Below, in pieces: positions 1 through 64,000 of a stretch of DNA of 64,000 nucleotides (position 1 is the first letter of the stretch; every line of letters begins with the position of its first letter). The stretch is taken from positions 124,001 through 188,000 of the forward strand of contig JAGVBZ010000008.1 in NCBI GenBank assembly GCA_020059465.1. Reading direction: 5' to 3'. The DNA comes from Brevinematales bacterium (GTDB taxonomy: Bacteria > Spirochaetota > Brevinematia > Brevinematales > GWF1-51-8). Made by a program: the position numbers and the translations under genes. The notes under the pieces were generated by a model, which did not search any database, had not been told where the DNA came from, and was given only the letters and a program-made list of their open reading frames with translations.

Positions 1-56
1 TCGGTATTCCTTTCCCCGCCTCCGTCAATCAATTCCCTCGCTTCATTACACAGCAT
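1..56 (-). CDS. Start of probable anti-sigma factor (partial)
   Basis: The first 18 codons of a gene that runs off the left edge. The ATG at 56 lies inside the 3' end of the ECF sigma gene (11-nt overlap) and follows a GGAGGAG Shine-Dalgarno sequence inside that gene. The visible peptide begins MLCNEARELIDGGGERN. A Cys at residue 3 followed by a helix is how many zf-HC2 anti-sigma factors begin. An anti-sigma gene directly after an ECF gene is the usual arrangement. Only 18 residues are visible, so the identity rests mostly on context. Confidence 0.45.
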   Translation of the reverse strand, partial: MLCNEARELIDGGGERNT

Positions 57-558
57 CCTGCTCCTCCAGTCTTTTCGCGAGCTTTAGCTTACCCCGCCTG
101 TAGAACGATTTCACAGTAGGAAGCTTTTGCCCTAAAATCCCGGCAACCTCTTCAAGCTTCTTCCCGTCTATATCCTTCATGATGATAACGTTCCGCTCTT
201 CTTCCCGGAGCGCTAAAAGCTCCTTTTCTAATATCCGGTTCTCCTCGCCGATATAAAACGTTTCCTCCGTTTCCCGGCGCGACCCGGCATCCTCAGCCCG
301 GTCGAGGCTCATCCATCCCAGAAACTTATCCCGTACTAAACGGGTTTTCGCAAGATTGATGCCTGTCCTGACCAGATACCCGATCGGGTTCTCCATTCCC
401 CGCACACGTTCCCAATGACCGTATACTTTCATAAACGCTTCGGATGCAATATCCTCGGCGGTACCGTTGGAACGGACATACCCGCGTACAACCCGGTACA
501 GCGATGCCTGATTTTTTTTAAAAAATTCCGTAAATTCGCGTTCCAACTCTTGGTTCAT
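46..558 (-). CDS. ECF-type sigma-70 family RNA polymerase sigma factor
   Basis: 170 residues, the usual size of an ECF sigma factor. Region 2 spans roughly residues 10-75 (core-binding and -10 recognition helix with the AEDIASEAFMKVY stretch). Region 4 spans roughly 110-160 and has a helix-turn-helix of the form LEEVAGILGQKLPTVKSFYR. It should direct RNA polymerase to a small stress or envelope regulon. It is followed, with overlap, by the start of a probable anti-sigma gene, so the pair is likely co-transcribed and translationally coupled. The target promoters cannot be told from this window. Confidence 0.9.
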   Translation of the reverse strand: MNQELEREFTEFFKKNQASLYRVVRGYVRSNGTAEDIASEAFMKVYGHWERVRGMENPIGYLVRTGINLAKTRLVRDKFLGWMSLDRAEDAGSRRETEETFYIGEENRILEKELLALREEERNVIIMKDIDGKKLEEVAGILGQKLPTVKSFYRRGKLKLAKRLEEQDAV

Positions 559-696
559 CCTTCACTCCGCGTCTATTAATATGACTACCGAACCCCGAAA
601 AAGGATGCACTTTTTGAAAAAATACACCTATGCCTATTCTAAAATTCCAAAGTGCCGATATAAACAATAGCAAATGGTTTCATAAAAGGCAAGAAG

Positions 697-1671
697 ATGA
701 TTCGATTAATAGACGCGAAATCATGGGATGTTCGCGGATTGCCGTCCGAAAGAATCGTGAACGTCAGGGTAATAGAACAAAACGGCGAGCGGGCGATTAC
801 GGATATCAACGGGATGCGGGTGGAGGCAAAAATAGAGGGACAGATACCTCAAAGCTTCCTCGCGTTCGTGGAGCGCACTCCCGATGGAATGAGGCTCCGC
901 GTATTGAGCGGCATCAAGGACAGCCCCTTATTTTCTCATATCGCGCGGGACAAACTGCTGGATAATCTCAGGATTTTCCTGCTCCAGAACGGGTTCCCGT
1001 TGGAGGAACGCCACCTCAATACCGCGCTGCTGCTTACCGAACGGGGCATCCGTTTATCGAGGGATAACTTCAAACTGCTGCTGACGGCGGAAGCACGCTA
1101 CGGCGGTAAGTTCGCCGAGATAGTCGCGGGTATGATGGGTAAAGGGATTGCAGCGGATGAAGATTTCCCGGATTTCCTTTTCCGGCTCCGGGATATATGG
1201 AGAGGGATTCTCGATGCGGATTTACCCGGGGCGGATCAGGAGATAGCGAAGGATACCGCGGATAAGCTCAAAGCCTTTTTCAGCGCGGTGTACGGCGAAC
1301 GTTATGACGCAAAATTGATGAAGCAGGGCGAAAGGAATTTATTAGTTCAATCGCGGATAAGGGTAAAAAACGATGTCCGCAGGTATATTTTCGATATTTC
1401 GGACAGCGAGACCGGAAGCCTGACAGTCGCCGCCGAAAGCGGACATGAGGGATACCGGATAACGGTCTATATCAATCGGGAGCTTTACAGCCGGATAGGC
1501 GGTAGGCTCGATGTAAGCGGAACAGAGTTTTATGATTCTCTGCGGAAGAAACTCCCCTTGTTCGGGTTCTCGTTATTCTTCCGGGAGACAAGCGACGAGT
1601 TTCTGTTTTACAGAGCGGACGAGGAAGAAGGAAACACGCCCCGTTTGCCGGATTTGGATATTTTTGTTTAA
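697..1671 (+). CDS. FliK/YlqG-like protein of flagellar-type cluster
   Basis: 324 residues, no signal peptide or membrane segment. I do not recognise a strong catalytic motif. The C-terminal third (about 230-310), with a strand-rich region ending in a KKLPLFGFSLFF stretch, resembles the C-terminal domain of flagellar hook-length control proteins. Position supports this: a FliK-like gene directly before an FlhB C-terminal-like gene is the ylqG-ylqH pattern of Firmicutes, often followed by yraN as here. It heads a five-gene operon ending at the terminator near 3730. The ribosome binding site (AAGAAG) is weak. Function in hook-length or export control is inference. Confidence 0.55.
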   Translation: MIRLIDAKSWDVRGLPSERIVNVRVIEQNGERAITDINGMRVEAKIEGQIPQSFLAFVERTPDGMRLRVLSGIKDSPLFSHIARDKLLDNLRIFLLQNGFPLEERHLNTALLLTERGIRLSRDNFKLLLTAEARYGGKFAEIVAGMMGKGIAADEDFPDFLFRLRDIWRGILDADLPGADQEIAKDTADKLKAFFSAVYGERYDAKLMKQGERNLLVQSRIRVKNDVRRYIFDISDSETGSLTVAAESGHEGYRITVYINRELYSRIGGRLDVSGTEFYDSLRKKLPLFGFSLFFRETSDEFLFYRADEEEGNTPRLPDLDIFV

Positions 1672-1686
1672 TCTCAGGAGGAGAAA

Positions 1687-1947
1687 ATGAGTACAAAAGC
1701 CGCGGCATTAAAATATGAACATGTAACGGACAACGCACCCCGGCTTCTCGCACGGGGAATCGGCGCGGTCGGGGATTATATTGTCACACTTGCTAAAAAA
1801 AGCAATATCCCGGTATACCGCAACGAAAAACTTGCCGAATCGCTCGTGCGCCTGAAGGATAACGAAGAGATACCTATGGAGCTATACACAATAGTTGCGG
1901 AAATTTTCGCTTTCGTATATTCTTTAAAGAGCAGTATTGCCGGGTAA
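1687..1947 (+). CDS. FlhB C-terminal domain-like export switch protein
   Basis: 86 residues, equivalent to only the cytoplasmic C-terminal domain of FlhB/YscU without the membrane domain. The pattern APRLLARGIGAVGDYIVTLA, then SNIPVYRNEKLAESL, IPMELY and VAEIFAFVYSL follows the FlhB-C consensus closely. The autocleavage NPTH motif is absent, as in the stand-alone FhlB/YlqH family, which can partly substitute for FlhB-C. A strong AGGAGG site precedes the ATG. It lies 15 nt after the FliK-like gene and 30 nt before the HD-GYP gene. Confidence 0.85.
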   Translation: MSTKAAALKYEHVTDNAPRLLARGIGAVGDYIVTLAKKSNIPVYRNEKLAESLVRLKDNEEIPMELYTIVAEIFAFVYSLKSSIAG

Positions 1948-1977
1948 GACGAATTAAAAATTCCGAGGAGCGCAGAA

Positions 1978-3141
1978 ATGCCGATGAAGAAAATCCCTCT
2001 CGAGCAATTGAAGGCGGGGATGAAATTTACAAAATCTCTCTTCGATAAGAACCTGAATATCGTTCTTGCGGCGGGGAAGGCGCTTGACGATATTTCGATC
2101 AAGAACCTCAAGCTTCGTCAACTGGATTTTGTGGAAACCGCCGGCGAACTGGTCGATGAGACTACAATAAACCAATCCGCCGCAGTAAAAGAAGCCGCCG
2201 ATAAAAAGAAAATCAAAGTCGATAAGGATACGGCGCGGTATCTCGAAATATATAAAGAATCGGTAACCTCCATCAACGCACTGTACGGCCGGTACCGTTC
2301 GCGTCAGGGCTTCAATGTCGATGAAGTTCAGAAGCTCGCTAATAAACTTGTCAATACCGTGATGATGGAAAAAAACCCCAACGTCTTTATCAATCTGGTC
2401 AATATCACCGGGCGCGGCGAATACCTGTTCCATCATATCGTGAATGTTACGCTGCTGGCCATCCTCCTCGGACAGAGAATCGGTTACTCGATGGTCAAGC
2501 TGGTCAGCCTGGCGATGGCGGGATTATTATACGATATCGGAATGACGAAAATCCCCGCTTACATTGTCGAGAAAGAGGCGAAACTTTCACCCGAGGAGCG
2601 GAACCAGATCAACACCCATCCGATACACAGTTACCAGACCATATCGCGCGAGTTCAATCTCCCGATCGAAATTGCGCGCGTGGGACTGGAACACCATGAG
2701 AAATGGGACGGCACAGGATACCCGCGCAAGATCAAGGGCAACGAGATTTCCGAGATGAGCAGGATGCTGTCGATTGTCGACACTTACGAAGCATTAATAA
2801 AGAGTCGTGTATATAGGGAAAAGAACGAATCGTACGACGCCATGAAGCTGGTGGTAAGCGAAGGCTCGAAGCGGTTCGATCCGGATTTACTGAAGGTGTT
2901 CCTGAACATGATGTCCATTTACCCGGTCGGCGGTTTTGTTCGCCTGAACAACAACGCGATCGCCAAGGTGGTATCGGCCGACGCGGTATCGCCGTTCCGC
3001 CCGACTGTAAAGGTAGTGTACGACGAGTTCGGGGACAAGATCGAGGACGGCGAGGTAATCCGCCTATCCAAGGAGAAGGATATTTACATAGTCGGCGCGG
3101 TGAAAACTTCACAGCTGAACGACGGTGAAGAGCGGCAATAA
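1978..3141 (+). CDS. HD-GYP domain protein with altered HD motif
   Basis: 387 residues. The N-terminal 50 residues resemble the DUF3391-type domain that often precedes HD-GYP. The HD-GYP domain spans about 145-320. Visible elements are His152/153, HP at 214-215, HHEKWDGTGYP at 239-249 and Asp268 (IVDTYEAL). HD-GYP proteins normally hydrolyse cyclic di-GMP with a bi- or trinuclear metal site. Here the metal-binding HD pair reads Tyr185-Asp186, and the usual Gly after HP is Ser, so activity may be reduced or lost. A c-di-GMP sensor role linked to the adjacent flagellar-like genes is inference. It overlaps yraN by 17 nt. Confidence 0.88.
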   Translation: MPMKKIPLEQLKAGMKFTKSLFDKNLNIVLAAGKALDDISIKNLKLRQLDFVETAGELVDETTINQSAAVKEAADKKKIKVDKDTARYLEIYKESVTSINALYGRYRSRQGFNVDEVQKLANKLVNTVMMEKNPNVFINLVNITGRGEYLFHHIVNVTLLAILLGQRIGYSMVKLVSLAMAGLLYDIGMTKIPAYIVEKEAKLSPEERNQINTHPIHSYQTISREFNLPIEIARVGLEHHEKWDGTGYPRKIKGNEISEMSRMLSIVDTYEALIKSRVYREKNESYDAMKLVVSEGSKRFDPDLLKVFLNMMSIYPVGGFVRLNNNAIAKVVSADAVSPFRPTVKVVYDEFGDKIEDGEVIRLSKEKDIYIVGAVKTSQLNDGEERQ

Positions 3142-3481
3142 GGGTTTCGGGAAACACGGGGAAGACTTAGCCAAATTACACTTAGAGGGGTTGGGCTATC
3201 GTTTTATCGCCGGGAACTACCGGAACAGATATGGGGAAATCGACCTGATTTTTCTCGACGCGGACGTACTGGTCTTAGTCGAGGTCAAGATACGCCGGAA
3301 AGAAGAGGCGGTCTCGCTTGAGGAAACGATTTCCTTATCGAAAATTAAAAAAATCCTGAAATGTGCCGAAATATTTATTGAGGGCAGCGTGGTCGAGTTC
3401 AAGGAAATGAGGATCGATGCGGTACTGATTTTAGAGGGCAGTGGCGCGCAGCGAATAGACCATTATAAGGATATCTACTAA
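3125..3481 (+). CDS. yraN: YraN family (UPF0102) endonuclease-like protein
   Basis: 118 residues, typical for the family, starting at GTG inside the HD-GYP gene. The conserved order is present: GKHGEDLA (Glu13), then NYRNRYGEIDLI (Glu38, Asp40), then LVEVKIRR (Glu53, Lys55). This E...D...ExK arrangement is the restriction-endonuclease-like nuclease core; the cellular role of the family is unsettled. Its stop codon overlaps the start of the next gene (TAATG), so the two are translationally coupled. Confidence 0.9.
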   Translation: MKSGNKGFGKHGEDLAKLHLEGLGYRFIAGNYRNRYGEIDLIFLDADVLVLVEVKIRRKEEAVSLEETISLSKIKKILKCAEIFIEGSVVEFKEMRIDAVLILEGSGAQRIDHYKDIY

Positions 3482-3705
3482 TGGAAACAAACATGCCCGA
3501 TTCGGCCACCCAGAGACTGAGGAAGAAGCGGAACTTTCACCGCATCATTGTGAAAACGAATTCCAGTTCGCTTTCCAAGGAACGGATGGATGTCCTGCGA
3601 AAGAAAATTTATGATCCCGCGTATATCAATCACGCGATCGAAAAGCTCGCCGATAATATCAGCAAAGCTATGCTGGAAGGGTATATCGATCAGAAGAATC
3701 TTTAA
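3481..3705 (+). CDS. FlgM-like small protein
   Basis: 74 residues. After a basic N-terminus it reads LSKERMDVLRKKIYDPAYINHAIEKLADNI in two short pieces separated by no gap. This matches the shape of the C-terminal sigma28-binding part of FlgM (RV..L...I..G.Y.....IA..L). FlgM binds and inhibits FliA until the hook is complete. The stop/start overlap with yraN and the FlhB-like, FliK-like and HD-GYP genes upstream support a flagellar link. The similarity is short, so this is a moderate call. Confidence 0.55.
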   Translation: METNMPDSATQRLRKKRNFHRIIVKTNSSSLSKERMDVLRKKIYDPAYINHAIEKLADNISKAMLEGYIDQKNL

Positions 3706-3727
3706 CCTAAAAGCGGGGTGTGTGAAA

Positions 3728-3770
3728 TAGGGGCTGTCTCTTTTATCGGGAGACGGCCCCTATTATTATT
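3728..3770 (+). terminator. Rho-independent terminator of the FlhB-like operon
   Basis: An 11-bp GC-rich stem (GGGGCTGTCTC paired with GAGACGGCCCC, one G-T pair) with a loop of about 9 nt, followed by TATTATTATTT. It closes the five-gene plus-strand operon. Confidence 0.8.
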
Positions 3771-3872
3771 TAATAGATCGTAGGAACCGCAGGCTTCGGC
3801 ATCCTGCCTTCGCCCCTCCTTGGGTGTCACAGTGACAACAATCATCTCCCTATCCCTCCGATTATTCGAAGG

Positions 3873-4577
3873 CTACCATAGTTTCCCGACATTCGTCACC
3901 GCAGTCCAGCCCTCTTTCCCGTCGATAGTCGTGATATATAAATATCCTTCCAGCTCTTTTTCGATTTTGCACTCGATCCCCGGCGTCAGGTCCTTTTTTT
4001 CCACTGCGGTGTTGTCGGGGCGGTCGGAAATCACCCCTCCGTAGACCACCACCCCCGATGTATTGTCGAACGTATTCTCATAACGGAGCCATAGTCCTGC
4101 TATATAGATAATCCCGACTGCGATTGAGATAATCGACGCCACCCTCACCCAACGTTTGTCGAGATGTCCGGCGATACCGCTCAGGATCAGGCTCAGGACG
4201 ACGCTTCCGAGGATAAACATTGCCATCCCGAATATCAGCATACCGGTGAAATCGAATACGGTGAACGGGAAAAGCAGGACTTTTTCGAGCGGACTGGCCT
4301 CGAAAAAGAATCCGGGTATCCCGATGGTCTCGCGGGCGGCGGTTAACACCTCCATGATACTCTGGTCGTAGGGATTGAGGAGATGGGCGCGTTTGAGGTT
4401 GAGTATCGCGCGCCCGATATCGCTGCGGTTCAGGTATTCGATGCCCAGATTGTAGTAAATATACTCGTTTCTTGTTTTCGACGCGGCCGCTTCGAGTTCC
4501 GCGATAGAGTTTGTCTGCGGATAGAAAAGCCCCGCTGTCAGGAAAAGTGTTAATACTATCAAGGGTAATCGGGACAT
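3873..4577 (-). CDS. TPR and SH3-like membrane protein (BatE-like)
   Basis: 234 residues. A signal peptide-like N-terminus (about 1-21) precedes a tetratricopeptide segment (about 30-75: YNLGIEYLNRSDIGRAILNLKRA). Two transmembrane helices lie around 105-135 and 145-165. The C-terminal 60 residues look like a bacterial SH3 domain ending in GKEGWTAVTNVGKLW. TPR, two TMs and SH3 is the layout of BatE of the Bat aerotolerance operons, but no batA-D genes are nearby, so only the architecture is certain. The start overlaps the stop of the MBL gene (TGATG). Confidence 0.6.
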   Translation of the reverse strand: MSRLPLIVLTLFLTAGLFYPQTNSIAELEAAASKTRNEYIYYNLGIEYLNRSDIGRAILNLKRAHLLNPYDQSIMEVLTAARETIGIPGFFFEASPLEKVLLFPFTVFDFTGMLIFGMAMFILGSVVLSLILSGIAGHLDKRWVRVASIISIAVGIIYIAGLWLRYENTFDNTSGVVVYGGVISDRPDNTAVEKKDLTPGIECKIEKELEGYLYITTIDGKEGWTAVTNVGKLW

Positions 4578-5317
4578 CAGTCGTTTCCTTCAATACGTTT
4601 ATTTTTCAGCTCTTCCAGCATCTGAGATTTCAAGCCTTCAAATTTCGCACGGGAGGAACGGATACCGATGGTGATCGCCTCTTCCGGTTTTTCGCATATC
4701 GTACCGTGCCCGGGGAATAGTTTTTTCATCTTCAGCGTATTGATTCTCTCGAGCGAATTGATATAGTCTCCCCAGCTCCCGGAATCGGATATCTTTGAAA
4801 CCACGCCTTTATCGAAAATAGTATCCCCGGTGAACATGAAGTGTTTGAACGGTTCGTAGATACAGATACATCCCGACGTATGGCCGGGTGTATGGAAGAT
4901 TTTCAGCTTGCAGCTCCCGATGTCGAACAGCAGCCGGTCTTCCATCCAGATGTGGGACTTTACCTTGAGTATCTCCTCACCGTGTATGGCCGAATGCATG
5001 ACATACTCGTCCTGAAGCTCGATCTTTGTGGCGGCGAAACGGTGGGCGGCGAGGAACGCGGTCTCGTGGAAAAAGATGTTTCCCCCCACATGGTCGAAAT
5101 GCTCGTGGGTATTGATAACCAGATGGATATCGCTGACCTTCAGCCCGACCTTGGTAAGCCCTTCCACTACGCGGGGAAAGTTGCCTTTTATCCCGGTATC
5201 AATCAGTACATTTTTGTTCGTGCCCTTCAGCACATATACATGACAACTCGGTTTTTTTCCATAGATGATATAGATATTATCCTCTACTTCTTCAATCAAT
5301 AAATCATTCTGCGGCAT
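4577..5317 (-). CDS. MBL-fold metallohydrolase
   Basis: 246 residues, one metallo-beta-lactamase domain. The metal ligands are visible as THEHFDH at 70-76, HTPGHTSG near 138, FTGDTIFD, and PGHG near 200. The fold binds two zinc or iron ions and commonly hydrolyses thioesters or phosphodiesters; glyoxalase II-like and quorum-quenching enzymes share it, and the substrate cannot be told here. It overlaps the DUF115 gene upstream by 14 nt and the TPR gene downstream by 1 nt, so all three form one operon. Confidence 0.88.
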   Translation of the reverse strand: MPQNDLLIEEVEDNIYIIYGKKPSCHVYVLKGTNKNVLIDTGIKGNFPRVVEGLTKVGLKVSDIHLVINTHEHFDHVGGNIFFHETAFLAAHRFAATKIELQDEYVMHSAIHGEEILKVKSHIWMEDRLLFDIGSCKLKIFHTPGHTSGCICIYEPFKHFMFTGDTIFDKGVVSKISDSGSWGDYINSLERINTLKMKKLFPGHGTICEKPEEAITIGIRSSRAKFEGLKSQMLEELKNKRIEGND

Positions 5318-6998
5318 GAAAAATACCTTCGAGATTTTTTATCAGTCTATACATTTTTCTTTCCAGATGAAACTTCTCAAAATTTCCGTATCGCTCGAGA
5401 ATTACTTTTTCTCTCATTAAATAACGGTTTAAGAAGCCGAAATCTGAAGTCCGTATCTTTTCAAACACGTTTTCATCGTATGCGAGTCCCGATACGAACT
5501 CCCGGAATCGATCCAGTCCCTTCAATATTCTACCAATACTTTCCCCGTCTATCAAGCTTAAACTTGTCAGAAACGACTCTTTTTTTATTTTCCCGCCATC
5601 TGTCAGGAGTTTTATCAACTCGCCGTTCTCTATCCCCTGAAACTGGTCGATAATTACCCCGTTCGCAGTCGCGTTTATCAACGGGAGATCAGGGTAATTC
5701 TTCAGTACCGACTTCGCGGACTCCTCAAACCATCCCCTGTAGTTATTCAGGAGAAAATCCGTGTAGACCTTGCCGTGAGAGCCCGGCGCGAGAAACACCT
5801 CGCGGTTTTTCATCACTTTCAGAAATGTACTCATGATCGGGACAAGCCGGTTGTTCATCCTGCCGATTCGGTAAAAATGCGGGGTCGACGAACAGTGGGA
5901 TGCGTAATAAGAGTATGCGAGATCCTGTCCGGTAATGATGATCGGAGACCCTCCCGCGAGAAACGCGAAGTGGAACGCCGAGGTCGCCACCGATCCGCCG
6001 GTCTCGATATCCCCGAACGATATACCGCTGATGTTTTCCATCCAGTGCGACAGTTCGTTTTTCTGAAGGAACGGTTTCCCGTCGGGATCGTAGTCCAGAT
6101 GCGCCGTGTTTGCCGCAATCAGCCTGCCGGGAAAAAACTCGGGCAGCGCGGAATTCGCCACAAGGTCATAGACCAGCCCGATCCGCTCCATATAGTCGCG
6201 GGGAATCATGAGGAAATCCCCCAGATTGTGCACCTGCGAGTCCAGGGTATAGACCAAATCGGGAACGATTCCCGCCTCGTACAATACAAGGAGCGCGGTG
6301 TCGACAGCGATCATGAAAACATAGTCGCGGATCACCCGCAGCATCGGAACCGATTCCTTCAGCGACGGTCCTGCCGATACGATCACAATCGGCGCGCCGA
6401 TCCGCCTTGCGGTCAACTCCCCCACCCGCGCGGATTTTCCCAGATGATTCACATTGCGGAGTATATTGATGAACCAGTTTTCCTCGAATTTCAGGCGGGT
6501 CGCGAAATCTCCCAGCCGGACTTTCAGCAAACGTTCGATCCGGGATTCGAACTGTTCGTACAGTTCTTTCCGGTATCCCCCCCTAAGCACCAGGGTCTTG
6601 ATATGCCGGAACTGTTCGATCTGGAGCGCGGTAAAATAGCTGTCGAGCTTTTCGATCGGATCGTCGGGAGTGATAATTCCGGGGATAAAACCGAACTCAT
6701 AGATTTTCTCGAATATTTCGTATATTTCCCGATCCTGTTCGATAATGATGATATTCTTAAAACCGCTCTGTTCAAGAAGCTCGATATGATACCCCAATCC
6801 TGAGCCGATAACTATCACGAGAGTACGTTCCTTTTCGAGAGGAAGGATATCCTCGATCAGCCTGACGGCCTCCTTTTCCGGGGAGTATCTGCTGTGGACT
6901 GACTGCCCGCCGATTTCCAGCGTATATCCGCCGTCACGGGTATGGACTATAGCCTGATTGCGGCGGGAGAGCATTTCGAGTTTTATCCGGTTTATCAT
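5304..6998 (-). CDS. DUF115 / Maf-type motility accessory protein
   Basis: 564 residues. The central DUF115 domain (about 190-420) contains APIVIVSAGPSLKESV, then FMIAVDTALLVLYEAGIVPDLVYTLD and a GGSVATSAFHFAFLAG stretch. This is the family of Campylobacter/Helicobacter Maf proteins, which take part in glycosylating flagellin with nonulosonic acids, and of archaeal MptE. An N-terminal Rossmann-like segment (TLVIVIGSGLGYHIELL, about 60-76) is also typical. With the flagellar-like operon nearby, a role in surface or flagellin modification is plausible. It heads a three-gene operon. Confidence 0.85.
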   Translation of the reverse strand: MINRIKLEMLSRRNQAIVHTRDGGYTLEIGGQSVHSRYSPEKEAVRLIEDILPLEKERTLVIVIGSGLGYHIELLEQSGFKNIIIIEQDREIYEIFEKIYEFGFIPGIITPDDPIEKLDSYFTALQIEQFRHIKTLVLRGGYRKELYEQFESRIERLLKVRLGDFATRLKFEENWFINILRNVNHLGKSARVGELTARRIGAPIVIVSAGPSLKESVPMLRVIRDYVFMIAVDTALLVLYEAGIVPDLVYTLDSQVHNLGDFLMIPRDYMERIGLVYDLVANSALPEFFPGRLIAANTAHLDYDPDGKPFLQKNELSHWMENISGISFGDIETGGSVATSAFHFAFLAGGSPIIITGQDLAYSYYASHCSSTPHFYRIGRMNNRLVPIMSTFLKVMKNREVFLAPGSHGKVYTDFLLNNYRGWFEESAKSVLKNYPDLPLINATANGVIIDQFQGIENGELIKLLTDGGKIKKESFLTSLSLIDGESIGRILKGLDRFREFVSGLAYDENVFEKIRTSDFGFLNRYLMREKVILERYGNFEKFHLERKMYRLIKNLEGIFHAAE

Positions 6999-7007
6999 CG
7001 CCGGCCC

Positions 7008-7556
7008 CTAAAGATCTAACAGGAGAACAAAGTACACGCTCAGCCTCGCGGCGAGGAATCCGAGCACACCCCCGGCGAACACGTCGGACGGATAATGCAT
7101 TCCAAGATAGATACGCGAGAACGCTATCAGCGAAGCGATCGCAAGCATGGGGATGAACATGATGGGATAAAAATATAGAAAGACGAACGCCACCGCGAAC
7201 GCCGCCGCGGTATGCCCCGACGGGAACGAGAAACGGTCGGGGGGTATGGCAAGATTGGTGATGTCGTTATGCCGGATAAAGGGCCGCTCGCGCGTAAAAA
7301 GACGTTTCAGCACCATATGCAGCGCAAGCTGTAATAAAGACGCGAAACAGAGCGCCAGCCCTGCGCTGATATTCACAAGAAGAAACGAGATATCCAGAAG
7401 GAACCACAGCCATCCGTCTCCGACACGGGTCATGAATCTCATGAAGGCGGTCAGCTTGTTTCTGCGGATACGGAAAATAAAAAGCATAATATACTTTTCC
7501 GTCTGCTTCCAATCCCGCTTCTTTTTAACGACCGCTTTTTTTTCTTTCTTTTTCAA
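7008..7556 (-). CDS. PAP2 family phosphatase
   Basis: 182 residues with several transmembrane helices. The three PAP2 signature blocks are present: KRLFTRERP (motif 1), FPSGHTAAA (motif 2, catalytic His) and SRIYLGMHYPSD (motif 3). Such enzymes dephosphorylate lipid phosphates such as undecaprenyl pyrophosphate or phosphatidylglycerol phosphate on the outer face of the membrane. The start is a TTG six nt after GGAGCG; the first 18 residues are highly basic. It ends 9 nt before the DUF115 gene, so it may be the first gene of that operon. Confidence 0.9.
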   Translation of the reverse strand: MKKKEKKAVVKKKRDWKQTEKYIMLFIFRIRRNKLTAFMRFMTRVGDGWLWFLLDISFLLVNISAGLALCFASLLQLALHMVLKRLFTRERPFIRHNDITNLAIPPDRFSFPSGHTAAAFAVAFVFLYFYPIMFIPMLAIASLIAFSRIYLGMHYPSDVFAGGVLGFLAARLSVYFVLLLDL

Positions 7557-7578
7557 AACCCGCTCCGCTGGTACATTA

Positions 7579-8658
7579 CTATTCCGACATGGCCGTAGTC
7601 GAGGAATACCCCCCTATTCCGAGACTGAACTGCGCGTATATTGTCCACTGACTGTCAAAGTTATACGAGACTTTATGCGAAGAATAGAGAAACCCCAGAG
7701 ACACTGCGAGCGGCATCGATACCCCGCCGAGCTTAAATTTCGACCGGAAGTCCACCGACACGTCGAGATACTCGTCTCCGTCGGTATCTCCCCTATCCGG
7801 GCCCTCGTTGAACATTATTCCGCCTACTTCCGCCTTGAGATAGACGTCCGTCCTGTTATACTGGTCGGGATTGATATAGATCGGGAAGAGCAGCTTCAGC
7901 GGGAAGAGAGACGCCATAGCGCCGGCGCCGTTCAAATTCGGCACAAACCACATATCGGTCAGGTACGCCTTAGCGATACTGAACCCGAACCCGATGCCCA
8001 GATGATAGACCGGCGAAAAGAAAACAACATTGAAATCCAGAAGCTCAGCCCCGGCAAGCACGGGATAATTCAGCATCAGATTCGCCCATGAGAACCAGAT
8101 CAGCGATGTGGGGGTGTTTTTCAGGACGGACGGGTCGATAGGTTCGGCTTTTTTCGGCGGCTCTTTTTTCTCCAGCTCCGCGAGATTCATTGAGGCCTCA
8201 GCCGCGGAGATGACCACTCTTGTCGCAATGTCCACCAGACGGGCGTTGATAAACACCTCGTCCTTTACCATCGAAATACTGCCGAGAAGGATATATCCCG
8301 CCCCGGTCATCTGCCCGACCTTGGCGGCGGTATCGCTGTCCACAATCCCGGCAAGCGCAAGCTTTTTCTCCTGTACGAGCTGATTCAGCTGCGCGTTCTC
8401 GACAACCTTGATGCCCTTATCGTGCAGTTTAGTGACCAGCATCTCGGATATGGTTTTCGCTATCCCCTTCAATTTTTCCGTCTTCTGCTCGGGAACCAGA
8501 TCCGCGACGGCGATAACCATAGTTTTCGAATCGATTTTCGAGGCGATCTTCCACGCGATATCGTCCACCGCTTTCTCGGTCTGATGTTTCACCGAGTACT
8601 GCGACCCGCAGGCCGCAACAAGAATAATAACCGACAGTACAATAAAAATCCGTTTCAT
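7579..8658 (-). CDS. Lipoprotein with CsgG/FlgO-like domain
   Basis: 359 residues from the ATG at 8658, which is preceded by GGAG; this start gives a clean lipoprotein signal (LVAAC, Cys17), so I prefer it to an upstream in-frame start at 8694. Residues about 30-150 look like the CsgG/FlgO N-terminal domain (MVIAVADLVPE, then ISEMLVTKL, VVENAQLNQLVQEKKLA, and AKVGQMTGAGYILLGSIS). The C-terminal half, strand-rich with aromatic residues, may be a small beta-barrel or surface domain. FlgO-type proteins sit in the outer membrane near flagella, but the family is broad. Confidence 0.75.
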   Translation of the reverse strand: MKRIFIVLSVIILVAACGSQYSVKHQTEKAVDDIAWKIASKIDSKTMVIAVADLVPEQKTEKLKGIAKTISEMLVTKLHDKGIKVVENAQLNQLVQEKKLALAGIVDSDTAAKVGQMTGAGYILLGSISMVKDEVFINARLVDIATRVVISAAEASMNLAELEKKEPPKKAEPIDPSVLKNTPTSLIWFSWANLMLNYPVLAGAELLDFNVVFFSPVYHLGIGFGFSIAKAYLTDMWFVPNLNGAGAMASLFPLKLLFPIYINPDQYNRTDVYLKAEVGGIMFNEGPDRGDTDGDEYLDVSVDFRSKFKLGGVSMPLAVSLGFLYSSHKVSYNFDSQWTIYAQFSLGIGGYSSTTAMSE

Positions 8659-8790
8659 CCGGCATGCTCCGTTTGTATTATGGGCGTATCCCATGAGCAG
8701 GAACGGGAAAAAAATGATGCCGATTACCGAATCGCCCGGAATATTATAACCTAAAAGGGAAAAAATGAAAAGTTCGGCGGGATTTCAGGA

Positions 8791-9609
8791 TTACGCGAAC
8801 CTGCCCCGTGTCAGTACTATGAGGAGGAAAATGGTCAGATCGGCGAAAAAGTGCGCGAGAAGCGGCGCGAGCATACCGTCGGAACGCTCCCGTATCCATC
8901 CGAGCATCCCGCCCCATATCCATACGAGAACCATCCCGCTCACTCCGCCGGGAAACCCGTTGAAATGCCATGCCCCGAAAAGCACAGCCTGGATAACTAC
9001 AACCGCCGCGCGGGATTCGATAACTCTATTCAGGCCGTCCTGAAGTATCCCTCGGAATATGACTTCCTCGCCGATCGCGTTGAACACGGAGAACGCAAGC
9101 ATGATGCCGATCACCTGAAGCGGCGAGTCGAACGGGATCAGCGAGAGGAACCCGGTCATATCCGGCTTCGCGAGATATGTCCAAACCGCGAGCGCGGCGG
9201 ACGCGACCGCCACTGTCAGTACAAGAAGAAGCGCGGTGACCTTATCGATCTTTCCCGCCCTGATCCATTCCTTCCCGGGACGGAGCGCCGGTACGGTAAA
9301 TATCAGGACTAAAAACGGAATAATTGCATAGTAATTGACGGCAACAAAAATCTTGTACTGGGAGGGAATCAAAATGCCCGCGCTCCATATCAGGAAGAAT
9401 ACTGCGGCAGGCACGAACTCCTTTGCGAACCGGAGTATCATAATAAAAAGCGCGATCTGCAGGGTGAAGTATGCAGCAGTATACCCCAGATACGCGGGCG
9501 ATAAAGGGTTAAATCCCGGGAACACCCATTCGATGGGAATGAGCGCAAATATTGCGATCAGGACGCAGAACGATGTTTTAAATCCCGCGTGCAGCCGTGA
9601 TTTTTCCAT
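8791..9609 (-). CDS. CPBP family intramembrane metalloprotease
   Basis: 272 residues, about eight transmembrane segments. The CPBP (Abi) motifs are present: EEVIFRG with Glu181-Glu182, FGAWHF with His215, and LLAHFFAD with His253. This is the Rce1-like catalytic set. Bacterial members process membrane or prenylated peptides and some give bacteriocin immunity; the substrate here is unknown. A good GAAGGAG site precedes the ATG. Confidence 0.88.
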   Translation of the reverse strand: MEKSRLHAGFKTSFCVLIAIFALIPIEWVFPGFNPLSPAYLGYTAAYFTLQIALFIMILRFAKEFVPAAVFFLIWSAGILIPSQYKIFVAVNYYAIIPFLVLIFTVPALRPGKEWIRAGKIDKVTALLLVLTVAVASAALAVWTYLAKPDMTGFLSLIPFDSPLQVIGIMLAFSVFNAIGEEVIFRGILQDGLNRVIESRAAVVVIQAVLFGAWHFNGFPGGVSGMVLVWIWGGMLGWIRERSDGMLAPLLAHFFADLTIFLLIVLTRGRFA

Positions 9610-9671
9610 TTACTATCTCCTTCGCGGGATATGATATCATACGGCAGGAGAGAAATCAAAAAAACGCAGTA

Positions 9672-9980
9672 TCAGATCCCCGTGTGAGAAATTGGGGAAT
9701 CGATATCGATGATCAGAGTGTCTTCCTCGGGATCGATGATTTGCCGAAGATCGCCTGTCAGTTTGTCCAGCGAAACAGGATATCTCTTACTTTTTACTAA
9801 ATAAATATCACCCGGCGTATGTTTCGCGTTCAGCGAAAAAGTCAGATAGTATATAAGCCTATTCTTCTTCCCGGCGTCCTTTACACTAAATGTAAACGAG
9901 ATGTACTTCACATGATCCGTTTTTCCCTGATCGACAGAAGAAGAAACAAACATCCCCTTTCTCAGCGGAATTCCCTCCAT
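9672..9980 (-). CDS. Small hypothetical protein
   Basis: 102 residues, no signal peptide or membrane segment, strand-rich and polar, with an acidic C-terminal stretch (DPEEDTLIIDIDS). A GGGG run lies 5 nt before the ATG. I do not recognise it. It sits alone between the CPBP gene and an AT-rich gap. Confidence 0.55.
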   Translation of the reverse strand: MEGIPLRKGMFVSSSVDQGKTDHVKYISFTFSVKDAGKKNRLIYYLTFSLNAKHTPGDIYLVKSKRYPVSLDKLTGDLRQIIDPEEDTLIIDIDSPISHTGI

Positions 9981-10284
9981 TTTACCCCCTATATATATAA
10001 ATAAGACCGAAAAATAATCAACTTATGAAATTATCCTCTATAATAAAATAACAACACTTCATAAATTATATATTACAATAGTGCAATAATCAATATTTAT
10101 GTATATAAATAGTATATTCTCATAGTTTTATAGTATCACATGCTGTTTTCGCGAATTCATCGTGATATTCTCACTTCTGAATATAATACCGGATTAGAGG
10201 GTGTATTAGGAAATATGATAATAAAAATATTTTAACATATTCTCGGATAAATGGGAATATGTGACGTGATATGGATTTATGAGG
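9981..10284. other. AT-rich intergenic stretch
   Basis: About 300 nt clearly richer in A and T than the flanking genes, with many TATA-like runs. No convincing reading frame, RNA or terminator was seen. It probably holds the promoter of the small gene that begins at 9980, but no single element stands out. Confidence 0.4.
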
Positions 10285-10992
10285 TTATTTTTTGTACTTC
10301 TTGCCGAATTCGAACTTACACTTCTGTTTGTTCCATTTCAGTTCCAGATAGGAATAAGCGAATCTGTCTTCTATCTGCAGGTACTTATTGTATTCGTCGG
10401 GGTCCATACTGTTATCGATCTCGCAGATACCCACCGGATACACTTTGCATGTCGTACCGAACTGGGGCAGAACGATCTTATAGACCATCGCCTTATTCAT
10501 CTTCGACGTGATGGATTTTTTATCCTTGGCGTCGGCGAAAAGGTCGATGGAAAGTTTGGGCACCACCTGATCGGTGACATAGTTGAATTTTCCGTTCTTG
10601 TACTCGTAGAAATTAAAGATCGAGTATTCGCCGCATTCCCCCGATTCTCCGGTCGTGCTGACCGCGATAATCTTGGTCTTATCGGACTTGACGAAATACA
10701 CGATAGTCTGTTTTACCGAGTAATCGCCCGGTATGGTGGAAACATAGATATAAGCGTTCTTGGTGTCGACTATCACTTCTTTATTCGGGCCTTTTTCCAG
10801 ATAATTCAGACGCTCCTGAAAGCTCAGCGACCCCATAGATGAATCGATATAGTTTCCGGGGATAATCGCGTAGAAATCAACAATATCCTTGGGGTTCTTT
10901 TTTACCTCGGATTCCTTCTTTTCGTACTTCCCGTATATCGAGCCGGTTAAAACCGTTAAAACAAGCAAGATAGCAGATAAAACCTTTTTCAT
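10285..10992 (-). CDS. Secreted hypothetical protein
   Basis: 235 residues with a cleavable signal peptide (MKKVLSAILLVLTVLTGSIYG). The mature part is rich in Lys, Tyr and beta-prone segments and has cysteines near 130 and 190, which could form a periplasmic disulphide. A strong GGAGG site precedes the ATG. No family recognised; it stands alone. Confidence 0.7.
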   Translation of the reverse strand: MKKVLSAILLVLTVLTGSIYGKYEKKESEVKKNPKDIVDFYAIIPGNYIDSSMGSLSFQERLNYLEKGPNKEVIVDTKNAYIYVSTIPGDYSVKQTIVYFVKSDKTKIIAVSTTGESGECGEYSIFNFYEYKNGKFNYVTDQVVPKLSIDLFADAKDKKSITSKMNKAMVYKIVLPQFGTTCKVYPVGICEIDNSMDPDEYNKYLQIEDRFAYSYLELKWNKQKCKFEFGKKYKK

Positions 10993-11123
10993 ACCCGCCT
11001 CCGACAGATTTTTTTCCTGTTTTCATTCTAACAGGATAGTACGATAAATCAAGGATTCGGCAGGTATATTTGCCGCCGCGATCCGGGACATTAAGCGAAA
11101 TCGAAACGACGGACTCCATTGAA

Positions 11124-12479
11124 TTATTTGCCGTTTTTTATCAGCAGGGTTTTTATCTTCCGGAAACGGAAATAGTTTAAAATCCCTCTCCATAATTCAT
11201 CGAAAAACACGCTGAAAAGAAGCCCGGCCAGTCCCCAATCCAGAACGAACATCGTGACATACACCATCGGAATAATAATGACCGTTCCCGCAATCTGGTT
11301 GTACATCTTCCATTTCGTATCGCCGGTGCCCTGTATTGCGCAGCCCCCGATAATATTCATGCTCTTCGGCAGCAGAATGAGGATGCACCAGAACAGGTAC
11401 TGCGCGAGAAGATGGACAACATTCCCGTCCTTGGTAAACATGCTGATGATCTCATGGGGTATCAGCAGGAACAAGAACCCCACCGCCCCGCAGATTATGA
11501 ACGTATAGAGAAGCGCGTAGTTGCCGATCCGGTACGCCTCCCTCGAGTCGCGCGCGCCGGTCGCCCGCCCGATCAGCGAAATCGACGCATCCCCGATACC
11601 CATATACAGATGCAGCGAGAAATTGATAATAACGTTAAATATCCCGTAGTACCCCGCCGCAAGCCTGTCCCAACGGTTCAGCATTGAGATGATGACCGTC
11701 TGTCCGACCGTCCATAGAATGAAATCTATCCCGGCGGGCAGTCCCAGCGTGAATATCTTCCGGTAGACCCGTCCGACAGGACGGAATATCCCTTTCAGCC
11801 TGATTTTAAATATCTTATTCCTGAGCGCCATTACGATGAATACGGCGTTCCCGATATAAATACTGAGTACCGTCGCAAGCGCGGCGCCTTTCACTCCCAT
11901 TTCCGGGAATCCGAGGTTTCCGAAGATAAGCACCCAGTCGAGGAATATATTGAGGACGGACTTGATTATAGACGCCACCATAATCGGGAACGTTTTACCG
12001 AGCGCGGAAAACGCCGAGCCTAAGGTCATCGCGACACCGTAAGACAGGAACGCCCATGACAGGACAGTCACATAATCCACCGCGCCGTTGAGAATTTCCC
12101 CTTCCGCGCCGAGCAGTATCATGAACGGACGCGCGGCAATCTGCCAGAATATGAAATACCCGATGGCGATGATCTGGTTGAAAAATATTGCGGTCTCTGT
12201 GGTACGCTGCGCCTGAAGTCGGCATCCCGCTCCCATCCTGTGCGCGATCATGATACTGATCCCGATCCCGAGCGCCTCGAAAAACGACTGCATCATGAAG
12301 AACGGCGTCGCGGCGTTATTGACCGCCGATAAGCTTTCGAGCTTATAATGCCCGAGGAACGCCGTGTCGATAAAAACCAGAGCGTAGCTGACTATGCCCT
12401 GCAAAATCATCGGCAGCGCGATCTTGAAAATCATCCTGAAATATGACTTACGCTGTTGCTCCATTCCTGTTACCCTCAT
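11124..12479 (-). CDS. MATE family efflux transporter
   Basis: 451 residues, about 12 transmembrane helices in two homologous halves (FKIALPMILQGIVSYALVF near the start and FTLGLPAGIDFILWTVGQ in the middle). MATE proteins export organic cations or drugs, or flip lipid-linked molecules, using Na+ or H+ gradients. Its start overlaps the stop of the GH13 amylase gene by 4 nt, so both are on one transcript under the palindromic operator upstream of the amylase. A transporter coupled to a glucan-degrading enzyme is unusual for this family, and its substrate is unclear. Confidence 0.9.
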   Translation of the reverse strand: MRVTGMEQQRKSYFRMIFKIALPMILQGIVSYALVFIDTAFLGHYKLESLSAVNNAATPFFMMQSFFEALGIGISIMIAHRMGAGCRLQAQRTTETAIFFNQIIAIGYFIFWQIAARPFMILLGAEGEILNGAVDYVTVLSWAFLSYGVAMTLGSAFSALGKTFPIMVASIIKSVLNIFLDWVLIFGNLGFPEMGVKGAALATVLSIYIGNAVFIVMALRNKIFKIRLKGIFRPVGRVYRKIFTLGLPAGIDFILWTVGQTVIISMLNRWDRLAAGYYGIFNVIINFSLHLYMGIGDASISLIGRATGARDSREAYRIGNYALLYTFIICGAVGFLFLLIPHEIISMFTKDGNVVHLLAQYLFWCILILLPKSMNIIGGCAIQGTGDTKWKMYNQIAGTVIIIPMVYVTMFVLDWGLAGLLFSVFFDELWRGILNYFRFRKIKTLLIKNGK

Positions 12480-14218
12480 TCCGAAAGAATAACCCCTTCC
12501 TTCGGCGCGATGGGGACAAGGATTTCACCGTTGTTCGATCGGTACTCTTTTTCGTTCCAATGATCGTAAACGCGGTCGGCCCGGAGTTTTATTTCCTGCG
12601 GGACACGTCCGTTATTGATATAGATATCCAGCTTATTTCCATTATATACACGCGAGAACCCGTAGATATTCCGTTCGTCGTCGGCCATAATCGTCTTAGC
12701 GTCCCCGAGGCGGAGCGGTTCGAGACTGTTTCTGAGCGCGATTGCCTTTTTGTAATGCAGGTATAGTTCGTTGTTCCGCTTACTCTCGTCCCACACCATA
12801 CCGAGCCTGCAGAACTCGTGGTCGCCGTTCATCCCGGCCTCGTCGCCGTAGAGGATCATCGGCACTCCGGTATATGTCATCTGAAAGAATACCGCGGCCT
12901 TCATCTTTGCGGGATCATTACCGCAGATATGCATGAACCGCGCCGTATCGTGGCTGCCGATCAGGTTCCAGAGGTTGTCGTAGATTTCCTGACGGTACCA
13001 CCCCCGCACCTGCCCGAGCTGGATATCCAGCATCGACGACGGGGTCTTTTCCAGCGCGAAAAAGCCGCTCATAGCTCCGAGAAACGGGTAATTCATGTTG
13101 GTGTCGAACTGGTCGCCCTCAAGCCACATGGACGCGTTATGCCAGACCTCGCCGACTATCAGCGCGTCCGGCTTCGCAGTCTTGACAGCGTCCCGGAACC
13201 CACGCCAGAACCTCCGGTCGATTTCCGGTGCGACATCCAGCCTCCATCCGTCGATATCCGCCGTGCGTATCCAAAAACGCCCCACCTCGTAGAAATATTC
13301 CCGTACCGCTGGATTCCACGTTGCAAGCTTAGGCATCTTTCCCATAAACGCATAAGTTTTATAATCCGGGAAGTTTTTCACCTCGACCGGGAATTTTTTT
13401 ATATCGAACCAATCCTTGTAATGAGAGGCCTCGCCTTTTTTTACAACATCCCGGAACGCGAAAAATTCCGTACTGCAGTGGTTGAAAACAGCATCGAGGA
13501 CGACGCGGATGCCCCGATTATGAGCTTCACTTACCATCCGTGCCAAATCGTCGTTGGTACCAAAATGCGGGTCGACGCGGAAATAATCGTAAGTATCGTA
13601 CTTATGGGTAGTCTCGGAATAAAATACCGGCGTCAGGTAAATCGTATTGATCCCCAGCTCCTTCAGGTAGTCCAGTTTTCCGATAATGCCGGGAATATTC
13701 CCGCCGATGAATTCCTTATAGTTAACCTTGGCGTCCCACTGGCGTATTTTCGGGGGATGAAGCGCCGGATTCCCGTCGGCAAAACGCTCGGGGAAAATTT
13801 CATATACGACCGCCTCTCGCGCCCATTCCGGAATATCGATCCCTTCGTTTCTAAGAAGAACAGGGATCTCGAACATCGAGATAGTATCGTCCGGGCGAAG
13901 CGGATGAAAATGATAATTTCCGAAAAAGACGGTCTCCGTATGATTCTGAAGAATAAAATAATACGCGATGTTGATCATCCCGTCCACCGGCACAAGCCCT
14001 TCGTAGTAATCGAAATACATATCGGTCGCGACACGTTCCAGCACGATCTCCCGGACATCTTTGATGCCGTGGAAATGATTTTTGTATATATCGCGGTAGT
14101 TCAACGCGACCTGCGAACAGTCCCCGCGCTTAACCCTGATCCTGCAGCGCATCTCGGAATCCGAGACGGCGTAAAAATAATCGGGATGATTCCTGTGATA
14201 TACCGCTTCGTGCGTCAT
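12476..14218 (-). CDS. GH13 alpha-amylase family enzyme (cyclomaltodextrinase/neopullulanase-like)
   Basis: 580 residues. An N-terminal beta-domain (about 1-115) precedes the (beta/alpha)8 barrel, as in neopullulanase and cyclomaltodextrinase. Catalytic residues are visible: nucleophile Asp328 (GWRLDVA), acid/base Glu357 (VGEVWH) and Asp424 (GSHDTAR); conserved region I is DAVFNH at 242-247. No signal peptide, so it should act on malto-oligosaccharides in the cytoplasm. The AAGGAG site and consensus promoter with two operators upstream suggest control by the nearby TrmB-like regulator. First gene of a two-gene operon with the MATE transporter. Confidence 0.93.
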   Translation of the reverse strand: MTHEAVYHRNHPDYFYAVSDSEMRCRIRVKRGDCSQVALNYRDIYKNHFHGIKDVREIVLERVATDMYFDYYEGLVPVDGMINIAYYFILQNHTETVFFGNYHFHPLRPDDTISMFEIPVLLRNEGIDIPEWAREAVVYEIFPERFADGNPALHPPKIRQWDAKVNYKEFIGGNIPGIIGKLDYLKELGINTIYLTPVFYSETTHKYDTYDYFRVDPHFGTNDDLARMVSEAHNRGIRVVLDAVFNHCSTEFFAFRDVVKKGEASHYKDWFDIKKFPVEVKNFPDYKTYAFMGKMPKLATWNPAVREYFYEVGRFWIRTADIDGWRLDVAPEIDRRFWRGFRDAVKTAKPDALIVGEVWHNASMWLEGDQFDTNMNYPFLGAMSGFFALEKTPSSMLDIQLGQVRGWYRQEIYDNLWNLIGSHDTARFMHICGNDPAKMKAAVFFQMTYTGVPMILYGDEAGMNGDHEFCRLGMVWDESKRNNELYLHYKKAIALRNSLEPLRLGDAKTIMADDERNIYGFSRVYNGNKLDIYINNGRVPQEIKLRADRVYDHWNEKEYRSNNGEILVPIAPKEGVILSE

Positions 14219-14231
14219 AACAGCTCCTTAT

Positions 14232-14292
14232 GTTGTATATATTATACAACCATCGCGCCCTATTGTCAATAGTGTTGTATATACATTACAAC
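14232..14292 (-). promoter_or_regulatory. Consensus promoter with two palindromic operators (GH13-MATE operon)
   Basis: On the minus strand, TTGACA (14269-14264), a 17-nt spacer and TATAAT (14246-14241) make a perfect sigma70 promoter. A perfect 8-3-8 palindrome, GTTGTATA n3 TATACAAC, at 14232-14250 covers the -10. A second copy with one mismatch at 14274-14292 lies just upstream of the -35; centre-to-centre spacing is 42 bp, four helical turns. The same motif overlaps the promoter of the TrmB-like gene (17872-17890). Repression by that regulator is inference. Confidence 0.85.
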
Positions 14293-14299
14293 AACTTTC

Positions 14300-15547
14300 C
14301 TAATCCTTAAAGTCCTCTCCGTCCGGTTTGGGTTTACCGATCTTCTTCGATTCTAAAAATTTCTCGAACGATTTTTTCAGGCCGGGCTTATTCCCCTTCA
14401 GGATTTCACGCTTCCAAAACCCCATCCACTCCATATAAAAATCCGGGAACGGAATATCGGTCGAGAGTTTGTTATAGATTTTCTGCGCGGGTAAAAACCA
14501 GTCGTCATACCATTTACCCGCAAGTTCGTCCATCTTCGGGTTTTTCCCGTGTTTCTTACGATGGTGATAACGGTAGTATCCGAGGAGATGGCGCGTCAGG
14601 AAATTATACCACCGCTTTCCGCCCTCCGGCAGTACCGCATTGGGGCGTTTATCCAATAAACGGGTAATCCACAGGAAGCGGTATTTCTCCTCATCGGCGG
14701 TCTTACGGAGAAACGCGAAGAACTTGATTATCCGGTACCACAGCATCCGAAACGGCCTCTGACGCTTCACTTCGCCCATCAGTTCACGGTTTGCGGAACT
14801 CGCCCAATCGGGGTTATCCTCCCAGTAATCCATCAATTCGCAGAAAATATCAGTAATCCCCAGCTTGGGGTATAACTGCGATAATTTATTCCGTCCGATT
14901 TCAGCCACAGCGTCCTCGTAAACCTCGATATTCCAGTCGAGAATAAGCTGCGTTTTCCCCGGCGCCTTTCCATCCCGCTCGATCATCCACTGCTTATGCA
15001 TCCGGAATATATTGAATTTCAGCTTGTCCCAGTTTTCGGGAATACGCACGTCGAAATTCTTTTCCGGGAGGACGTCGAAAAGCTCGGTGTCCTTCTGAAA
15101 CTTATATTTTTTCACGAATGCGGGTATCAGTTGACGGGTCATGCCCTGATTCAGCTTGATCGGAATCTTGTGCTCGATCACCCGCGCGCTGACCGATTTC
15201 ATCAGTTCGGCTTTTGCAATCGATATTCTATGATGCCCGTCGCGCACAAAGTAATATCCGCCGTACTCGATGAGAACTATCGGGTCCATTTTATCCCCCG
15301 ACGCCCACACCTCTTTTACATGCAGCCACCGTTCGTCCATCCACCGCGCGATCGGCAGGAAATCCTCCCCGAAATCCTCGCTCCTGTTCTCGGTGCCGAT
15401 GATCTTATCTACCTGTACGTTCTTCAGTTTCATCTTTCCGACCGATTGCGGCTTAATCTCCCTCTCAAGTTCATCGAGCGAAAGAAGCCTTTGGTACTTC
15501 CTCCGCGTTTTACTATGCGGAACCTTTTCCTCATAACTATAAGGCAT
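14300..15547 (-). CDS. ParB/sulfiredoxin-like nuclease-fold protein, copy 1
   Basis: 415 residues. A ParB-like domain lies at about 40-140, with IIGTENRSEDFGEDFLP, VLIEYGGYYFVRDG and HHRISIAKAE. The C-terminal half (about 215-400) is a second conserved region with a DWNIEVYEDAVAEI stretch and MDELAGKWYDDWFLPA. It is a paralogue of the gene at 15673-16914 along its whole length. Similar ParB-fold proteins with this GTENRS...DGHHR core are widespread but their job is not settled; DNA binding, NTP binding and nuclease roles are all known in the fold. It lies between the TrmB-like gene and its probable target, GH13. Confidence 0.75.
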   Translation of the reverse strand: MPYSYEEKVPHSKTRRKYQRLLSLDELEREIKPQSVGKMKLKNVQVDKIIGTENRSEDFGEDFLPIARWMDERWLHVKEVWASGDKMDPIVLIEYGGYYFVRDGHHRISIAKAELMKSVSARVIEHKIPIKLNQGMTRQLIPAFVKKYKFQKDTELFDVLPEKNFDVRIPENWDKLKFNIFRMHKQWMIERDGKAPGKTQLILDWNIEVYEDAVAEIGRNKLSQLYPKLGITDIFCELMDYWEDNPDWASSANRELMGEVKRQRPFRMLWYRIIKFFAFLRKTADEEKYRFLWITRLLDKRPNAVLPEGGKRWYNFLTRHLLGYYRYHHRKKHGKNPKMDELAGKWYDDWFLPAQKIYNKLSTDIPFPDFYMEWMGFWKREILKGNKPGLKKSFEKFLESKKIGKPKPDGEDFKD

Positions 15548-15557
15548 TTTTTCCTCT

Positions 15558-15620
15558 CCCCCGTTTTACGAGGACAAGCCCCCGTTTTACGAGGACAAGC
15601 CCCCGTTTTACAAGGACATG
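15558..15620. repeat. Three tandem 21-bp repeats
   Basis: Three head-to-tail copies of a 21-bp unit beginning CCCCCGTTTTAC; the first two are identical, the third has two changes, and a decayed fourth follows. They fill half of the 125-bp gap between the two ParB-like paralogues, upstream of copy 1. The period is a multiple of three but no gene covers them. Confidence 0.9.
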
Positions 15621-15672
15621 CCCCGTCTACAAGAACTGTCAGACTTCTGTATTCAGGCAAGTCCCCATTTCT

Positions 15673-16914
15673 CTATAGTACTTTTATCCCTTTTTTACGC
15701 ATGAGCGATTCCAGCGACTCCCTCAGCCCGGCGGGCTTACGGCGGCGGATCAGCTTCTTCCATTCCTTCATCCACTGCACATAGAATTCCGGGAACGGCT
15801 CAACGATCCCCATATAACGGTAGAGGCCGCATGCAGGCAGGAACAGGTCGTCATACCAGCTCCCCGCCAGTTCGTCCATCCGCGGCTCCTTGCCGAATTT
15901 CCCGCGAAGGTACTCGTAATGCTCCTTGAACATCTGGCGTGTCAGGAAACGGTACCAGTGTTTCCTTCCGGGGGGAATTCTCGCCTCGGGCTTAAAGAAC
16001 ATGAGCCTCGACAGCCCGAAGAAACGGTCGGCCTCCTCCTTATCGGTGCGCCGGAGCCAGCCGATCAGCCTCTGCCAGAAGTACTTCACCCTCTGGAACG
16101 GCTTCCTCTGCTTCCGTTCGCGCACCATCGAGTCGTAAACCTCGGCGAGCCACCCCGGATGCGTGTGCCAATAATCCATCAGTTCGCAGTAAATATCTGT
16201 AGTGCCGTATCCCGGGAACAGGTCGGTAAGCCGGTTCCGCTGTATCTCTAAAACCGTATTCTCGTATATCTCGATATTCCAGTCGAGGAAAAGAGTCTGG
16301 TCGTCGGGCTCCTTCCCGTCGCGTTTACTCATCCATTCACGGTGCCCGATAAAAATATGGTATTTCAGCCTGTCCCATGTGCCGGGCATCCGTACCTCGA
16401 ACAACTCCTCGGGGAGCGTGTCAAAAAGGCGGGTATCCGTCTGGAATTGGTATTTCTCCATGAACATCGGCAGTGTTTTCCGCGTCAGCCCCTCCGGCAG
16501 GGTAACCGGGATCTGCATCCGTGTCACATGCGCGGAGAGGAACTCCACACCCTCGACCTTCGCCACCGACACCCGGTGATTGCCGTCGCGTACGAAATAA
16601 TACCCGCCGTACTCGAAGAGTTCCAGCGGCTCGGTAATCTTCTGAGCGAGCATCAATTCCCGTACCTTCCGCCATCGTTCGTCCGAATTGGGATACAGCG
16701 GGAGAAAGTCCTCGCCGAAGTATTCGGAACGGTTCTCGGTGCCGATGATTTTCGCGGTCTCGACATCCTGAATGCCCGCGGACGAGGTCACCGAGGGTTT
16801 CACGAGTGCGGTCAGTTCATGGAGGGACAACAGCCGTTCGTCCGGCCGCCGTTTCCGGCTATGCGGGACATCGTACTGCCCCTCGTTGAACCCGGCGCCG
16901 TTATCGTAACTCAT
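15673..16914 (-). CDS. ParB/sulfiredoxin-like nuclease-fold protein, copy 2
   Basis: 413 residues, paralogue of copy 1 with the same blocks: IIGTENRSEYFGEDFLP, then YGGYYFVRDGNHRVSVAKVE in the ParB-like domain, and DWNIEIYENTVLEI and MDELAGSWYDDLFLPA in the C-terminal region. DGHHR of copy 1 is DGNHR here. The gene overlaps the 3' end of the TrmB-like regulator gene by 14 nt, so the two are co-transcribed from the operator-bearing promoter at 17881-17909. That places it in the same regulon as the amylase. Function unknown beyond the fold. Confidence 0.75.
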   Translation of the reverse strand: MSYDNGAGFNEGQYDVPHSRKRRPDERLLSLHELTALVKPSVTSSAGIQDVETAKIIGTENRSEYFGEDFLPLYPNSDERWRKVRELMLAQKITEPLELFEYGGYYFVRDGNHRVSVAKVEGVEFLSAHVTRMQIPVTLPEGLTRKTLPMFMEKYQFQTDTRLFDTLPEELFEVRMPGTWDRLKYHIFIGHREWMSKRDGKEPDDQTLFLDWNIEIYENTVLEIQRNRLTDLFPGYGTTDIYCELMDYWHTHPGWLAEVYDSMVRERKQRKPFQRVKYFWQRLIGWLRRTDKEEADRFFGLSRLMFFKPEARIPPGRKHWYRFLTRQMFKEHYEYLRGKFGKEPRMDELAGSWYDDLFLPACGLYRYMGIVEPFPEFYVQWMKEWKKLIRRRKPAGLRESLESLMRKKGIKVL

Positions 16915-17743
16915 CGTTACCGTCCGCCGGAGTCCTGTTCACCCTGTTGCTGAACTCCTTCTCCTGCAATGTATTTATTTTCATCTCCTCGGTAAAAAAA
17001 TCCCGCCCGAGTATTTTTTCGAGCTTCAGGAGATAAATATCGTGATGGATGTGCTCGGATACGATATCGACCAGAAGACGGTTGTCGGTGAATGTGCCGA
17101 TGAAGTCGCCGCTGCTCTTCGCGCTCGCGATCAGAACATGCCGGTAATCCGCTACGATCATCATCCTCTTGAACCGTTTGTCCCTCACTCCCGGACGAGC
17201 CGCTATCTTCGGGTTATAAAACACTTCGATATTCAGCCCGTGGGTATCGAACTGCTGGAATGTAAAAAGGATGATCCGCACGCCCTTTTTACCGAGATGG
17301 ATCAGCTCCTTTCGGAATTCTTCCATATCGCAGTTAGTGTTCATATAGATTTCTTTTTTCGCCTGCATAAGGAGTTCTTTTACGCGCCGGATAAAGTTAT
17401 CGTACCCGCTGAAATTCCAGTATTCCTCGTTCTCGTGAAAAACGTCGAACTTGGAGATCTCATCAATCAGCGTGTCCGCCGACGCGGAATACTCTTCCTT
17501 GAGACGTTTGAGGAGTTTGATAGGATTCTGAGCCATATAGAGTTTGGTGTCGCCGGGAAGCGCATGAACAGCGCCCTTCTGGTACAGGCTGTCCAGCGCG
17601 GAATAGACCGATGTGCGGGGTACGTTGAGGATTTTCGCGATCTGCGAACCGTTCATTTCGTGGTGCTTGACAAGCATGAGATAAACCGATGCTTCCATCG
17701 TCGTGAACTGAAATTTCACCAGTTCGCGGATCAGCGCTTCCAT
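16901..17743 (-). CDS. TrmB family transcriptional regulator
   Basis: 280 residues from the ATG at 17743, which has a GGAGGGG site 3-5 nt upstream; an in-frame extension to 17866 lacks similarity and overlaps an intergenic repeat. The N-terminal winged helix (about 1-70) reads FTTMEASVYLMLVKHHEMNG then SQIAKILNVPRTSVYSAL, the TrmB signature. A coiled stretch follows and the C-terminal domain (about 100-250) resembles the PLD-like/TrmB effector region (YMNTNCDMEEF, RHVLIASAKSSGDFIGTF). TrmB proteins are mostly sugar-responsive repressors of maltose/trehalose genes, which fits the GH13 operon 3 kb away and the shared palindrome. Autoregulation is likely. Confidence 0.88.
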   Translation of the reverse strand: MEALIRELVKFQFTTMEASVYLMLVKHHEMNGSQIAKILNVPRTSVYSALDSLYQKGAVHALPGDTKLYMAQNPIKLLKRLKEEYSASADTLIDEISKFDVFHENEEYWNFSGYDNFIRRVKELLMQAKKEIYMNTNCDMEEFRKELIHLGKKGVRIILFTFQQFDTHGLNIEVFYNPKIAARPGVRDKRFKRMMIVADYRHVLIASAKSSGDFIGTFTDNRLLVDIVSEHIHHDIYLLKLEKILGRDFFTEEMKINTLQEKEFSNRVNRTPADGNDELR

Positions 17744-17780
17744 TTCCCCTCCATCTGCCGCGCCCCCGAAAGGGGTATGC

Positions 17781-17822
17781 AGACTAATGCCGGGTATCAT
17801 TCTGATACCAGCCCGTGATGAC
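17781..17822 (-). repeat. Short copy of dispersed intergenic repeat in the trmB-like leader
   Basis: Read on the minus strand it starts ATCACGGGCT, contains a GGTATC/GATACC hairpin and ends CCGGCATTAGTCTGCAT. It shares both ends with the repeats at 20831-21163, 31234-31397 and 38881-39290. It lies in the 5' untranslated region between the operator-promoter and the start codon. Confidence 0.65.
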
Positions 17823-17871
17823 GGTATGAGCGAATACAGACACCTTTCGGCGGCATGCGCGCTCAAATGAT

Positions 17872-17909
17872 GTTGTAAATAATATACAACAACTCGGGGG
17901 TTTTGTCAA
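17872..17909 (-). promoter_or_regulatory. Consensus promoter and palindromic operator (TrmB-like gene)
   Basis: On the minus strand TTGACA (17909-17904), a 17-nt spacer and TATATT (17886-17881). The palindrome GTTGTATA n3 TTTACAAC (17872-17890, one mismatch) covers the -10, exactly as at the GH13 promoter. This geometry suggests autorepression. The predicted leader is about 130 nt long. Confidence 0.85.
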
Positions 17910-17919
17910 GCGTATCAGG

Positions 17920-19110
17920 CTATCCTTTAAAAACTATTTTCTTTATTTTTCGGAAAGCGTAACGGAAGAAACTTTTTTTATCGAAGCGCCACAGATACCG
18001 CAGATAAAGAATCCTGTCGGCGGTGCGTCCTTTTCGTTTCAACATCATCCTTTTTACCGATAAAACATTCACCCTCAATTTTTTATCGCCGAGAACCCGC
18101 AGAATATAATCCAGATGTCCGAGGAATTCGTCACGGAAGATGTAATCCGCCGAATCGAGTATCCGCAGGCATTCCGTCCGAACCGCGGCGATCGTCTCCG
18201 CAGGGGGGACAACGTGCTCGTACATAAACATATTCTCGTCGATATGCCGCATTCCGTTGACCGTATTCAGCACAAGCCTGCACCCGTGCCTAACCGCATA
18301 CGCGAGGATAACGGGGATTTTATCGAAATTCGACCGCATCACGCAGAAGTTCAGGAACAGTTTCCAGTCCTTACCCTCTTTCTCCTTCGCGTCGAACACA
18401 CCCTTTGCCTGCATGAGGTGTTTTTCAAATATCTCCCATTCAGCGCCGGTACGGACACGCTCGTAATCTTCCCCCAATCCCTCGAGGGAAAATTTCAGGT
18501 GGAACGACGGGATAGAATCGACGATAGCGAGATATTTATCCGGCTCGACGGTACCGTTCGTATTCAGGAACACGCGCGGCGGGGACGGAAGCTCCGCGAT
18601 ACGCCCCAGTATTTCGAGGGCTTTCGGGTTGATGGAAAACTCGCCGTTGACAAGCCGGACGATTTTCGCGCGGGCGATACCCTCCCATATCCGTTCGATA
18701 TCATCCCCGCTCAATCCGGGCGCGTCGTTGGACGAGAGGCAATGCGTGCATCTGAGATTGCATCGCGCGTCGAGGGCTATCCCGATTATCGGCGGGAATT
18801 CTCCCGGACTATCCGGGGCATAGTCCTCCAATCGGCCAAGCCCCTCCGGTATAGCGGGCATATCCCGCAATCCGCCGTAGTACCTGTTCCAGCGGAAAAC
18901 CCGGCAGAAATACTCGCAGCCCGCCTCGGGAAATTTTCCCTTGAGGATTCGTTTCCTGACTTTATCGATTTTTTTCCCGCGCCAGATTTCAGCGAGGGTC
19001 TGATTACGGATATTACCGACCGCCCCGATATTCGAATAACAGCAATGGGTCACCCGTCCGTCTCCCCATACGAAGGCGGTCGTCCACGGGTTGGAACAAA
19101 GATACCCCAT
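17920..19110 (-). CDS. Radical SAM protein with N-terminal SPASM-like cysteines
   Basis: 396 residues. The radical SAM cluster motif is CNLRCTHC (Cys117, 121, 124), followed by a glycine-containing NGEFSIN strand and LNTNG. Unusually, the SPASM-like segment (Cys5, a Cys-Cys pair at 23-24, Cys65, Cys69, with VGNIRNQTLAEIWRGKK) comes before the radical SAM core and not after it. SPASM proteins usually bind an extra Fe-S cluster and modify peptides or small substrates. The C-terminus is basic. No peptide substrate gene is visible nearby. Last gene of a three-gene run with the thioesterase and GH3 genes. Confidence 0.82.
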   Translation of the reverse strand: MGYLCSNPWTTAFVWGDGRVTHCCYSNIGAVGNIRNQTLAEIWRGKKIDKVRKRILKGKFPEAGCEYFCRVFRWNRYYGGLRDMPAIPEGLGRLEDYAPDSPGEFPPIIGIALDARCNLRCTHCLSSNDAPGLSGDDIERIWEGIARAKIVRLVNGEFSINPKALEILGRIAELPSPPRVFLNTNGTVEPDKYLAIVDSIPSFHLKFSLEGLGEDYERVRTGAEWEIFEKHLMQAKGVFDAKEKEGKDWKLFLNFCVMRSNFDKIPVILAYAVRHGCRLVLNTVNGMRHIDENMFMYEHVVPPAETIAAVRTECLRILDSADYIFRDEFLGHLDYILRVLGDKKLRVNVLSVKRMMLKRKGRTADRILYLRYLWRFDKKSFFRYAFRKIKKIVFKG

Positions 19111-19118
19111 CGCCCGGC

Positions 19119-19547
19119 TCAGATATCGTTGACCATTTCTTCAGCGTCCGGCGGAATTTTTACAGCATCGCGGAGAAACTCCGGGGCGCGCAGAATCTTC
19201 CGGGTATGGCTGTCGATTACCGCATGCTGGGTGTATCCGAGGCAAACCAGCTCCGTTTTGTTGCGGAATATTTTATAATCGATCCGCATCTTGACATTGG
19301 TCATGCGGGTGCAGGTAGAATGGATGGAAATCTCGTCGTCGTAATAGGTCGACGCGAGATACTTGACGCCGAGCTTCACGACCGGCAGCATAATACCGTC
19401 CTGCTCGAGCTTCCGGTACGGCAATCCCGCCTCGCGCAGGAGGTTGGTGCGACCGAGCTCCATCCAAAGCAGGTATGTCCCGTGATGCGTAATCCCCATC
19501 GCGTCCGTCTCGGCATACCGCACCCGTTCTTCAGTAATATTCGTCAT
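19119..19547 (-). CDS. Acyl-CoA thioesterase, 4HBT (YbgC-like) hotdog fold
   Basis: 142 residues, the typical hotdog size. The motif YAETDAMGITHHGTYLLWME carries the catalytic Asp of the 4HBT/YbgC family (Y..TD..G..HH..Y..W.E). These enzymes hydrolyse acyl-CoA or acyl-ACP thioesters. A strong GGAGG site precedes the ATG. It sits 12 nt after the GH3 gene and 8 nt before the radical SAM gene, so it is probably co-transcribed. Confidence 0.88.
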   Translation of the reverse strand: MTNITEERVRYAETDAMGITHHGTYLLWMELGRTNLLREAGLPYRKLEQDGIMLPVVKLGVKYLASTYYDDEISIHSTCTRMTNVKMRIDYKIFRNKTELVCLGYTQHAVIDSHTRKILRAPEFLRDAVKIPPDAEEMVNDI

Positions 19548-19559
19548 ATCCGCCTCCGT

Positions 19560-20765
19560 TTATTCCGACGGAAATATTTTTTTATATTCAGCCAATTCCG
19601 TTTTATCGAAAACATCCCAATTCCCGAACTTGAGGGACGACAGTTTCAGGCGAAGGATACGAGCCACCTTCTCGTCAATCTCCGCCATAGTGATACTCCC
19701 GTTTGTACAGCTCTCCGTCAGGAAATCGATCATCTTATCGGCGTTCTTTTTCCAGTTCTCCAGCCCCGGGGTTATCAGGAGAATCGCGTCGCACCCGGCA
19801 TTAAGCGCCATCAGCGCAGCGTCATGGTACTGATACATCGACGTGATCGACCCCATCCTAATATCGTCTGTGATAATTACGCCCTGAAACGTCTCCCGCA
19901 GGATTGCCAGCACGGCGGGGGATAAAGTCGCGGGCGCCTGATCGTACAGGCTGAATACCACATGCGAGGTCATAATCATCCTGCAGTTCGTCAACGCGAA
20001 GAACGGATAGCCCACTTCCTCGACCTTCCCGGCGGAGTCCTTGCATGCAAAGTAATGCGGGTCTTTCCCTACCGTGCCGTATCCGGGGTAATGCTTCGCC
20101 GCGGCGATCATTCCGTACTTATTGAATATCTCGATGAAAATGTTCCCAAGCATCGCGTTGGTCGCGCCGTTCCCGGTAAACGTACGCTTCACTACCACCG
20201 ACGCGGTATCTGAGATCGAGTCCACCACCGGGGCGAAATCGACCTGTATACCGAGGCCGGAAAGTTTCTGCGCGAATTCCTCCGCGAGCTCGCGGATACC
20301 GTCCGCCCCCTTGGTCTGGTATATTTTCGCGGGCGACGAATAATTCCCGATCACCGACTTCAGACGCTGTACGAGGCCGCCCTCCTGATCCACGCATATC
20401 AGTACAGGGATTTTCGGCGACAAACCCTGAAGCTTCTCAAGATTCCCCTTCAGCTTTTTATAATCGCAGCCCTTGATATAGCTTCCCATCAGAATCATCC
20501 CGCCGAGCGGGGTCGTGCCGAGGTATTCCTCCAGCTCCTTCCATTTCCATCCCCCGAAATCGGTGAATATCAGTTGGGCGATTTTTTCCCGCACCGTCAT
20601 TTTCCCGATGATCGCGCCGATCAGGGCTTCGGTGCGGTAAAAATTCAGGCATCCGTCCGAGAGCCCCGGTATGGGGTATTTCATCGGTTTCCCTTCCAGC
20701 GCGGAAACGGAAATGCCGGTCATGATAAGGGCGATCAAGAACCCGTATAATTGCTTCATAATCAA
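19560..20765 (-). CDS. Glycoside hydrolase family 3 (NagZ-like) exported
   Basis: 401 residues with an N-terminal signal sequence (LYGFLIALIMTGISVSA). The GH3 barrel is complete: VDQEGGLVQRL near 125-135, KHYPGYG at 224-230 with Asp235 and His237 (the His-Asp dyad of NagZ-type enzymes), and ITDDIRMG with the nucleophile Asp300. It should remove N-acetylglucosamine or another beta-linked sugar from peptidoglycan or glycans in the periplasm. Start is TTG at 20765 with GGGG 6 nt upstream, or ATG two codons later (20759). Confidence 0.9.
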   Translation of the reverse strand: MIMKQLYGFLIALIMTGISVSALEGKPMKYPIPGLSDGCLNFYRTEALIGAIIGKMTVREKIAQLIFTDFGGWKWKELEEYLGTTPLGGMILMGSYIKGCDYKKLKGNLEKLQGLSPKIPVLICVDQEGGLVQRLKSVIGNYSSPAKIYQTKGADGIRELAEEFAQKLSGLGIQVDFAPVVDSISDTASVVVKRTFTGNGATNAMLGNIFIEIFNKYGMIAAAKHYPGYGTVGKDPHYFACKDSAGKVEEVGYPFFALTNCRMIMTSHVVFSLYDQAPATLSPAVLAILRETFQGVIITDDIRMGSITSMYQYHDAALMALNAGCDAILLITPGLENWKKNADKMIDFLTESCTNGSITMAEIDEKVARILRLKLSSLKFGNWDVFDKTELAEYKKIFPSE

Positions 20766-20830
20766 AAGATTCCCCTCGGACAGGATATTTATATGGTATG
20801 AGTATAACCGTTCCCTCCAAAAATCTCAAC

Positions 20831-21163
20831 TGCTGCGCAGGCTAGCCCCGATATCGAAATAGAAATAAATGTGAATCATTAGCCCGTGATTATCATAAAA
20901 ACCTCATAGTGAGCTGATCGAACTACCTATTGCATGGGGACTAATCCCGATATCAATATAAAACCCAATCTCAGCCGTCAGCCCGTGATGATGAACGGCA
21001 GCACGACCCGATCACGGGCTATGTTTTCATTCACGTATCCGGCCTGACATCGGGATTAGTCTGCGCAGCAGCACGTAATGATGAACGGCAGCACGACCCA
21101 AACACGGGCTATGTTTTCATTCACATGTACGGCCTGACATCGGGATTCGTCTGCGCAGCAGGG
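20831..21163. repeat. Cluster of four dispersed-repeat copies, two in a 90-bp tandem duplication
   Basis: This 466-nt gap (20766-21231) holds no gene. Two copies lie in minus orientation (20831-20891, 20939-20990). Two near-identical plus copies (about 20984-21073 and 21074-21163) form a 90-bp direct duplication. Each has a CACGGGCTAT-like left end, a variable AT-rich middle and a CATCGGGATTAGTCTGCGC-like right end. Similar copies occur elsewhere in the window. Confidence 0.85.
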
Positions 21164-21231
21164 CACAGCACAAATATTGACAGACGGGTGTTATACGGCT
21201 ACAATATTCGAAACGCTTTTCGGGGAGACAG

Positions 21232-22050
21232 ATGTTAATTCAAACGATAAAGACCTCGTTCCAGAGATGGTGGGATAAAATGGGGTTCAGTTCCCTCAGT
21301 TCGTTTATGGGCGCGCTCAATCCGGTTTATCTTTTTACGGTCGTTCTGTTTACTTGGGCGCTGATAGAAAAGGATAAGACGGTCGTGTTCCAGAATCTCG
21401 AATCCGTTGCGTTCTGGCTTCCGATACAGTTTGCCGCAGTCGCCGTGTTCCCTCTGACTACGGCGGTGATAGCGGTTCAAAAAGACGTATTCGAATCGGA
21501 CGTTATTTATTTTAAGGATTATTTCAAATCGTACTGGAAGAACCTGAAGGCGACCTTCCTCCGTTCGAGCCTGCTATTCCTGATCTACACGGCCGTTACG
21601 TTCCTCATCAGTTTCGCGGCGAATTATTACCTGAGGGTATTCACCGTACCCGCCGCGCAGATCGGAGCGGGAATTTTCCTATTCTGGATTTATCTGTTCG
21701 TCATCTTCTCCCAGTTCGTGCTGATCCCGATCATGCTCTACAATCCCGAATTCAAGATCCGTGAGGCGATCAAGTATTCGTTCCGCTTCATAATGGCGGA
21801 AGGTTTTACCATCATGGTCATCGTATTGATCGATTTCATCATGTTCCTGTTCTGCACCGTCACCGTCGCATTCAGCGTAATTTTCTATATCGGGATATCC
21901 TCGTCTCTCAGGATTCACCTGCATAAAGCGATAGTCAGAAAATATTCCGAATCGAAACCCGCCGAGGAAGAAGGTCCCTCGTCGGAGTCGGTCACACAGG
22001 CATGGGCGGATATTATGCGGAGAGGACAAGACAAAGAGGATGAAAAATAA
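21232..22050 (+). CDS. Six-helix membrane protein (DUF624/YesL-like)
   Basis: 272 residues with about six hydrophobic helices (for example PVYLFTVVLFTWALI, SLLFLIYTAVTFLISFAA, FWIYLFVIFSQFVLIPIML). The middle pattern AVIAVQKDVFESDVIYFKDYFKSY followed by helices resembles the DUF624/YesL family of small membrane proteins often near sugar transport genes. The C-terminal 30 residues are charged and cytoplasmic. Alone on its strand, between the repeat block and the tRNAs. Assignment is tentative. Confidence 0.5.
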   Translation: MLIQTIKTSFQRWWDKMGFSSLSSFMGALNPVYLFTVVLFTWALIEKDKTVVFQNLESVAFWLPIQFAAVAVFPLTTAVIAVQKDVFESDVIYFKDYFKSYWKNLKATFLRSSLLFLIYTAVTFLISFAANYYLRVFTVPAAQIGAGIFLFWIYLFVIFSQFVLIPIMLYNPEFKIREAIKYSFRFIMAEGFTIMVIVLIDFIMFLFCTVTVAFSVIFYIGISSSLRIHLHKAIVRKYSESKPAEEEGPSSESVTQAWADIMRRGQDKEDEK

Positions 22051-22070
22051 GTATATTCCCGTAAATAGTA

Positions 22071-22093
22071 CGGGAGACCTTTTGGGTCTCCCG
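22071..22093 (+). terminator. Hairpin after the YesL-like gene
   Basis: GGGAGACC and GGTCTCCC form a perfect 8-bp stem with a short TTTTG-type loop 20 nt after the stop codon. No T-run follows, so it may be an RNA 3' end processed or terminated in another way. Confidence 0.45.
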
Positions 22094-22197
22094 CGGAGGT
22101 GCGCTATAAACAAATGATTGAGGCCGAAACCTCAATGGAGAATTAGTAGTATTATACTCCGTTTCTTTTCTAAAATCAAGACTTTTTTTAATATTTT

Positions 22198-22227
22198 AAA
22201 TAAAACAGGCCGTCCGCGAGGACAGCC
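22198..22227 (-). terminator. Terminator of the tRNA operon
   Basis: On the minus strand GGCTGTCC pairs with GGACGGCC (one T-G pair, TCGC loop), followed by TGTTTTATTT. It lies 10 nt after the second tRNA. Confidence 0.8.
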
Positions 22228-22236
22228 TTCGATGGT

Positions 22237-22309
22237 TAGCGGGAGAGGGACTTGAACCCCCGGCCAAGTGATTATGATTCACCTGCTCTACCGACTGAGC
22301 CATCCCGCC
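22237..22309 (-). tRNA. tRNA with CAT anticodon, probably Ile(k2C)
   Basis: 73 nt without CCA. All four arms fold: acceptor GGCGGGA with TCCCGCT (a G-T first pair), D-stem GCTC/GAGC, anticodon stem GGTGA/TCACT with loop ATCATAA, T-stem GGGGG/CCCTC. The anticodon is CAT. The sequence around the anticodon (AGCAGGTGA...TCACTTGG) is closer to the bacterial minor isoleucine tRNA, whose C34 is changed to lysidine by TilS, than to elongator methionine. Elongator Met remains possible. Confidence 0.9.
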
Positions 22310-22316
22310 GAAAAAT

Positions 22317-22390
<74 letters not shown>

Positions 22391-22412
22391 ACGCTGTGTT
22401 ACTGTACCAAAT

Positions 22413-22441
22413 AGTATACACTATTCGGGGGGAATAGTCAA
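22413..22441 (-). promoter_or_regulatory. Promoter of the tRNA operon
   Basis: On the minus strand TTGACT (22441-22436), a 17-nt spacer and TATACT (22418-22413). The predicted start is about 15 nt before the initiator tRNA. Confidence 0.75.
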
Positions 22442-22566
22442 ATATTTATCATCGGTTTATTTTTCCTTCTTCGCAGGCCGCTAAAACCGATGAGTATTTA
22501 TAGTACTATAGTATGATTTCATTTCTTTGCCCGGCGATATCATAGGAATATTACAGGAGTAGTTTT

Positions 22567-22932
22567 ATGCCGATGCATATACCCGAACCGTCGCGGATAA
22601 AAGCGGCGGGAAACGTGACTAAGCTTATCAGCGAGTTTATAGGAAACGCCAACACCGGAGATTCCGGTATCAGTATCGCTCTGATGAGAAGCCCCGAGGG
22701 ATGGGAGGAACCCGGCCAGACCCCGGATTTCACCGAGTACTCGGTCGTCCTGAAAGGCACTTTGCACGCCGAGTGCCTCGGCAGGGAGTACGATATCTCC
22801 GCCGGACAGGCGTTCAGGACAAACCCCGGCGAGTGGGTACGCTACAGTACGCCTCATCCCGGCGGCGCGGAATACCTTGCGGTCTGCATCCCGGCGTTCT
22901 CGCCCGAGACGGTCCACAGAGACGGGAACTAA
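22567..22932 (+). CDS. Cupin domain protein
   Basis: 121 residues, a single small cupin barrel. The second cupin motif is visible as ISAGQAFRTNPGEWVRYSTPHPGGAEYL in outline, with a TEYSVVLKGTLHAECLG strand pair before it. Metal-binding His residues are fewer than usual, so it may bind a ligand and not be an enzyme. An ACAGGAG site lies upstream. Stand-alone gene; substrate not predictable. Confidence 0.8.
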   Translation: MPMHIPEPSRIKAAGNVTKLISEFIGNANTGDSGISIALMRSPEGWEEPGQTPDFTEYSVVLKGTLHAECLGREYDISAGQAFRTNPGEWVRYSTPHPGGAEYLAVCIPAFSPETVHRDGN

Positions 22933-22995
22933 CAAATATCCCGTTGCGGGTATTTTTATTCTATGCTATACTTCAATATATTTCAGGGGGCCGAT

Positions 22996-24930
22996 ATGAA
23001 AAATATATTGTCTATTCTGTTCCTGATACTTCCCGTATTCGCGCAGGCACAAAATTCCACGAGCGACTACGGAAATGACACTGAAAAAATATATAACTAT
23101 CAGGTATTTATCACGGTGCAGACGGACGCTTCTATTTTGGTCGAGGAGAATATCAAGGTATACGCGGGAAACATTGAGATCGATCGCGGAATCTACCGTG
23201 ATATTCCCCTCCAAAAATATATATCGACGGGTTTTATCAGATCATTTCCCTTCACTATAATAGAGATTTTAAAAGACGGGAAAAGCGAGCCTTATTTCAC
23301 TGAAAATCAAATGGGAAGCACCCGAATCTATATCGGGGACGAAGATGTTTACCTTCAACCCGGTGTCTATCAGTATAAAATAACATACCGGATAGACCGT
23401 GCGCTCGATTTCGGCTCGAATTATACCGAGCTTTACTGGAACGCGACGGGGCACGGGTGGGCGTTCCCTATCGAGAACGCATCGGTGACGGTCACTCTCC
23501 CAAAAAATGTAATAAACGACGTGTTTTTCATGGAGGCATACCCGGGAGTCCTGGGGTCGACCAACAGCGGTACGATGACAGCCGGTAAGGACGGTTCGCT
23601 GAAATTCACCTCCTCCGATGCCCTCGACCCCGGATCGGGCGTTACCGTGTTGATCCGCTGGAAAACCGGCGTCATTCCCGCACCCGCACAGTCCGAGAAG
23701 CTTATGATATTCGCCGCGGATAATAAAGGCTTTTTCATCATGCTGGGCGGAATACTGATCGTTTTTATATACTACCTGATCACATGGTTCCTGGTAGGCC
23801 GCGACCCTAAAAAAGGATCGATCATGACCTACTTCGATCCGCCGGAAAGCCTTTCACCCGCCTCGATGCGCTATATCCTGAATATGAAATATGATGAAAA
23901 GATTCTTTCCGCCGCGATTGTCAATATGGCTGTCAAGGGACATCTTTCGATTAAGGAGTCTGACGATTCTTATATCCTGAGCCGTATCAACGATACGTTG
24001 GCGGGACTCTCCGACGAGGAGAAGGCGATCTCCAACGCTTTGTTCTCCGGCGGAAAAAATATCGAGGTGTCGAATTCCCATCATAGCGAATTCGCGGCCG
24101 CTATCGAAAAATGTAAAAAGTCCCTGAAATCGAGGTTTGAAATTACTTATTTCGTCCTGAACCTAAAAATATTCATTCCCGGACTGGTACTTTGCATCAT
24201 AATCATGTTCACAGGTATTTTCGCCGATTCTCTGAATTTTGTCACAGGATTTATGCTTCTCTGGCTAAGTTTCTGGACTGTCGGTGTGGCCGCGATTCTA
24301 AAAATGATGTTCACGTTTTGGAAAACGGCGATTACCGCAGCGAACAAGAAATCCTCAAAATTCGCCGCGGCCATAGTATTTACCCTAGTCGGATTACTAT
24401 TCGTTGGGGCCGAAATCGGCGGAATATATCTATTCTTTATGTTCCTCTACTCATCGATATGGGTCGCCCCCCTTGCTGCGATTGCGATACTAATCAATTA
24501 TCTGTTTTTCAGGCTTCTCAAGGCTCCGACTCTTGCCGGCCGGCAGGTTATGGATAAGATCGAGGGATTCCGGATGTTTCTCGATGTCGCTGAAAGGCAC
24601 CGGATGGAATTGCTGAATCCTCCCGTGAAGGATATTAAGACGTTCGAGAAATTCCTGCCCTATGCCCTCGCGTTCGGTATCGAGGAAAACTGGGCCGGCT
24701 ATTTCAACGATGTCCTGTCCGCATCCTCGGCATCGCAAAAGGGCGGGTATAGCCCGGCGTGGTATCACGGTTCTTCGTTCATGACATCGAATATCGGACA
24801 ATTCGCCGGTTCGCTCAGTTCGGGATTATCGAGCGCGTTCAGCTCGGCGTCCGTCTCTCCCAGTTCGGGAAGCGGTGGCGGCGGATTCTCCGGCGGGGGA
24901 GGAGGAGGCGGAGGAGGCGGGGGATGGTAA
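22996..24930 (+). CDS. DUF2207 family membrane protein
   Basis: 644 residues from the ATG at 22996 (GGGGG 6-8 nt upstream, then a signal peptide MKNILSILFLILPVFAQA); an earlier in-frame ATG at 22963 breaks the signal. A large extracytoplasmic domain (about 20-240) with DRGIYRDIPLQKY and an SNYTELYWNATGHGW stretch is the DUF2207 hallmark. One TM lies near 250, two more near 395-445, and two near 480-520. The end is a glycine run after GFSGG, common in this family. Function unknown; some members are near cell-envelope genes. Confidence 0.88.
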   Translation: MKNILSILFLILPVFAQAQNSTSDYGNDTEKIYNYQVFITVQTDASILVEENIKVYAGNIEIDRGIYRDIPLQKYISTGFIRSFPFTIIEILKDGKSEPYFTENQMGSTRIYIGDEDVYLQPGVYQYKITYRIDRALDFGSNYTELYWNATGHGWAFPIENASVTVTLPKNVINDVFFMEAYPGVLGSTNSGTMTAGKDGSLKFTSSDALDPGSGVTVLIRWKTGVIPAPAQSEKLMIFAADNKGFFIMLGGILIVFIYYLITWFLVGRDPKKGSIMTYFDPPESLSPASMRYILNMKYDEKILSAAIVNMAVKGHLSIKESDDSYILSRINDTLAGLSDEEKAISNALFSGGKNIEVSNSHHSEFAAAIEKCKKSLKSRFEITYFVLNLKIFIPGLVLCIIIMFTGIFADSLNFVTGFMLLWLSFWTVGVAAILKMMFTFWKTAITAANKKSSKFAAAIVFTLVGLLFVGAEIGGIYLFFMFLYSSIWVAPLAAIAILINYLFFRLLKAPTLAGRQVMDKIEGFRMFLDVAERHRMELLNPPVKDIKTFEKFLPYALAFGIEENWAGYFNDVLSASSASQKGGYSPAWYHGSSFMTSNIGQFAGSLSSGLSSAFSSASVSPSSGSGGGGFSGGGGGGGGGGGW

Positions 24931-25118
24931 TGCTGATTAATTGGCACTTCCAATAACCGCAGATTCTCGGCGGACTGTCACTTTCTACCAAAAGTTACCC
25001 GCCTTCCATCTTTGATAGAAGGCGGACAGGAAGGAAGGCAAAACATCGTTCGTTGAGTTTATTATAAATATAAAGTTTAGTGTTAATAATGTGTTAGTTA
25101 TTTTGAACCACTCAAATA

Positions 25119-25136
25119 ATACTCCGAAGGGAGTAT
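25119..25136. promoter_or_regulatory. Perfect small inverted repeat upstream of lipoprotein gene
   Basis: ATACTCC and GGAGTAT form a perfect 7-bp inverted repeat around GAAG, about 80 nt before the lipoprotein start. A weaker related one (AATACcccGAA...GTATT) follows directly. It could be an operator or an RNA hairpin. Confidence 0.4.
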
Positions 25137-25215
25137 ATAGAATACCCCGAAAGAAGTATTTTTATCCATTTGAAAGTATGATAGAATGGATAAAGATACA
25201 AAAACGGAGGTAAAA

Positions 25216-26016
25216 ATGTTGCGAAAAGTGTTTTATTGGAAATTGAGAATTGTATTTATTCTCCAGTGTGTTTTTGGATATCAGATATTGCTGACGGGTT
25301 GTTCAGGCACCCCATATAACCATGCCGATGTGGCTGTCGGTATTGGTTTTGTGTGGCCTGAATATAGCGATTTCCCCGGATGGAAAACGAGAGTGCCCGC
25401 GACCTTCGATTTTAGGGGGAATCTTATTGTTTACGGGCAGGATACATTAACCGGTTTGTACTTTTCACTTGACGGCGGAAATACCTATAATTTGGTAGAA
25501 AACACGACAAATCTTAAGAACAATAACACTTATGATCCGATTAATTATTCATGGAAGCTTTCCCTTTCGCTCTCGAACGGCATGAATAAAATCATGTTCT
25601 ATACCATCGATCTTGACGGTAACCGTGAAAATAAAGATATTCTTTTATGTGTTACTAATACACGATTGACGAATGATTTAACCTTCAACTCCCTCGGATA
25701 TAACGATTATGTGAATGCTTATTTTACGAGATACTACGAATGCCATTCTTATGGCGTTTATTTAGAAAATGGAAAAAGTTACCGGATTTATATCAGCACA
25801 AACGAATATATGGATTCCAAAGGTACAAAAACATCCATAGAACTGCGGCAGATTTCCGGAGGGCTTTTCTATACAAACTCCGGGGGAGAAGCGGCTTATT
25901 TAGTGTTTGACTATGATTGTATCTCAACCGGCCTCTATCAGATTGATATTCATAACGGCAATAATAGTGTGACCAATTCTCTTGGGTTATTCGGGTATTT
26001 GATCGGATTAAAATAA
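25216..26016 (+). CDS. Hypothetical lipoprotein
   Basis: 266 residues from the ATG at 25216, which has a GGAGG site 6 nt upstream; an earlier in-frame start at 25186 is less likely. The lipobox is LLTGC (Cys29). The mature part is strand-rich with many Asn, Tyr and Thr residues, like surface beta-sandwich domains: a segment near 70-150 (LYFSLDGGNTYNLVE, NKIMFYTIDLDGN) resembles Ig-like repeats, and the last 90 residues resemble pre-peptidase C-terminal type domains. It is AT-richer than its neighbours. Ends in a strong terminator. Confidence 0.75.
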   Translation: MLRKVFYWKLRIVFILQCVFGYQILLTGCSGTPYNHADVAVGIGFVWPEYSDFPGWKTRVPATFDFRGNLIVYGQDTLTGLYFSLDGGNTYNLVENTTNLKNNNTYDPINYSWKLSLSLSNGMNKIMFYTIDLDGNRENKDILLCVTNTRLTNDLTFNSLGYNDYVNAYFTRYYECHSYGVYLENGKSYRIYISTNEYMDSKGTKTSIELRQISGGLFYTNSGGEAAYLVFDYDCISTGLYQIDIHNGNNSVTNSLGLFGYLIGLK

Positions 26017-26057
26017 GAAATCGATCGAGACCGGCGGGTACTATTGAAATGATTTTT

Positions 26058-26092
26058 AGGACTGTTCAATCCTAATGAACAGTCCTATTTTT
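26058..26092 (+). terminator. Rho-independent terminator after lipoprotein gene
   Basis: AGGACTGTTCA pairs perfectly with TGAACAGTCCT around a 7-nt loop, followed by ATTTTTT. Confidence 0.92.
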
Positions 26093-26230
26093 TATCTGAA
26101 AAATAAGTTCCATTTTCCGAATCATTTTTTTCGGGTTCTCTATCGTACTGATAAAAACAGGTAATCGGAATTCCATCGTAGCTATAGAAAATAAATATAG
26201 GAATGAAAAGGTCTTGTTTTTTCTCAGTTT

Positions 26231-28414
26231 CTAATCCCTGTTCTCGAACAGGAGATTCATCTGGATTCCGGGATTCTCGTCGAGGAACGATAGAAAATCC
26301 TCAAGCTTCATTCTATACAGCTCGCATTTGGTTGATGCGCGAAAGTCCCTGTCCGGCGCTCCGCCGTTCTCGAACGGCAGGTGGTGCCACATCAGATTAC
26401 CCACGCCGATCTTCTTCGTCTGCTGTCCGAATTCATATGCCACCAGCGAACCTTTTGCGACCAGATATACATATTTCTTCTCATCATCGCCTTTGAACAG
26501 GAATTCGTCCTTCGGCAGATTGATCGGCGACATTATCCCTTCGAGGTGGGTTACCTGCGACGACGAAAGCCGTTTGAAAAATTTATTCGCGCGGATGACA
26601 TTCCATGTTTTCCCGTTGCGGATAACCGCGACCCTCATGATTTCTTCGGCGACCAGTGTCCCGCGTATCAGGCGGAGGAAGTCGGCTTTCGCAATCGAGT
26701 ACGCCTGAACATGGGTGGCGGCGATCACATCCGCGGTACGAAGCCCGCCCAGTACGAGCGACGCCTCGCCGAAGTACTCGAACGTCCCGTACACCTTATC
26801 CTCGACATCCTCGATGCCCCCGATAGAGACATTCCCCGCGACTATCACATAGAACTTATCGCCCGGAGTGTCCTTCTCGATAATCTTATCGCCCTTCTCG
26901 AATTCCTCCTCGTTGACAATCAGCAGGAGGTCTTTTATCCTTTCGCGCGGAAGGTCCTGGAAAATATCGATCCGGCAGAAAACGTCCATCATCCGGTACG
27001 CGTTCTCGTACTTGTGTTTTTTTATATCGGGATACACAGTTTCACCGATACCGAACTTCGCAAGGGTTAATAACGAATCCTTCGGGAAATCCTTTTCGGC
27101 GATATGATAGACAGTGATCTTTTTCTTGATATCGTCGGGCAGGGAATTCAGGTACGAGATCTGAGTATGCAGGGGCGGTACACCCGCCTCATGATAGATT
27201 ATGTCCGCATCCCACGGGTAATTCAGAAGATGGTCCTGACGCGCCTTAGATAATATATTCATCTGATGGAGTTCCTTTATTTTATCCGGCGAATTGAGAT
27301 GGTCGGAGCTGTACAGGAACGTCTTATTCCGGTAAGACACCTGAAACCCGATAGTCGGGATAGAGTGCAGCGAATAATTGAAGCGGAAGAACGCCCCGTG
27401 GATATTGGTCTCGCTATTGAGTTTTAGCGGAATAAAGTTGAACATCTTTACGAGAGTGGACGCCGGCATGCGGGTCAGCGCGGAGTATTTCCTGATAAAG
27501 CTCTGCAGGATGGTCGGCGTGGTATATACTTTTATCTTCCCTTCTTCGAGAATCTTTTGGAACGTACCCGAATCGTGATCGGCATGACAATGCGTCAGGA
27601 TCAGGCAGTCGATCAACTTAGGGTTGACATTTGAATCGCGGAGCCACGCGGTCGAATTCACCGGCGGATCTACCATAATACCGATGCGGTTTATCCAGAT
27701 AATGAATCCCGACGTGTTCTGCTCGTGGTCGAACCCGTGGGACGGCCCCAGACATGTGATGCCGAACTCCGGGGGCTCGAACGGTTCGGCGAGGGTTGTC
27801 CCCAGATCGTACTGTATCTGGAACTTCATCTCGGCGGGCACTTCCGCGATCATCTCGCCCTTATCGTACACGGTGAATCCCAAGTCGGGACGCTGTACGA
27901 TTTTGACGTCGCCGATAACGATGCCATCGGGGTCTATCGGCAGGAATTCCACCATATTCGAGAGCTGGTTCTTGCCCCGGAAAAAGCTCATTTCCGCCTT
28001 CAGGTTGGGAATGATCGCCTCGGAACCTTTTTCATATTCGTTGGCTATATCGATCTTCTCCGGGCCGAAGTTAGCCTCGGTCAGCACTGTTTTCATGTTC
28101 TCGATATGGTTCGGATTGATATATACCGTGGTTTTCTTCTGACGGATATAAAAATTGAAGTATAGCGGGAATTCCACCTCCGCCATACTGATGCCCTGTT
28201 CGGGGTGAAAATGATTATAGGGCAGAATAAATATAGTCGGTATGCCCAGAGGAAGGAGCTTCGTATCCTTCAACGTCTCCGGAGGCGCACCGAATTGTAT
28301 GTACCCGGCGGAAGTGTTCACAAGGTATCCCCCCCGCGGGAGCGAGGTGATGACACCGGTCAGCTCGGTAAGACTTTTTATCCGTTTAATAATTACCCCC
28401 AATATCCTTATCAT
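26231..28414 (-). CDS. MBL-fold hydrolase fused to two cNMP-binding domains
   Basis: About 727 residues. The N-terminal 200 residues form a strand-rich region; a metallo-beta-lactamase domain follows with LTHCHADHDSG near 275-285 and a YHEAG motif near 425. Two cyclic-nucleotide-binding domains occupy about 485-590 (FGEASLVLGGLRTADV, the phosphate cassette, with Arg-Thr) and about 605-720 (more degenerate). Such fusions are likely cyclic-nucleotide-responsive phosphodiesterases or sensors. The start is uncertain: the ATG at 28414 lies inside a promoter -10 element, a TTG at 28402 would be almost leaderless, and another in-frame TTG lies at 28438. Confidence 0.85.
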   Translation of the reverse strand: MIRILGVIIKRIKSLTELTGVITSLPRGGYLVNTSAGYIQFGAPPETLKDTKLLPLGIPTIFILPYNHFHPEQGISMAEVEFPLYFNFYIRQKKTTVYINPNHIENMKTVLTEANFGPEKIDIANEYEKGSEAIIPNLKAEMSFFRGKNQLSNMVEFLPIDPDGIVIGDVKIVQRPDLGFTVYDKGEMIAEVPAEMKFQIQYDLGTTLAEPFEPPEFGITCLGPSHGFDHEQNTSGFIIWINRIGIMVDPPVNSTAWLRDSNVNPKLIDCLILTHCHADHDSGTFQKILEEGKIKVYTTPTILQSFIRKYSALTRMPASTLVKMFNFIPLKLNSETNIHGAFFRFNYSLHSIPTIGFQVSYRNKTFLYSSDHLNSPDKIKELHQMNILSKARQDHLLNYPWDADIIYHEAGVPPLHTQISYLNSLPDDIKKKITVYHIAEKDFPKDSLLTLAKFGIGETVYPDIKKHKYENAYRMMDVFCRIDIFQDLPRERIKDLLLIVNEEEFEKGDKIIEKDTPGDKFYVIVAGNVSIGGIEDVEDKVYGTFEYFGEASLVLGGLRTADVIAATHVQAYSIAKADFLRLIRGTLVAEEIMRVAVIRNGKTWNVIRANKFFKRLSSSQVTHLEGIMSPINLPKDEFLFKGDDEKKYVYLVAKGSLVAYEFGQQTKKIGVGNLMWHHLPFENGGAPDRDFRASTKCELYRMKLEDFLSFLDENPGIQMNLLFENRD

Positions 28415-28438
28415 ACCATTGAAAATAAAAAATATCAA
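28410..28438 (-). promoter_or_regulatory. Candidate promoter overlapping the cNMP-MBL start
   Basis: On the minus strand TTGATA (28438-28433), a 17-nt spacer and TATGAT (28415-28410). If used, transcription starts near 28403, after the ATG at 28414. Confidence 0.5.
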
Positions 28439-28584
28439 TCATGAGGATACGGTATAATCGTACTCTACCATTTTCGGAGTTTTACCCCCGGAATTTCAAT
28501 ATTTTATGCAAATTTCACGATTTTTCAGCAGTTGATTGCGAATGTTATTGAAAAATGTTAAGATATCCGTGTCGTACGGGGTAA

Positions 28585-28791
28585 ATTATAGAAAACACCG
28601 AAAATACACCCCCTTCATCCGCACTCGGTGGCTTGATTGGTCTTATTTATTCAGTTACAGCCAATGCTTATAATAGTATTAATTCCCAATATACAAATAC
28701 AAATATTTGTTATTTCTTTTATCAGTACTTAAAATCCGGAGGCAGTGTCAATAATAATAATAATCAATATGGCTATTACTCCCGTCCATAA
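28585..28791 (+). pseudogene. Possible C-terminal remnant of a lost gene
   Basis: An open frame of 68 codons without a plausible start, ending ...GGSVNNNNNQYGYYSRP before TAA. It begins with a Ser/Pro-rich stretch, then a hydrophobic glycine-rich part (GGLIGLIYSVTANAYNS). This looks like the tail of a larger surface or RHS-like protein. The rest of the 374-nt gap (28439-28812) holds nothing I can name. Low confidence. Confidence 0.3.
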
Positions 28792-28812
28792 ATAAAACAA
28801 GGATATATAAAA

Positions 28813-29154
28813 ATGGAATCATTACCCCATATTTTAACGAATCATCCAATCATTACTAATGTTACTAATAGTATTACTCAAAACAATGCCTATCCGAAGA
28901 TATACAATCCAAAATATGATTTAATTGAGCGTATCTTTGGGCCATTAATAGATTTATTACTTACATATAAAATAAGTGGTATGTGGTTTGCTTTTATTTT
29001 GGTCTTTATACTATTTTATTTCAGAGATTATAAAGAGTATAAAAGAACAAAAGAAATATCAGTCAGTTTTACTCAAACATTACCTTTTGTTATTATTATT
29101 TTTATAGTATCAGTGGTAATGCAGATTGTAATGTGTTCACAAGTACCAAAATAA
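28813..29154 (+). CDS. Two-helix membrane protein, AT-rich
   Basis: 113 residues. A polar, Asn-rich N-terminus (about 1-40) precedes two transmembrane helices (MWFAFILVFILFYF and FVIIIFIVSVVMQIVM) separated by a charged loop. Codon use is far more AT-rich than in neighbouring genes, suggesting recent transfer. It directly follows the possible gene remnant, so the pair may be what is left of a toxin/immunity-like module; this is speculation. No family recognised. Confidence 0.5.
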   Translation: MESLPHILTNHPIITNVTNSITQNNAYPKIYNPKYDLIERIFGPLIDLLLTYKISGMWFAFILVFILFYFRDYKEYKRTKEISVSFTQTLPFVIIIFIVSVVMQIVMCSQVPK

Positions 29155-29280
29155 AGTAGGAGTCTCCCGATGCCGGAAGCGAATGGTAGATATGATACTT
29201 TCTGTCGCCGGAAAGGTTCCAAAGAGCGCCCCGCCGGATAAAGCTCAGGAGAAGCGCTTTAAAGCGCGGGAGAAAAAGAC

Positions 29281-29450
29281 AAAATGCAAACGGCCGGGAA
29301 AGAAAGCAAAGAGATTTAATGCGCGACTCGCAGGATGCGAGGAGTCCCGCGACGGCATGGATGCCGAGAAGCGGGGCGGGGGAACAAGATAAAATGCAAA
29401 CGGCCGGGAAAGAAAGCAAAGAATTTTTGTGCGCGACTCGCAGGGTGCGA
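29281..29450. repeat. Direct repeat of 60 bp, period 110
   Basis: The 60-nt segment at 29281-29340 recurs at 29391-29450, with an identical first 31 nt (AAAATGCAAACGGCCGGGAA...) and a few changes later. It fills most of the 350-nt gap before the DUF4197 gene. A reading frame across it (29183-29392) is compositionally odd and not credible. Confidence 0.85.
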
Positions 29451-29453
29451 TAA

Positions 29454-29482
29454 TTGCAAATCCTGCCCGCAGATGATACAAT
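29454..29482 (+). promoter_or_regulatory. Promoter of DUF4197 lipoprotein gene
   Basis: TTGCAA (29454-29459), a 17-nt spacer and TACAAT (29477-29482), 22 nt before the ATG; AGGAGG follows at the proper place for translation. Confidence 0.65.
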
Positions 29483-29504
29483 ATACCATCTATAGGAGGT
29501 TCCC

Positions 29505-30209
29505 ATGAAAAAATACTTACCGCTCATCGTGCTGTTATTCCTCGCGTCATGCCAGCAGACCGGCGACCTGACGTCGATCGTGAAACCCGCGGCCAAGCCC
29601 GCGCCGCTCGACGAGGCGACGATCATCTCCGGCCTCAAGGAAGCCCTGCAGGTCGGTATCAAAAACGCGGTGTCGTTCGTATCGAAGTCCGACGGCTACC
29701 TCAAGAGCCCGAAGATCGCCCTGCCGCTGCCCCCGCAGCTCAAGGACTGGGCCGATAAGCTCCGTTCGATAGGCCTCGGCAGTCAGGTGGACGAGTTTAT
29801 CCTATCGATGAACCGCGCCGCCGAGAAGGCCGCCGCCAAAGCGGTCGATATTTTCCTCGACGCGATCTCCAAGATGACGGTCGAGGACGCGAACAATATC
29901 CTCAAGGGTTCCGAGAACGCCGCGACCGCGTTCTTCGAGAAAGTCACCCGCAAGTCGCTCTACGGCGTGTTCGCCCCGGTTATCAAGCAGGCGATGGACG
30001 AGGTGGGGATCACCAAGCTCTACAAGACGCTGATCGATAAGTACAACTCGATCCCGCTCGTGCAGAAGGTTAATTTCGACCTCGCGGACTATGTGAATAA
30101 TAAGGCGCTCGACGGGCTGTACTATATGCTCGCGCAGGAAGAGGCGAAGATACGGAAAGACCCCGCCGCGCGTGTGACCGATCTGCTGAAGAAGGTGTTC
30201 GGAAGCTGA
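29505..30209 (+). CDS. DUF4197 family lipoprotein
   Basis: 234 residues with lipobox LASC (Cys16). The mature protein is helical and matches DUF4197: TIISGLKEALQVGIKNAV near 39-56, then PLPPQLKDWADKLRSIGLG, VDEFILSMNRAAEKAA, and TRKSLYGVFAPVIKQAM. Members are periplasmic or outer-membrane-anchored proteins without known function. Base composition is clearly more GC-rich than the AT-rich genes on both sides. Confidence 0.88.
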   Translation: MKKYLPLIVLLFLASCQQTGDLTSIVKPAAKPAPLDEATIISGLKEALQVGIKNAVSFVSKSDGYLKSPKIALPLPPQLKDWADKLRSIGLGSQVDEFILSMNRAAEKAAAKAVDIFLDAISKMTVEDANNILKGSENAATAFFEKVTRKSLYGVFAPVIKQAMDEVGITKLYKTLIDKYNSIPLVQKVNFDLADYVNNKALDGLYYMLAQEEAKIRKDPAARVTDLLKKVFGS

Positions 30210-30233
30210 TAGAGTATAAATGTAGATAACCGT

Positions 30234-30264
30234 CCGCGGGGCATGTCCTCGCGGATTGTTTTAT
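30234..30264 (+). terminator. Terminator after DUF4197 gene
   Basis: A 9-bp stem (TCCGCGGGG with CCTCGCGGA, one G-T pair) and a CATGT loop, followed by TTGTTTTA. Confidence 0.7.
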
Positions 30265-30375
30265 CTGGTTACTGACAAGATTTTATGGATTTTTAAATAA
30301 CATAGTTACATATTCTTCAAGATTAGATTTCTAGTATGATTAGGAAAGAGGTGATTTATCACAATAAGGAAAAAT

Positions 30376-31158
30376 ATGGCTTATAAAGAAGAACTCAAGG
30401 GTGGAAGAATTGGTAAAATTTTCAAAATAGGCAATGATATAGTACGTCCTTCAAATGATTGGAGTAAAAATGTTCATTCATTTCTTGAATTCATTATTGG
30501 ATTAGGATGTGATTTTATTCCAAAACCAATTAGCATTAATGATGAAAATGAAGTTTTATCTTATGTCCCAGGGGAGGTTTATAATTACCCGCTACCTGAA
30601 ATGCTCAAGACAGATGAAATTATTATTGAAGTGGCAAAACTTCTATCTAAGTATCACAGATATAGTGAAAAATATATGGATAAGATAAATGGTAATGAAA
30701 AGTGGATGTTGAGAGCCAGGGAGCCCATGGAAGTAATGTGTCACGGAGATTTTGCACCCTATAATGTAACATTTATTGATGACAAACCCTTTGGTATTAT
30801 AGACTTTGATACACTTCATCCCGGTCCAAAAATCTGGGATGTCTCATACGCGGTCTATAGATGGGCGCCTTTAAAGAACCCGAAAAATCCAGATTCTTTT
30901 AAAACATTTGAAGCACAGGTTAAAAGAACTAAAATATTCTTGGATGTTTATGGTTTTAATATTGAAGACCGAAATCTCTTAGTAGACACTCTCATTATCC
31001 GCCTGTCATCATTGGTAAATTTCATGAAACAAGAAGCTGAAAATGGAAATATCGATTCTCAAAGAAATTTGGATGATGGTCATCATATTCTTTATTTAGA
31101 TGATATTGAGTATTTAAAAGATAATAAGGAATTAATAACTAACAAAATCACCGCATGA
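30376..31158 (+). CDS. Aminoglycoside phosphotransferase-family kinase
   Basis: 260 residues. The catalytic loop is CHGDFAPYN (His123, Asp125, Asn130) and the metal-binding motif is IIDFD (Asp143, Asp145), followed by GPKIWDVSYAVYRW. This is the APH/choline-kinase fold; the substrate could be an antibiotic, choline or another small alcohol. The gene is strongly AT-rich compared with its surroundings and has its own start far from other genes, indicating transfer. Resistance cannot be inferred from sequence alone. Confidence 0.85.
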   Translation: MAYKEELKGGRIGKIFKIGNDIVRPSNDWSKNVHSFLEFIIGLGCDFIPKPISINDENEVLSYVPGEVYNYPLPEMLKTDEIIIEVAKLLSKYHRYSEKYMDKINGNEKWMLRAREPMEVMCHGDFAPYNVTFIDDKPFGIIDFDTLHPGPKIWDVSYAVYRWAPLKNPKNPDSFKTFEAQVKRTKIFLDVYGFNIEDRNLLVDTLIIRLSSLVNFMKQEAENGNIDSQRNLDDGHHILYLDDIEYLKDNKELITNKITA

Positions 31159-31233
31159 TATTTTTATAGATAGTAAATGTGTACAGATACGGTAATCACC
31201 TGACAGTTTATTCCCCCCAAATCGCCAAGACAG

Positions 31234-31397
31234 CGTCACGGGCTATCTATCGATATGAACACTCATTTTAAGATCGGCGTTAGCCGTAAGCAGTACTGTC
31301 CCATGCATCCCGCCCGATAATCAAACTTCGCCCTCATCACGGGCTATATTTGCTTATTTGTATAAAATTTGAAATCGGCGTTAGCCGTACGCAGTAC
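31234..31397 (+). repeat. Two copies of the dispersed intergenic repeat
   Basis: Copies at about 31234-31296 and 31334-31397, each starting CACGGGCTAT and ending ATCGGCGTTAGCCG. The second runs into the 3' end of apbE and supplies its stop codon and last residues. Confidence 0.75.
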
Positions 31398-32246
31398 CTC
31401 GCCGCCGTTCCCGATAATCACCGCCTCCGTGTCCGGCAGCGACTCGATCAGCGCAAGTCCCCGCTCGACCCCTAGCACATAGACGGCGGTAGCCAACGCG
31501 TCGGCGCGGGCGGAGCAGGACGAGACGATGGTCGCCCCCGCGATATCGGTCTCCGCAGGGCGGCCCGTACGGGGGTCGATAATATGCGGAAAGAACTCCC
31601 CGCCGATATGGAAGAAGCGCCGGTATCCCCCCGATGTCACTACCGAGCATTCATCGGCCTCGATCCATCCCGCGCTCTCGCCGTCGTCCGATGCGGGGCT
31701 TTGTATCCCGATCCTCCACGGCGACCCGTCGGGCTTACGCCCCATGACCATGACGTTCCCGCCGAGGTTGATCATCGCGCCCTCCGCATCGTATCTCCGG
31801 TAAATCTCCATCGCGCGGTCGGCGGCGAACCCCTTACCGATACCCCCGAGGTCAAGCTCCATCCCGCACATCGGCAGGAACACATTGCGTCCGTTAATTT
31901 CGATAGGATGTCCCTGCGATATTGCAAGGGTTTCGGCGATCTCCCGGCCGGACGGGGACACTTCCGCGTCTGTGGCGTTCCGCCACAGGCGTACGAGGGG
32001 CGCGGCGGCGATATCGAACACCCCGCCCGTCAGTTCGCGCATCTCCCGCGCGAGTGTGAGCACAGCGATAGTTTCGGGATGCACCCAGACCGGCCTATGC
32101 CCGGCATGAGTCTTCAGACGGGCGATCTCACTCGACGGGCGGTACACGCTCCACAGGCGTTCAAGGCGCGCCATCTCGCGGGAGACCGTCCGGGCGATAT
32201 GTTTCGCGTTCCGTCCGTACACCCTCTGCTCGACTACAGTCCCCAT
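31344..32246 (-). CDS. apbE: FAD:protein FMN transferase ApbE
   Basis: 300 residues beginning MGTVVEQRVYG, which matches the usual start of the ApbE core, so no signal peptide is encoded. Conserved blocks follow: SSEIARL, GGVFDIAAAPLVRLW, GGIGKGFAADRA, MINLGGNVMVMG, VVTSGGYRRFF, HIIDPRTGRP, and SSCSARADALATAVYVLG. ApbE transfers FMN from FAD to Thr or Ser in FMN-binding domains, and two such substrates are encoded just upstream. The last 14 or so codons are supplied by a dispersed repeat. Last gene of the MarR-headed operon. Confidence 0.93.
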   Translation of the reverse strand: MGTVVEQRVYGRNAKHIARTVSREMARLERLWSVYRPSSEIARLKTHAGHRPVWVHPETIAVLTLAREMRELTGGVFDIAAAPLVRLWRNATDAEVSPSGREIAETLAISQGHPIEINGRNVFLPMCGMELDLGGIGKGFAADRAMEIYRRYDAEGAMINLGGNVMVMGRKPDGSPWRIGIQSPASDDGESAGWIEADECSVVTSGGYRRFFHIGGEFFPHIIDPRTGRPAETDIAGATIVSSCSARADALATAVYVLGVERGLALIESLPDTEAVIIGNGGEVLRTANADFKFYTNKQI

Positions 32247-32331
32247 CAGGAAATCCTGCTTTGCGCAGGCCTGACGGCCGTTCCCGTAGTCCGAACAATT
32301 CTCGATTATGATGAGTTTTTCCTGCTGCGGA

Positions 32332-32730
32332 TTATTTCGACGTGGTTACCGCGTTCTCGACAGCCTTCAGAAATGCTATGGAATCGATAGTCGCGCCGGA
32401 ATAGGTATCTAATTGAAGATTCTGCTTATCGATAATGGATTGAATGATTTTTCCGCTCATTTCCTCTTTCATCCCAAAATCATTTGGAACATATGTAATC
32501 CCGGCGATCTTCCCCCCCTGCACTTTAACTTCAAGACTATAATTCCAACGGGCATGATGAAACTCGCCGTGATACACACCGTTGGGAAGTTTGGAGACAT
32601 CGGGAGTCCCGATACTCATTTCCTTGATCTCCTTCATCCCTTTTGTACCGAAATACACTCCGATAACGCCGATAAGCGCTATTACACCGATAATGATTAA
32701 TACTACCGTCACAGCCGTTCTCCTTTTCAT
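32332..32730 (-). CDS. FMN-binding domain protein, membrane-anchored, copy 1
   Basis: 132 residues: one N-terminal transmembrane helix (about 7-27) and an extracytoplasmic FMN_bind domain. The flavinylation motif is DTYSGATIDS, Thr114 (or Ser111) being the expected site for phosphoester-linked FMN added by ApbE. Such proteins carry electrons outside the cytoplasm, as in RnfG, NqrC and the extracellular-electron-transfer protein PplA. A GAGGG site precedes the ATG. Paralogue of the next gene. Confidence 0.9.
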   Translation of the reverse strand: MKRRTAVTVVLIIIGVIALIGVIGVYFGTKGMKEIKEMSIGTPDVSKLPNGVYHGEFHHARWNYSLEVKVQGGKIAGITYVPNDFGMKEEMSGKIIQSIIDKQNLQLDTYSGATIDSIAFLKAVENAVTTSK

Positions 32731-32741
32731 AAATTTCCCTC

Positions 32742-33122
32742 TTACTTTATTTCCGTCAACGCATTCTCGACAGCCTTCAGGAAGGCCTTGGAATCGACCG
32801 TCGCGGCGGAAAGCGCGTCGATATTCACACGCTGTTCGCTGATAATCGTCGCCGTCATATCCTGGCTGAACTTCTCAAGTTCCGGATACTGCATTTTCAC
32901 ATTGGTAATCCCGGTGATCTTCCCGCCCTTCACTGTCACCTCGACTATATAATTCCACCGTGCTTTCTTGAACTCGCCCTTATAAGCTCCGTCCTTGATT
33001 TTCGATATATCGACATTATTTATCTTCATCTTCTTGATCGGCCCCATCCCCCACATTAAAAAGAAAAACATCAGCCCGACGAATCCCGCTATAATACCGA
33101 GAATGATCAATACAACATTCAT
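32742..33122 (-). CDS. FMN-binding domain protein, membrane-anchored, copy 2
   Basis: 126 residues with the same layout as copy 1: a transmembrane helix at about 4-24, then the FMN_bind domain (GAYKGEFKKARWNYIVEVTVKG). The flavinylation motif reads DALSAATVDS, with Ala in place of the usual Gly, and Thr108 as the likely acceptor. It lies 11 nt upstream of copy 1 on the same transcript. Two adjacent carriers of slightly different sequence could form a short electron-transfer chain. Confidence 0.9.
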   Translation of the reverse strand: MNVVLIILGIIAGFVGLMFFFLMWGMGPIKKMKINNVDISKIKDGAYKGEFKKARWNYIVEVTVKGGKITGITNVKMQYPELEKFSQDMTATIISEQRVNIDALSAATVDSKAFLKAVENALTEIK

Positions 33123-33159
33123 TCACCGCTCCTTCAGGTTTTTCAATATTTTATATTAT

Positions 33160-33831
33160 TCATGAACGCCTGTCATCTTTTTCCTTCTTTATTTTTACTT
33201 TCCGCCATTTAAAATACTTCATCGAGTTGATGTACGGCGAACCGAGGTAGGTCAGCGTGCTGATAATAAGCGACAACGGGATAACCTTCGATAACGGGGT
33301 ACAGTGCATCGCGCCCGGACGGTTCTCCTTCCGCCCCGGGTCGACATCGTACTCCGCGCCGTCTACGGCGACCCGCACCCACATATGCCCCAATATTCCC
33401 CCCTCGCGCCAGACTCCCTCGACATACCCTGCGGGAAATTTTACCCGAAACGCATGCACTATCCGCGGACGGAACCCTAGGCGTTCGAGTATCATATGGA
33501 GCGCCCATCCCATATGCCAGCAGTATCCCTGCCCGCGTTCGAACGCCCTGCCGGGCATATCGTAGGAGTTCCGGACGGAGTACCTCATCTTTTTCGCGAC
33601 CAGCATCCGTGCGTACTCAACCAGTTCCAGCCCGGCCAAACCCGTAGAACGGCACTCCTCAGCCGCGTCCTCAATAGTAATTACCCCGTCGACAGACTCT
33701 CTGTCATGCGGCGGGCGTGGCAGGCTCGCCATCGCGGGGATAGACATAAAAAGCGGGATCAGGAAAACCACCACAATGACTGCGGTCATCGATCCGAGAA
33801 CGATCAGCCACAAATATAGTATTTGCTCCAT
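33160..33831 (-). CDS. Membrane-anchored transglutaminase-like protein
   Basis: 223 residues from the ATG at 33831, which has GGGG 6 nt upstream (an ATG two codons earlier has no spacing). One N-terminal transmembrane helix (about 8-32) precedes a transglutaminase-like cysteine-protease fold: Cys in GQGYCWHMGWAL, His in GHMWVRV, and Asp in EYDVDPG. The fold may cleave or cross-link amide bonds outside the cytoplasm. Its place between a small Cys-rich gene and the FMN-binding genes suggests maturation of, or a partner role in, this operon. Confidence 0.78.
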   Translation of the reverse strand: MEQILYLWLIVLGSMTAVIVVVFLIPLFMSIPAMASLPRPPHDRESVDGVITIEDAAEECRSTGLAGLELVEYARMLVAKKMRYSVRNSYDMPGRAFERGQGYCWHMGWALHMILERLGFRPRIVHAFRVKFPAGYVEGVWREGGILGHMWVRVAVDGAEYDVDPGRKENRPGAMHCTPLSKVIPLSLIISTLTYLGSPYINSMKYFKWRKVKIKKEKDDRRS

Positions 33832-33840
33832 CGGCATCCC

Positions 33841-33972
33841 CTAATTCTTTTTTCCGCGTTCGCACGCCGGCCGCCCGCCTTTCCGGGCATGTTTTTCCCG
33901 GCAGGCGTCACAGTTTCCCCAGTTGACACATTTCCGTTTCCGGCACGGACAATCCGCCCTGAATTCACTCAT
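33841..33972 (-). CDS. 43-residue Cys-rich protein
   Basis: A short gene of 43 residues that starts inside the MarR gene (8-nt overlap) and ends 3 nt before the first ATG of the transglutaminase-like gene. It has six cysteines: CPC (8, 10), C15, CDAC (21, 24) and C37, in a basic background (CRKRKC, REKHARK). The spacing suggests a zinc or iron-sulphur knuckle. Tight packing on both sides makes it a real gene. I know of no function for it. No signal peptide, so cytoplasmic. Confidence 0.7.
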   Translation of the reverse strand: MSEFRADCPCRKRKCVNWGNCDACREKHARKGGRPACERGKKN

Positions 33973-34411
33973 CCGACTTCTCCATCACAATTTTCAGAAA
34001 CCGTTCTATTACTTTACTCGCAATGTCCGCGTCCTTTTCGGAGATATCCCTCGACGCGTCCGCGTAGAGGCTTGTCACCACCGCGAGGGTTTCGTCCATC
34101 AGGGCACGCCCATCGGGAGTGGTGCGGAGGATATTCGCGCGGCGGTCTGTGGGGTCGCTGTCACGCACGATCCACCCCTTTTTCTCCAGCCCGTCGCATA
34201 TAACCATCGCGTTCGTGGTGTCTATCCCGATCATCTTCGCGAGCTCGACCTGACGTAGGCCGTCGTGACGGTACAATCCGTACAGAGCGCCCCATTGGGC
34301 ATAGGTGATCCCATATGGGGCGAGCCGGTCGCTCACAAGCCTTCGTGTCGCGGTGTAGGTATACGCAATCATCTCGAACATATGCGGGATTCCTGTCTCC
34401 GGGAATAACAT
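33965..34411 (-). CDS. MarR family transcriptional regulator
   Basis: 148 residues from the ATG at 34411 (GAGGTG site upstream). The winged helix is clear: YGITYAQWGALYGLYRHDG, LRQVELAKMIGIDTTNAMVI, then LEKKGWIVRDSDPTDRRANIL with the wing. MarR proteins are dimeric repressors released by small phenolics, oxidants or metals. It heads the flavinylation operon and its promoter overlaps a perfect 14-nt palindrome, so autoregulation of the whole operon is likely. Confidence 0.92.
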   Translation of the reverse strand: MLFPETGIPHMFEMIAYTYTATRRLVSDRLAPYGITYAQWGALYGLYRHDGLRQVELAKMIGIDTTNAMVICDGLEKKGWIVRDSDPTDRRANILRTTPDGRALMDETLAVVTSLYADASRDISEKDADIASKVIERFLKIVMEKSDE

Positions 34412-34422
34412 AAGCACCTCTT

Positions 34423-34485
34423 ATAGTACTAACTATAATTGTACTATATAGTACTATTATAACATAGGTAGTATTGGGATGTCAA
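34423..34485 (-). promoter_or_regulatory. MarR operon promoter with palindromic operators
   Basis: On the minus strand TTGACA (34485-34480), an 18-nt spacer and TATAAT (34461-34456). The expected start lies inside GTACTATATAGTAC (34441-34454), a perfect palindrome. A second inverted repeat, ATAGT n4 ACTAT (34423-34436), follows it in the leader. Both share an ATAGTA core and are natural MarR dimer sites. Confidence 0.82.
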
Positions 34486-34590
34486 GGAGAGTACTGATTC
34501 TTATTTCAGCAACACTAATTGATTTTTTATTAATATATTATATAATTATTATTATATATTTAAATTATAGAGAAACTTAAAGAGGATATT

Positions 34591-35838
34591 ATGAAAGAAT
34601 ACATTTATGATATATTAAACTCAGAGAATGAATTGGAAGTACTAATGAAGTATAGCTATTATTTTCATCAAGTGAAGGATTATTGCATTATTTATGAATC
34701 TTCAAATAACGCAAAAAATAGTAATAGAGTTCCAATAAAAGATGTATTTAATAAAAACTTTACGGCAGGATGTAGAATAAATAGCCTTTTTCAGACAAAT
34801 AATTTATTTTTTTATGATCCGAAGACAATCGCAAAAAGGCTAAATAATGGATCATCAGAAATCCCTATTGATTTAATAATTTCTCTTGATACTCAAGCAG
34901 TTAGCTATTTTAGAACTTATATAAACAAAGGAGTTTCTCCACCTTCTGATTTTCTAGAAGTTATTAATTATTTATTTGAGAGAAATATTGACTTTGATCC
35001 TTTACCATACCTTATTGAAAACTATAAAAATATGCTAGAAAATGAAAATGTTATTCCTGAAATATTTGATACTTTAAAAGCATATGAAACACTTCGTACT
35101 TTAAACTATTCTGAGTTTATAAAAACAAGAAGACTCGTTTCATTGATTTCTAATTCTGAAATCAATAGTAATGTTCAGAAAATATTAGACATTATGCTAA
35201 ATAATTTTCATGATCCTCAATTTACGGATGAATATAATATATATTTCGATTTAATTTACATTTCTTTGATGAAAATAATACAAATTCAGTTTATTTCACC
35301 AAAAAAATCTCTTTTTAAAAAATTCTGTGAGTTATTATTTTTCTTTGATACTGAGCTTTCCGTCTATATTGAAGATATTGCCATTTTAGCAATACATTAT
35401 TTCAATTCTCATCAATTAAGATTCTTCTCAAAAATTCATAAAAACAAAAACAAAAACAAATTATTATATGAGATACAGAGTATGGCCGGTGATTTATTAC
35501 ATATCTTCTGGATGAAGCAACATTTTACTTTTCAACCTAAAGAAGATGCAAGATATATTATTCCTACTTTATTATCTTTCGATAAGCGTTTTTCTGATAT
35601 ATTTAGTATATTTTCAATAAAATCTATTGCATTTAAAAAAGATGAAAATGAATTCATTGTAATAAATAAAAACCCTATTACTAATTTTTTTAATCAAGAA
35701 CAAAACCAATATATAAAGAATAAATTTTTTTTAGAGAATTCGATAAAAGAGCGTGTAAGAAATAAAATCACTGCAATTAGTAAAATAGCAGAAACTAAAA
35801 CAAATCTGTTAAGATTAATAGATAAATTCACAGCATAA
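34591..35838 (+). CDS. AT-rich orphan protein of unknown function
   Basis: 415 residues, no signal peptide or membrane helix, mostly helical and rich in Asn, Ile, Lys and Phe. Base composition is much more AT-rich than the genes on both sides, so it was probably acquired. Acidic residues in a LIISLDTQAVSYFRTYI stretch (about 90-106) and in EDIAILAIHYF (about 265-275) recall the spacing of a PIN-like nuclease core, but the match is weak. It stands alone between the MarR operon and proB. A defence or stress role is possible but not shown. Confidence 0.6.
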   Translation: MKEYIYDILNSENELEVLMKYSYYFHQVKDYCIIYESSNNAKNSNRVPIKDVFNKNFTAGCRINSLFQTNNLFFYDPKTIAKRLNNGSSEIPIDLIISLDTQAVSYFRTYINKGVSPPSDFLEVINYLFERNIDFDPLPYLIENYKNMLENENVIPEIFDTLKAYETLRTLNYSEFIKTRRLVSLISNSEINSNVQKILDIMLNNFHDPQFTDEYNIYFDLIYISLMKIIQIQFISPKKSLFKKFCELLFFFDTELSVYIEDIAILAIHYFNSHQLRFFSKIHKNKNKNKLLYEIQSMAGDLLHIFWMKQHFTFQPKEDARYIIPTLLSFDKRFSDIFSIFSIKSIAFKKDENEFIVINKNPITNFFNQEQNQYIKNKFFLENSIKERVRNKITAISKIAETKTNLLRLIDKFTA

Positions 35839-35866
35839 CTATACATTCTGTGTAATATTCTATTTC

Positions 35867-36994
<1,128 letters not shown>

Positions 36995-38145
36995 GGAGCG
37001 CCGCCTCTTTATCTCTCTTTTCACATTCCACATACGTATTGTAGATAGTCCATTCCAAATCTTTCAGGCCACTCCCCTGGAGCGCGCATACCGTCATTAC
37101 ATCGGGAGTGAGCTTTTTAAATTTTTTCGTAATCTTCTCGGTTTCCTTCTGATCGGGCATGAGGTCGATCTTGTTCAGCGCGACCATGAACCTCCGTGAC
37201 GCGAGTGTCTCCGAATACCCGCGAAGCTCGTCCCGCAGTATTTCGAACTTCTTCATCGGTTCGTCCGAGATATCGAGAATGTAAAGAATGATCTTCGTGC
37301 GCTCGATATGCTTGAGGAACTCGATCCCGAGGCCTTTTCCCTCATGCGCGCCCTCGATCAGTCCGGGGATATCCGCTATCAGTACCGACGCATACGCCCC
37401 GTCGGGTGTCATCACTCCGAGGTTCGGCTCGAGGGTCGTGAACGGGTAGTCCGCGATCTTCGGGCGGGCGTTGGTAATCTTCGATATCAGCGTGGACTTG
37501 CCCGCGTTGGGGAAACCGACCAATCCCACATGCGCAATCAGTCTGAGGTCGAGACGGAGCGTCCGCTCCTCGCCGGGCTTACCGGGTTTAGCGTAAAACG
37601 GCGTCTGGTTCGTCGAGCTTTTAAAGTGGGTATTCCCCGCCCCTCCGCGCCCGCCGTATGCGACTATAAACTCGCTCTCCGGCCCGGTCAGGTCGCATAT
37701 CAGTTCGCCTGATTCGGTGTCGTATACCTGCGTACCCTGCGGCACGGTTATTGTAATCGATTCGCCCATCGCCCCGGTCATATGCTGTTTTTTACCGTCA
37801 TGCCCGTTTTTTGCTTTGAAACGCTGGCGGTTATGGATATGCGACAGCGTACGCAGGTTGACGTCCGCGCGAATCAGTACATCCCCGCCGTATCCGCCGT
37901 CGCCGCCGTCCGGCCCGCCGTGATCGACATACTTCTCCCGCCGGAACGTCGCCGCCCCGTCCCCGCCTTTCCCCGCCTTTACATGTATCTCCACTTCGTC
38001 TTTAAATATCACGTTGGTTCCTCCGCGTATCGATTATTATAACCGATTTTTAGCGAACTGTAAAATACGCCCCGACTTTTGAAAATTGTTTGACGAATCT
38101 GCCCGTCCGTGATACTCTAATCGAAACGGAGAAAGGGAGGATTTT

Positions 38146-38769
38146 ATGAGCGTAATCGATAAACTCGCAACTAGTCTGGGGCGGCGCGACGAGGTTCCCA
38201 ACCAGGAACTCGCGAAGGAACTGCGGGAGAAGGACGACCGGGACGGTATCCGTGAACTCGCGGAGCATCTATTCGATAAGGATAAGAATATCGCCAACGA
38301 CTGTATCAAGACGCTTTACGAAATCGGGTATGTCAAGCCCGAACTGATCGCGGACTACTACGAGAGTTATGTAAAACTCTTGAAGAGCAAGAATAACCGG
38401 ATGGTGTGGGGCTCGATGATCGCGCTGTCGACTATCGCGGCATTGCGCGCCGACGGGCTTTTTCCGCATACCGATCTTTTTGCCGAACTCCTGAACACAG
38501 GATCGGTCATCACTGTGGACGGCGCGGTCAGGGTTCTCGCGGGGATCGCGTCAGGGAAGACGGAGTATGCCCGTAAGATTTTTCCCGTCCTCTTCGAACT
38601 CCTGAAAACCACCCGCCCGAAAAGCGTACCGCAGTACTGCGAGAGTATCCTGCACGCCGTATCCCCGGAATTCAAGGACGGGTTTGTGCGCGTCCTGCGT
38701 CTGCGCGAACCCGATCTTTCCCCCACTCAGGCCGCCCGCGTCAATAAGGTTATAAAGAAGTTCGTTTAG
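38146..38769 (+). CDS. HEAT-repeat-like protein
   Basis: 207 residues, all helical, no signal peptide. Regular helix pairs (NIANDCIKTLYEIGYVKPEL, NNRMVWGSMIALSTIAALRA, VDGAVRVLAGIASGKTEYA) look like HEAT/ARM repeats, a scaffold for binding proteins. Divergent from obg, with a GGAGGA site before the ATG. Role unknown. Confidence 0.7.
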   Translation: MSVIDKLATSLGRRDEVPNQELAKELREKDDRDGIRELAEHLFDKDKNIANDCIKTLYEIGYVKPELIADYYESYVKLLKSKNNRMVWGSMIALSTIAALRADGLFPHTDLFAELLNTGSVITVDGAVRVLAGIASGKTEYARKIFPVLFELLKTTRPKSVPQYCESILHAVSPEFKDGFVRVLRLREPDLSPTQAARVNKVIKKFV

Positions 38770-38790
38770 GCGCCGAGAGTACTGCGCGTG

Positions 38791-39290
38791 TCCGATCACC
38801 CTTCGACGTGGCTCAGGGTGACAAACCCGTCATGCCAAGTCTACTTCGTACACTAATCCCGAGTGCTGCGTGTACTTAGTACACTAATTCCGTTATGAAA
38901 CTTCGGGTAAGAATTTATCATTAGCCCGTGCTGATTGATGGCGCAGGATTTCATTTGGTTTCACATACTGCGATTGTCCGATTTCCCTTCGACGAGGCTC
39001 AGGGTGACAAGCCCGTCATGCCAAGTGTACTGAGTGTACTTCGTACACTAATTCCGATATGAAACTTCGGGTAAGTATTTATCATTAAGCCCGTGCTGAT
39101 TGATGGCGCAGGATTTCATCCGTATTCACGTACTCCGCATATCCGATCACCCTTCGACGAGGCTCAGGGTGACAAGCCCGTCATGCTGAGCGTTGTCGAA
39201 GCATGCGCGTTTTTAACCAATTCCATCATCACGGGATATTTTTTTCTGCTTACACCAAGTTTGACATCGGCATTGGCAGCCGCGCAGCGA
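38791..39290. repeat. Block of three long tandem repeats with nested dispersed elements
   Basis: The gap 38770-39350 holds three copies of a 165-186-bp unit starting near 38791, 38977 and 39142, each opening with TCCGAT then CCTTCGACG and CAGGGTGACAA. Two minus-orientation copies of the CACGGGCTA repeat (38881-38940, 39046-39106) and one plus copy (39226-39290) are nested in it. No gene is credible here. Confidence 0.88.
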
Positions 39291-39350
39291 CCAATATTTG
39301 CTTTTCGGCGCGGATACCGTTACAATTTCTATCATTGCATGGAGCGAATT

Positions 39351-40079
39351 ATGAAATCGTTGCAGTATAAGAAGGACGAGGTCAACTGGACGCTGGTCGC
39401 GCTGCTTGCCGGAATGTTTGTCCTGATTGCGGTGTTCTGGAACTTCGTACTGTTCTATCCCTTCAAACTGTTCGTCGTGCTCCTGCACGAGATTTCGCAC
39501 GGGCTTGCGGCGGCTATCACCGGTGGACGGATTGTCGGGATAGAAATATCGCAGGACCTGGGCGGGGTATGCACCACTATCGGCGGCTGGCAATGGCTGG
39601 TAGTGATGGCGGGATATCTCGGGAGTATGCTGTGGGGCGGGCTGATCCTGATACTCGCCTCGCGTACCAATCTCGATAAGATCATTTCGACTGTGATCGG
39701 CGTACTTGTTCTGATAATTGCGATTTTATACATCCGTCCGATCATCAGCTTCGGGTTCCTGTTCGCCGTCCTGTTCGGACTCGGCATCGGAGTCACCGGA
39801 TGGCTCGCCCCGGAGATTGTGAACGATATCCTGCTGAAATTCATCGGGCTGACAAGCGTCATGTACGCGATCATCGATATCAAGGAAGACCTGATCTCGC
39901 GCGATATCCCCGGATCGGACGCGTATGCCATGTCGCGGATCATCCCGCTTCCCCCTGTGGTATGGGGCATTATATGGGGGCTTCTCGCTCTCGCGGCGGC
40001 GTTTTTCCTGATCCGTTTCGCCGCCACCGGAAAAGAAGAATCTCCATGGTCATCTACTAAAATTAAAAATAAGAAATGA
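39351..40079 (+). CDS. M50-like membrane metallopeptidase
   Basis: 242 residues from the ATG at 39351, which has GGAG 7 nt upstream; the longer frame back to 39093 runs through repeats and is not coding. The zinc motif HEISH (His46, Glu47, His50) lies in a hydrophobic helix, followed by GLAAAITGGRIVGIEIS. About six membrane helices in total. It resembles the M50B-type branch of site-2-protease-like proteins. The third metal ligand is not obvious. Substrate unknown. Confidence 0.78.
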   Translation: MKSLQYKKDEVNWTLVALLAGMFVLIAVFWNFVLFYPFKLFVVLLHEISHGLAAAITGGRIVGIEISQDLGGVCTTIGGWQWLVVMAGYLGSMLWGGLILILASRTNLDKIISTVIGVLVLIIAILYIRPIISFGFLFAVLFGLGIGVTGWLAPEIVNDILLKFIGLTSVMYAIIDIKEDLISRDIPGSDAYAMSRIIPLPPVVWGIIWGLLALAAAFFLIRFAATGKEESPWSSTKIKNKK

Positions 40080-40180
40080 CCACTGTCGGCCGTCACCCAT
40101 ATTAAAATTATAACGGCTAATGGATTGGTGATAAAAGTAAATTACATGAGAGACAAACGCTGAATAAAAAGGCAGGGAAA

Positions 40181-40897
40181 ATGAAAACACCGATAAAACG
40201 CTCGAATTTAAGAAGATACGCCGCCGAAATGATCGGAACGTTCGGGATAATATTTTTCTGGACAGGGATGACGGTTATCCCAACGTCGATGGGGATATTG
40301 GGGCATTCCCTTCTGGAATACCTTTTCCTCGGTCTCGCTATCTTCGGGCTGACCCTTGCAGTGGGCAGAGTGTCCGGGGCGCACTTCAATCCCGCGGTCA
40401 CGTTTGCATTCTGGGTCGCGCGAAAAATCAAGACCCGCAGGATGCTGATTTACTTCGCGTGCCAAACAATCGCGGTATTCCTCGCGGTGGGGTTATTCAG
40501 AGTATTCTTTCCCCTGCTCGGCGAGCCTGAATCTATCCAGCCGGGCATCAGTCTCCTTAAAACCCTCGTATTCGAGAGCGTAGTCATATTTCTATTGACA
40601 TTCGTAATCATGCGTGTGTCGCAGAGAGGAAAGATCACCGGTCAGCGGGGCGCGCTCGCGGCTGGGTCGATGTATGCGGTTATCACTTATCTGACAGCGC
40701 CGTTCCATTACCCGGCGGGTCATTCCCTGCGCGCGGCGGCTCTCGCGTTATTCTCGTCGCGTCTGGATGAAATATGGGTTTATTTTGCTGCGGCAATCAT
40801 CGGATCGGCAGTCGCTGCGTTCGCGTCCACCATGATCGATAAGATCGATCCCCTGAAGAAAAAAGAAGGGACGGTCATTAAGCGGCCGCCCCGTTAA
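40181..40897 (+). CDS. Aquaporin/MIP-family channel with altered second NPA
   Basis: 238 residues, six membrane helices. The first half has SGAHFNPAVT with a normal NPA box (Asn70). The second half, where a second NPA-Arg is expected, reads APFHYPAGHSLRAA: Asn is Tyr177 and the selectivity-filter Arg position is Gly180. The channel may therefore pass something other than water or glycerol, or may not conduct. Alone on its strand, 101 nt after the M50 gene. Confidence 0.82.
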   Translation: MKTPIKRSNLRRYAAEMIGTFGIIFFWTGMTVIPTSMGILGHSLLEYLFLGLAIFGLTLAVGRVSGAHFNPAVTFAFWVARKIKTRRMLIYFACQTIAVFLAVGLFRVFFPLLGEPESIQPGISLLKTLVFESVVIFLLTFVIMRVSQRGKITGQRGALAAGSMYAVITYLTAPFHYPAGHSLRAAALALFSSRLDEIWVYFAAAIIGSAVAAFASTMIDKIDPLKKKEGTVIKRPPR

Positions 40898-40900
40898 ATT

Positions 40901-41491
40901 TTACGATTTCTTTTTTGCCAGTTGAAATATGGTCTTTCCGATAATCAGCATCCCGACCGCAATCAGTAAGACCGCGATCATCAAACCGAAGTTGAAGAAC
41001 GCAAAGTAAAAAATGAGCGCTAAACCGATCAGAATACCCGCAGGAATATAAAATCCGACCTCTCTGCCGTACAGGCCTGCGGCCAGAAAACCAAGTCCCG
41101 GCGCGAGAATAAAATTCGGCCATGTCTGCGCGGTCGACGCCCAGCCTACTATGTTCAGCCACAGGAAGTACACGGTCAGGAATGTGAGAATGACTATCGG
41201 AATAAGCGCTCCCGCCGCCTTCCGGCGGTAGGTAATCACGGCTATAGAAATAAAAGGAACGGGAAACATGATAAAAAGCGGCCATAGATTTCCAATCCTG
41301 AAGAACGGAAAGAAGTGCCCCAATAAAAAGCATCCCCCCGCGACTATCAGGATAATCCCGAACATGAACGAACCCGTTTTCTTATCCTTCTCGTTTAGAC
41401 TGATGTCAATTTTTAAATCTGCGCCATTGCACATCTCCGGTTCGGTTTCCGTTCTGAATTCACTCTTTACTTTTCCTTTTTCTTTTGGCAT
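40901..41491 (-). CDS. Six-helix membrane protein (DUF5668/LiaF-like)
   Basis: 196 residues. A charged cytoplasmic N-terminus (about 1-40) precedes paired hydrophobic helices (GSFMFGIILIVAGGCFLLGHFF, then LWPLFIMFPVPFISIAV). The G-I-I-L-I...G-FLL pattern recalls the DUF5668/LiaF N-terminal domain found in envelope-stress sensing proteins. Convergent with the aquaporin-like gene, only 3 nt apart. Role not known. Confidence 0.6.
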   Translation of the reverse strand: MPKEKGKVKSEFRTETEPEMCNGADLKIDISLNEKDKKTGSFMFGIILIVAGGCFLLGHFFPFFRIGNLWPLFIMFPVPFISIAVITYRRKAAGALIPIVILTFLTVYFLWLNIVGWASTAQTWPNFILAPGLGFLAAGLYGREVGFYIPAGILIGLALIFYFAFFNFGLMIAVLLIAVGMLIIGKTIFQLAKKKS

Positions 41492-41760
41492 ACTTACTCC
41501 TTTGCGGTGGTAATATTATAGAAAAATAAAAAAAAATTAGCAATAATTCATGGGTCTGCTGATAAGCCGTATGAAATGAACCCTGCCCCCGCCGACCGCG
41601 GAGATAGACTTGTTATCATTTTGTCCTATTCCCTTAATCATTAATGGGACTTATTTAAATATAAATGATTTATTGCATAATCACGCTCAGCCATGTATAT
41701 ATATAATTAACATATTAGCAAATATATTCTTATGATATAAAAATACTATTAAAATAAGTA

Positions 41761-41788
41761 TTGACAAATTGATTTATTTCTGTAAAAT
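41761..41788 (+). promoter_or_regulatory. Candidate promoter of the response regulator gene
   Basis: TTGACA (41761-41766), a 16-nt spacer and TAAAAT (41783-41788). The rest of the 338-nt AT-rich gap (41492-41829) shows no gene or repeat. A further TATAAT (41803-41808) could serve as an alternative -10. Confidence 0.6.
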
Positions 41789-41829
41789 AAACCAAATAGT
41801 ATTATAATTTCATATTTTGAGGGGAAAAT

Positions 41830-42792
41830 ATGCAAAAGAATCTATCCGCGGACCACCTGATCGTCAAGAACAGGGAGATTTTAGACCATATCACCGAGAT
41901 GGTGATGAAAATGATTACCGCCGTATCGGACTGCGGAAAAATGGCTCTGCGTTTGAGAAATGCCGAGGACGATTTTCCTTTCTATTTTTATCAGGGTTAT
42001 TCCGAGGATTTCATAAAAACAGAGAACTCGATCAGAGCGAAACATAACGGGATTGAGAAACAGTACGAGTGCCTTTGCGGATACATTCTCGAGCATGAGA
42101 GAACCGACGCGTCCATACCGCTTACCGCATTCGGCTCTTACTATACCAATTCTTTTCATACCGAATCCCAAAAAATTAAGTCATCCCTGTTCAATCCAAG
42201 AACCATCTGTATGACCACAAAAGACCATTCTTCAGCGTGGATACCCGTGAAAAAAAGCAGTAAAACAACCGGAAGATACTGCGACGGATTGATCCTGCTT
42301 TCGGACGATAAAGACCTGGGGTTTGACGAGAAAATAATTAACCGTATCGAAAAAATCGCGGAGAATTACGCGGAGATCTATCACCGTCTCGATTCTCTGA
42401 TTCTCAAGGAAACGGCTCTGAGATTGAATATCATCATTGCCGACGATAACGATGCGATCAACCAGTTATTAAAAAAAATTCTTTCCAATTTCGGGCACCG
42501 GATCACTATCGCCCAAAACGGTCAGGATGCGTGGGAAGAGATTCAGAGTCAACGCTACGACCTGGTGATCACCGATCTGCATATGCCGGTCTTGGACGGT
42601 TTCGGATTGATCAAGAAGATTCGTGATGAATACAAAATATACGGCCCGCGAATAATTATCCTGACCGGTTCGCAAATCGAGATTTTACAAAGCGAGAGTA
42701 AAAAATGGGACATCTCCGCCGTCGTCCGTAAACCTCTGACGGACATTTTCGTCCTGCAAAGAATCATCTGCGATATATTCCAGAATGGATGA
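41830..42792 (+). CDS. Response regulator with N-terminal sensor-like region
   Basis: 320 residues. The C-terminal receiver domain (about 199-318) is complete: Asp205-Asp206, phosphoacceptor Asp249 (ITDLHMP), Thr279 (ILTGS) and Lys301 (VRKPLT). The N-terminal 190 residues resemble a GAF-like fold (AFGSYYTNSFH, SAWIPVKKSSK, DGLILLSDD). No output domain is present, so it probably signals by protein contact or through the downstream partner. A GAGGGG site precedes the ATG. Overlaps the SNase/OB gene by 8 nt. No histidine kinase is adjacent. Confidence 0.85.
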   Translation: MQKNLSADHLIVKNREILDHITEMVMKMITAVSDCGKMALRLRNAEDDFPFYFYQGYSEDFIKTENSIRAKHNGIEKQYECLCGYILEHERTDASIPLTAFGSYYTNSFHTESQKIKSSLFNPRTICMTTKDHSSAWIPVKKSSKTTGRYCDGLILLSDDKDLGFDEKIINRIEKIAENYAEIYHRLDSLILKETALRLNIIIADDNDAINQLLKKILSNFGHRITIAQNGQDAWEEIQSQRYDLVITDLHMPVLDGFGLIKKIRDEYKIYGPRIIILTGSQIEILQSESKKWDISAVVRKPLTDIFVLQRIICDIFQNG

Positions 42793-43711
42793 TCCGCACG
42801 GTTCCCCGAAACACGTCCCCGCATTGCCCGGGATAATAGTCACCCTGATACTGCTGACCGTTGCGATACTGTTCAGGGTTTTCGGCAAACCCGGAGCAAT
42901 CACCCTGACACTGCCCGATCATGCGTCGAACTACACGATCATAGCCGTCTCGCAGGATTATTCACTGACCCTCGACCGTCACCCCCCCGTGTATCTTGCG
43001 GGCGTATTGTTTCCCGCAGATAAAAACCCGTCGCCGGTGAAGGAAACTGTTATGCAGTATTTTCTGACCGAGGTAAAGGGGAAAACCTGCCATATCGAAC
43101 CAGACCCGCTGATCACAAATTCCGATCCCGCTCATCCTAAATACTATGTTTATATCGATAAAACATTCCTGAATCTCGAAATGATCCGGAAGGGTATTGC
43201 CATAACGGAAACCGAGGCGTCTTTCGTTTTCAGAGACGATTTTCTCAACGCAGAAAAATCGGCATGGATGAGCAAAGCCGGATTATGGAAAGAATATTCG
43301 TCGCATCTCCTTCTCATGCGTTTCGAATCGCTATCCCCGGAGAAGCAGAAAGATGTTTACAGCGCGATGGCCGGAAAAACCGCAGCAACCGATAAACCCC
43401 CGTCCGTCCAGCCGGGAAAAACAGCTCAATGGGAGGACGCCCATCTTTATTATGGCCGGCAGGTCACGTTCGAGGGGAAGATTGTGCAAACTAAAAACAC
43501 GGGAAAGGTATGCTACCTGAATTTCCACCCGAATTATAAGAAGTTCCTGAGCCTCGTAATATTCGCGTCGGACCTGCCGAAATTTCCCATGAACCCGGAG
43601 AAGTTCTATTTGAATAAGACGGTCAAGGTAACGGGCATTGTAAAGGAGTATCAGGGAAGGCCGGAGATCATCCTCAATTCTCCCTCGCAGATAACGATCA
43701 TAGTGAAATAA
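42785..43711 (+). CDS. Membrane-anchored SNase-like/OB-fold protein
   Basis: 308 residues: one transmembrane helix (about 16-34), a staphylococcal-nuclease-like domain (about 40-180, with VYLAGVLFPADKNPSP and LNLEMIRKGIAITE), and an OB-fold domain (about 215-305, VTFEGKIVQTKNTGKVCYLN and VKVTGIVKEYQGRPEIIL). The usual SNase catalytic Arg/Glu set is not clear, so nuclease activity is doubtful. SNase plus OB proteins are often periplasmic DNA-binding or -degrading proteins. It overlaps the response regulator gene by 8 nt, suggesting co-expression. Confidence 0.7.
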   Translation: MDDPHGSPKHVPALPGIIVTLILLTVAILFRVFGKPGAITLTLPDHASNYTIIAVSQDYSLTLDRHPPVYLAGVLFPADKNPSPVKETVMQYFLTEVKGKTCHIEPDPLITNSDPAHPKYYVYIDKTFLNLEMIRKGIAITETEASFVFRDDFLNAEKSAWMSKAGLWKEYSSHLLLMRFESLSPEKQKDVYSAMAGKTAATDKPPSVQPGKTAQWEDAHLYYGRQVTFEGKIVQTKNTGKVCYLNFHPNYKKFLSLVIFASDLPKFPMNPEKFYLNKTVKVTGIVKEYQGRPEIILNSPSQITIIVK

Positions 43712-43827
43712 AATCAGTTTCGATCCCCCGGGAATAGCGGATACCGGACGCAATTTTCCTTTTAAGGGAAATACCCGCGGCATCCGCGGAATGTTTTTTA
43801 TCGTGAACCGGAAAGCAGGGAATAAAC

Positions 43828-44100
43828 ATGCCGGATATAAAGAAAACACCGATCCCGGAAGAAATGAAAAAGGACTGGAAGTGGGATCATGTCTCATGGA
43901 AGGGCGGTTACAAGGTTGAAGGCGTACACACCTATGAAGGATGCCTGACATGGTATACCGATTATTATCCGGGGTGGGCAGGCGGGGGCGCATGCCAGCA
44001 GTCATTCGACGATTTCTTTAACAACGGCCCGCATATAAAGAATGTTCCGCCCGGTATTCTCGACGATATCCGCCGCACGCTTCTCCCATTGAAGAAATAA
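43828..44100 (+). CDS. Small hypothetical protein rich in Trp and Gly
   Basis: 90 residues with seven tryptophans in its first half (DWKWDHVSWKGG, TWYTDYYPGWAGGG), two Cys, and a helical C-terminus. A CAGGGA site precedes the ATG. No signal peptide. I do not recognise the family. It ends 3 nt before the convergent TspO-like gene. Confidence 0.5.
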   Translation: MPDIKKTPIPEEMKKDWKWDHVSWKGGYKVEGVHTYEGCLTWYTDYYPGWAGGGACQQSFDDFFNNGPHIKNVPPGILDDIRRTLLPLKK

Positions 44101-44103
44101 GGT

Positions 44104-44898
44104 TTATGATGCGGTTTTTTCCCTCTGCCCCAGCGCTATAACAGACGCAATAATTATGACGCATATACCCGTTCCCGATGCGATTATAATCGGCACACCC
44201 GTGTCTGGATTGTTCACCGAGCGTTTCAGGATAATCCCCACGAGCGCCCATACGATCACCAAGGCATATGCAGCATCCTTCCGCGTCATCAGCATAAAAA
44301 CCGCCGTCACCGCGCTGACAATAATCATCAGAATCGTCCAGACAATCGCAGAAATGCCCCATCCGTCCCATCCGTACTTGACCAGAAACGTTGTGGCGTT
44401 CGCAATAGCCGCAACCGTGATCCATCCGAGGTAAATACTGAACGGCAGCCCTACCATCCACTTTCCCGGATTAGTCATTTCCTTCAAAACGGGCAGGAGA
44501 CGCATATAGACCAGAATCAACGTCGCCAGTAAAAACTCGATGATGATTAGGGATAACCAAACAAGTTCATAATGCCACGCGAAAATCCATCCCATATTGA
44601 ATATGCAGCTCAGTATAAATAAAATGCTGATACGCTCGAAAAACTTCGGCGTTTCGGGCGAACGGAAAACCTCGATGAACTGATAAACAATAAATATCAG
44701 TTGGAGAAGATAGATAACCCCCCAGATCGAGAAAGTAATCCCCGCCGGAACGAAAAGGGTGGGGATTTCATCGGACAGTTGTCCGGGAGTTTTCCCGTTC
44801 AGAGGTAATGCGGTCGATAGATAGTTAACGAAAAGGGTTCCCGCAAAAAACAAACCGTTAGCGATTGCAAGAATCCGGTACAGAACTGTTTTTTTCAT
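44104..44898 (-). CDS. TspO/MBR-related membrane protein, copy 1
   Basis: 264 residues, about eight transmembrane helices. The signature near 52-66 (PAGITFSIWGVIYLLQ) and the segment NMGWIFAWHYELVWLSL correspond to the tryptophan-rich helices of TspO/MBR proteins; this is the longer bacterial subfamily. TspO proteins bind porphyrins or lipids and act in stress or tetrapyrrole control. It is a paralogue of the next gene, in tandem, 43 nt apart. No tetrapyrrole genes are nearby. Confidence 0.65.
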   Translation of the reverse strand: MKKTVLYRILAIANGLFFAGTLFVNYLSTALPLNGKTPGQLSDEIPTLFVPAGITFSIWGVIYLLQLIFIVYQFIEVFRSPETPKFFERISILFILSCIFNMGWIFAWHYELVWLSLIIIEFLLATLILVYMRLLPVLKEMTNPGKWMVGLPFSIYLGWITVAAIANATTFLVKYGWDGWGISAIVWTILMIIVSAVTAVFMLMTRKDAAYALVIVWALVGIILKRSVNNPDTGVPIIIASGTGICVIIIASVIALGQREKTAS

Positions 44899-44941
44899 AT
44901 TGCCCCCAATATAAAATATTCACGCTTCGATATTCCGGGAA

Positions 44942-45757
44942 TCAGGATGTTGTCCGTCTTGTCCTCACCAGCGCGACGATCGAATCGACGAGTAATATCA
45001 CCATTCCGGCGCCTGCTGCTATAATAATCTTCAACCCCTCGTCGGGATAGCCCGACATCTGTTTCAGTATGATTCCCGTAAACGCCCAGATTATGACCGA
45101 TGCGTATCCCAGATCGCGGCGGATATAGAGTACCGTGGCGGCGATAACAGTTGATAACGTTATCATGATGATCGTCCATGCGGTGGCGGAAATCCCCCAC
45201 CCGTCCATCCCGTATACCGACAGCGCGGTAGTGATATTCGCAACCGCTGCGATGGTGACCCACCCTGTGTAGACGCTGAACGGAAGCGTCAGCATCCATT
45301 GCTGGCGAATCGTGAATTCCTCAAGCCCCGGCCGGAGACGGACATAGATGATACTTAACGTTATCAGGAGTCCGAACATCATGACGAGCGAAAGCCAGAC
45401 AATCTGGAGATGCCATGTATAAATCCATGCGGAGTTAAAAATACACGCGAAAAGATAGAATACGCCGATTCGTTCGAAAAACAGCGGAGGTTCGTTCGCG
45501 CGGAATACCTTATATATTTGATAGATCAGAAACCCGAACTGCAGCAGATAGATTATAGCCCATATGGAAACATTAATACCGAAAAATTTTAAAAGCTCCG
45601 GCAGTTCGCCTGAGAGCTGCCCCGCAATTTTACCGTCCGAAGCCTCGGGAATCGTAATAAAGCTGACGATTACGTTGCCGAAAAAAAAGATTGCATTAGC
45701 GACAGCTAAAATCCGATACCACATCATTTTCATCGTTTTTCCTCCAAACCCCGGCAA
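44942..45757 (-). CDS. TspO/MBR-related membrane protein, copy 2
   Basis: 271 residues, paralogue of copy 1 with the same order of motifs: FGINVSIWAIIYLLQFGFL, then NSAWIYTWHLQIVWLSLVM and GWVTIAAVANITTALS. The N-terminus starts MPGFGGKTMKMMWYRIL, and the true start may be a later Met. Both copies should be integral inner-membrane proteins. It is 7 nt after dut on the same strand, so the three may be co-transcribed. Confidence 0.65.
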   Translation of the reverse strand: MPGFGGKTMKMMWYRILAVANAIFFFGNVIVSFITIPEASDGKIAGQLSGELPELLKFFGINVSIWAIIYLLQFGFLIYQIYKVFRANEPPLFFERIGVFYLFACIFNSAWIYTWHLQIVWLSLVMMFGLLITLSIIYVRLRPGLEEFTIRQQWMLTLPFSVYTGWVTIAAVANITTALSVYGMDGWGISATAWTIIMITLSTVIAATVLYIRRDLGYASVIIWAFTGIILKQMSGYPDEGLKIIIAAGAGMVILLVDSIVALVRTRRTTS

Positions 45758-45764
45758 CTCAATT

Positions 45765-46202
45765 CTATCTGCCGGTACCCGTGCTCCCGAATCCGCCCTC
45801 GCCCCGTACCGTCTCAGGCAGTTCGCCCGATTCGGCGAATACCCCGCGTATCACAGGCGCGATCACCATCTGTGCGATACGGTCATGATGCCGTATGACG
45901 AACGGTTCCTTGCCGAGGTTAATCAGGATGACCCTCACCTCGCCGCGATAGTCGGCGTCGATAGTCCCCGGCGCATTCGGTACCGAGATACCTTTGGAAC
46001 CCAGCCCGCTTCTCGGGCGAATCTGCGCCTCGTACCCCTGCGGGAGCGCCATCGCAAACCCGGTGGGGATCATCTGTATCTCGCCGGGATGCAGAGTGAC
46101 CGCTTCGTTCAGACACGCGAACACGTCAGCGCCGGCGCTCTGATCGGTCTGATATGCCGGGACCATCGCGTCGTCCCGAAGTTTTTTTATTAGTACCTGC
46201 AT
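45765..46202 (-). CDS. dut: Deoxyuridine 5'-triphosphate nucleotidohydrolase
   Basis: 145 residues from the ATG at 46202, with AAGGAG at proper distance (an upstream in-frame ATG at 46220 is unlikely). All trimeric dUTPase motifs are present: SAGADVFA (1), [10 protein letters not shown] (2), [13 protein letters not shown] (3), RIAQMVIAP (4) and [11 protein letters not shown] (5). It converts dUTP to dUMP and keeps uracil out of DNA. Confidence 0.96.
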
Positions 46203-46323
46203 AACTTCTCCTTTACACATTTTAGCACATCCATGCGGTTGTGTAAATATCCCGGCTGAAAATTGTAATAATTCATGAATACGGTTAAGATATTTTCAAA
46301 TAACAGCATGAAGAGGATACATT

Positions 46324-47601
46324 ATGCTTCCGATACCTGAACTCATTTCTCCCGCCGGAAATCTGGAAAAACTCCGGTTTGCGCTCCATTACGGCGCGGA
46401 CGCTGTTTACCTCGGATGGAAGGAGTTTTCCCTCCGCGAGGGAGCTGGAAACCTTTCGCTCGACGGCCTCACCGAGGCTGTAAAGACCGCGCATACCGCC
46501 GGAAAGAAAATTTTCCTCGCTGTGAACATCTATTTTCATAACCGGCATCTGGAGCCGTTCAAAACCTTCATCCGCGAGATCGATTCCATCCCGGTCGACG
46601 CGTTTATCCTGTCCGACCTCGGAGCGATCGCGTGGATGCGGGAGAATTACCCCGGGAAGGATATCCATGTCAGCACGCAGGCGAACACGACGAATATCGA
46701 AACCGCGCGTTTCTACGAGTGCCTCGGGATCAGCCGCGCAATCCTCGCGCGTGAACTGACCCTCGAAGAAATATCCGAAATCGCACGGAATACGTCCCTG
46801 CGGATAGAGACGTTCGTGCACGGCGCGATGTGTATCGCGTATTCCGGCAGGTGCCTTCTGTCGAACTATTTTACTGCCCGCTCGACCTACCGTCCCGGCG
46901 AAAAACCGGGCGGAATGCGCCGCGATAAAATTCGTTCCGCCAACCTCGGCGACTGCGCCCAGCCCTGCCGTTGGAATTACGTCCTGATGGAGCCGACCCG
47001 CGAGCATCATTATCTCCCGATCGAGGAGAATAGGCACGGTTCGACTATCCTCAGTTCGCGCGACCTGAACCTATCGGGGCATATTCCCGCCCTTCTGCGC
47101 GCCGGGATCAGCGGGTTCAAGATCGAGGGGCGGATGAAAAGCATCTACTATGTCGCGAATACCGCGCGGGTGTACCGTCACTCTCTCGACCGGGCGCTCG
47201 CGGGGACTCCCCCCGACCCGGCAATCCTCGCCGAACTGGACACGGTCAGCCATCGTCCGTACACCACGGGGTTCTACTTCAACGAGAACGAGTACCGCAC
47301 CGGGGAAAGCGTGTCCGCGACCGAAACATCGGACTATACCCGAAAGTATAAATTCGTCGGCACCGTGCTGGAAAATATCGGCGGCGGCAGAGCGATTGTC
47401 CGCGCGCAGAACCAGATCCGTTCCGGGGAGGTTCTCGACGCGATCTCGCCGCGTTTCGCCCATACGGAAATCCGCGGCTTCGGGATGCTTGTCAAGGGCA
47501 AATCGGTCGACATGGTTCAGCCGAATACGGAGTTTACCATCGAATGCGGAGTAGAACTGAATGGGATGGATTTAATCAGACGGTCGCTGAGTGACATCTA
47601 A
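46324..47601 (+). CDS. U32 family peptidase / tRNA hydroxylation protein (TrhP-like)
   Basis: 425 residues. The U32 barrel begins PELISPAGNLEKLRFALHYG, then VSTQANTTN and ETFVHGAMCIAYSGRCLLS, with GDCAQPCRWNY after it. Four cysteines (170, 177, 211, 215) match the conserved set that likely binds an Fe-S cluster. YegQ/TrhP members help form 5-hydroxyuridine in tRNA. About 15 extra residues (RPGEKPGGMRRDK) sit between the second Cys and GDC compared with most relatives. GC-rich gene, well placed. Confidence 0.9.
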   Translation: MLPIPELISPAGNLEKLRFALHYGADAVYLGWKEFSLREGAGNLSLDGLTEAVKTAHTAGKKIFLAVNIYFHNRHLEPFKTFIREIDSIPVDAFILSDLGAIAWMRENYPGKDIHVSTQANTTNIETARFYECLGISRAILARELTLEEISEIARNTSLRIETFVHGAMCIAYSGRCLLSNYFTARSTYRPGEKPGGMRRDKIRSANLGDCAQPCRWNYVLMEPTREHHYLPIEENRHGSTILSSRDLNLSGHIPALLRAGISGFKIEGRMKSIYYVANTARVYRHSLDRALAGTPPDPAILAELDTVSHRPYTTGFYFNENEYRTGESVSATETSDYTRKYKFVGTVLENIGGGRAIVRAQNQIRSGEVLDAISPRFAHTEIRGFGMLVKGKSVDMVQPNTEFTIECGVELNGMDLIRRSLSDI

Positions 47602-47660
47602 TGCTTCGGCTGGTTCAGCATGACAACGTATTGAAGGAGTAATTCACTCACCCCGCACTA

Positions 47661-48551
47661 TTACACACTAGCATGGGGATGGAACTTATCGTAGCTTTCC
47701 TTAAGTTTCTCAGGCGAAAGATGGGTATAAATCTGAGTAGTGGACAGGCTCGCATGTCCGAGCATCTCCTGTATGACACGGATATTCGCGCCGTTCTCCA
47801 GCAAATGGGTCGCGAACGTATGCCGCAGGGTATGCGGATGCACGTTCTTGTTGACTGCGAGTTTCTCGATATACTTCTCTAAAATGTAGCGTACCATCCT
47901 GTCGGTGATACGTTTCCCGCGGCGGGTCAGGAAAAGCCCCCGTTCGCCGGGCACGGGGCGGAACTCGTCACGGACAGCAAGGTATCTGCCCAGCAGCCTG
48001 CGCGCGGTATCGCCGGTCGGTACGATCCGTTCCTTCGATCCCTTACCGACCACACGTACGACGCCCTGTTTATACTCGATATCGAGGATATCGAGGCCGG
48101 TGAGTTCGGACACACGCAGACCGCTCGCGTAGAGAAGGGTGATCAATGCTTTATCGCGCAGGGACAATGCCGAATCTTCCGGGATAGATTCCAGCAGGGC
48201 GAGGACCTCGTTCTTCTCCAGCACGGCGGGAAGGCGTTTCTCCTTCTTCGGCGAACTGAGCAGGTCGGCGGGATTCTTTTTTATAATACCCTCGCGGAGA
48301 AGGTATTTGTAGAGGGATTTCAGCGACGCGATTTTCCGTTCGAGACTCGACGCTTTCAGGCGGCGCCCGCTGAGATCGGTGAGATAGTTCATCAGCACAC
48401 GGTAGTCGATCTCGGCGAACAATCGAATCCCGGCCTCGCCGCAGAATCCGAGGAATACCTCGAAATCCTCGGCGTACGCCTTCAGGGTGTGCTCAGAACT
48501 TCCCTTCTCGTATTTCATATGCCTGAGATAGTTATCGATATGCTCTTTCAA
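47661..48551 (-). CDS. Tyrosine recombinase XerC/XerD type
   Basis: 296 residues. N-terminal SAM-like domain (about 1-90: YLRHMKYEKGSSEHTLKAY) and catalytic domain with Arg146 (ASGLRVSELT), His240-x-x-Arg243 (HPHTLRHTFATHLLENG), His266 (LGHASLSTT) and nucleophile Tyr275. Full-length and intact, the size and sequence of chromosome dimer resolution recombinases. hslVU, its frequent neighbour, lies 4 kb upstream on the same strand. No dif-like site was identified. Confidence 0.93.
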   Translation of the reverse strand: MKEHIDNYLRHMKYEKGSSEHTLKAYAEDFEVFLGFCGEAGIRLFAEIDYRVLMNYLTDLSGRRLKASSLERKIASLKSLYKYLLREGIIKKNPADLLSSPKKEKRLPAVLEKNEVLALLESIPEDSALSLRDKALITLLYASGLRVSELTGLDILDIEYKQGVVRVVGKGSKERIVPTGDTARRLLGRYLAVRDEFRPVPGERGLFLTRRGKRITDRMVRYILEKYIEKLAVNKNVHPHTLRHTFATHLLENGANIRVIQEMLGHASLSTTQIYTHLSPEKLKESYDKFHPHASV

Positions 48552-48641
48552 TTTCGTACCCCGTTATAATATCGGTAAAAACCGGCATACGATGATACCG
48601 TACTGTCAAAGGGGTTAACATAATCGGAAGTTGAACAATCC

Positions 48642-49373
48642 CTATAATACTCGCAGTATCTTGTGCACCTGCGGGAGAACCCGGATCTCGAAGTCAAACT
48701 TGTCGATTATTTTACAAATGACTTCAAGATTATCGCCTGTCACCACTTTTTCATCATGGGTCACAGGCTGAAATACGAACGACATCCGCGGGTTCAGTTT
48801 TTTAAACTCGTCCGCCATAGCCAGCGCGGCCTTCAGTTCGGATTCCGGAGTCTCGTCCGAGAACACGGTCTTGATAACCACCTGCTTGGCGTTATCCAGC
48901 CTCTGCAGAAAGAACCGGTTATCCTCCATTACGCTCTCGCCGGACACCGACGGCAGTTTGATATCGACAGACCAGACGTCTATCCGGTCAACAAGCGCGG
49001 GGGTGATATTATCCCGCAGGGTTCCGTTTGTCTCCATCATCAACCGCTTTCCCTTCAGTCCGGGGAACAGCGCTTCGATGAATTGAGACTGCAGCATAGG
49101 TTCCCCGCCGGTAAAACACCAGTTCCGGTGCTTGAATCCCGACATGATCGCCAAACAATCCTCGAGGGAGATGGGATTGAAATGGTGCTCGGCGATATCC
49201 GTACTGCATTTCAGTACCCTTGCGGATTCCAGCGGTTCGTTCGCCCAATCCGTATCGCAGTAACGGCACTTCAGATTGCATCCGGTAAAACGAATAAAGT
49301 TGTAGGGAATCCCTACTTCAGGGCCTTCTCCCTGAATTGAAGAAAAAATCTCGGCAATGTTAGCATTTTCCAT
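48642..49373 (-). CDS. queE: 7-carboxy-7-deazaguanine synthase QueE
   Basis: 243 residues from the ATG at 49373, which lies right after the DUF218 gene. It starts NIAEIFSSIQGEGPEVG and has the radical SAM cluster motif CNLKCRYCD (Cys32, 36, 39), followed by FTGGEPMLQSQFIEALF and METNGT. QueE makes the 7-deazaguanine ring for queuosine. The other queuosine synthesis genes (queC, queD, queF) are not in this window. Confidence 0.93.
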   Translation of the reverse strand: MENANIAEIFSSIQGEGPEVGIPYNFIRFTGCNLKCRYCDTDWANEPLESARVLKCSTDIAEHHFNPISLEDCLAIMSGFKHRNWCFTGGEPMLQSQFIEALFPGLKGKRLMMETNGTLRDNITPALVDRIDVWSVDIKLPSVSGESVMEDNRFFLQRLDNAKQVVIKTVFSDETPESELKAALAMADEFKKLNPRMSFVFQPVTHDEKVVTGDNLEVICKIIDKFDFEIRVLPQVHKILRVL

Positions 49374-49374
49374 A

Positions 49375-49980
49375 TCAGTACCCGAATATAAACGCGCGGA
49401 CAAGCGCTAACGCCTCACGGAGCGTGTAAATCCATAACTCCTTCAGGCGAATCTCCTTACGTTCGGCGGCGATAAACTCCGCGTTCGTAATCCCGCTGCG
49501 TCCGGCAAACAACACTATTCTCGGAATGTGATACTTCTGGCTGATGAACACAATTCCGTTCACATCATTTTTTATCGAATATTCTTTAACATTTTCCATA
49601 GTCTCGTGGGTGGTCACTCCCATCTTATCCTCGATAATTTTCGCAGGCGAAATACCGTGCTGGATCAGGTAAGCCTTCATGCTCCGTACTTCGTACATAG
49701 TCCCGCTGATAAAAAAAAGCCGTACCTGTTTTTCCTGATAAAGCTCAATTCCCTTATCCAGCCGCATCTGAAGCGCGATACTGGGCCCTTCTTTTTTGAT
49801 ACCCGCCCCGAAAATCACCGCAAGCTCCTTTGTCCCGTTCATATCCTCCGACACAGGATAGAACTGTACTACCGCGAGCGAAGTGAGAAGCAGTATAAAA
49901 ACCGATGATGCAAAGATGACCGTCAATCTCAGGAGGATTTTCCCAATGCCCGCGCGCTCTTTTTTTGCGTCATTCCTCAT
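49375..49980 (-). CDS. DUF218 (SanA/YdcF-like) membrane protein
   Basis: 201 residues. A transmembrane helix at about 15-40 anchors an extracytoplasmic DUF218 domain with LAVIFGAGIKKEGPSIALQMR, then FFISGTMYEVRSMKAYLIQHGI, VTTHETMENV and VFISQKYHIPRIVLFA. SanA-like proteins affect envelope permeability (vancomycin sensitivity in E. coli). It overlaps the DUF89 gene by 11 nt and precedes queE directly. Confidence 0.88.
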   Translation of the reverse strand: MRNDAKKERAGIGKILLRLTVIFASSVFILLLTSLAVVQFYPVSEDMNGTKELAVIFGAGIKKEGPSIALQMRLDKGIELYQEKQVRLFFISGTMYEVRSMKAYLIQHGISPAKIIEDKMGVTTHETMENVKEYSIKNDVNGIVFISQKYHIPRIVLFAGRSGITNAEFIAAERKEIRLKELWIYTLREALALVRAFIFGY

Positions 49981-50845
49981 CCGCGCCGCTCCGGTAATAA
50001 AAAATCAAACTATTCTCAGGGTATCCGGTGAACTCCGCCACTACGCCGCATTTTATCTTGAAAAGGTGATAGACCGGGCGGTTCAACAAACGGGATTCAA
50101 AATTCCCCTGCCCCTTCGCGATCACGATATCCGATTCGCCGAATATCCCCGCGAACTCCGGGGTACGGACTGGCGATATACCCGGAATAGCGTCTCCACC
50201 GGGCGAGATCACTTTCACGATCTTATCAAGGCCGACCGCGCGCGCATCGTCAAGAGTCACATCGTTAATAATCGGCCCGGAACGGGTTACCGCGGTAATC
50301 TCAAGTCCGGGATATCTATCCAAAAGGGTCTCGATCAGGAGCATATCCAGAACAATTTCCCCGCTGTTGTCTAAAATATATAATAACGTTTTCGCGCGCC
50401 TGAGATCTTCGGTAAACCGTCCGAACTCATCGATACGAAACTCCGCATGTTCGGCTTCCTGCAAAATAGAATCCGCATCGGGAACATGCCCAAGAATCGC
50501 AAGGTCGATGATATTTCCGAGGGCGGCTAATTTAACCCCCGCGGCGACAGGATCGTCCGCTTTAGCCACATACTCACTGAATACGGGGTATAGCTCCAAC
50601 GCCTCGCGATTAGACATTTCCTTCTCCGCGCTGAACGGGTCCGCTATCCCGGTATGACTGGTAATCATCGCATAAACCATCTGGGCAATTTCGGGAGGGC
50701 TGAACTCGCCGGCAACTTTTTCACCTATCAGCTCGTTTAAAAGTTTGCGGATAGCGTCCGCGTGGCTTTCATCGTCTATAGTAAGCCGGATTAATCTATC
50801 AACCTGATTGGTGATACACGGGATGCATGAGGGGTTTACAATCAT
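49970..50845 (-). CDS. DUF89 family damage-control phosphatase-like protein
   Basis: 291 residues. CIPC near the start (Cys7, Cys10), then GNIIDLAILG (Asn111, Asp114), LLYILDNSGEIVLD (Asp159-Asn160, Asp167), and VIAKGQGNFE near 250. This matches DUF89/ARMT1-type proteins, metal-dependent phosphatases that clear damaged phosphometabolites. The Cys-containing subgroup is bacterial and archaeal. Overlaps DUF218 gene; 2 nt after the zinc-ribbon gene. Confidence 0.88.
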   Translation of the reverse strand: MIVNPSCIPCITNQVDRLIRLTIDDESHADAIRKLLNELIGEKVAGEFSPPEIAQMVYAMITSHTGIADPFSAEKEMSNREALELYPVFSEYVAKADDPVAAGVKLAALGNIIDLAILGHVPDADSILQEAEHAEFRIDEFGRFTEDLRRAKTLLYILDNSGEIVLDMLLIETLLDRYPGLEITAVTRSGPIINDVTLDDARAVGLDKIVKVISPGGDAIPGISPVRTPEFAGIFGESDIVIAKGQGNFESRLLNRPVYHLFKIKCGVVAEFTGYPENSLIFYYRSGADEE

Positions 50846-50847
50846 GC

Positions 50848-51147
50848 TCAGCCCCGTCTGCTTTTATTCGGGTCGTAACAGTAGGAGCATCCCTTAATAA
50901 AAACTTTATCCTCCGGCTCCGCTTTATAAGTTTTTACATAGACAACATCTTCGTCGGAAAGCGGTGTTTTACAGACCGGACAAACCTTTTCGGAATCCTG
51001 CTGGATCGTTCTCACCGCGCGGACTTCTTCACCCTCGGCGCTGCTCCTTCCACGGCGCTTTCCGCGTATCACCGGCAGGCTGTATAAAAATATCACTATC
51101 GCGGCAAGCACGCCCATGCTGATGTAGATGATGGTCATCGGTTCCAT
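50848..51147 (-). CDS. Membrane-anchored zinc-ribbon protein
   Basis: 99 residues. A transmembrane helix (about 5-25) is followed by a basic linker and a cytoplasmic zinc ribbon with CPVCKTPL and CSYCYDP, two CxxC pairs about 30 residues apart. Gene of unknown role in the hslVU operon, 11 nt after hslU. Confidence 0.65.
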   Translation of the reverse strand: MEPMTIIYISMGVLAAIVIFLYSLPVIRGKRRGRSSAEGEEVRAVRTIQQDSEKVCPVCKTPLSDEDVVYVKTYKAEPEDKVFIKGCSYCYDPNKSRRG

Positions 51148-51158
51148 GCGTACCCCGC

Positions 51159-52556
51159 TTATAAAATATACTTAGTAACATCGCTGTCTTTGATAATCTT
51201 ACTCAGCCGTTCCTTCACATATTCGCTCGTAATTTTCACTTTCTCGCCCGGCATATCGGGAGCGTTAAACGAAATATCCTCCATCAGGAATTCCATAATC
51301 GTATGGAGACGCCTCGCTCCGATATCCTCGAGAGTGCTGTTTATTTCGAACGCGATTTCGGCGATTTTGTCGTACGCCGCCTCATTGAAGCTGACCTTCA
51401 CCCCTTCCGTATCCAATAATTCCGTATACTGCCGGATCAGCGAACTTTTCGGTTCGACCAGGATACGTTTCAAGTCGGGGCATGTCAGGCTTTCCATCTC
51501 GACCCGGATGGGGAATCTCCCCTGAAGTTCGGGTATCATGTCCGACGGTTTTGAAATATGGAACGCCCCGGCGGCGATAAACAGGATATGATCGGTCTTG
51601 ATTACCCCGTACTTGGTGCTGACGGTCGTACCCTCGACAATCGGCAGCAGGTCGCGCTGGACTCCCTCCCGCGATACGTCAGGGCCGTGCCCGGACGCCT
51701 TGTCCGCGATCTTGTCGATTTCATCCAGAAAGATGATACCCATTTCCTGCGCCCATTTCAGCCCCATCTGGATTGCTTTATCCTTATCGATACGTTCGTC
51801 CATAAACTGTTCTGTCAATGTATCCCGCGCGTCCTTGACGCTCATCTTGCGTTTTTCCTCGGTCTCAAGCCCGCCCTCGCCGCCGAAAAGCGACTGAAAA
51901 TTGGTTTCTACGTCGTCCATACCGGGAAACATATCGACCATCGGGAATATCGCAACGGGTTTTTTCTTCACCTTGATTTCCACAATCAGATTAGCATACT
52001 CTCCGGCATTCATCTTTTTTACAATATCCGCCCGGAGCTTCCGCTTATCCGCCGGAAGCATCTCGAATTCGGCAATATCCCCCTGCTCGGTCAACTGACT
52101 CCAGATTGATTTCTGAAGGATTTTATTCACCTCGGGAATAACCGATTCGCGTACTTCCTCGCGCATCCGTGACTTGATCCTGTTGACCGAATGGTTCACG
52201 AGCGCACGGATCATATATTCTACATCGCGCCCGACATACCCGCGTTCGGTAAACTTGGTTGCCTCGACCTTCACAAACGGAGCGTCGACAAGCTGAGCGA
52301 TGCGGCGCGCGATCTCAGTCTTTCCGACACCGGTCGGCCCCATCATCAGGATGTTTTTCGGCGCGATCTCCTCACGTAGTTCCTCGGGCACAAGTTTCCT
52401 GCGCATCCGGTTGCGGAGAGCTAACGCCACAAGCCGTTTCGCGCGATCCTGCCCGACAATATACTGATCAAGGAGTCCGACAATATCTTTCGGTTTAAAC
52501 TTCTGCATATCGTTATCGAATAATTGGATTGTATCGTTTTCGTTCACCGGGGGCAT
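51159..52556 (-). CDS. hslU: ATP-dependent protease ATPase subunit HslU
   Basis: 465 residues. AAA+ ATPase: Walker A GPTGVGKTE near 74-82, Walker B and sensor in GIIFLDEIDKIA, and the HslU-specific GYVGRDVEYMIRAL (pore/I-domain boundary) and EDIGARRLHTI near the C-terminus. It unfolds substrates and feeds them into HslV. The C-terminus ends in DVTKYIL, like other HslU tails that insert into HslV. 3 nt after hslV. Confidence 0.97.
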   Translation of the reverse strand: MPPVNENDTIQLFDNDMQKFKPKDIVGLLDQYIVGQDRAKRLVALALRNRMRRKLVPEELREEIAPKNILMMGPTGVGKTEIARRIAQLVDAPFVKVEATKFTERGYVGRDVEYMIRALVNHSVNRIKSRMREEVRESVIPEVNKILQKSIWSQLTEQGDIAEFEMLPADKRKLRADIVKKMNAGEYANLIVEIKVKKKPVAIFPMVDMFPGMDDVETNFQSLFGGEGGLETEEKRKMSVKDARDTLTEQFMDERIDKDKAIQMGLKWAQEMGIIFLDEIDKIADKASGHGPDVSREGVQRDLLPIVEGTTVSTKYGVIKTDHILFIAAGAFHISKPSDMIPELQGRFPIRVEMESLTCPDLKRILVEPKSSLIRQYTELLDTEGVKVSFNEAAYDKIAEIAFEINSTLEDIGARRLHTIMEFLMEDISFNAPDMPGEKVKITSEYVKERLSKIIKDSDVTKYIL

Positions 52557-52559
52557 AAT

Positions 52560-53108
52560 TTACTCCGAGATTTCTTCCACTTGTATACTGGAATTGGTAT
52601 AAATGCATATTTCCGACGCGATCTTCAGAGAATCCCGCGCAATATCTGCGGCGGACATTTTTGCCCCCGAACGCATATACGCAAGCGCCGAAGCGCGGGC
52701 ATATTGTCCGCCCGACCCGATCGCCGCCACATCGTTCTCAGGTTCCAGCACATTACCGTTACCGGAGATCACAAGCATGTTCTTTTTATCCGCGACCACT
52801 ATCATGGCCTCAAGCTGACGGAGTATCTTATCGGTGCGCCATTCCTTCGCCAACTGCACGCTTGCGCGTACGAGGTCTCCCGAATGCTCCTCGAGCTTCC
52901 CCTCGAACTTTTCGAGCAGGGCAAACGCATCGGCAGCCGAACCCGCAAATCCTGCGAGTACGGTTCCCTTACGGAGCGGACGGATTTTATTCGCACTTTC
53001 CTTTATCACAGTTTCGCCGAACGTGACCTGACCGTCGCCGGCCATCGCGACCTTTCCGTCACGGCGTACCGCTATTATAGTCGTAGAACGCCATTTACCC
53101 GAAGCCAT
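52560..53108 (-). CDS. hslV: ATP-dependent protease peptidase subunit HslV
   Basis: 182 residues from the ATG at 53108, with AACGGAGGAAGC right before it; the in-frame extension to 53207 is not typical. Threonine protease of the proteasome-like fold: after an 8-residue propeptide, Thr9-Thr10 starts the mature chain [23 protein letters not shown]. Downstream [20 protein letters not shown] and [14 protein letters not shown] fit HslV. Forms the proteolytic core with HslU. First gene of a likely hslV-hslU-zinc ribbon-DUF89-DUF218-queE operon. Confidence 0.97.
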
Positions 53109-53271
53109 GCTTCCTCCGTTACTATACGCGCAATATAAAAGTATAATATTAAATCGGGTTTTCGGCAAGAATCGGCCATAGCTATTCGATAGGAAAATCA
53201 ATAACACTGCTGCAATATTTGAAACATATGGAACCTATTTGCGAATAACTATCAGATTATCTAAATACGAA

Positions 53272-54129
53272 TTAATCCGCTTTTGATAGAATAAGTTCCC
53301 CTAGGCGTTTCCGGTCCAATTTCCGTTCATACAACGGCGCGAGATTATCGCGATAAGCCGGTATAGTATCCGTAAGCGTAGTCCGTCCGTCCTGTTTAAA
53401 GATTACCCCTAAGGCGAGCTTACCGTCACTCATCGCAATTTCGAACGCCTTAGCGCGGTCGGTGGAATCATGCGATGAATCGAGAACATAGGTATTTTCC
53501 TTGAACCATTGATAAGTATTGACTTTATTAAAAGATACGCAGGGATGAAGAATATCGACAAGCGCGTATCCCTTGAATAAAATCGCCTGCTTCATGATTT
53601 CCTTAAGCATGGGGATATCCGCGCTATATGCGCGCGCGATAAACGGCGCATCGAGAGCGAGAGCGACTGAAATCGGGTTGAACGGTTCCGAGGTAACTCC
53701 ATTGATCTGCACGGGGGTTTTGAATCCCACCCGACTGGTCGGGGACGCTTGTCCTTTTGTCAAGCCATAGACCATATTGTTATGCACGAAATGGGCGATA
53801 TCGGGATTGCGCCGGATGGTGTGCATAAAATGGTTTCCACCCTCGCCGTACATATCTCCGTCCCCGCCCTCTGCGATAACCGTCAGGCCGGGGTTCGACA
53901 TTTTTATCCCTGTCGCCACTGGAAGCCCTCTCCCGTGGAGCCCGTTAAAAAAACTTGTGTTGACATACTGGGGCATCTTCGCGGCCTGCCCAATTCCAGA
54001 AACCATTACAATCTGGGTGCGCGGAATACCAAGTTCCGACAACGCTTCCTTCAAAGCTTTATTAATCGCAAAATTTCCGCAGCCCGGACACCATGCATTA
54101 TCTATTTTTTCCATATCGAATGGATTCAT
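53272..54129 (-). CDS. korB: 2-oxoacid:ferredoxin oxidoreductase beta subunit
   Basis: 285 residues. NAWCPGCGNFAIN near the start carries the Fe-S cysteines (14, 17), and the TPP/Mg motif is AEGGDGDMYGEGGNHF (GDG...). It is the KorB/beta subunit that binds TPP and a [4Fe-4S] cluster. It overlaps the alpha/gamma gene by 4 nt. Substrate could be 2-oxoglutarate or another 2-oxoacid; the enzyme is oxygen-sensitive and typical of anaerobes. Confidence 0.9.
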   Translation of the reverse strand: MNPFDMEKIDNAWCPGCGNFAINKALKEALSELGIPRTQIVMVSGIGQAAKMPQYVNTSFFNGLHGRGLPVATGIKMSNPGLTVIAEGGDGDMYGEGGNHFMHTIRRNPDIAHFVHNNMVYGLTKGQASPTSRVGFKTPVQINGVTSEPFNPISVALALDAPFIARAYSADIPMLKEIMKQAILFKGYALVDILHPCVSFNKVNTYQWFKENTYVLDSSHDSTDRAKAFEIAMSDGKLALGVIFKQDGRTTLTDTIPAYRDNLAPLYERKLDRKRLGELILSKAD

Positions 54130-55844
54130 TTTTTACCTCCATTACCTAAGATATCTCCGATGCGAACAGTCAGATTCTCCGGCGAGAACGGGAAACCGTC
54201 ATACTGCAAAACGGAAGCATCGAATTCGATGCCGTACATCCGCTTGATCAAAGCACCGAATTGCCCGGTAGCGTTATTCTCTACAAGTATCAGTTTTTTC
54301 GCCCGTTTCAGATAGGCCTCGCCTTCCGGGGATAACGGGAATACCTGCTGATAATGCGCGAATGCTAGTTTAGGAAGGTTTAACCGTTTCAATGTTTCCG
54401 CTACCGTATTGCGGACGGAACCCCATCCCACGATCAGAGTATCGAAATCCTTCGGGCCGATAATCTCCGGCGGCAGGGCGCTTTCTGTCATAGGTTTCAG
54501 CCTCGCCAATCTCTTATCCATCATTTTCCGGCGCACTTCGGCGCTTTCAGTAATATGTCCGGTCTCATCGTGCTCGTCGCTGTCCGCGCAAACAACCCCC
54601 TCGCCGTACCCCGGAACACCGCGCGGGGTGATTCCTCCGGGAGTATGATGATACCGCGCATAATCGGAGGATGTTTTTTCAATGAACTGCTTGGTCTGAA
54701 CCGGTTCCGTACTTAAGGACGGAATATTATAGTACGAGTCGAGCAGGTATTGATCGGTGAGGATAAACACCGGAACTTGAAATTCATCAGCAACCTGAAA
54801 CGCATACGCGCTCAGCCGATACGCCTCGTCGAGATTACCGGGCGCGAAGATCGCTCGCACGAAATCCCCGTGCCCTCCGTATAACGCAAGATCGAAATCG
54901 CCTTGTTCGGTACGTGTGGGCAGTCCTGTAGCAGGGCCGGGACGCTGTCCGATATGAATCACCATCGGACTTTCTACCATACCCGCGAGACTTAAACCCT
55001 CGCACATCAGGGAAAATCCTCCGCCCGATGTGGTCACCATCGCACGCGCACCCGCATACCACGCCCCAATTCCCATATTGATTGCCGCAATCTCGTCTTC
55101 GGCCTGTTCGACAGCGATCGGGAAATTGTTCGACTGCCCCGCAAGAAAGTGCAATACCCCGCTGCCCGGCGACATGGGGTATGAGGCAATGAAATTACAT
55201 CCGCCCGCGAGCGCGCCTAAACCCACCGCCTCACTGCCAGAGATCAGTATTTCATCCTCCGGCACGGAACTTCGAGATATGTCTATGTTTATTATCCCGT
55301 CTGCAATCCATTTTTTTCCTAACTCATACCCTCTGTGCGCGGCTTCAATATTTTTATTCAGTATATCCTCGGATTTTTTACTGAAACGTTTTCGCACATC
55401 CTGCTCCAGCAGAAACAGTTCTATTCCGAATAATGCGAGAAGCGCTCCCGAAGCAATCGTATTCGAAAAGACACGATTTCCCAGTTCTTCCGCGGTTTTA
55501 TTAAACGATACATCCAGTACGTGAATATCTTTATCTAATTCCGCTGCTTCGCCTATTACTAATGTATCCGGTCCGATTCTACCGCGCAAACGGCTGATAT
55601 CGGGATCGAGAGGAATGAGAAGATCGATGCGGTCGATATAAGCATCAACCCGAACAGAGGATACACGGATCTCAGTCGAGTTGCTACCGCCGCGTACGCG
55701 CGACATAAATTCTTTGGTGGCACAAACATGAAATCCCGACCTTTTCAAGAGACGGGTAAGAATCACTTCGACAGTCTGAATACCCTGCCCGGCCTCCCCT
55801 GATAATACAATCGATATCTCGCCTTTTACGGATATGTTCGGCAT
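54126..55844 (-). CDS. korA: 2-oxoacid:ferredoxin oxidoreductase alpha subunit fused to gamma
   Basis: 572 residues. The N-terminal 190 residues are the gamma domain (VLSGEAGQGIQTVEVILTR, ATKEFMSRVRGGSNSTEIR); the alpha domain runs about 205-555 (VGLGALAGGCNFIASYPMSP, VEQAEDEIAAINMGIGA, TTSGGGFSLM). This gamma-alpha fusion is the KorA form of archaea and many anaerobes. Together with KorB it makes the complete catalytic core; a separate ferredoxin subunit (KorD) is not seen. Its promoter lies just upstream. Confidence 0.92.
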   Translation of the reverse strand: MPNISVKGEISIVLSGEAGQGIQTVEVILTRLLKRSGFHVCATKEFMSRVRGGSNSTEIRVSSVRVDAYIDRIDLLIPLDPDISRLRGRIGPDTLVIGEAAELDKDIHVLDVSFNKTAEELGNRVFSNTIASGALLALFGIELFLLEQDVRKRFSKKSEDILNKNIEAAHRGYELGKKWIADGIINIDISRSSVPEDEILISGSEAVGLGALAGGCNFIASYPMSPGSGVLHFLAGQSNNFPIAVEQAEDEIAAINMGIGAWYAGARAMVTTSGGGFSLMCEGLSLAGMVESPMVIHIGQRPGPATGLPTRTEQGDFDLALYGGHGDFVRAIFAPGNLDEAYRLSAYAFQVADEFQVPVFILTDQYLLDSYYNIPSLSTEPVQTKQFIEKTSSDYARYHHTPGGITPRGVPGYGEGVVCADSDEHDETGHITESAEVRRKMMDKRLARLKPMTESALPPEIIGPKDFDTLIVGWGSVRNTVAETLKRLNLPKLAFAHYQQVFPLSPEGEAYLKRAKKLILVENNATGQFGALIKRMYGIEFDASVLQYDGFPFSPENLTVRIGDILGNGGKK

Positions 55845-55878
55845 TTTTGCCTCCCGCTATTTCTATGATATTCAGCTT

Positions 55879-55906
55879 ATTATATATCTACTATATATAT
55901 TGTCAA
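55879..55906 (-). promoter_or_regulatory. Promoter of korAB
   Basis: On the minus strand TTGACA (55906-55901), a 16-nt spacer and TATAAT (55884-55879). The predicted start is about 28 nt before the korA ATG. Confidence 0.75.
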
Positions 55907-56036
55907 TTTATTCATTGGAATTTAATAAAATAAGGCATTATGGGTACGTATGTGAGAAAGAAATACATTATAAGGCGAATACTTTTACTTTTTTGCATCC
56001 GCAAATTATAATCATCTAACTTCTGAGGAGGAATGT

Positions 56037-56588
56037 ATGAAAAAAGTTCTGGGATTGATTGTAGGGGTGATTCTTATCGGGACATTTTCCGGATGCGGTC
56101 TGGGGCTGGTAAAACTGAACGACGATATGGTAAAAAAATATATCGCCGCCTACAAGGTCATGCAGGAAAAGGGGATTACCAGCGAAGGCGAGGACGTGAA
56201 TAACGCGGCGCTGGAAGAAGCGGCAAAACAGGCGGGCTTTAAGGATCTGGGCGAGTTTATGAATGTTCAGACCAGCATTCTTGCAGCCTACAGTATTATT
56301 GCCGACCAGCAGTACATCGATGATATGGAGGAGATGCATTCACCCGAATATGCCAAGTGGAAAGAAATTTTCGATAATCCCGATGTTCCCGCTGCTGAGA
56401 AGGAAAAAGCAAAAAAAGAAATGGAAAAGGCTAAGGAAGAGTGGGAAAAAAACAAGAAAATGGCCGAACCTGTCATGGGTTTCGTCAACAACCTGATCGA
56501 TAAGGATTCCGCCGCAGTGGTTAAGAAATATGAAAAAGAACTCGCCGCGCTTTTCACACAGAACAGTGAAACTCAACCGTCAGAATAA
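56037..56588 (+). CDS. Small helical lipoprotein
   Basis: 183 residues with lipobox FSGC (Cys20). The mature part is almost entirely helical and charged, with a lysine/glutamate-rich coiled-coil-like segment (about 122-147: AAEKEKAKKEMEKAKEEW). A GAGGAGG site precedes the ATG and a strong terminator follows the stop. No family recognised; a periplasmic lipid-anchored scaffold is possible. Confidence 0.75.
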   Translation: MKKVLGLIVGVILIGTFSGCGLGLVKLNDDMVKKYIAAYKVMQEKGITSEGEDVNNAALEEAAKQAGFKDLGEFMNVQTSILAAYSIIADQQYIDDMEEMHSPEYAKWKEIFDNPDVPAAEKEKAKKEMEKAKEEWEKNKKMAEPVMGFVNNLIDKDSAAVVKKYEKELAALFTQNSETQPSE

Positions 56589-56605
56589 AGCGAATAAAAA
56601 TTCAG

Positions 56606-56631
56606 ACCGCCTTCGGGCGGTTTTTTTTTTT
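56606..56631 (+). terminator. Rho-independent terminator
   Basis: ACCGCC pairs with GGCGGT around a TTCG tetraloop, followed by about ten T residues. Confidence 0.95.
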
Positions 56632-56734
56632 GCATAATAGTGCAGGTTTACCTGAGCAATAATTATTCCCCCCCCGCAGGTTGCAGGAAACCTCAGTTTC
56701 TGTTATGATATTTTTCATGTTTAAGGAGCCGTTT

Positions 56735-57223
56735 ATGAAACAGGTTAGAAACTTTCTGCTGATGATTACCCTAATTCCCCTCACTTTTGCGGGATGCCGT
56801 AAAAGCACTGCACCCGGGGTCATCCCCCCGATGCCGAAACCCGCGTTTACGGACGCCGAACAAAAAAGCGATTACCCTTCTCCGGGCCATCAGTTAAAAA
56901 ATATTATCGGAAAGATGAATGAGGGCAAGGATAAGGAGGTCGATTCGTTTGTGCTGTATACAATGGATATGCAGGCCGAGGCCATATTATCCAAACAGCC
57001 GAAGGATTGGAACTCGAAGGATAAGTACAGTTTTTGGCGCGATTTCACTAAGAACAAATCGGTTGTAAAAATAGAAATCCTGAGCGAGAAAATCGCTGAC
57101 GATTATGCGATAGTATGGTTCAGGTTGAAATACAAGGACGGCTCGCTTCTCGATAAGGAGACAGAAATGCATTGGGACGGGAAAAACTGGCTGATGATGG
57201 CGCATCCTAAAATGCTGAAATAA
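56735..57223 (+). CDS. Hypothetical lipoprotein
   Basis: 162 residues from the ATG at 56735 (AAGGAG 6-8 nt upstream); the longer frame from 56681 spoils the signal. Lipobox TFAGC (Cys21). The mature region resembles small NTF2/DUF4878-like lipoproteins: helical first half, then strands (VVKIEILSEKIADDYAIVWFRL, LDKETEMHWDGKNWLM). This kind of domain often binds a small hydrophobic ligand. Convergent with the HATPase-like gene, with no gap. Confidence 0.65.
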   Translation: MKQVRNFLLMITLIPLTFAGCRKSTAPGVIPPMPKPAFTDAEQKSDYPSPGHQLKNIIGKMNEGKDKEVDSFVLYTMDMQAEAILSKQPKDWNSKDKYSFWRDFTKNKSVVKIEILSEKIADDYAIVWFRLKYKDGSLLDKETEMHWDGKNWLMMAHPKMLK

Positions 57224-57883
57224 TTACTTCTCCCGGACTGACTTGTATGCCGAATGGAACGGGACCTCGATACGGGTGACAGTCATACCGTTTTTCGAAC
57301 CGATCCGGAATAGGCTGGGGTCAAGCCCTACACTCTGCATCAGAATAACCAATAATGCGATCCCCATCCCTGCGCCTTCCGAATGGTCGGGTTCGCTCTG
57401 ATAGAATAAGGCAATATCGGTATAATGCATGGCCTTTTTCAATTTCATCCGGATTCGTGTTTCTTCCAGTTCGATAATATCCGTATTATTCACCACCTCG
57501 ATCCGAAGCCCCTCGCTGTTATGGAACAAGGTGTACATAACCCATAGATCGGCGTTCCGAAGCTCGGCATAATACTTATACGAGTCGCGGCTGTCTAAAA
57601 GCGACTTGAACTTTGTCAGCCCCATCACATACTGACCCATGTTATTGATATCGAAATTATTTTTCTGGAAGAACGCGCGTTTCAGGTTCGCCTTAGTCGC
57701 GTTAATAACCAATTCTTTTGTGCACCCATAGAGCGCATGCGAAAATTCGGGCTTACTGTACTTTTTTAACGCCTCTTCTATTGAGTACCTGATCAGCTGA
57801 TTCGTCGATTCGTCGTTCTCGTAAAATATTATCTGGATCTCGCGATCTTCTGCCAGATACTTCTGAATTGTTTCCTTATCCAT
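57224..57883 (-). CDS. Stand-alone HATPase-like protein, copy 1
   Basis: 219 residues from the ATG at 57883, which follows GGAGAAGG directly. It looks like a GHKL ATP-binding domain without a histidine-phosphotransfer region: the N-box-like CTKELVINATKAN near 54-66, a GAGMGIALLVILMQ glycine region near 170-185 and a final strand (MTVTRIEVPF). It is a paralogue of 61306-61986. It may act as an anti-sigma-type kinase or a signalling partner with no own sensor. No sigma factor lies next to it. Confidence 0.65.
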   Translation of the reverse strand: MDKETIQKYLAEDREIQIIFYENDESTNQLIRYSIEEALKKYSKPEFSHALYGCTKELVINATKANLKRAFFQKNNFDINNMGQYVMGLTKFKSLLDSRDSYKYYAELRNADLWVMYTLFHNSEGLRIEVVNNTDIIELEETRIRMKLKKAMHYTDIALFYQSEPDHSEGAGMGIALLVILMQSVGLDPSLFRIGSKNGMTVTRIEVPFHSAYKSVREK

Positions 57884-58048
57884 TTCCTTCTCCCGATTCA
57901 CCCTCGAATATTATAGTTCACGGTTATTAAAATGTCCACCGGTTTTTTATTTCTCTAAAAAAAGCGCTTTGCACTACCCGCTTTCGGAAAAAGCTTGATG
58001 TATTTTTCTGTTCCTTTTATCCTTAGATAGAAAAAAACAGGGGGATTT

Positions 58049-58600
58049 ATGAAAACCTTTTTCCTTCTATTGGTCGCGTTCTTTTTTATTCCGTCGATAA
58101 CGCAGGGAAAAGAACCCTCCGGGGTACAAGCGATACGAGACTGGTATCAGAAAACAGGTCTGATGATCGATTCGTCGCAGGGTATATATATGTCCGAGTG
58201 GGTTGTGAATAAAAAAGGCGTCGAATACCCCGCGATAGGTAAGATGATGGGCAAGATATCATTCTACTGGATTCTCGATCAGGATAATGTCACCGCAAAA
58301 CTTGTAAAAGCGGTCGCCGAATATGATTTCAGCGAGTTTGCTTCCTATGAGGAGTATCTCTACGACACCGATGGAAATATCCTTTTCATCTTTAACAAAT
58401 GGAGAAACGGCAGTGCGGACGTCAACGAACTTCGTATCTATTTCAAGAACGGTAAGCCGTTCTATGTCACCGCAACCGACGACAAGACGAAAAAAGTGAC
58501 CGAGTACTCTAAAATCCCTGAAATTTATGCCCCCGATTTCTTCTTGGTGCAAAAGAATATCAAGGACTTACAGACATTCTTTAAGGCCCGTATCTTCTAG
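58049..58600 (+). CDS. Secreted hypothetical protein
   Basis: 183 residues with a cleavable signal peptide (FFLLLVAFFFIPSITQG). The mature region has alternating strands and charged residues (VTAKLVKAVAEYDFSEF, NGSADVNELRIYFKNGKPFYVTA). An AGGGGG run lies before the ATG. No family recognised. Confidence 0.7.
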   Translation: MKTFFLLLVAFFFIPSITQGKEPSGVQAIRDWYQKTGLMIDSSQGIYMSEWVVNKKGVEYPAIGKMMGKISFYWILDQDNVTAKLVKAVAEYDFSEFASYEEYLYDTDGNILFIFNKWRNGSADVNELRIYFKNGKPFYVTATDDKTKKVTEYSKIPEIYAPDFFLVQKNIKDLQTFFKARIF

Positions 58601-58663
58601 TTACCTTGATTTTTTTCACCCCGCCCCTTAAAATAATCTTCACCTATTTTTATGGAGGCGTAT

Positions 58664-59761
58664 ATGGGCTTTTCATGCGGTATCGTCGGTCTTCCGAATG
58701 TCGGTAAGTCGACCTTGTTCAACGCTCTCACACGGGCGAACGTCGCGAGTTCCAATTACCCGTTCTGTACGATCGATCCCAACGTTGGCGTTGTCAACGT
58801 TCCCGACACGCGCCTCGATATGCTCGCTGAACTCTCGAAAAGCCGTTCGGTAGTGCCTACCACCGTACAGTTTGTCGATATCGCCGGACTGGTTTCCGGC
58901 GCGAGCCAGGGCGAAGGCCTCGGCAACCAGTTCCTGTCGCATATCCGGGATACTGACGCTATCGTGCAGGTCGTCCGGATGTTCGAGGAACAGGATGTGA
59001 CCCATATCGGCAAAGTCGATCCCGTACGCGACCTCGAGATCATCAATACGGAACTTATTCTCAAGGATATAGAGACTGTCCAGAATACGATGGAACGCCG
59101 CGCTAAACTCGCGAAGAGCGGGAACAAGGAAGCGCAGATCGAGGTCGCGATCCTTGAAAAAGTGATGGACGCGCTTAATAACGAAACCCTCGCGAGGAAT
59201 ATCCCGCTCGACGAAAAGGAACGTACATTCATCCGGCAGTTCAGCCTGCTCACCGATAAGGCGCTTCTGATCTGCGCGAACGTCAGCGAGAACGAGATCA
59301 CGTCATACGAAAAGAACCCTCTCTATACACAGCTTGCCGCGAAGGCGAAGGAACTGAACGCCGATATCCTCGCACTGTCCGCGAAGATCGAGCAGGAGAT
59401 TACCGAACTCGAACCCCCCGAAGCGGCGGACTACCTGAAAGACCTCGGCCTCACTCAGAGCGGACTCGAACGCCTGATTATGGAAGGGTATAAACTGCTC
59501 GGCCTGATCACCTACTTCACTACCGGCGAGAAAGAGTCCCGCGCATGGACAGTCACCACCGGGACAAAAGCGCCCGCCGCCGCCGGGAAAACCCATTCCG
59601 ATATGGAACGCGGTTTTATCCGCGCCGATACGGTCGGCTACACCGAGTTTGTCGCAAACGGGGGCTGGACGGGTGTAAAGGATAAAGGACTTCTCCGCAA
59701 GGAAGGAAAGGAGTATGTGGTCAAGGACGGCGACATCATGCTGTTCTTCTTCAACGTATAA
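58664..59761 (+). CDS. ychF: Redox-regulated ATPase/GTPase YchF
   Basis: 365 residues from the ATG at 58664 (GGAGG upstream; an upstream ATG at 58652 is unlikely). P-loop GLPNVGKSTLFNALT, switch region SSNYPFCTIDPNVGVV, then VDIAGLVSGASQGEGLGNQFL, and the NVSENE segment in place of the usual NKxD that explains YchF's preference for ATP. C-terminal TGS domain includes TYFTTGEKESRAWTV and MERGFIRADTV. Universally conserved ribosome-associated ATPase. Confidence 0.97.
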   Translation: MGFSCGIVGLPNVGKSTLFNALTRANVASSNYPFCTIDPNVGVVNVPDTRLDMLAELSKSRSVVPTTVQFVDIAGLVSGASQGEGLGNQFLSHIRDTDAIVQVVRMFEEQDVTHIGKVDPVRDLEIINTELILKDIETVQNTMERRAKLAKSGNKEAQIEVAILEKVMDALNNETLARNIPLDEKERTFIRQFSLLTDKALLICANVSENEITSYEKNPLYTQLAAKAKELNADILALSAKIEQEITELEPPEAADYLKDLGLTQSGLERLIMEGYKLLGLITYFTTGEKESRAWTVTTGTKAPAAAGKTHSDMERGFIRADTVGYTEFVANGGWTGVKDKGLLRKEGKEYVVKDGDIMLFFFNV

Positions 59762-59848
59762 CCATTATTGCAATATAACTACCGGCGGAATGATTGACAA
59801 TCCGCCGGTTTTTCTTTACCATTTTTACAGCACATCGAGGAGAGTTAA

Positions 59849-61144
59849 ATGATAAAACGAATTGCTTTTTTATTATTTACCGTAGGCCTGACATTATCGC
59901 TTTACTCCGCGCAGGAAACTGCGCAGTCTGCAAAGAAGATACTGAAAGTCTCGCTGAACGAGGCGATTACGCCGGTCACTGAAAAATATATGAGCCGCGC
60001 GCTCACGGAGGCGAAGGAAAAAGGGTTCGGAACAGTTCTCTTTACGCTCGATACTCCCGGCGGCCTCCTCGACACCACCCGCGAGATCGTCAAGATGCTG
60101 CTCGCCGCTGACGACGACGGTATCGATACGATCGTCTATGTCTACCCGCAGGGATCACGCGCCGGTTCGGCGGGAGTATTCATCACCCTCGCCGCGAAAT
60201 ACGCCGCGATGTCGCCCGGATGCAATATCGGCGCGGCGCATCCCGTGTTCATGCAGGAAGGCGGCGGGAAGGACGACGAGGGTGTTAATAAAAACATAGA
60301 AACACTCCTTCAGAAGGTCGAGAACGATACGGTCGCGTTCATCCAGTCCATCTGCCTGAAACGAGGCCGCAACGTCGAATGGGCGACGCTCGCTGTCAAG
60401 GAAAGCGTATCGATCACCGCCGACGAAGCTCTGAAGAAAGGGGTTATCGACCATATTGCCGACAACGAGACCGACCTCCTGAAAAAAATATACGGCGCGG
60501 ATACCGCGATTGAAATCATCCCGTTCGAGAAGTCATGGGCGGAGTCTTTACTGTCGGTGCTCGCTAACCCGAATCTCGCGTATATTTTCCTATCGCTCGG
60601 CATGCTTGGAATCTTTATCGAGATTCTTCATCCCGGCGTGATTTTCCCCGGCGCCTTAGGGGCAATCCTGCTGATACTGGGATTGTTCTCCAATTCGGTC
60701 CTGCCGATCAATTTTGCGGGCGTGGCCTTCATGGCGCTGACATTCGTCCTGCTGGTGCTCGAGGTATTTATCACCTCTTACGGGCTGCTTTCGATAGGCG
60801 CGGGTATATCGTTTATCGTAGGTTCGGCCATGCTGTTCGATTCGCCGCTGCCGTTCCTGCGGGTATCGGTATGGATTATCGTAGGCGTGGCTATATCTTT
60901 CGCGGCGCTCATTGTGCTCGGCTTCATCTTCGTATTCCCCGCGATCAGAAACCGTACGGTTTCGGGTCATGAGGGTATGAACGGTGAGATCGGCGAGGCA
61001 ATCCGCGATTTTGAGGGCGGAAAGGGTAAAATACGGCTGCACGGCGAAATCTGGAGCGCGTTCTCAGACGAAATGATCAAAGAGGACGATGAGGTAGTGG
61101 TGGAACGGATCGACGGACTGAAAGCATTCGTAAAAAAGAAATAA
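59849..61144 (+). CDS. NfeD family membrane serine protease
   Basis: 431 residues, the long NfeD form: signal peptide (about 1-20), a ClpP-like protease domain (about 30-235) with TLDTPGGLLDTT and Ser107 in GSRAGSAGVF, a Lys in the 148-156 segment as probable base, then four transmembrane helices (about 235-355) and a C-terminal OB-fold (about 370-430, MNGEIGEAIRDF, GKIRLHGEIWSA). Members cleave stomatin-like proteins in the membrane; no stomatin gene is adjacent here. Ends before a pair of inverted repeats. Confidence 0.92.
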   Translation: MIKRIAFLLFTVGLTLSLYSAQETAQSAKKILKVSLNEAITPVTEKYMSRALTEAKEKGFGTVLFTLDTPGGLLDTTREIVKMLLAADDDGIDTIVYVYPQGSRAGSAGVFITLAAKYAAMSPGCNIGAAHPVFMQEGGGKDDEGVNKNIETLLQKVENDTVAFIQSICLKRGRNVEWATLAVKESVSITADEALKKGVIDHIADNETDLLKKIYGADTAIEIIPFEKSWAESLLSVLANPNLAYIFLSLGMLGIFIEILHPGVIFPGALGAILLILGLFSNSVLPINFAGVAFMALTFVLLVLEVFITSYGLLSIGAGISFIVGSAMLFDSPLPFLRVSVWIIVGVAISFAALIVLGFIFVFPAIRNRTVSGHEGMNGEIGEAIRDFEGGKGKIRLHGEIWSAFSDEMIKEDDEVVVERIDGLKAFVKKK

Positions 61145-61167
61145 TCGCTGAGCGACGGCAAAACGTT

Positions 61168-61214
61168 GAAGCAGTCTGTTTTATTCATTATAAGGTAATA
61201 AAATAGACTGCTTC
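61168..61214. repeat. Long inverted repeat after nfeD
   Basis: GAAGCAGTCT n TTTTATT and AATAAAA n AGACTGCTTC form an 18-bp stem with one mismatch and an 11-nt loop, followed by CGGCCCAGGCCTCGCAATGAC, a sequence that looks like a dispersed element. It may be a repeat or an RNA structure. Confidence 0.7.
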
Positions 61215-61250
61215 GGCCCAGGCCTCGCAATGACAATACTGCTTCGCAAT

Positions 61251-61280
61251 AAAGGCCCCCTTGGGGGCCTTTCATTTTTA
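61251..61280. terminator. Bidirectional terminator between nfeD and the HATPase-like gene
   Basis: AAAGGCCCC and GGGGCCTTT form a 9-bp stem around a tiny loop, with a CATTTTTAT run after it on the plus strand and weaker T-richness on the minus strand. It separates two convergent genes. Confidence 0.75.
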
Positions 61281-61305
61281 TAAGAGGTTATTATTATTGT
61301 TATGT

Positions 61306-61986
61306 TTATGCGGCGGAGGTGTCCTTCTTGCCCTTACCCCCGCGTGTGCGGCGGTATCCGTTATCGAGCGGGATCTCCATCCGCGCGACCGTATTCCCCT
61401 CGATCACGCCGATGCGGAAGAGCGACGGGTCGACGTTGAGCTGACGCAGTAGCTGTACGATGAGTACCAGTCCGAGCGAGGCGCCCTCGGCCGCATCGTC
61501 ATCCTCGTAGTAGAACGCCAATTCGGACGCATCCTCCGACATCGCGGAACGGAGCGTAGAGCGTATCTTCGCTTCCTCGTCCGCCCATAACGGGCTGGGA
61601 TTGGTGACCGATATCACAATACCGTTACCGCGATCCTCGATATCGACCTTCACATCGCTGTCGTGCTTCATCAGCTTTATCCGGATATATGCGAAATATT
61701 CCTCTCTCATCAGGCGTTTGACTCGCGTTTTCGCGATCTCGTATAGTTCGCGGTCTTCCTCGCTGATCTTCGCCTCTATGAAGAATGTTTTTTTAATATT
61801 CGATTTCGACGCGTTCACCATCAGTTCCTTAACACAGGTATAGATCACGTCCTGAAGGTCTTCCCTGCTTTTTCCGTCGAAACACCGCCCGATCTCCTGT
61901 CTGACCGATTCCTCGACCCTGTTATCAAGAGTATAAAAACTGATGGATGTTTTCCCGCTGCCGCTGCTGATTCGAGGTTTTTCCAT
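61306..61986 (-). CDS. Stand-alone HATPase-like protein, copy 2
   Basis: 226 residues, paralogue of copy 1: CVKELMVNASKSNIKKTFF (N-box-like), VDIEDRGNGIVISVTNPSP (a better G1-like region than in copy 1), EGASLGLVLIVQLLRQLNVD and TVARMEIPL at the end. No histidine kinase core is seen. Two independent copies 4 kb apart suggest a lineage-specific signalling family. Convergent with nfeD through a terminator. Confidence 0.65.
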   Translation of the reverse strand: MEKPRISSGSGKTSISFYTLDNRVEESVRQEIGRCFDGKSREDLQDVIYTCVKELMVNASKSNIKKTFFIEAKISEEDRELYEIAKTRVKRLMREEYFAYIRIKLMKHDSDVKVDIEDRGNGIVISVTNPSPLWADEEAKIRSTLRSAMSEDASELAFYYEDDDAAEGASLGLVLIVQLLRQLNVDPSLFRIGVIEGNTVARMEIPLDNGYRRTRGGKGKKDTSAA

Positions 61987-62233
61987 ATGCCCTCCTGGGA
62001 ATTCTGAATTTATTATTCGATATCTGTATAGTATTTCGGCGTTTCGAGGGAAACCATGAGTGCTTTTTGCATATTGTAGATGCTAATTTCAAAAGAGCGA
62101 TTGCTAAACTAAATCCGTCATGAAACTCCACCCCTTTATGACCTCCGTGACAAGGCCATAAAAAAGGGCGGCGTCTGGTCTCGACTTCACTTCCAAAAAA
62201 AGAGGCCGCTTGTGGCCTTTTCTTTAGTTCCAC

Positions 62234-62260
62234 AAAAAAAAGGCCGCCGAAACGGCAGCC
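62234..62260 (-). terminator. Terminator of the FecR-domain gene
   Basis: On the minus strand GGCTGCCG pairs with CGGCGGCC, followed by a T-run (the A-run at 62234-62241). 19 nt after the stop codon. Confidence 0.9.
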
Positions 62261-62279
62261 TCTTTATTATTTGAATTGT

Positions 62280-63440
62280 TTATTCGCCCAAATCGTTCAG
62301 CATGTTTTTCCCTTTGCTTCCGGGTTTTTTCGCGCCGCTGTCGGTAGGTGCGGGTTCGGTGGTTTTCTTCCCGGCGTTCTGTTTGGCTTTGTCCATAACG
62401 CCGCCCACTTCATCCTTCTGGATATCTTCCTGGATAGATGTAGGCGAATCGCCGACCTTATCTTTGATAACCTTTTTTCCGTCTTTACCCATTCCGGAAT
62501 TCTCTGCGGCTTTGTCCATCACCTTCTCGACTTCTTTATTCTTGATATCCTCTTCGATAGTGGTAGACTTGTCGCCCACTTTATCGCCGGTCTTACCCAT
62601 TCCGACGCCCTTACCGAGGTCTTCGAGGGCTTTCTTATCCTTCGCGGATACGCTCATTTCTTTATACTTTTTCATCTTCTTGTCCGAATTGATTTCTGCG
62701 AAGTCCGTATTCAGCATCGCCTCATCGGCGGGAGTCTTTTTCACTTCATACTCTTTGCGGACATCCTGCACGGCGCTGAGAACATCTTCTTTGTTCTTCG
62801 CATCCTTAATCGCGGTATTGAGGGCAATTTCCATCTTTACGGAACTTTCCTTCGAAAGTTTGGCCTGCTCCATCGAATTCACAGGAACCTGAAGCGCCGA
62901 TTCTATTTCCATTTTAAGCGCGGGATCGGTGACAGAAATCTCGATGTTTTCAACCATATTCACCGTACCGTCCTTTACTGCCACGGTTGTATCGGCGGGG
63001 GTAACCTCGACCACAAATTCGGTACCGCGAACCAACGCAACTGAGCTTTCGGTCTCGACCTTGAAGGTCTCCTTTTCATTCAGCTTATTGATGACATTGA
63101 TAGCGACCTTTCCCTTCTTGACGCTGATATTCTCCGTTCCGCCGGAAAGTTTCTTCAATGTAATTTCCGAATCGTACGATACGCGGAAAATACCGCGGTC
63201 CGGCATTACGATATCCACATAAGATTTGGCGCCCGTTCTGATCACATCGTTCTCCGCGAGCTTCATATCCGCAAGCGCGTTTTCCCATGTTTTACCGGCG
63301 TCATGTGAGATTTTCACATCTCCCGCGAACGATTCAAGAACATACTGGTCGGTTCCTGCCGCCGTCCCGCCCTGATCGCCGCATCCGTTATACATTAATG
63401 CGGTTATCATAATTGATAAGAACACCAAACCTTTTTTCAT
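62280..63440 (-). CDS. FecR-domain lipoprotein with internal repeats
   Basis: 386 residues from the ATG at 63440, which has an AGGAGG site 5 nt upstream; a longer frame to 63494 is unlikely. Lipobox YNGC (Cys20). The FecR domain (about 35-160) has AENDVIRTGAKSYVDIVM and TESSVALVRGTEFVVEV. The rest is Lys/Glu/Asp-rich; near 270-345 two copies of a 40-residue unit share KVGD, the TSIQEDIQ or TTIEEDIK motif and EVxxVMDKA. The last part is basic and Pro-rich. FecR domains sense envelope ligands or surface polymers. Confidence 0.85.
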   Translation of the reverse strand: MKKGLVFLSIMITALMYNGCGDQGGTAAGTDQYVLESFAGDVKISHDAGKTWENALADMKLAENDVIRTGAKSYVDIVMPDRGIFRVSYDSEITLKKLSGGTENISVKKGKVAINVINKLNEKETFKVETESSVALVRGTEFVVEVTPADTTVAVKDGTVNMVENIEISVTDPALKMEIESALQVPVNSMEQAKLSKESSVKMEIALNTAIKDAKNKEDVLSAVQDVRKEYEVKKTPADEAMLNTDFAEINSDKKMKKYKEMSVSAKDKKALEDLGKGVGMGKTGDKVGDKSTTIEEDIKNKEVEKVMDKAAENSGMGKDGKKVIKDKVGDSPTSIQEDIQKDEVGGVMDKAKQNAGKKTTEPAPTDSGAKKPGSKGKNMLNDLGE

Positions 63441-63467
63441 ACTTTCCTCCTGATTTGAATCTCGTAC

Positions 63468-63496
63468 AATATATATTATTTTTGTAAAAATCACAA
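63468..63496 (-). promoter_or_regulatory. Candidate promoter of the FecR-domain gene
   Basis: On the minus strand TTGTGA (63496-63491), a 17-nt spacer and TATATT (63473-63468), about 28 nt before the ATG. Confidence 0.5.
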
Positions 63497-63524
63497 GAAA
63501 AACTATTTTGGTCTATGAAAAGAC

Positions 63525-63553
63525 TTGTCTTTTCAGCCCTCTACTTTTATAAT
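63525..63553 (+). promoter_or_regulatory. Candidate promoter of glyS
   Basis: TTGTCT (63525-63530), a 17-nt spacer and TATAAT (63548-63553), about 30 nt before the glyS ATG. Divergent from the FecR-domain gene. Confidence 0.6.
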
Positions 63554-63582
63554 TACCAGTATTTGTTTTTAAGGAGAAATCG

Positions 63583-64000
63583 ATGGGCAAGACTTTCCTA
63601 CTCGAACTCGGTACCGAAGAAATCCCCCACGGGATTCTTACCGACGCTATCCGCCAACTGAAAGAAATTACAGTCGAAAAACTGAGCGCGGCTGGAGTCG
63701 AGTTTGGAAAACTGTTTCTCTACGGTACTCCGCGCCGTCTCGCGGTACAGCTTACCGATGTCGAGGAAACGACTGCCCGTAGAACCGTAGAAAAAAAAGG
63801 GCCCGATTGGAATAACGCGTACGATAAAGACGGTAAACCCACCAAGGCGCTGCAGGGTTTTCTCGCGGGAAACCAAGCGAAAGTTGAGGATATCGAGAAA
63901 CGAGACCTGAAGGGGAATTTCTACGTATTCCTGACTAAGAAAGAGGGCGGAGAACCGACCAGCGAACTTCTGCCGAAACTGTTGAAGGAAATCATATTAT
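63583..64000 (+). CDS. glyS: Glycyl-tRNA synthetase beta subunit (partial)
   Basis: The first 139 residues of a gene that runs off the right edge. It begins MGKTFLLELGTEEIPHGIL, the typical start of GlyS (FL-E-GTEE-P), followed by TPRRLAVQLTDV and KKGPDWNNAYDKDGKPTKALQGFL. GlyS forms the alpha2beta2 bacterial glycyl-tRNA synthetase with GlyQ; glyQ is not seen just upstream, so it must lie elsewhere or the subunits are separated. AAGGAG site before the ATG. Confidence 0.95.
   Translation, partial: MGKTFLLELGTEEIPHGILTDAIRQLKEITVEKLSAAGVEFGKLFLYGTPRRLAVQLTDVEETTARRTVEKKGPDWNNAYDKDGKPTKALQGFLAGNQAKVEDIEKRDLKGNFYVFLTKKEGGEPTSELLPKLLKEIIL

What the first reader, a model, noticed from the sequence alone, without database searches (positions are those of the whole stretch)
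31344..34485. MarR-controlled extracytoplasmic flavinylation operon
MarR, a 43-residue Cys-rich protein, a membrane transglutaminase-like protein, two anchored FMN_bind proteins and ApbE are packed in one operon with one overlap and mostly short gaps. Known: ApbE attaches FMN to FMN_bind domains used in Rnf/Nqr and extracellular electron transfer. No Rnf, Nqr or cytochrome gene is present, and the transglutaminase-like enzyme and Cys-rich protein are not standard members, so this may be a variant electron-transfer or redox-sensing module.
Basis: partly seen in the sequence, partly recalled or inferred. Interest (0 to 1): 0.7.

Follow-up and report, generated by a model that had tools for sequence, protein, structure and literature searches.

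The report
Flavin redox operon with transglutaminase-like partner
An uncultured spirochaete carries a six-gene, repressor-controlled operon predicted to attach flavin to two small membrane proteins together with an unexplained transglutaminase-like enzyme; relatives of that enzyme sit next to electron carriers in other bacteria too, so this looks like an undescribed version of a known type of redox system.

Summary
In detail: MarR, a 43-residue Cys protein, a membrane transglutaminase-like (TG) protein, two anchored FMN_bind proteins and ApbE form one minus-strand operon, preceded by a consensus sigma70 promoter with overlapping repeats. The genome is a Spirochaetota MAG.

The same six-gene order recurs in two other genomes of the genus, with all genes under purifying selection. 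A distant spirochaete (G327) has four of the parts, reshuffled, in one operon: MarR, FMN_bind lipoprotein, TG, Cys protein. The TG family is rare (6 of 393 Spirochaetota genomes). Elsewhere it lies beside flavodoxin with Fe-S proteins, a diheme cytochrome or a Rieske protein. So the TG gene is a true partner of a redox module.

The "extracytoplasmic" part of the title is not established. The operon's ApbE has no export signal in any of three genomes, while a second, lipoprotein ApbE and an Rnf operon lie elsewhere in the genome. The side of the FMN domains is unresolved: ApbE argues for the cytosolic face, lipoprotein relatives for outside.

What the TG enzyme does is unknown; I propose covalent processing or cross-linking of the tethered carriers. 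Verdict: a new variant of a known kind.

The parts
34456..34485 (-). sigma70-type promoter TTGACA-18-TATAAT with extended -10
   Evidence: 12 of 12 consensus match; aligned in G002 and G003
34421..34461 (-). probable MarR operator: TAGTAC/TTAGTAC repeats overlapping the -10 and the start of transcription
   Evidence: 26-nt near-palindrome and further half-sites; conserved in the genus; similar half-sites before the G327 and G020 MarR genes. Binding not tested
33965..34417 (-). MarR-family regulator (likely start 34411)
   Evidence: Pfam MarR_2 55 bits; recognition-helix motif DTTNAMVICD shared with G327 and G020
33841..33972 (-). 43-aa protein with six Cys and one His (CxCx4Cx5CxxCx3Hx8C), DUF6485-like
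   Evidence: invariant Cys/His in three genomes; NG86 dN/dS 0.24-0.26; counterpart in the G327 operon; homologues reach PF20095 but this one does not
33160..33831 (-). membrane-anchored transglutaminase-like protein; C104, H149, D164 (numbered from ATG 33831)
   Evidence: Transglut_core 25 bits; AF2 pLDDT 85; weak matches to LapG, TGases and NATs; Cys and His invariant in 11 relatives
32742..33122 (-). FMN_bind1: one N-terminal TM helix plus FMN_bind domain, site DALSAAT (T108)
   Evidence: Pfam 31.6 bits; TM; alignment
32332..32730 (-). FMN_bind2: one N-terminal TM helix plus FMN_bind domain, site DTYSGAT (T114)
   Evidence: Pfam 31.6 bits; TM; alignment
31344..32312 (-). ApbE flavin transferase without export signal; ATG at 32246, probable non-ATG start near 32306-32312
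   Evidence: Pfam 275 bits; aligns with solved FMN transferases; no hydrophobic N-terminus; codon-position bias upstream of the ATG

Best explanation
A MarR-controlled membrane redox module. When MarR leaves the operator over its own promoter, the operon makes two small membrane-tethered FMN_bind carriers and the ApbE that attaches FMN to Thr114 of FMN_bind2 and, probably less completely, Thr108 of FMN_bind1. The small Cys/His protein is a cytosolic metal or Fe-S partner. A tethered transglutaminase-like cysteine enzyme acts on the carriers or their surroundings at the membrane, most likely by covalent processing or cross-linking. Shown: gene content, conservation, motifs, promoter, and linkage of the TG enzyme to redox carriers. 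Inferred: flavinylation, electron transfer, repression, and the role of the TG enzyme. The side of the membrane on which the FMN domains sit is left open.
For: Six-gene order conserved in three genomes with purifying selection. ApbE aligns with solved FMN transferases. FMN_bind2 fits the published motif D-x-x-[ST]-G-A-[ST]; FMN_bind1 has Ala for Gly, a change that lowered flavinylation to about half in a model enzyme. A rearranged MarR/FMN_bind/TG/Cys operon exists in G327. In G020 the TG gene lies with a DTTN-type MarR, 4Fe-4S protein, flavodoxin and a diheme lipoprotein; in Anaerolineae with flavodoxin, 4Fe-4S or Rieske proteins. The MarR type was found strongly only in genomes with the TG gene. 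Promoter and operator repeats conserved.
Against: No transmembrane electron-transfer partner (Rnf, NapH-like, MsrQ-like, DsbD, cytochrome) in the operon. Operon ApbE lacks an export signal while FMN_bind relatives are often lipoproteins, so enzyme and substrate may be on different sides. In G327 the TG Asp is replaced by Cys, which questions catalysis there. No biochemical data exist.
Confidence: 0.55

Rival explanations
1. Cytosolic-face version: ApbE stays in the cytosol and flavinylates FMN domains that face the cytosol, so the pair works as membrane-tethered flavodoxin substitutes. This is one of the two topologies left open by the best explanation.
For: Operon ApbE has no export signal in three genomes, while a separate lipoprotein ApbE and Rnf serve the outside. 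Klebsiella has the same pair of ApbEs and its signal-less one works in the cytosol (PMC12052999). In G020 and Anaerolineae the flavin carrier of the TG locus is a flavodoxin without an export signal. FMN_bind1 has no N-terminal positive charge and a KKMK flank after its TM.
Against: G327's operon FMN_bind is a lipoprotein and its only ApbE is a lipoprotein. FMN_bind2 begins MKRR, which favours N-in, C-out. TG homologues in Anaerolineae begin with K/R before the TM, favouring an outside domain.
Confidence: 0.4
2. Extracytoplasmic version: the FMN domains face outwards and are flavinylated by the lipoprotein ApbE encoded elsewhere; the operon ApbE does something else or reaches the outside in an unknown way.
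For: Lipoprotein relatives, among them the G327 operon member; a second, lipoprotein ApbE in the same genome; extracytoplasmic carriers next to TG in G020 (diheme lipoprotein) and L022 (Rieske).
Against: It leaves the dedicated, conserved operon ApbE without a substrate on its own side of the membrane.
Confidence: 0.45
3. Chance or passenger neighbourhood: TG and the Cys gene merely lie within an ordinary ApbE/FMN_bind gene pair and have no function in common with it.
For: Most short FMN_bind genes examined in the phylum have no TG neighbour, and Cys homologues stand alone elsewhere.
Against: TG adjoins FMN_bind in two distant families, with MarR and the Cys gene both times and the order changed. 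By my own estimate, chance adjacency of TG to one of two FMN_bind genes in a 3.6 Mb genome is about 0.1%.
Confidence: 0.07

Closest known systems
Flavinylation-associated gene clusters of Meheust et al. 2021 (PMC8238504) and Huang et al. 2024 (PMC11334425)
   Same: ApbE next to FMN_bind genes; clusters without a transmembrane electron-transfer gene are recognised as a category there.
   Different: Those surveys required an export signal and do not mention transglutaminase-like or MarR partners in the main text. Here the ApbE is signal-less and TG, Cys and MarR genes are conserved members.
Cytosolic ApbE of Klebsiella pneumoniae with its FMN-containing fumarate reductase (reviewed in PMC12052999)
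   Same: Two ApbEs in one genome, one lipoprotein and one signal-less.
   Different: The substrates here are small TM-anchored FMN_bind proteins, not a soluble fumarate reductase.
Treponema pallidum Ftp/ApbE and its periplasmic lipoprotein substrate Tp0171 (PMC4767422, PMC12052999)
   Same: Same phylum; a small flavinylation-motif lipoprotein as an ApbE substrate outside Rnf.
   Different: Ftp and Tp0171 are exported; no TG, Cys or MarR partner is reported in what was read. Not compared by sequence here.
RnfG/NqrC
   Same: N-terminal anchor plus FMN_bind domain with the same attachment motif.
   Different: No other Rnf/Nqr subunit in the operon, and NCBIfam RnfG models score far below cut-off. 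A true Rnf operon is elsewhere in the genome.
LapG-type and other transglutaminase-like cysteine enzymes
   Same: Cys-His-Asp set and fold; the top structural match is LapG.
   Different: Foldseek E about 1e-3 and TM-score up to 0.5 only; TM-anchored; no LapD partner was found among the annotated operon genes.
DUF6485 (PF20095)
   Same: Cys/His spacing and small stand-alone size; genuine DUF6485 members are among its homologues.
   Different: The window protein and its G327 counterpart do not match the DUF6485 model in Pfam and lack its C-terminal part.

Membership tests
ApbE/FMN_bind flavinylation gene cluster | apbE (PF02424) adjacent to an FMN_bind gene (PF04205) | tested here: met
   Both above Pfam cut-off, adjacent in three genomes
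ApbE/FMN_bind flavinylation gene cluster | Flavinylation motif D-x-x-[ST]-G-A-[ST] in the substrate | tested here: met
   FMN_bind2 DTYSGAT meets it; FMN_bind1 DALSAAT departs by Gly to Ala
ApbE/FMN_bind flavinylation gene cluster | Covalent FMN on the substrate | not testable with these tools
   Needs protein chemistry
Extracytosolic flavinylation system | ApbE exported (signal peptide or lipobox) | tested here: not met
   No hydrophobic N-terminus in the operon ApbE of three genomes
Extracytosolic flavinylation system | FMN domain outside the cytosol | tested here: inconclusive
   TM anchor present; flanking charges ambiguous; lipoprotein relatives exist
Extracytosolic flavinylation system | Transmembrane electron-transfer protein in the cluster | tested here: not met
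   None among the six genes; Rnf lies on another contig
Rnf/Nqr complex | Other Rnf or Nqr subunits in the operon | tested here: not met
Transglut_core (PF01841) | Profile score above curated cut-off | tested here: met
   25.0 against 23 bits
Transglut_core (PF01841) | Cys-His-Asp catalytic residues | tested here: met
   C104, H149, D164; Cys and His invariant in 11 relatives, Asp lost in G327
Transglut_core (PF01841) | Transglutaminase or peptidase activity | not testable with these tools
   Needs enzyme assay
DUF6485 (PF20095) | Profile score above curated cut-off | tested here: not met
   No match for the window protein; three distant homologues do match
MarR family | Winged-helix MarR profile above cut-off | tested here: met
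   PF12802 55 bits, PF01047 52 bits
MarR family | Binding to a palindromic operator at its own promoter | tested here: inconclusive
   Conserved repeats over the promoter; binding not testable here

The most novel reading that the evidence does not exclude
A previously undescribed redox module, found in Spirochaetota and Anaerolineae, built around a rare membrane transglutaminase-like enzyme that covalently processes or cross-links flavin carriers. In this genus the carriers are covalently flavinylated at the cytosolic face by a dedicated cytosolic ApbE, giving membrane-tethered flavodoxin substitutes.
Probability: 0.2. Interest if true: 0.72.

Novelty: new variant of a known kind. Interest (0 to 1): 0.5.

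Why it matters
The 2021 flavinylation survey set aside genes without export signals, and neither survey read here mentions transglutaminase-like partners. This operon and its reshuffled relatives name a small, testable gene set that links a cysteine enzyme of the transglutaminase fold to flavin carriers. It also raises a concrete question: can ApbE flavinylate membrane-tethered FMN_bind proteins from the cytosolic side?

Tried and rejected
TG in plasmids and viral contigs: no relatives. TG in 301 Chloroflexota genomes: only the starting genome and one weak hit, so it is rare there as well. Spaced operator half-sites in the own genome: fewer hits than the reversed control pattern, so no regulon was found; the pattern also missed the operon's own operator, so it was too strict. 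Rfam on 28-37 kb: nothing. G192/G193 weak TG hits lie in long open frames and were not pursued; the G244 MarR has unrelated neighbours. Peptoclostridium FMN_bind: no TG, ApbE or MarR neighbour. CDGSH iron-sulfur family for the Cys protein: considered and set aside, the Cys/His order does not fit (from memory of the motif). Literature: no paper combining transglutaminase with flavinylation terms in the open library and none naming DUF6485; most subscription papers are not held.
Full report
What is there. Six genes lie head to tail on the minus strand between 34417 and 31344. Pfam names MarR, Transglut_core, FMN_bind twice and ApbE above their cut-offs; the 43-residue protein matches nothing. 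A 12/12 sigma70 promoter with an extended -10 lies at 34485-34456. TAGTAC/TTAGTAC repeats overlap it and run towards the MarR start; promoter and repeats align in three genomes.

Conservation. G002 and G003 of the same genus have the same six genes in the same order, at the same place downstream of obgE-proB. NG86 dN/dS is 0.08-0.28 for every gene, the 43-codon gene included. In G001 the contig holds only the last part of TG and the start of FMN_bind1 behind proB. That is either a deletion or an assembly fault in a 73% complete genome.

Beyond the genus. A TG profile found the family in 6 of 393 Spirochaetota genomes (two further hits are weak matches in long open frames). In G327, of another family, it lies in a compact operon MarR, FMN_bind lipoprotein, TG, Cys protein (L079). 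These are four of the six parts in a different order, which argues that the association is kept by selection rather than inherited as one block. The G327 FMN_bind scores below the Pfam cut-off but matches the operon profile and carries DVVSGAS. In G020 the TG gene lies with a DTTN-type MarR, a 4Fe-4S protein, flavodoxin and a 74-aa lipoprotein with two CxxCH motifs. In Anaerolineae it follows TetR in five of six loci (not L018); flavodoxin follows TG in the same five, then a 4Fe-4S protein in three or a Rieske protein in one, while one contig ends there. A search of 276 genomes for the MarR found it strongly only in the genus and in G020, with one weaker hit in unrelated surroundings; G327 was not in that sample. 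So regulator, TG and redox carriers travel together, and the TG gene is not a passenger.

The TG protein. AF2 gives a confident model (pLDDT 85) with an N-terminal TM helix and a C-terminal helix. The best structural matches are LapG, TGases and arylamine N-acetyltransferases at E about 1e-3. Cys and His are invariant and the Asp is kept in all but G327, where it is Cys. The alignment given to AF2 included rows from loci obtained with the fetch from genomes (L010, L011, L079), a source that the tool's description does not list; I noticed this afterwards, the tool had accepted it, and I made no further submission of that kind.

Flavinylation. ApbE aligns over nearly its whole length with solved FMN transferases. 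The published motif is D-x-x-[ST]-G-A-[ST] (PMC12052999). FMN_bind2 has DTYSGAT; FMN_bind1 has DALSAAT or DTYSAAT in the genus, and a Gly-to-Ala change gave about half flavinylation in the model enzyme cited there.

The operon ApbE has no signal peptide, lipobox or TM in three genomes. Codon-position differences between the window and G002 upstream of ATG 32246 (3, 4 and 10 at positions 1, 2, 3) suggest that translation begins earlier, at a non-ATG codon, still without a hydrophobic stretch. This genome also encodes a lipoprotein ApbE, with close homologues in G002 and G003 and a fragment in G001. An rnfC-D-G-E-A operon on another contig supplies an obvious extracytoplasmic substrate for that enzyme. 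Klebsiella has the same pair of ApbEs, and there the signal-less one works in the cytosol (PMC12052999). Against a cytosolic FMN domain stand the lipoprotein FMN_bind in the G327 operon, G327's only ApbE being a lipoprotein, and the K/R-first TG homologues. I leave it unresolved at about even odds.

Mechanism. Most likely a MarR-controlled set of membrane-tethered flavin carriers with their own flavin transferase, a Cys/metal protein and a tethered cysteine enzyme. Electron transfer is inferred from family knowledge and neighbours. The action of the TG enzyme is a guess.

Comparison. The two flavinylation surveys read do not mention transglutaminase or MarR in their main texts, and the 2021 survey required an export signal. 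No paper in the open library combined the terms. I file the operon as a new variant of the ApbE/FMN_bind gene cluster; the extracytosolic label is withheld because a defining feature, ApbE export, was tested and not met for the operon's own ApbE.

Noticed in passing
window 32246-32318 (-): The ApbE frame is open and shows third-position bias upstream of the first ATG with no ATG/GTG/TTG there in the window or G002 (G002 has a stop just before it), so a rare start codon such as ATT/ATC/ATA is likely; two Cys residues in that stretch are conserved.
   Followed up: partly
G001 contig C116, L012:5915-6353: Promoter, MarR, Cys gene and most of TG are missing behind proB, with a junction inside TG: deletion or mis-assembly.
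   Followed up: partly
L023:2951-6597 and L024:2951-6597: A stretch of about 3.6 kb (Fe-S protein, DUF2807, flavodoxin, diheme lipoprotein, TG) looks nearly identical between a Spirochaetota bin and an Aminicenantes bin of similar bin naming, with different flanks: recent transfer or a binning or assembly artefact.
   Followed up: no
L081:11069-13684 and L108:4330-5854: Two other spirochaetes pair an ApbE without a visible export signal with a TM-anchored FMN_bind gene (plus TetR and a DUF2975-like gene in L081), so signal-less ApbE with anchored FMN_bind is not unique to the window.
   Followed up: partly
G000:C3:39514-39903 (L014:6509-6907): A stand-alone TM-anchored FMN_bind protein elsewhere in the genome, kept in G001, G002 and G003 beside a conserved gene set.
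   Followed up: no
window 29266-29450: Two 75-nt direct repeats at 89% identity, 110 nt apart, just upstream of the DUF4197 gene.
   Followed up: partly
window 34591-35838 (+): AT-rich 415-aa ORF without any Pfam match, lying between MarR and proB; G002 and G003 have no gene of that size there, so it looks like an insertion.
   Followed up: no
window 26231-28438 (-): Long ORF whose sequence reads like a metallo-beta-lactamase-type domain followed by cyclic-nucleotide-binding-type repeats (by eye, not scanned).
   Followed up: no
L133:1-2433 (G327): G327's only ApbE, a lipoprotein, lies next to an NADH dehydrogenase-like gene and a small ORF that reads like a NusG-II-type protein, resembling parts of known extracellular electron-transfer loci (by eye).
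   Followed up: no
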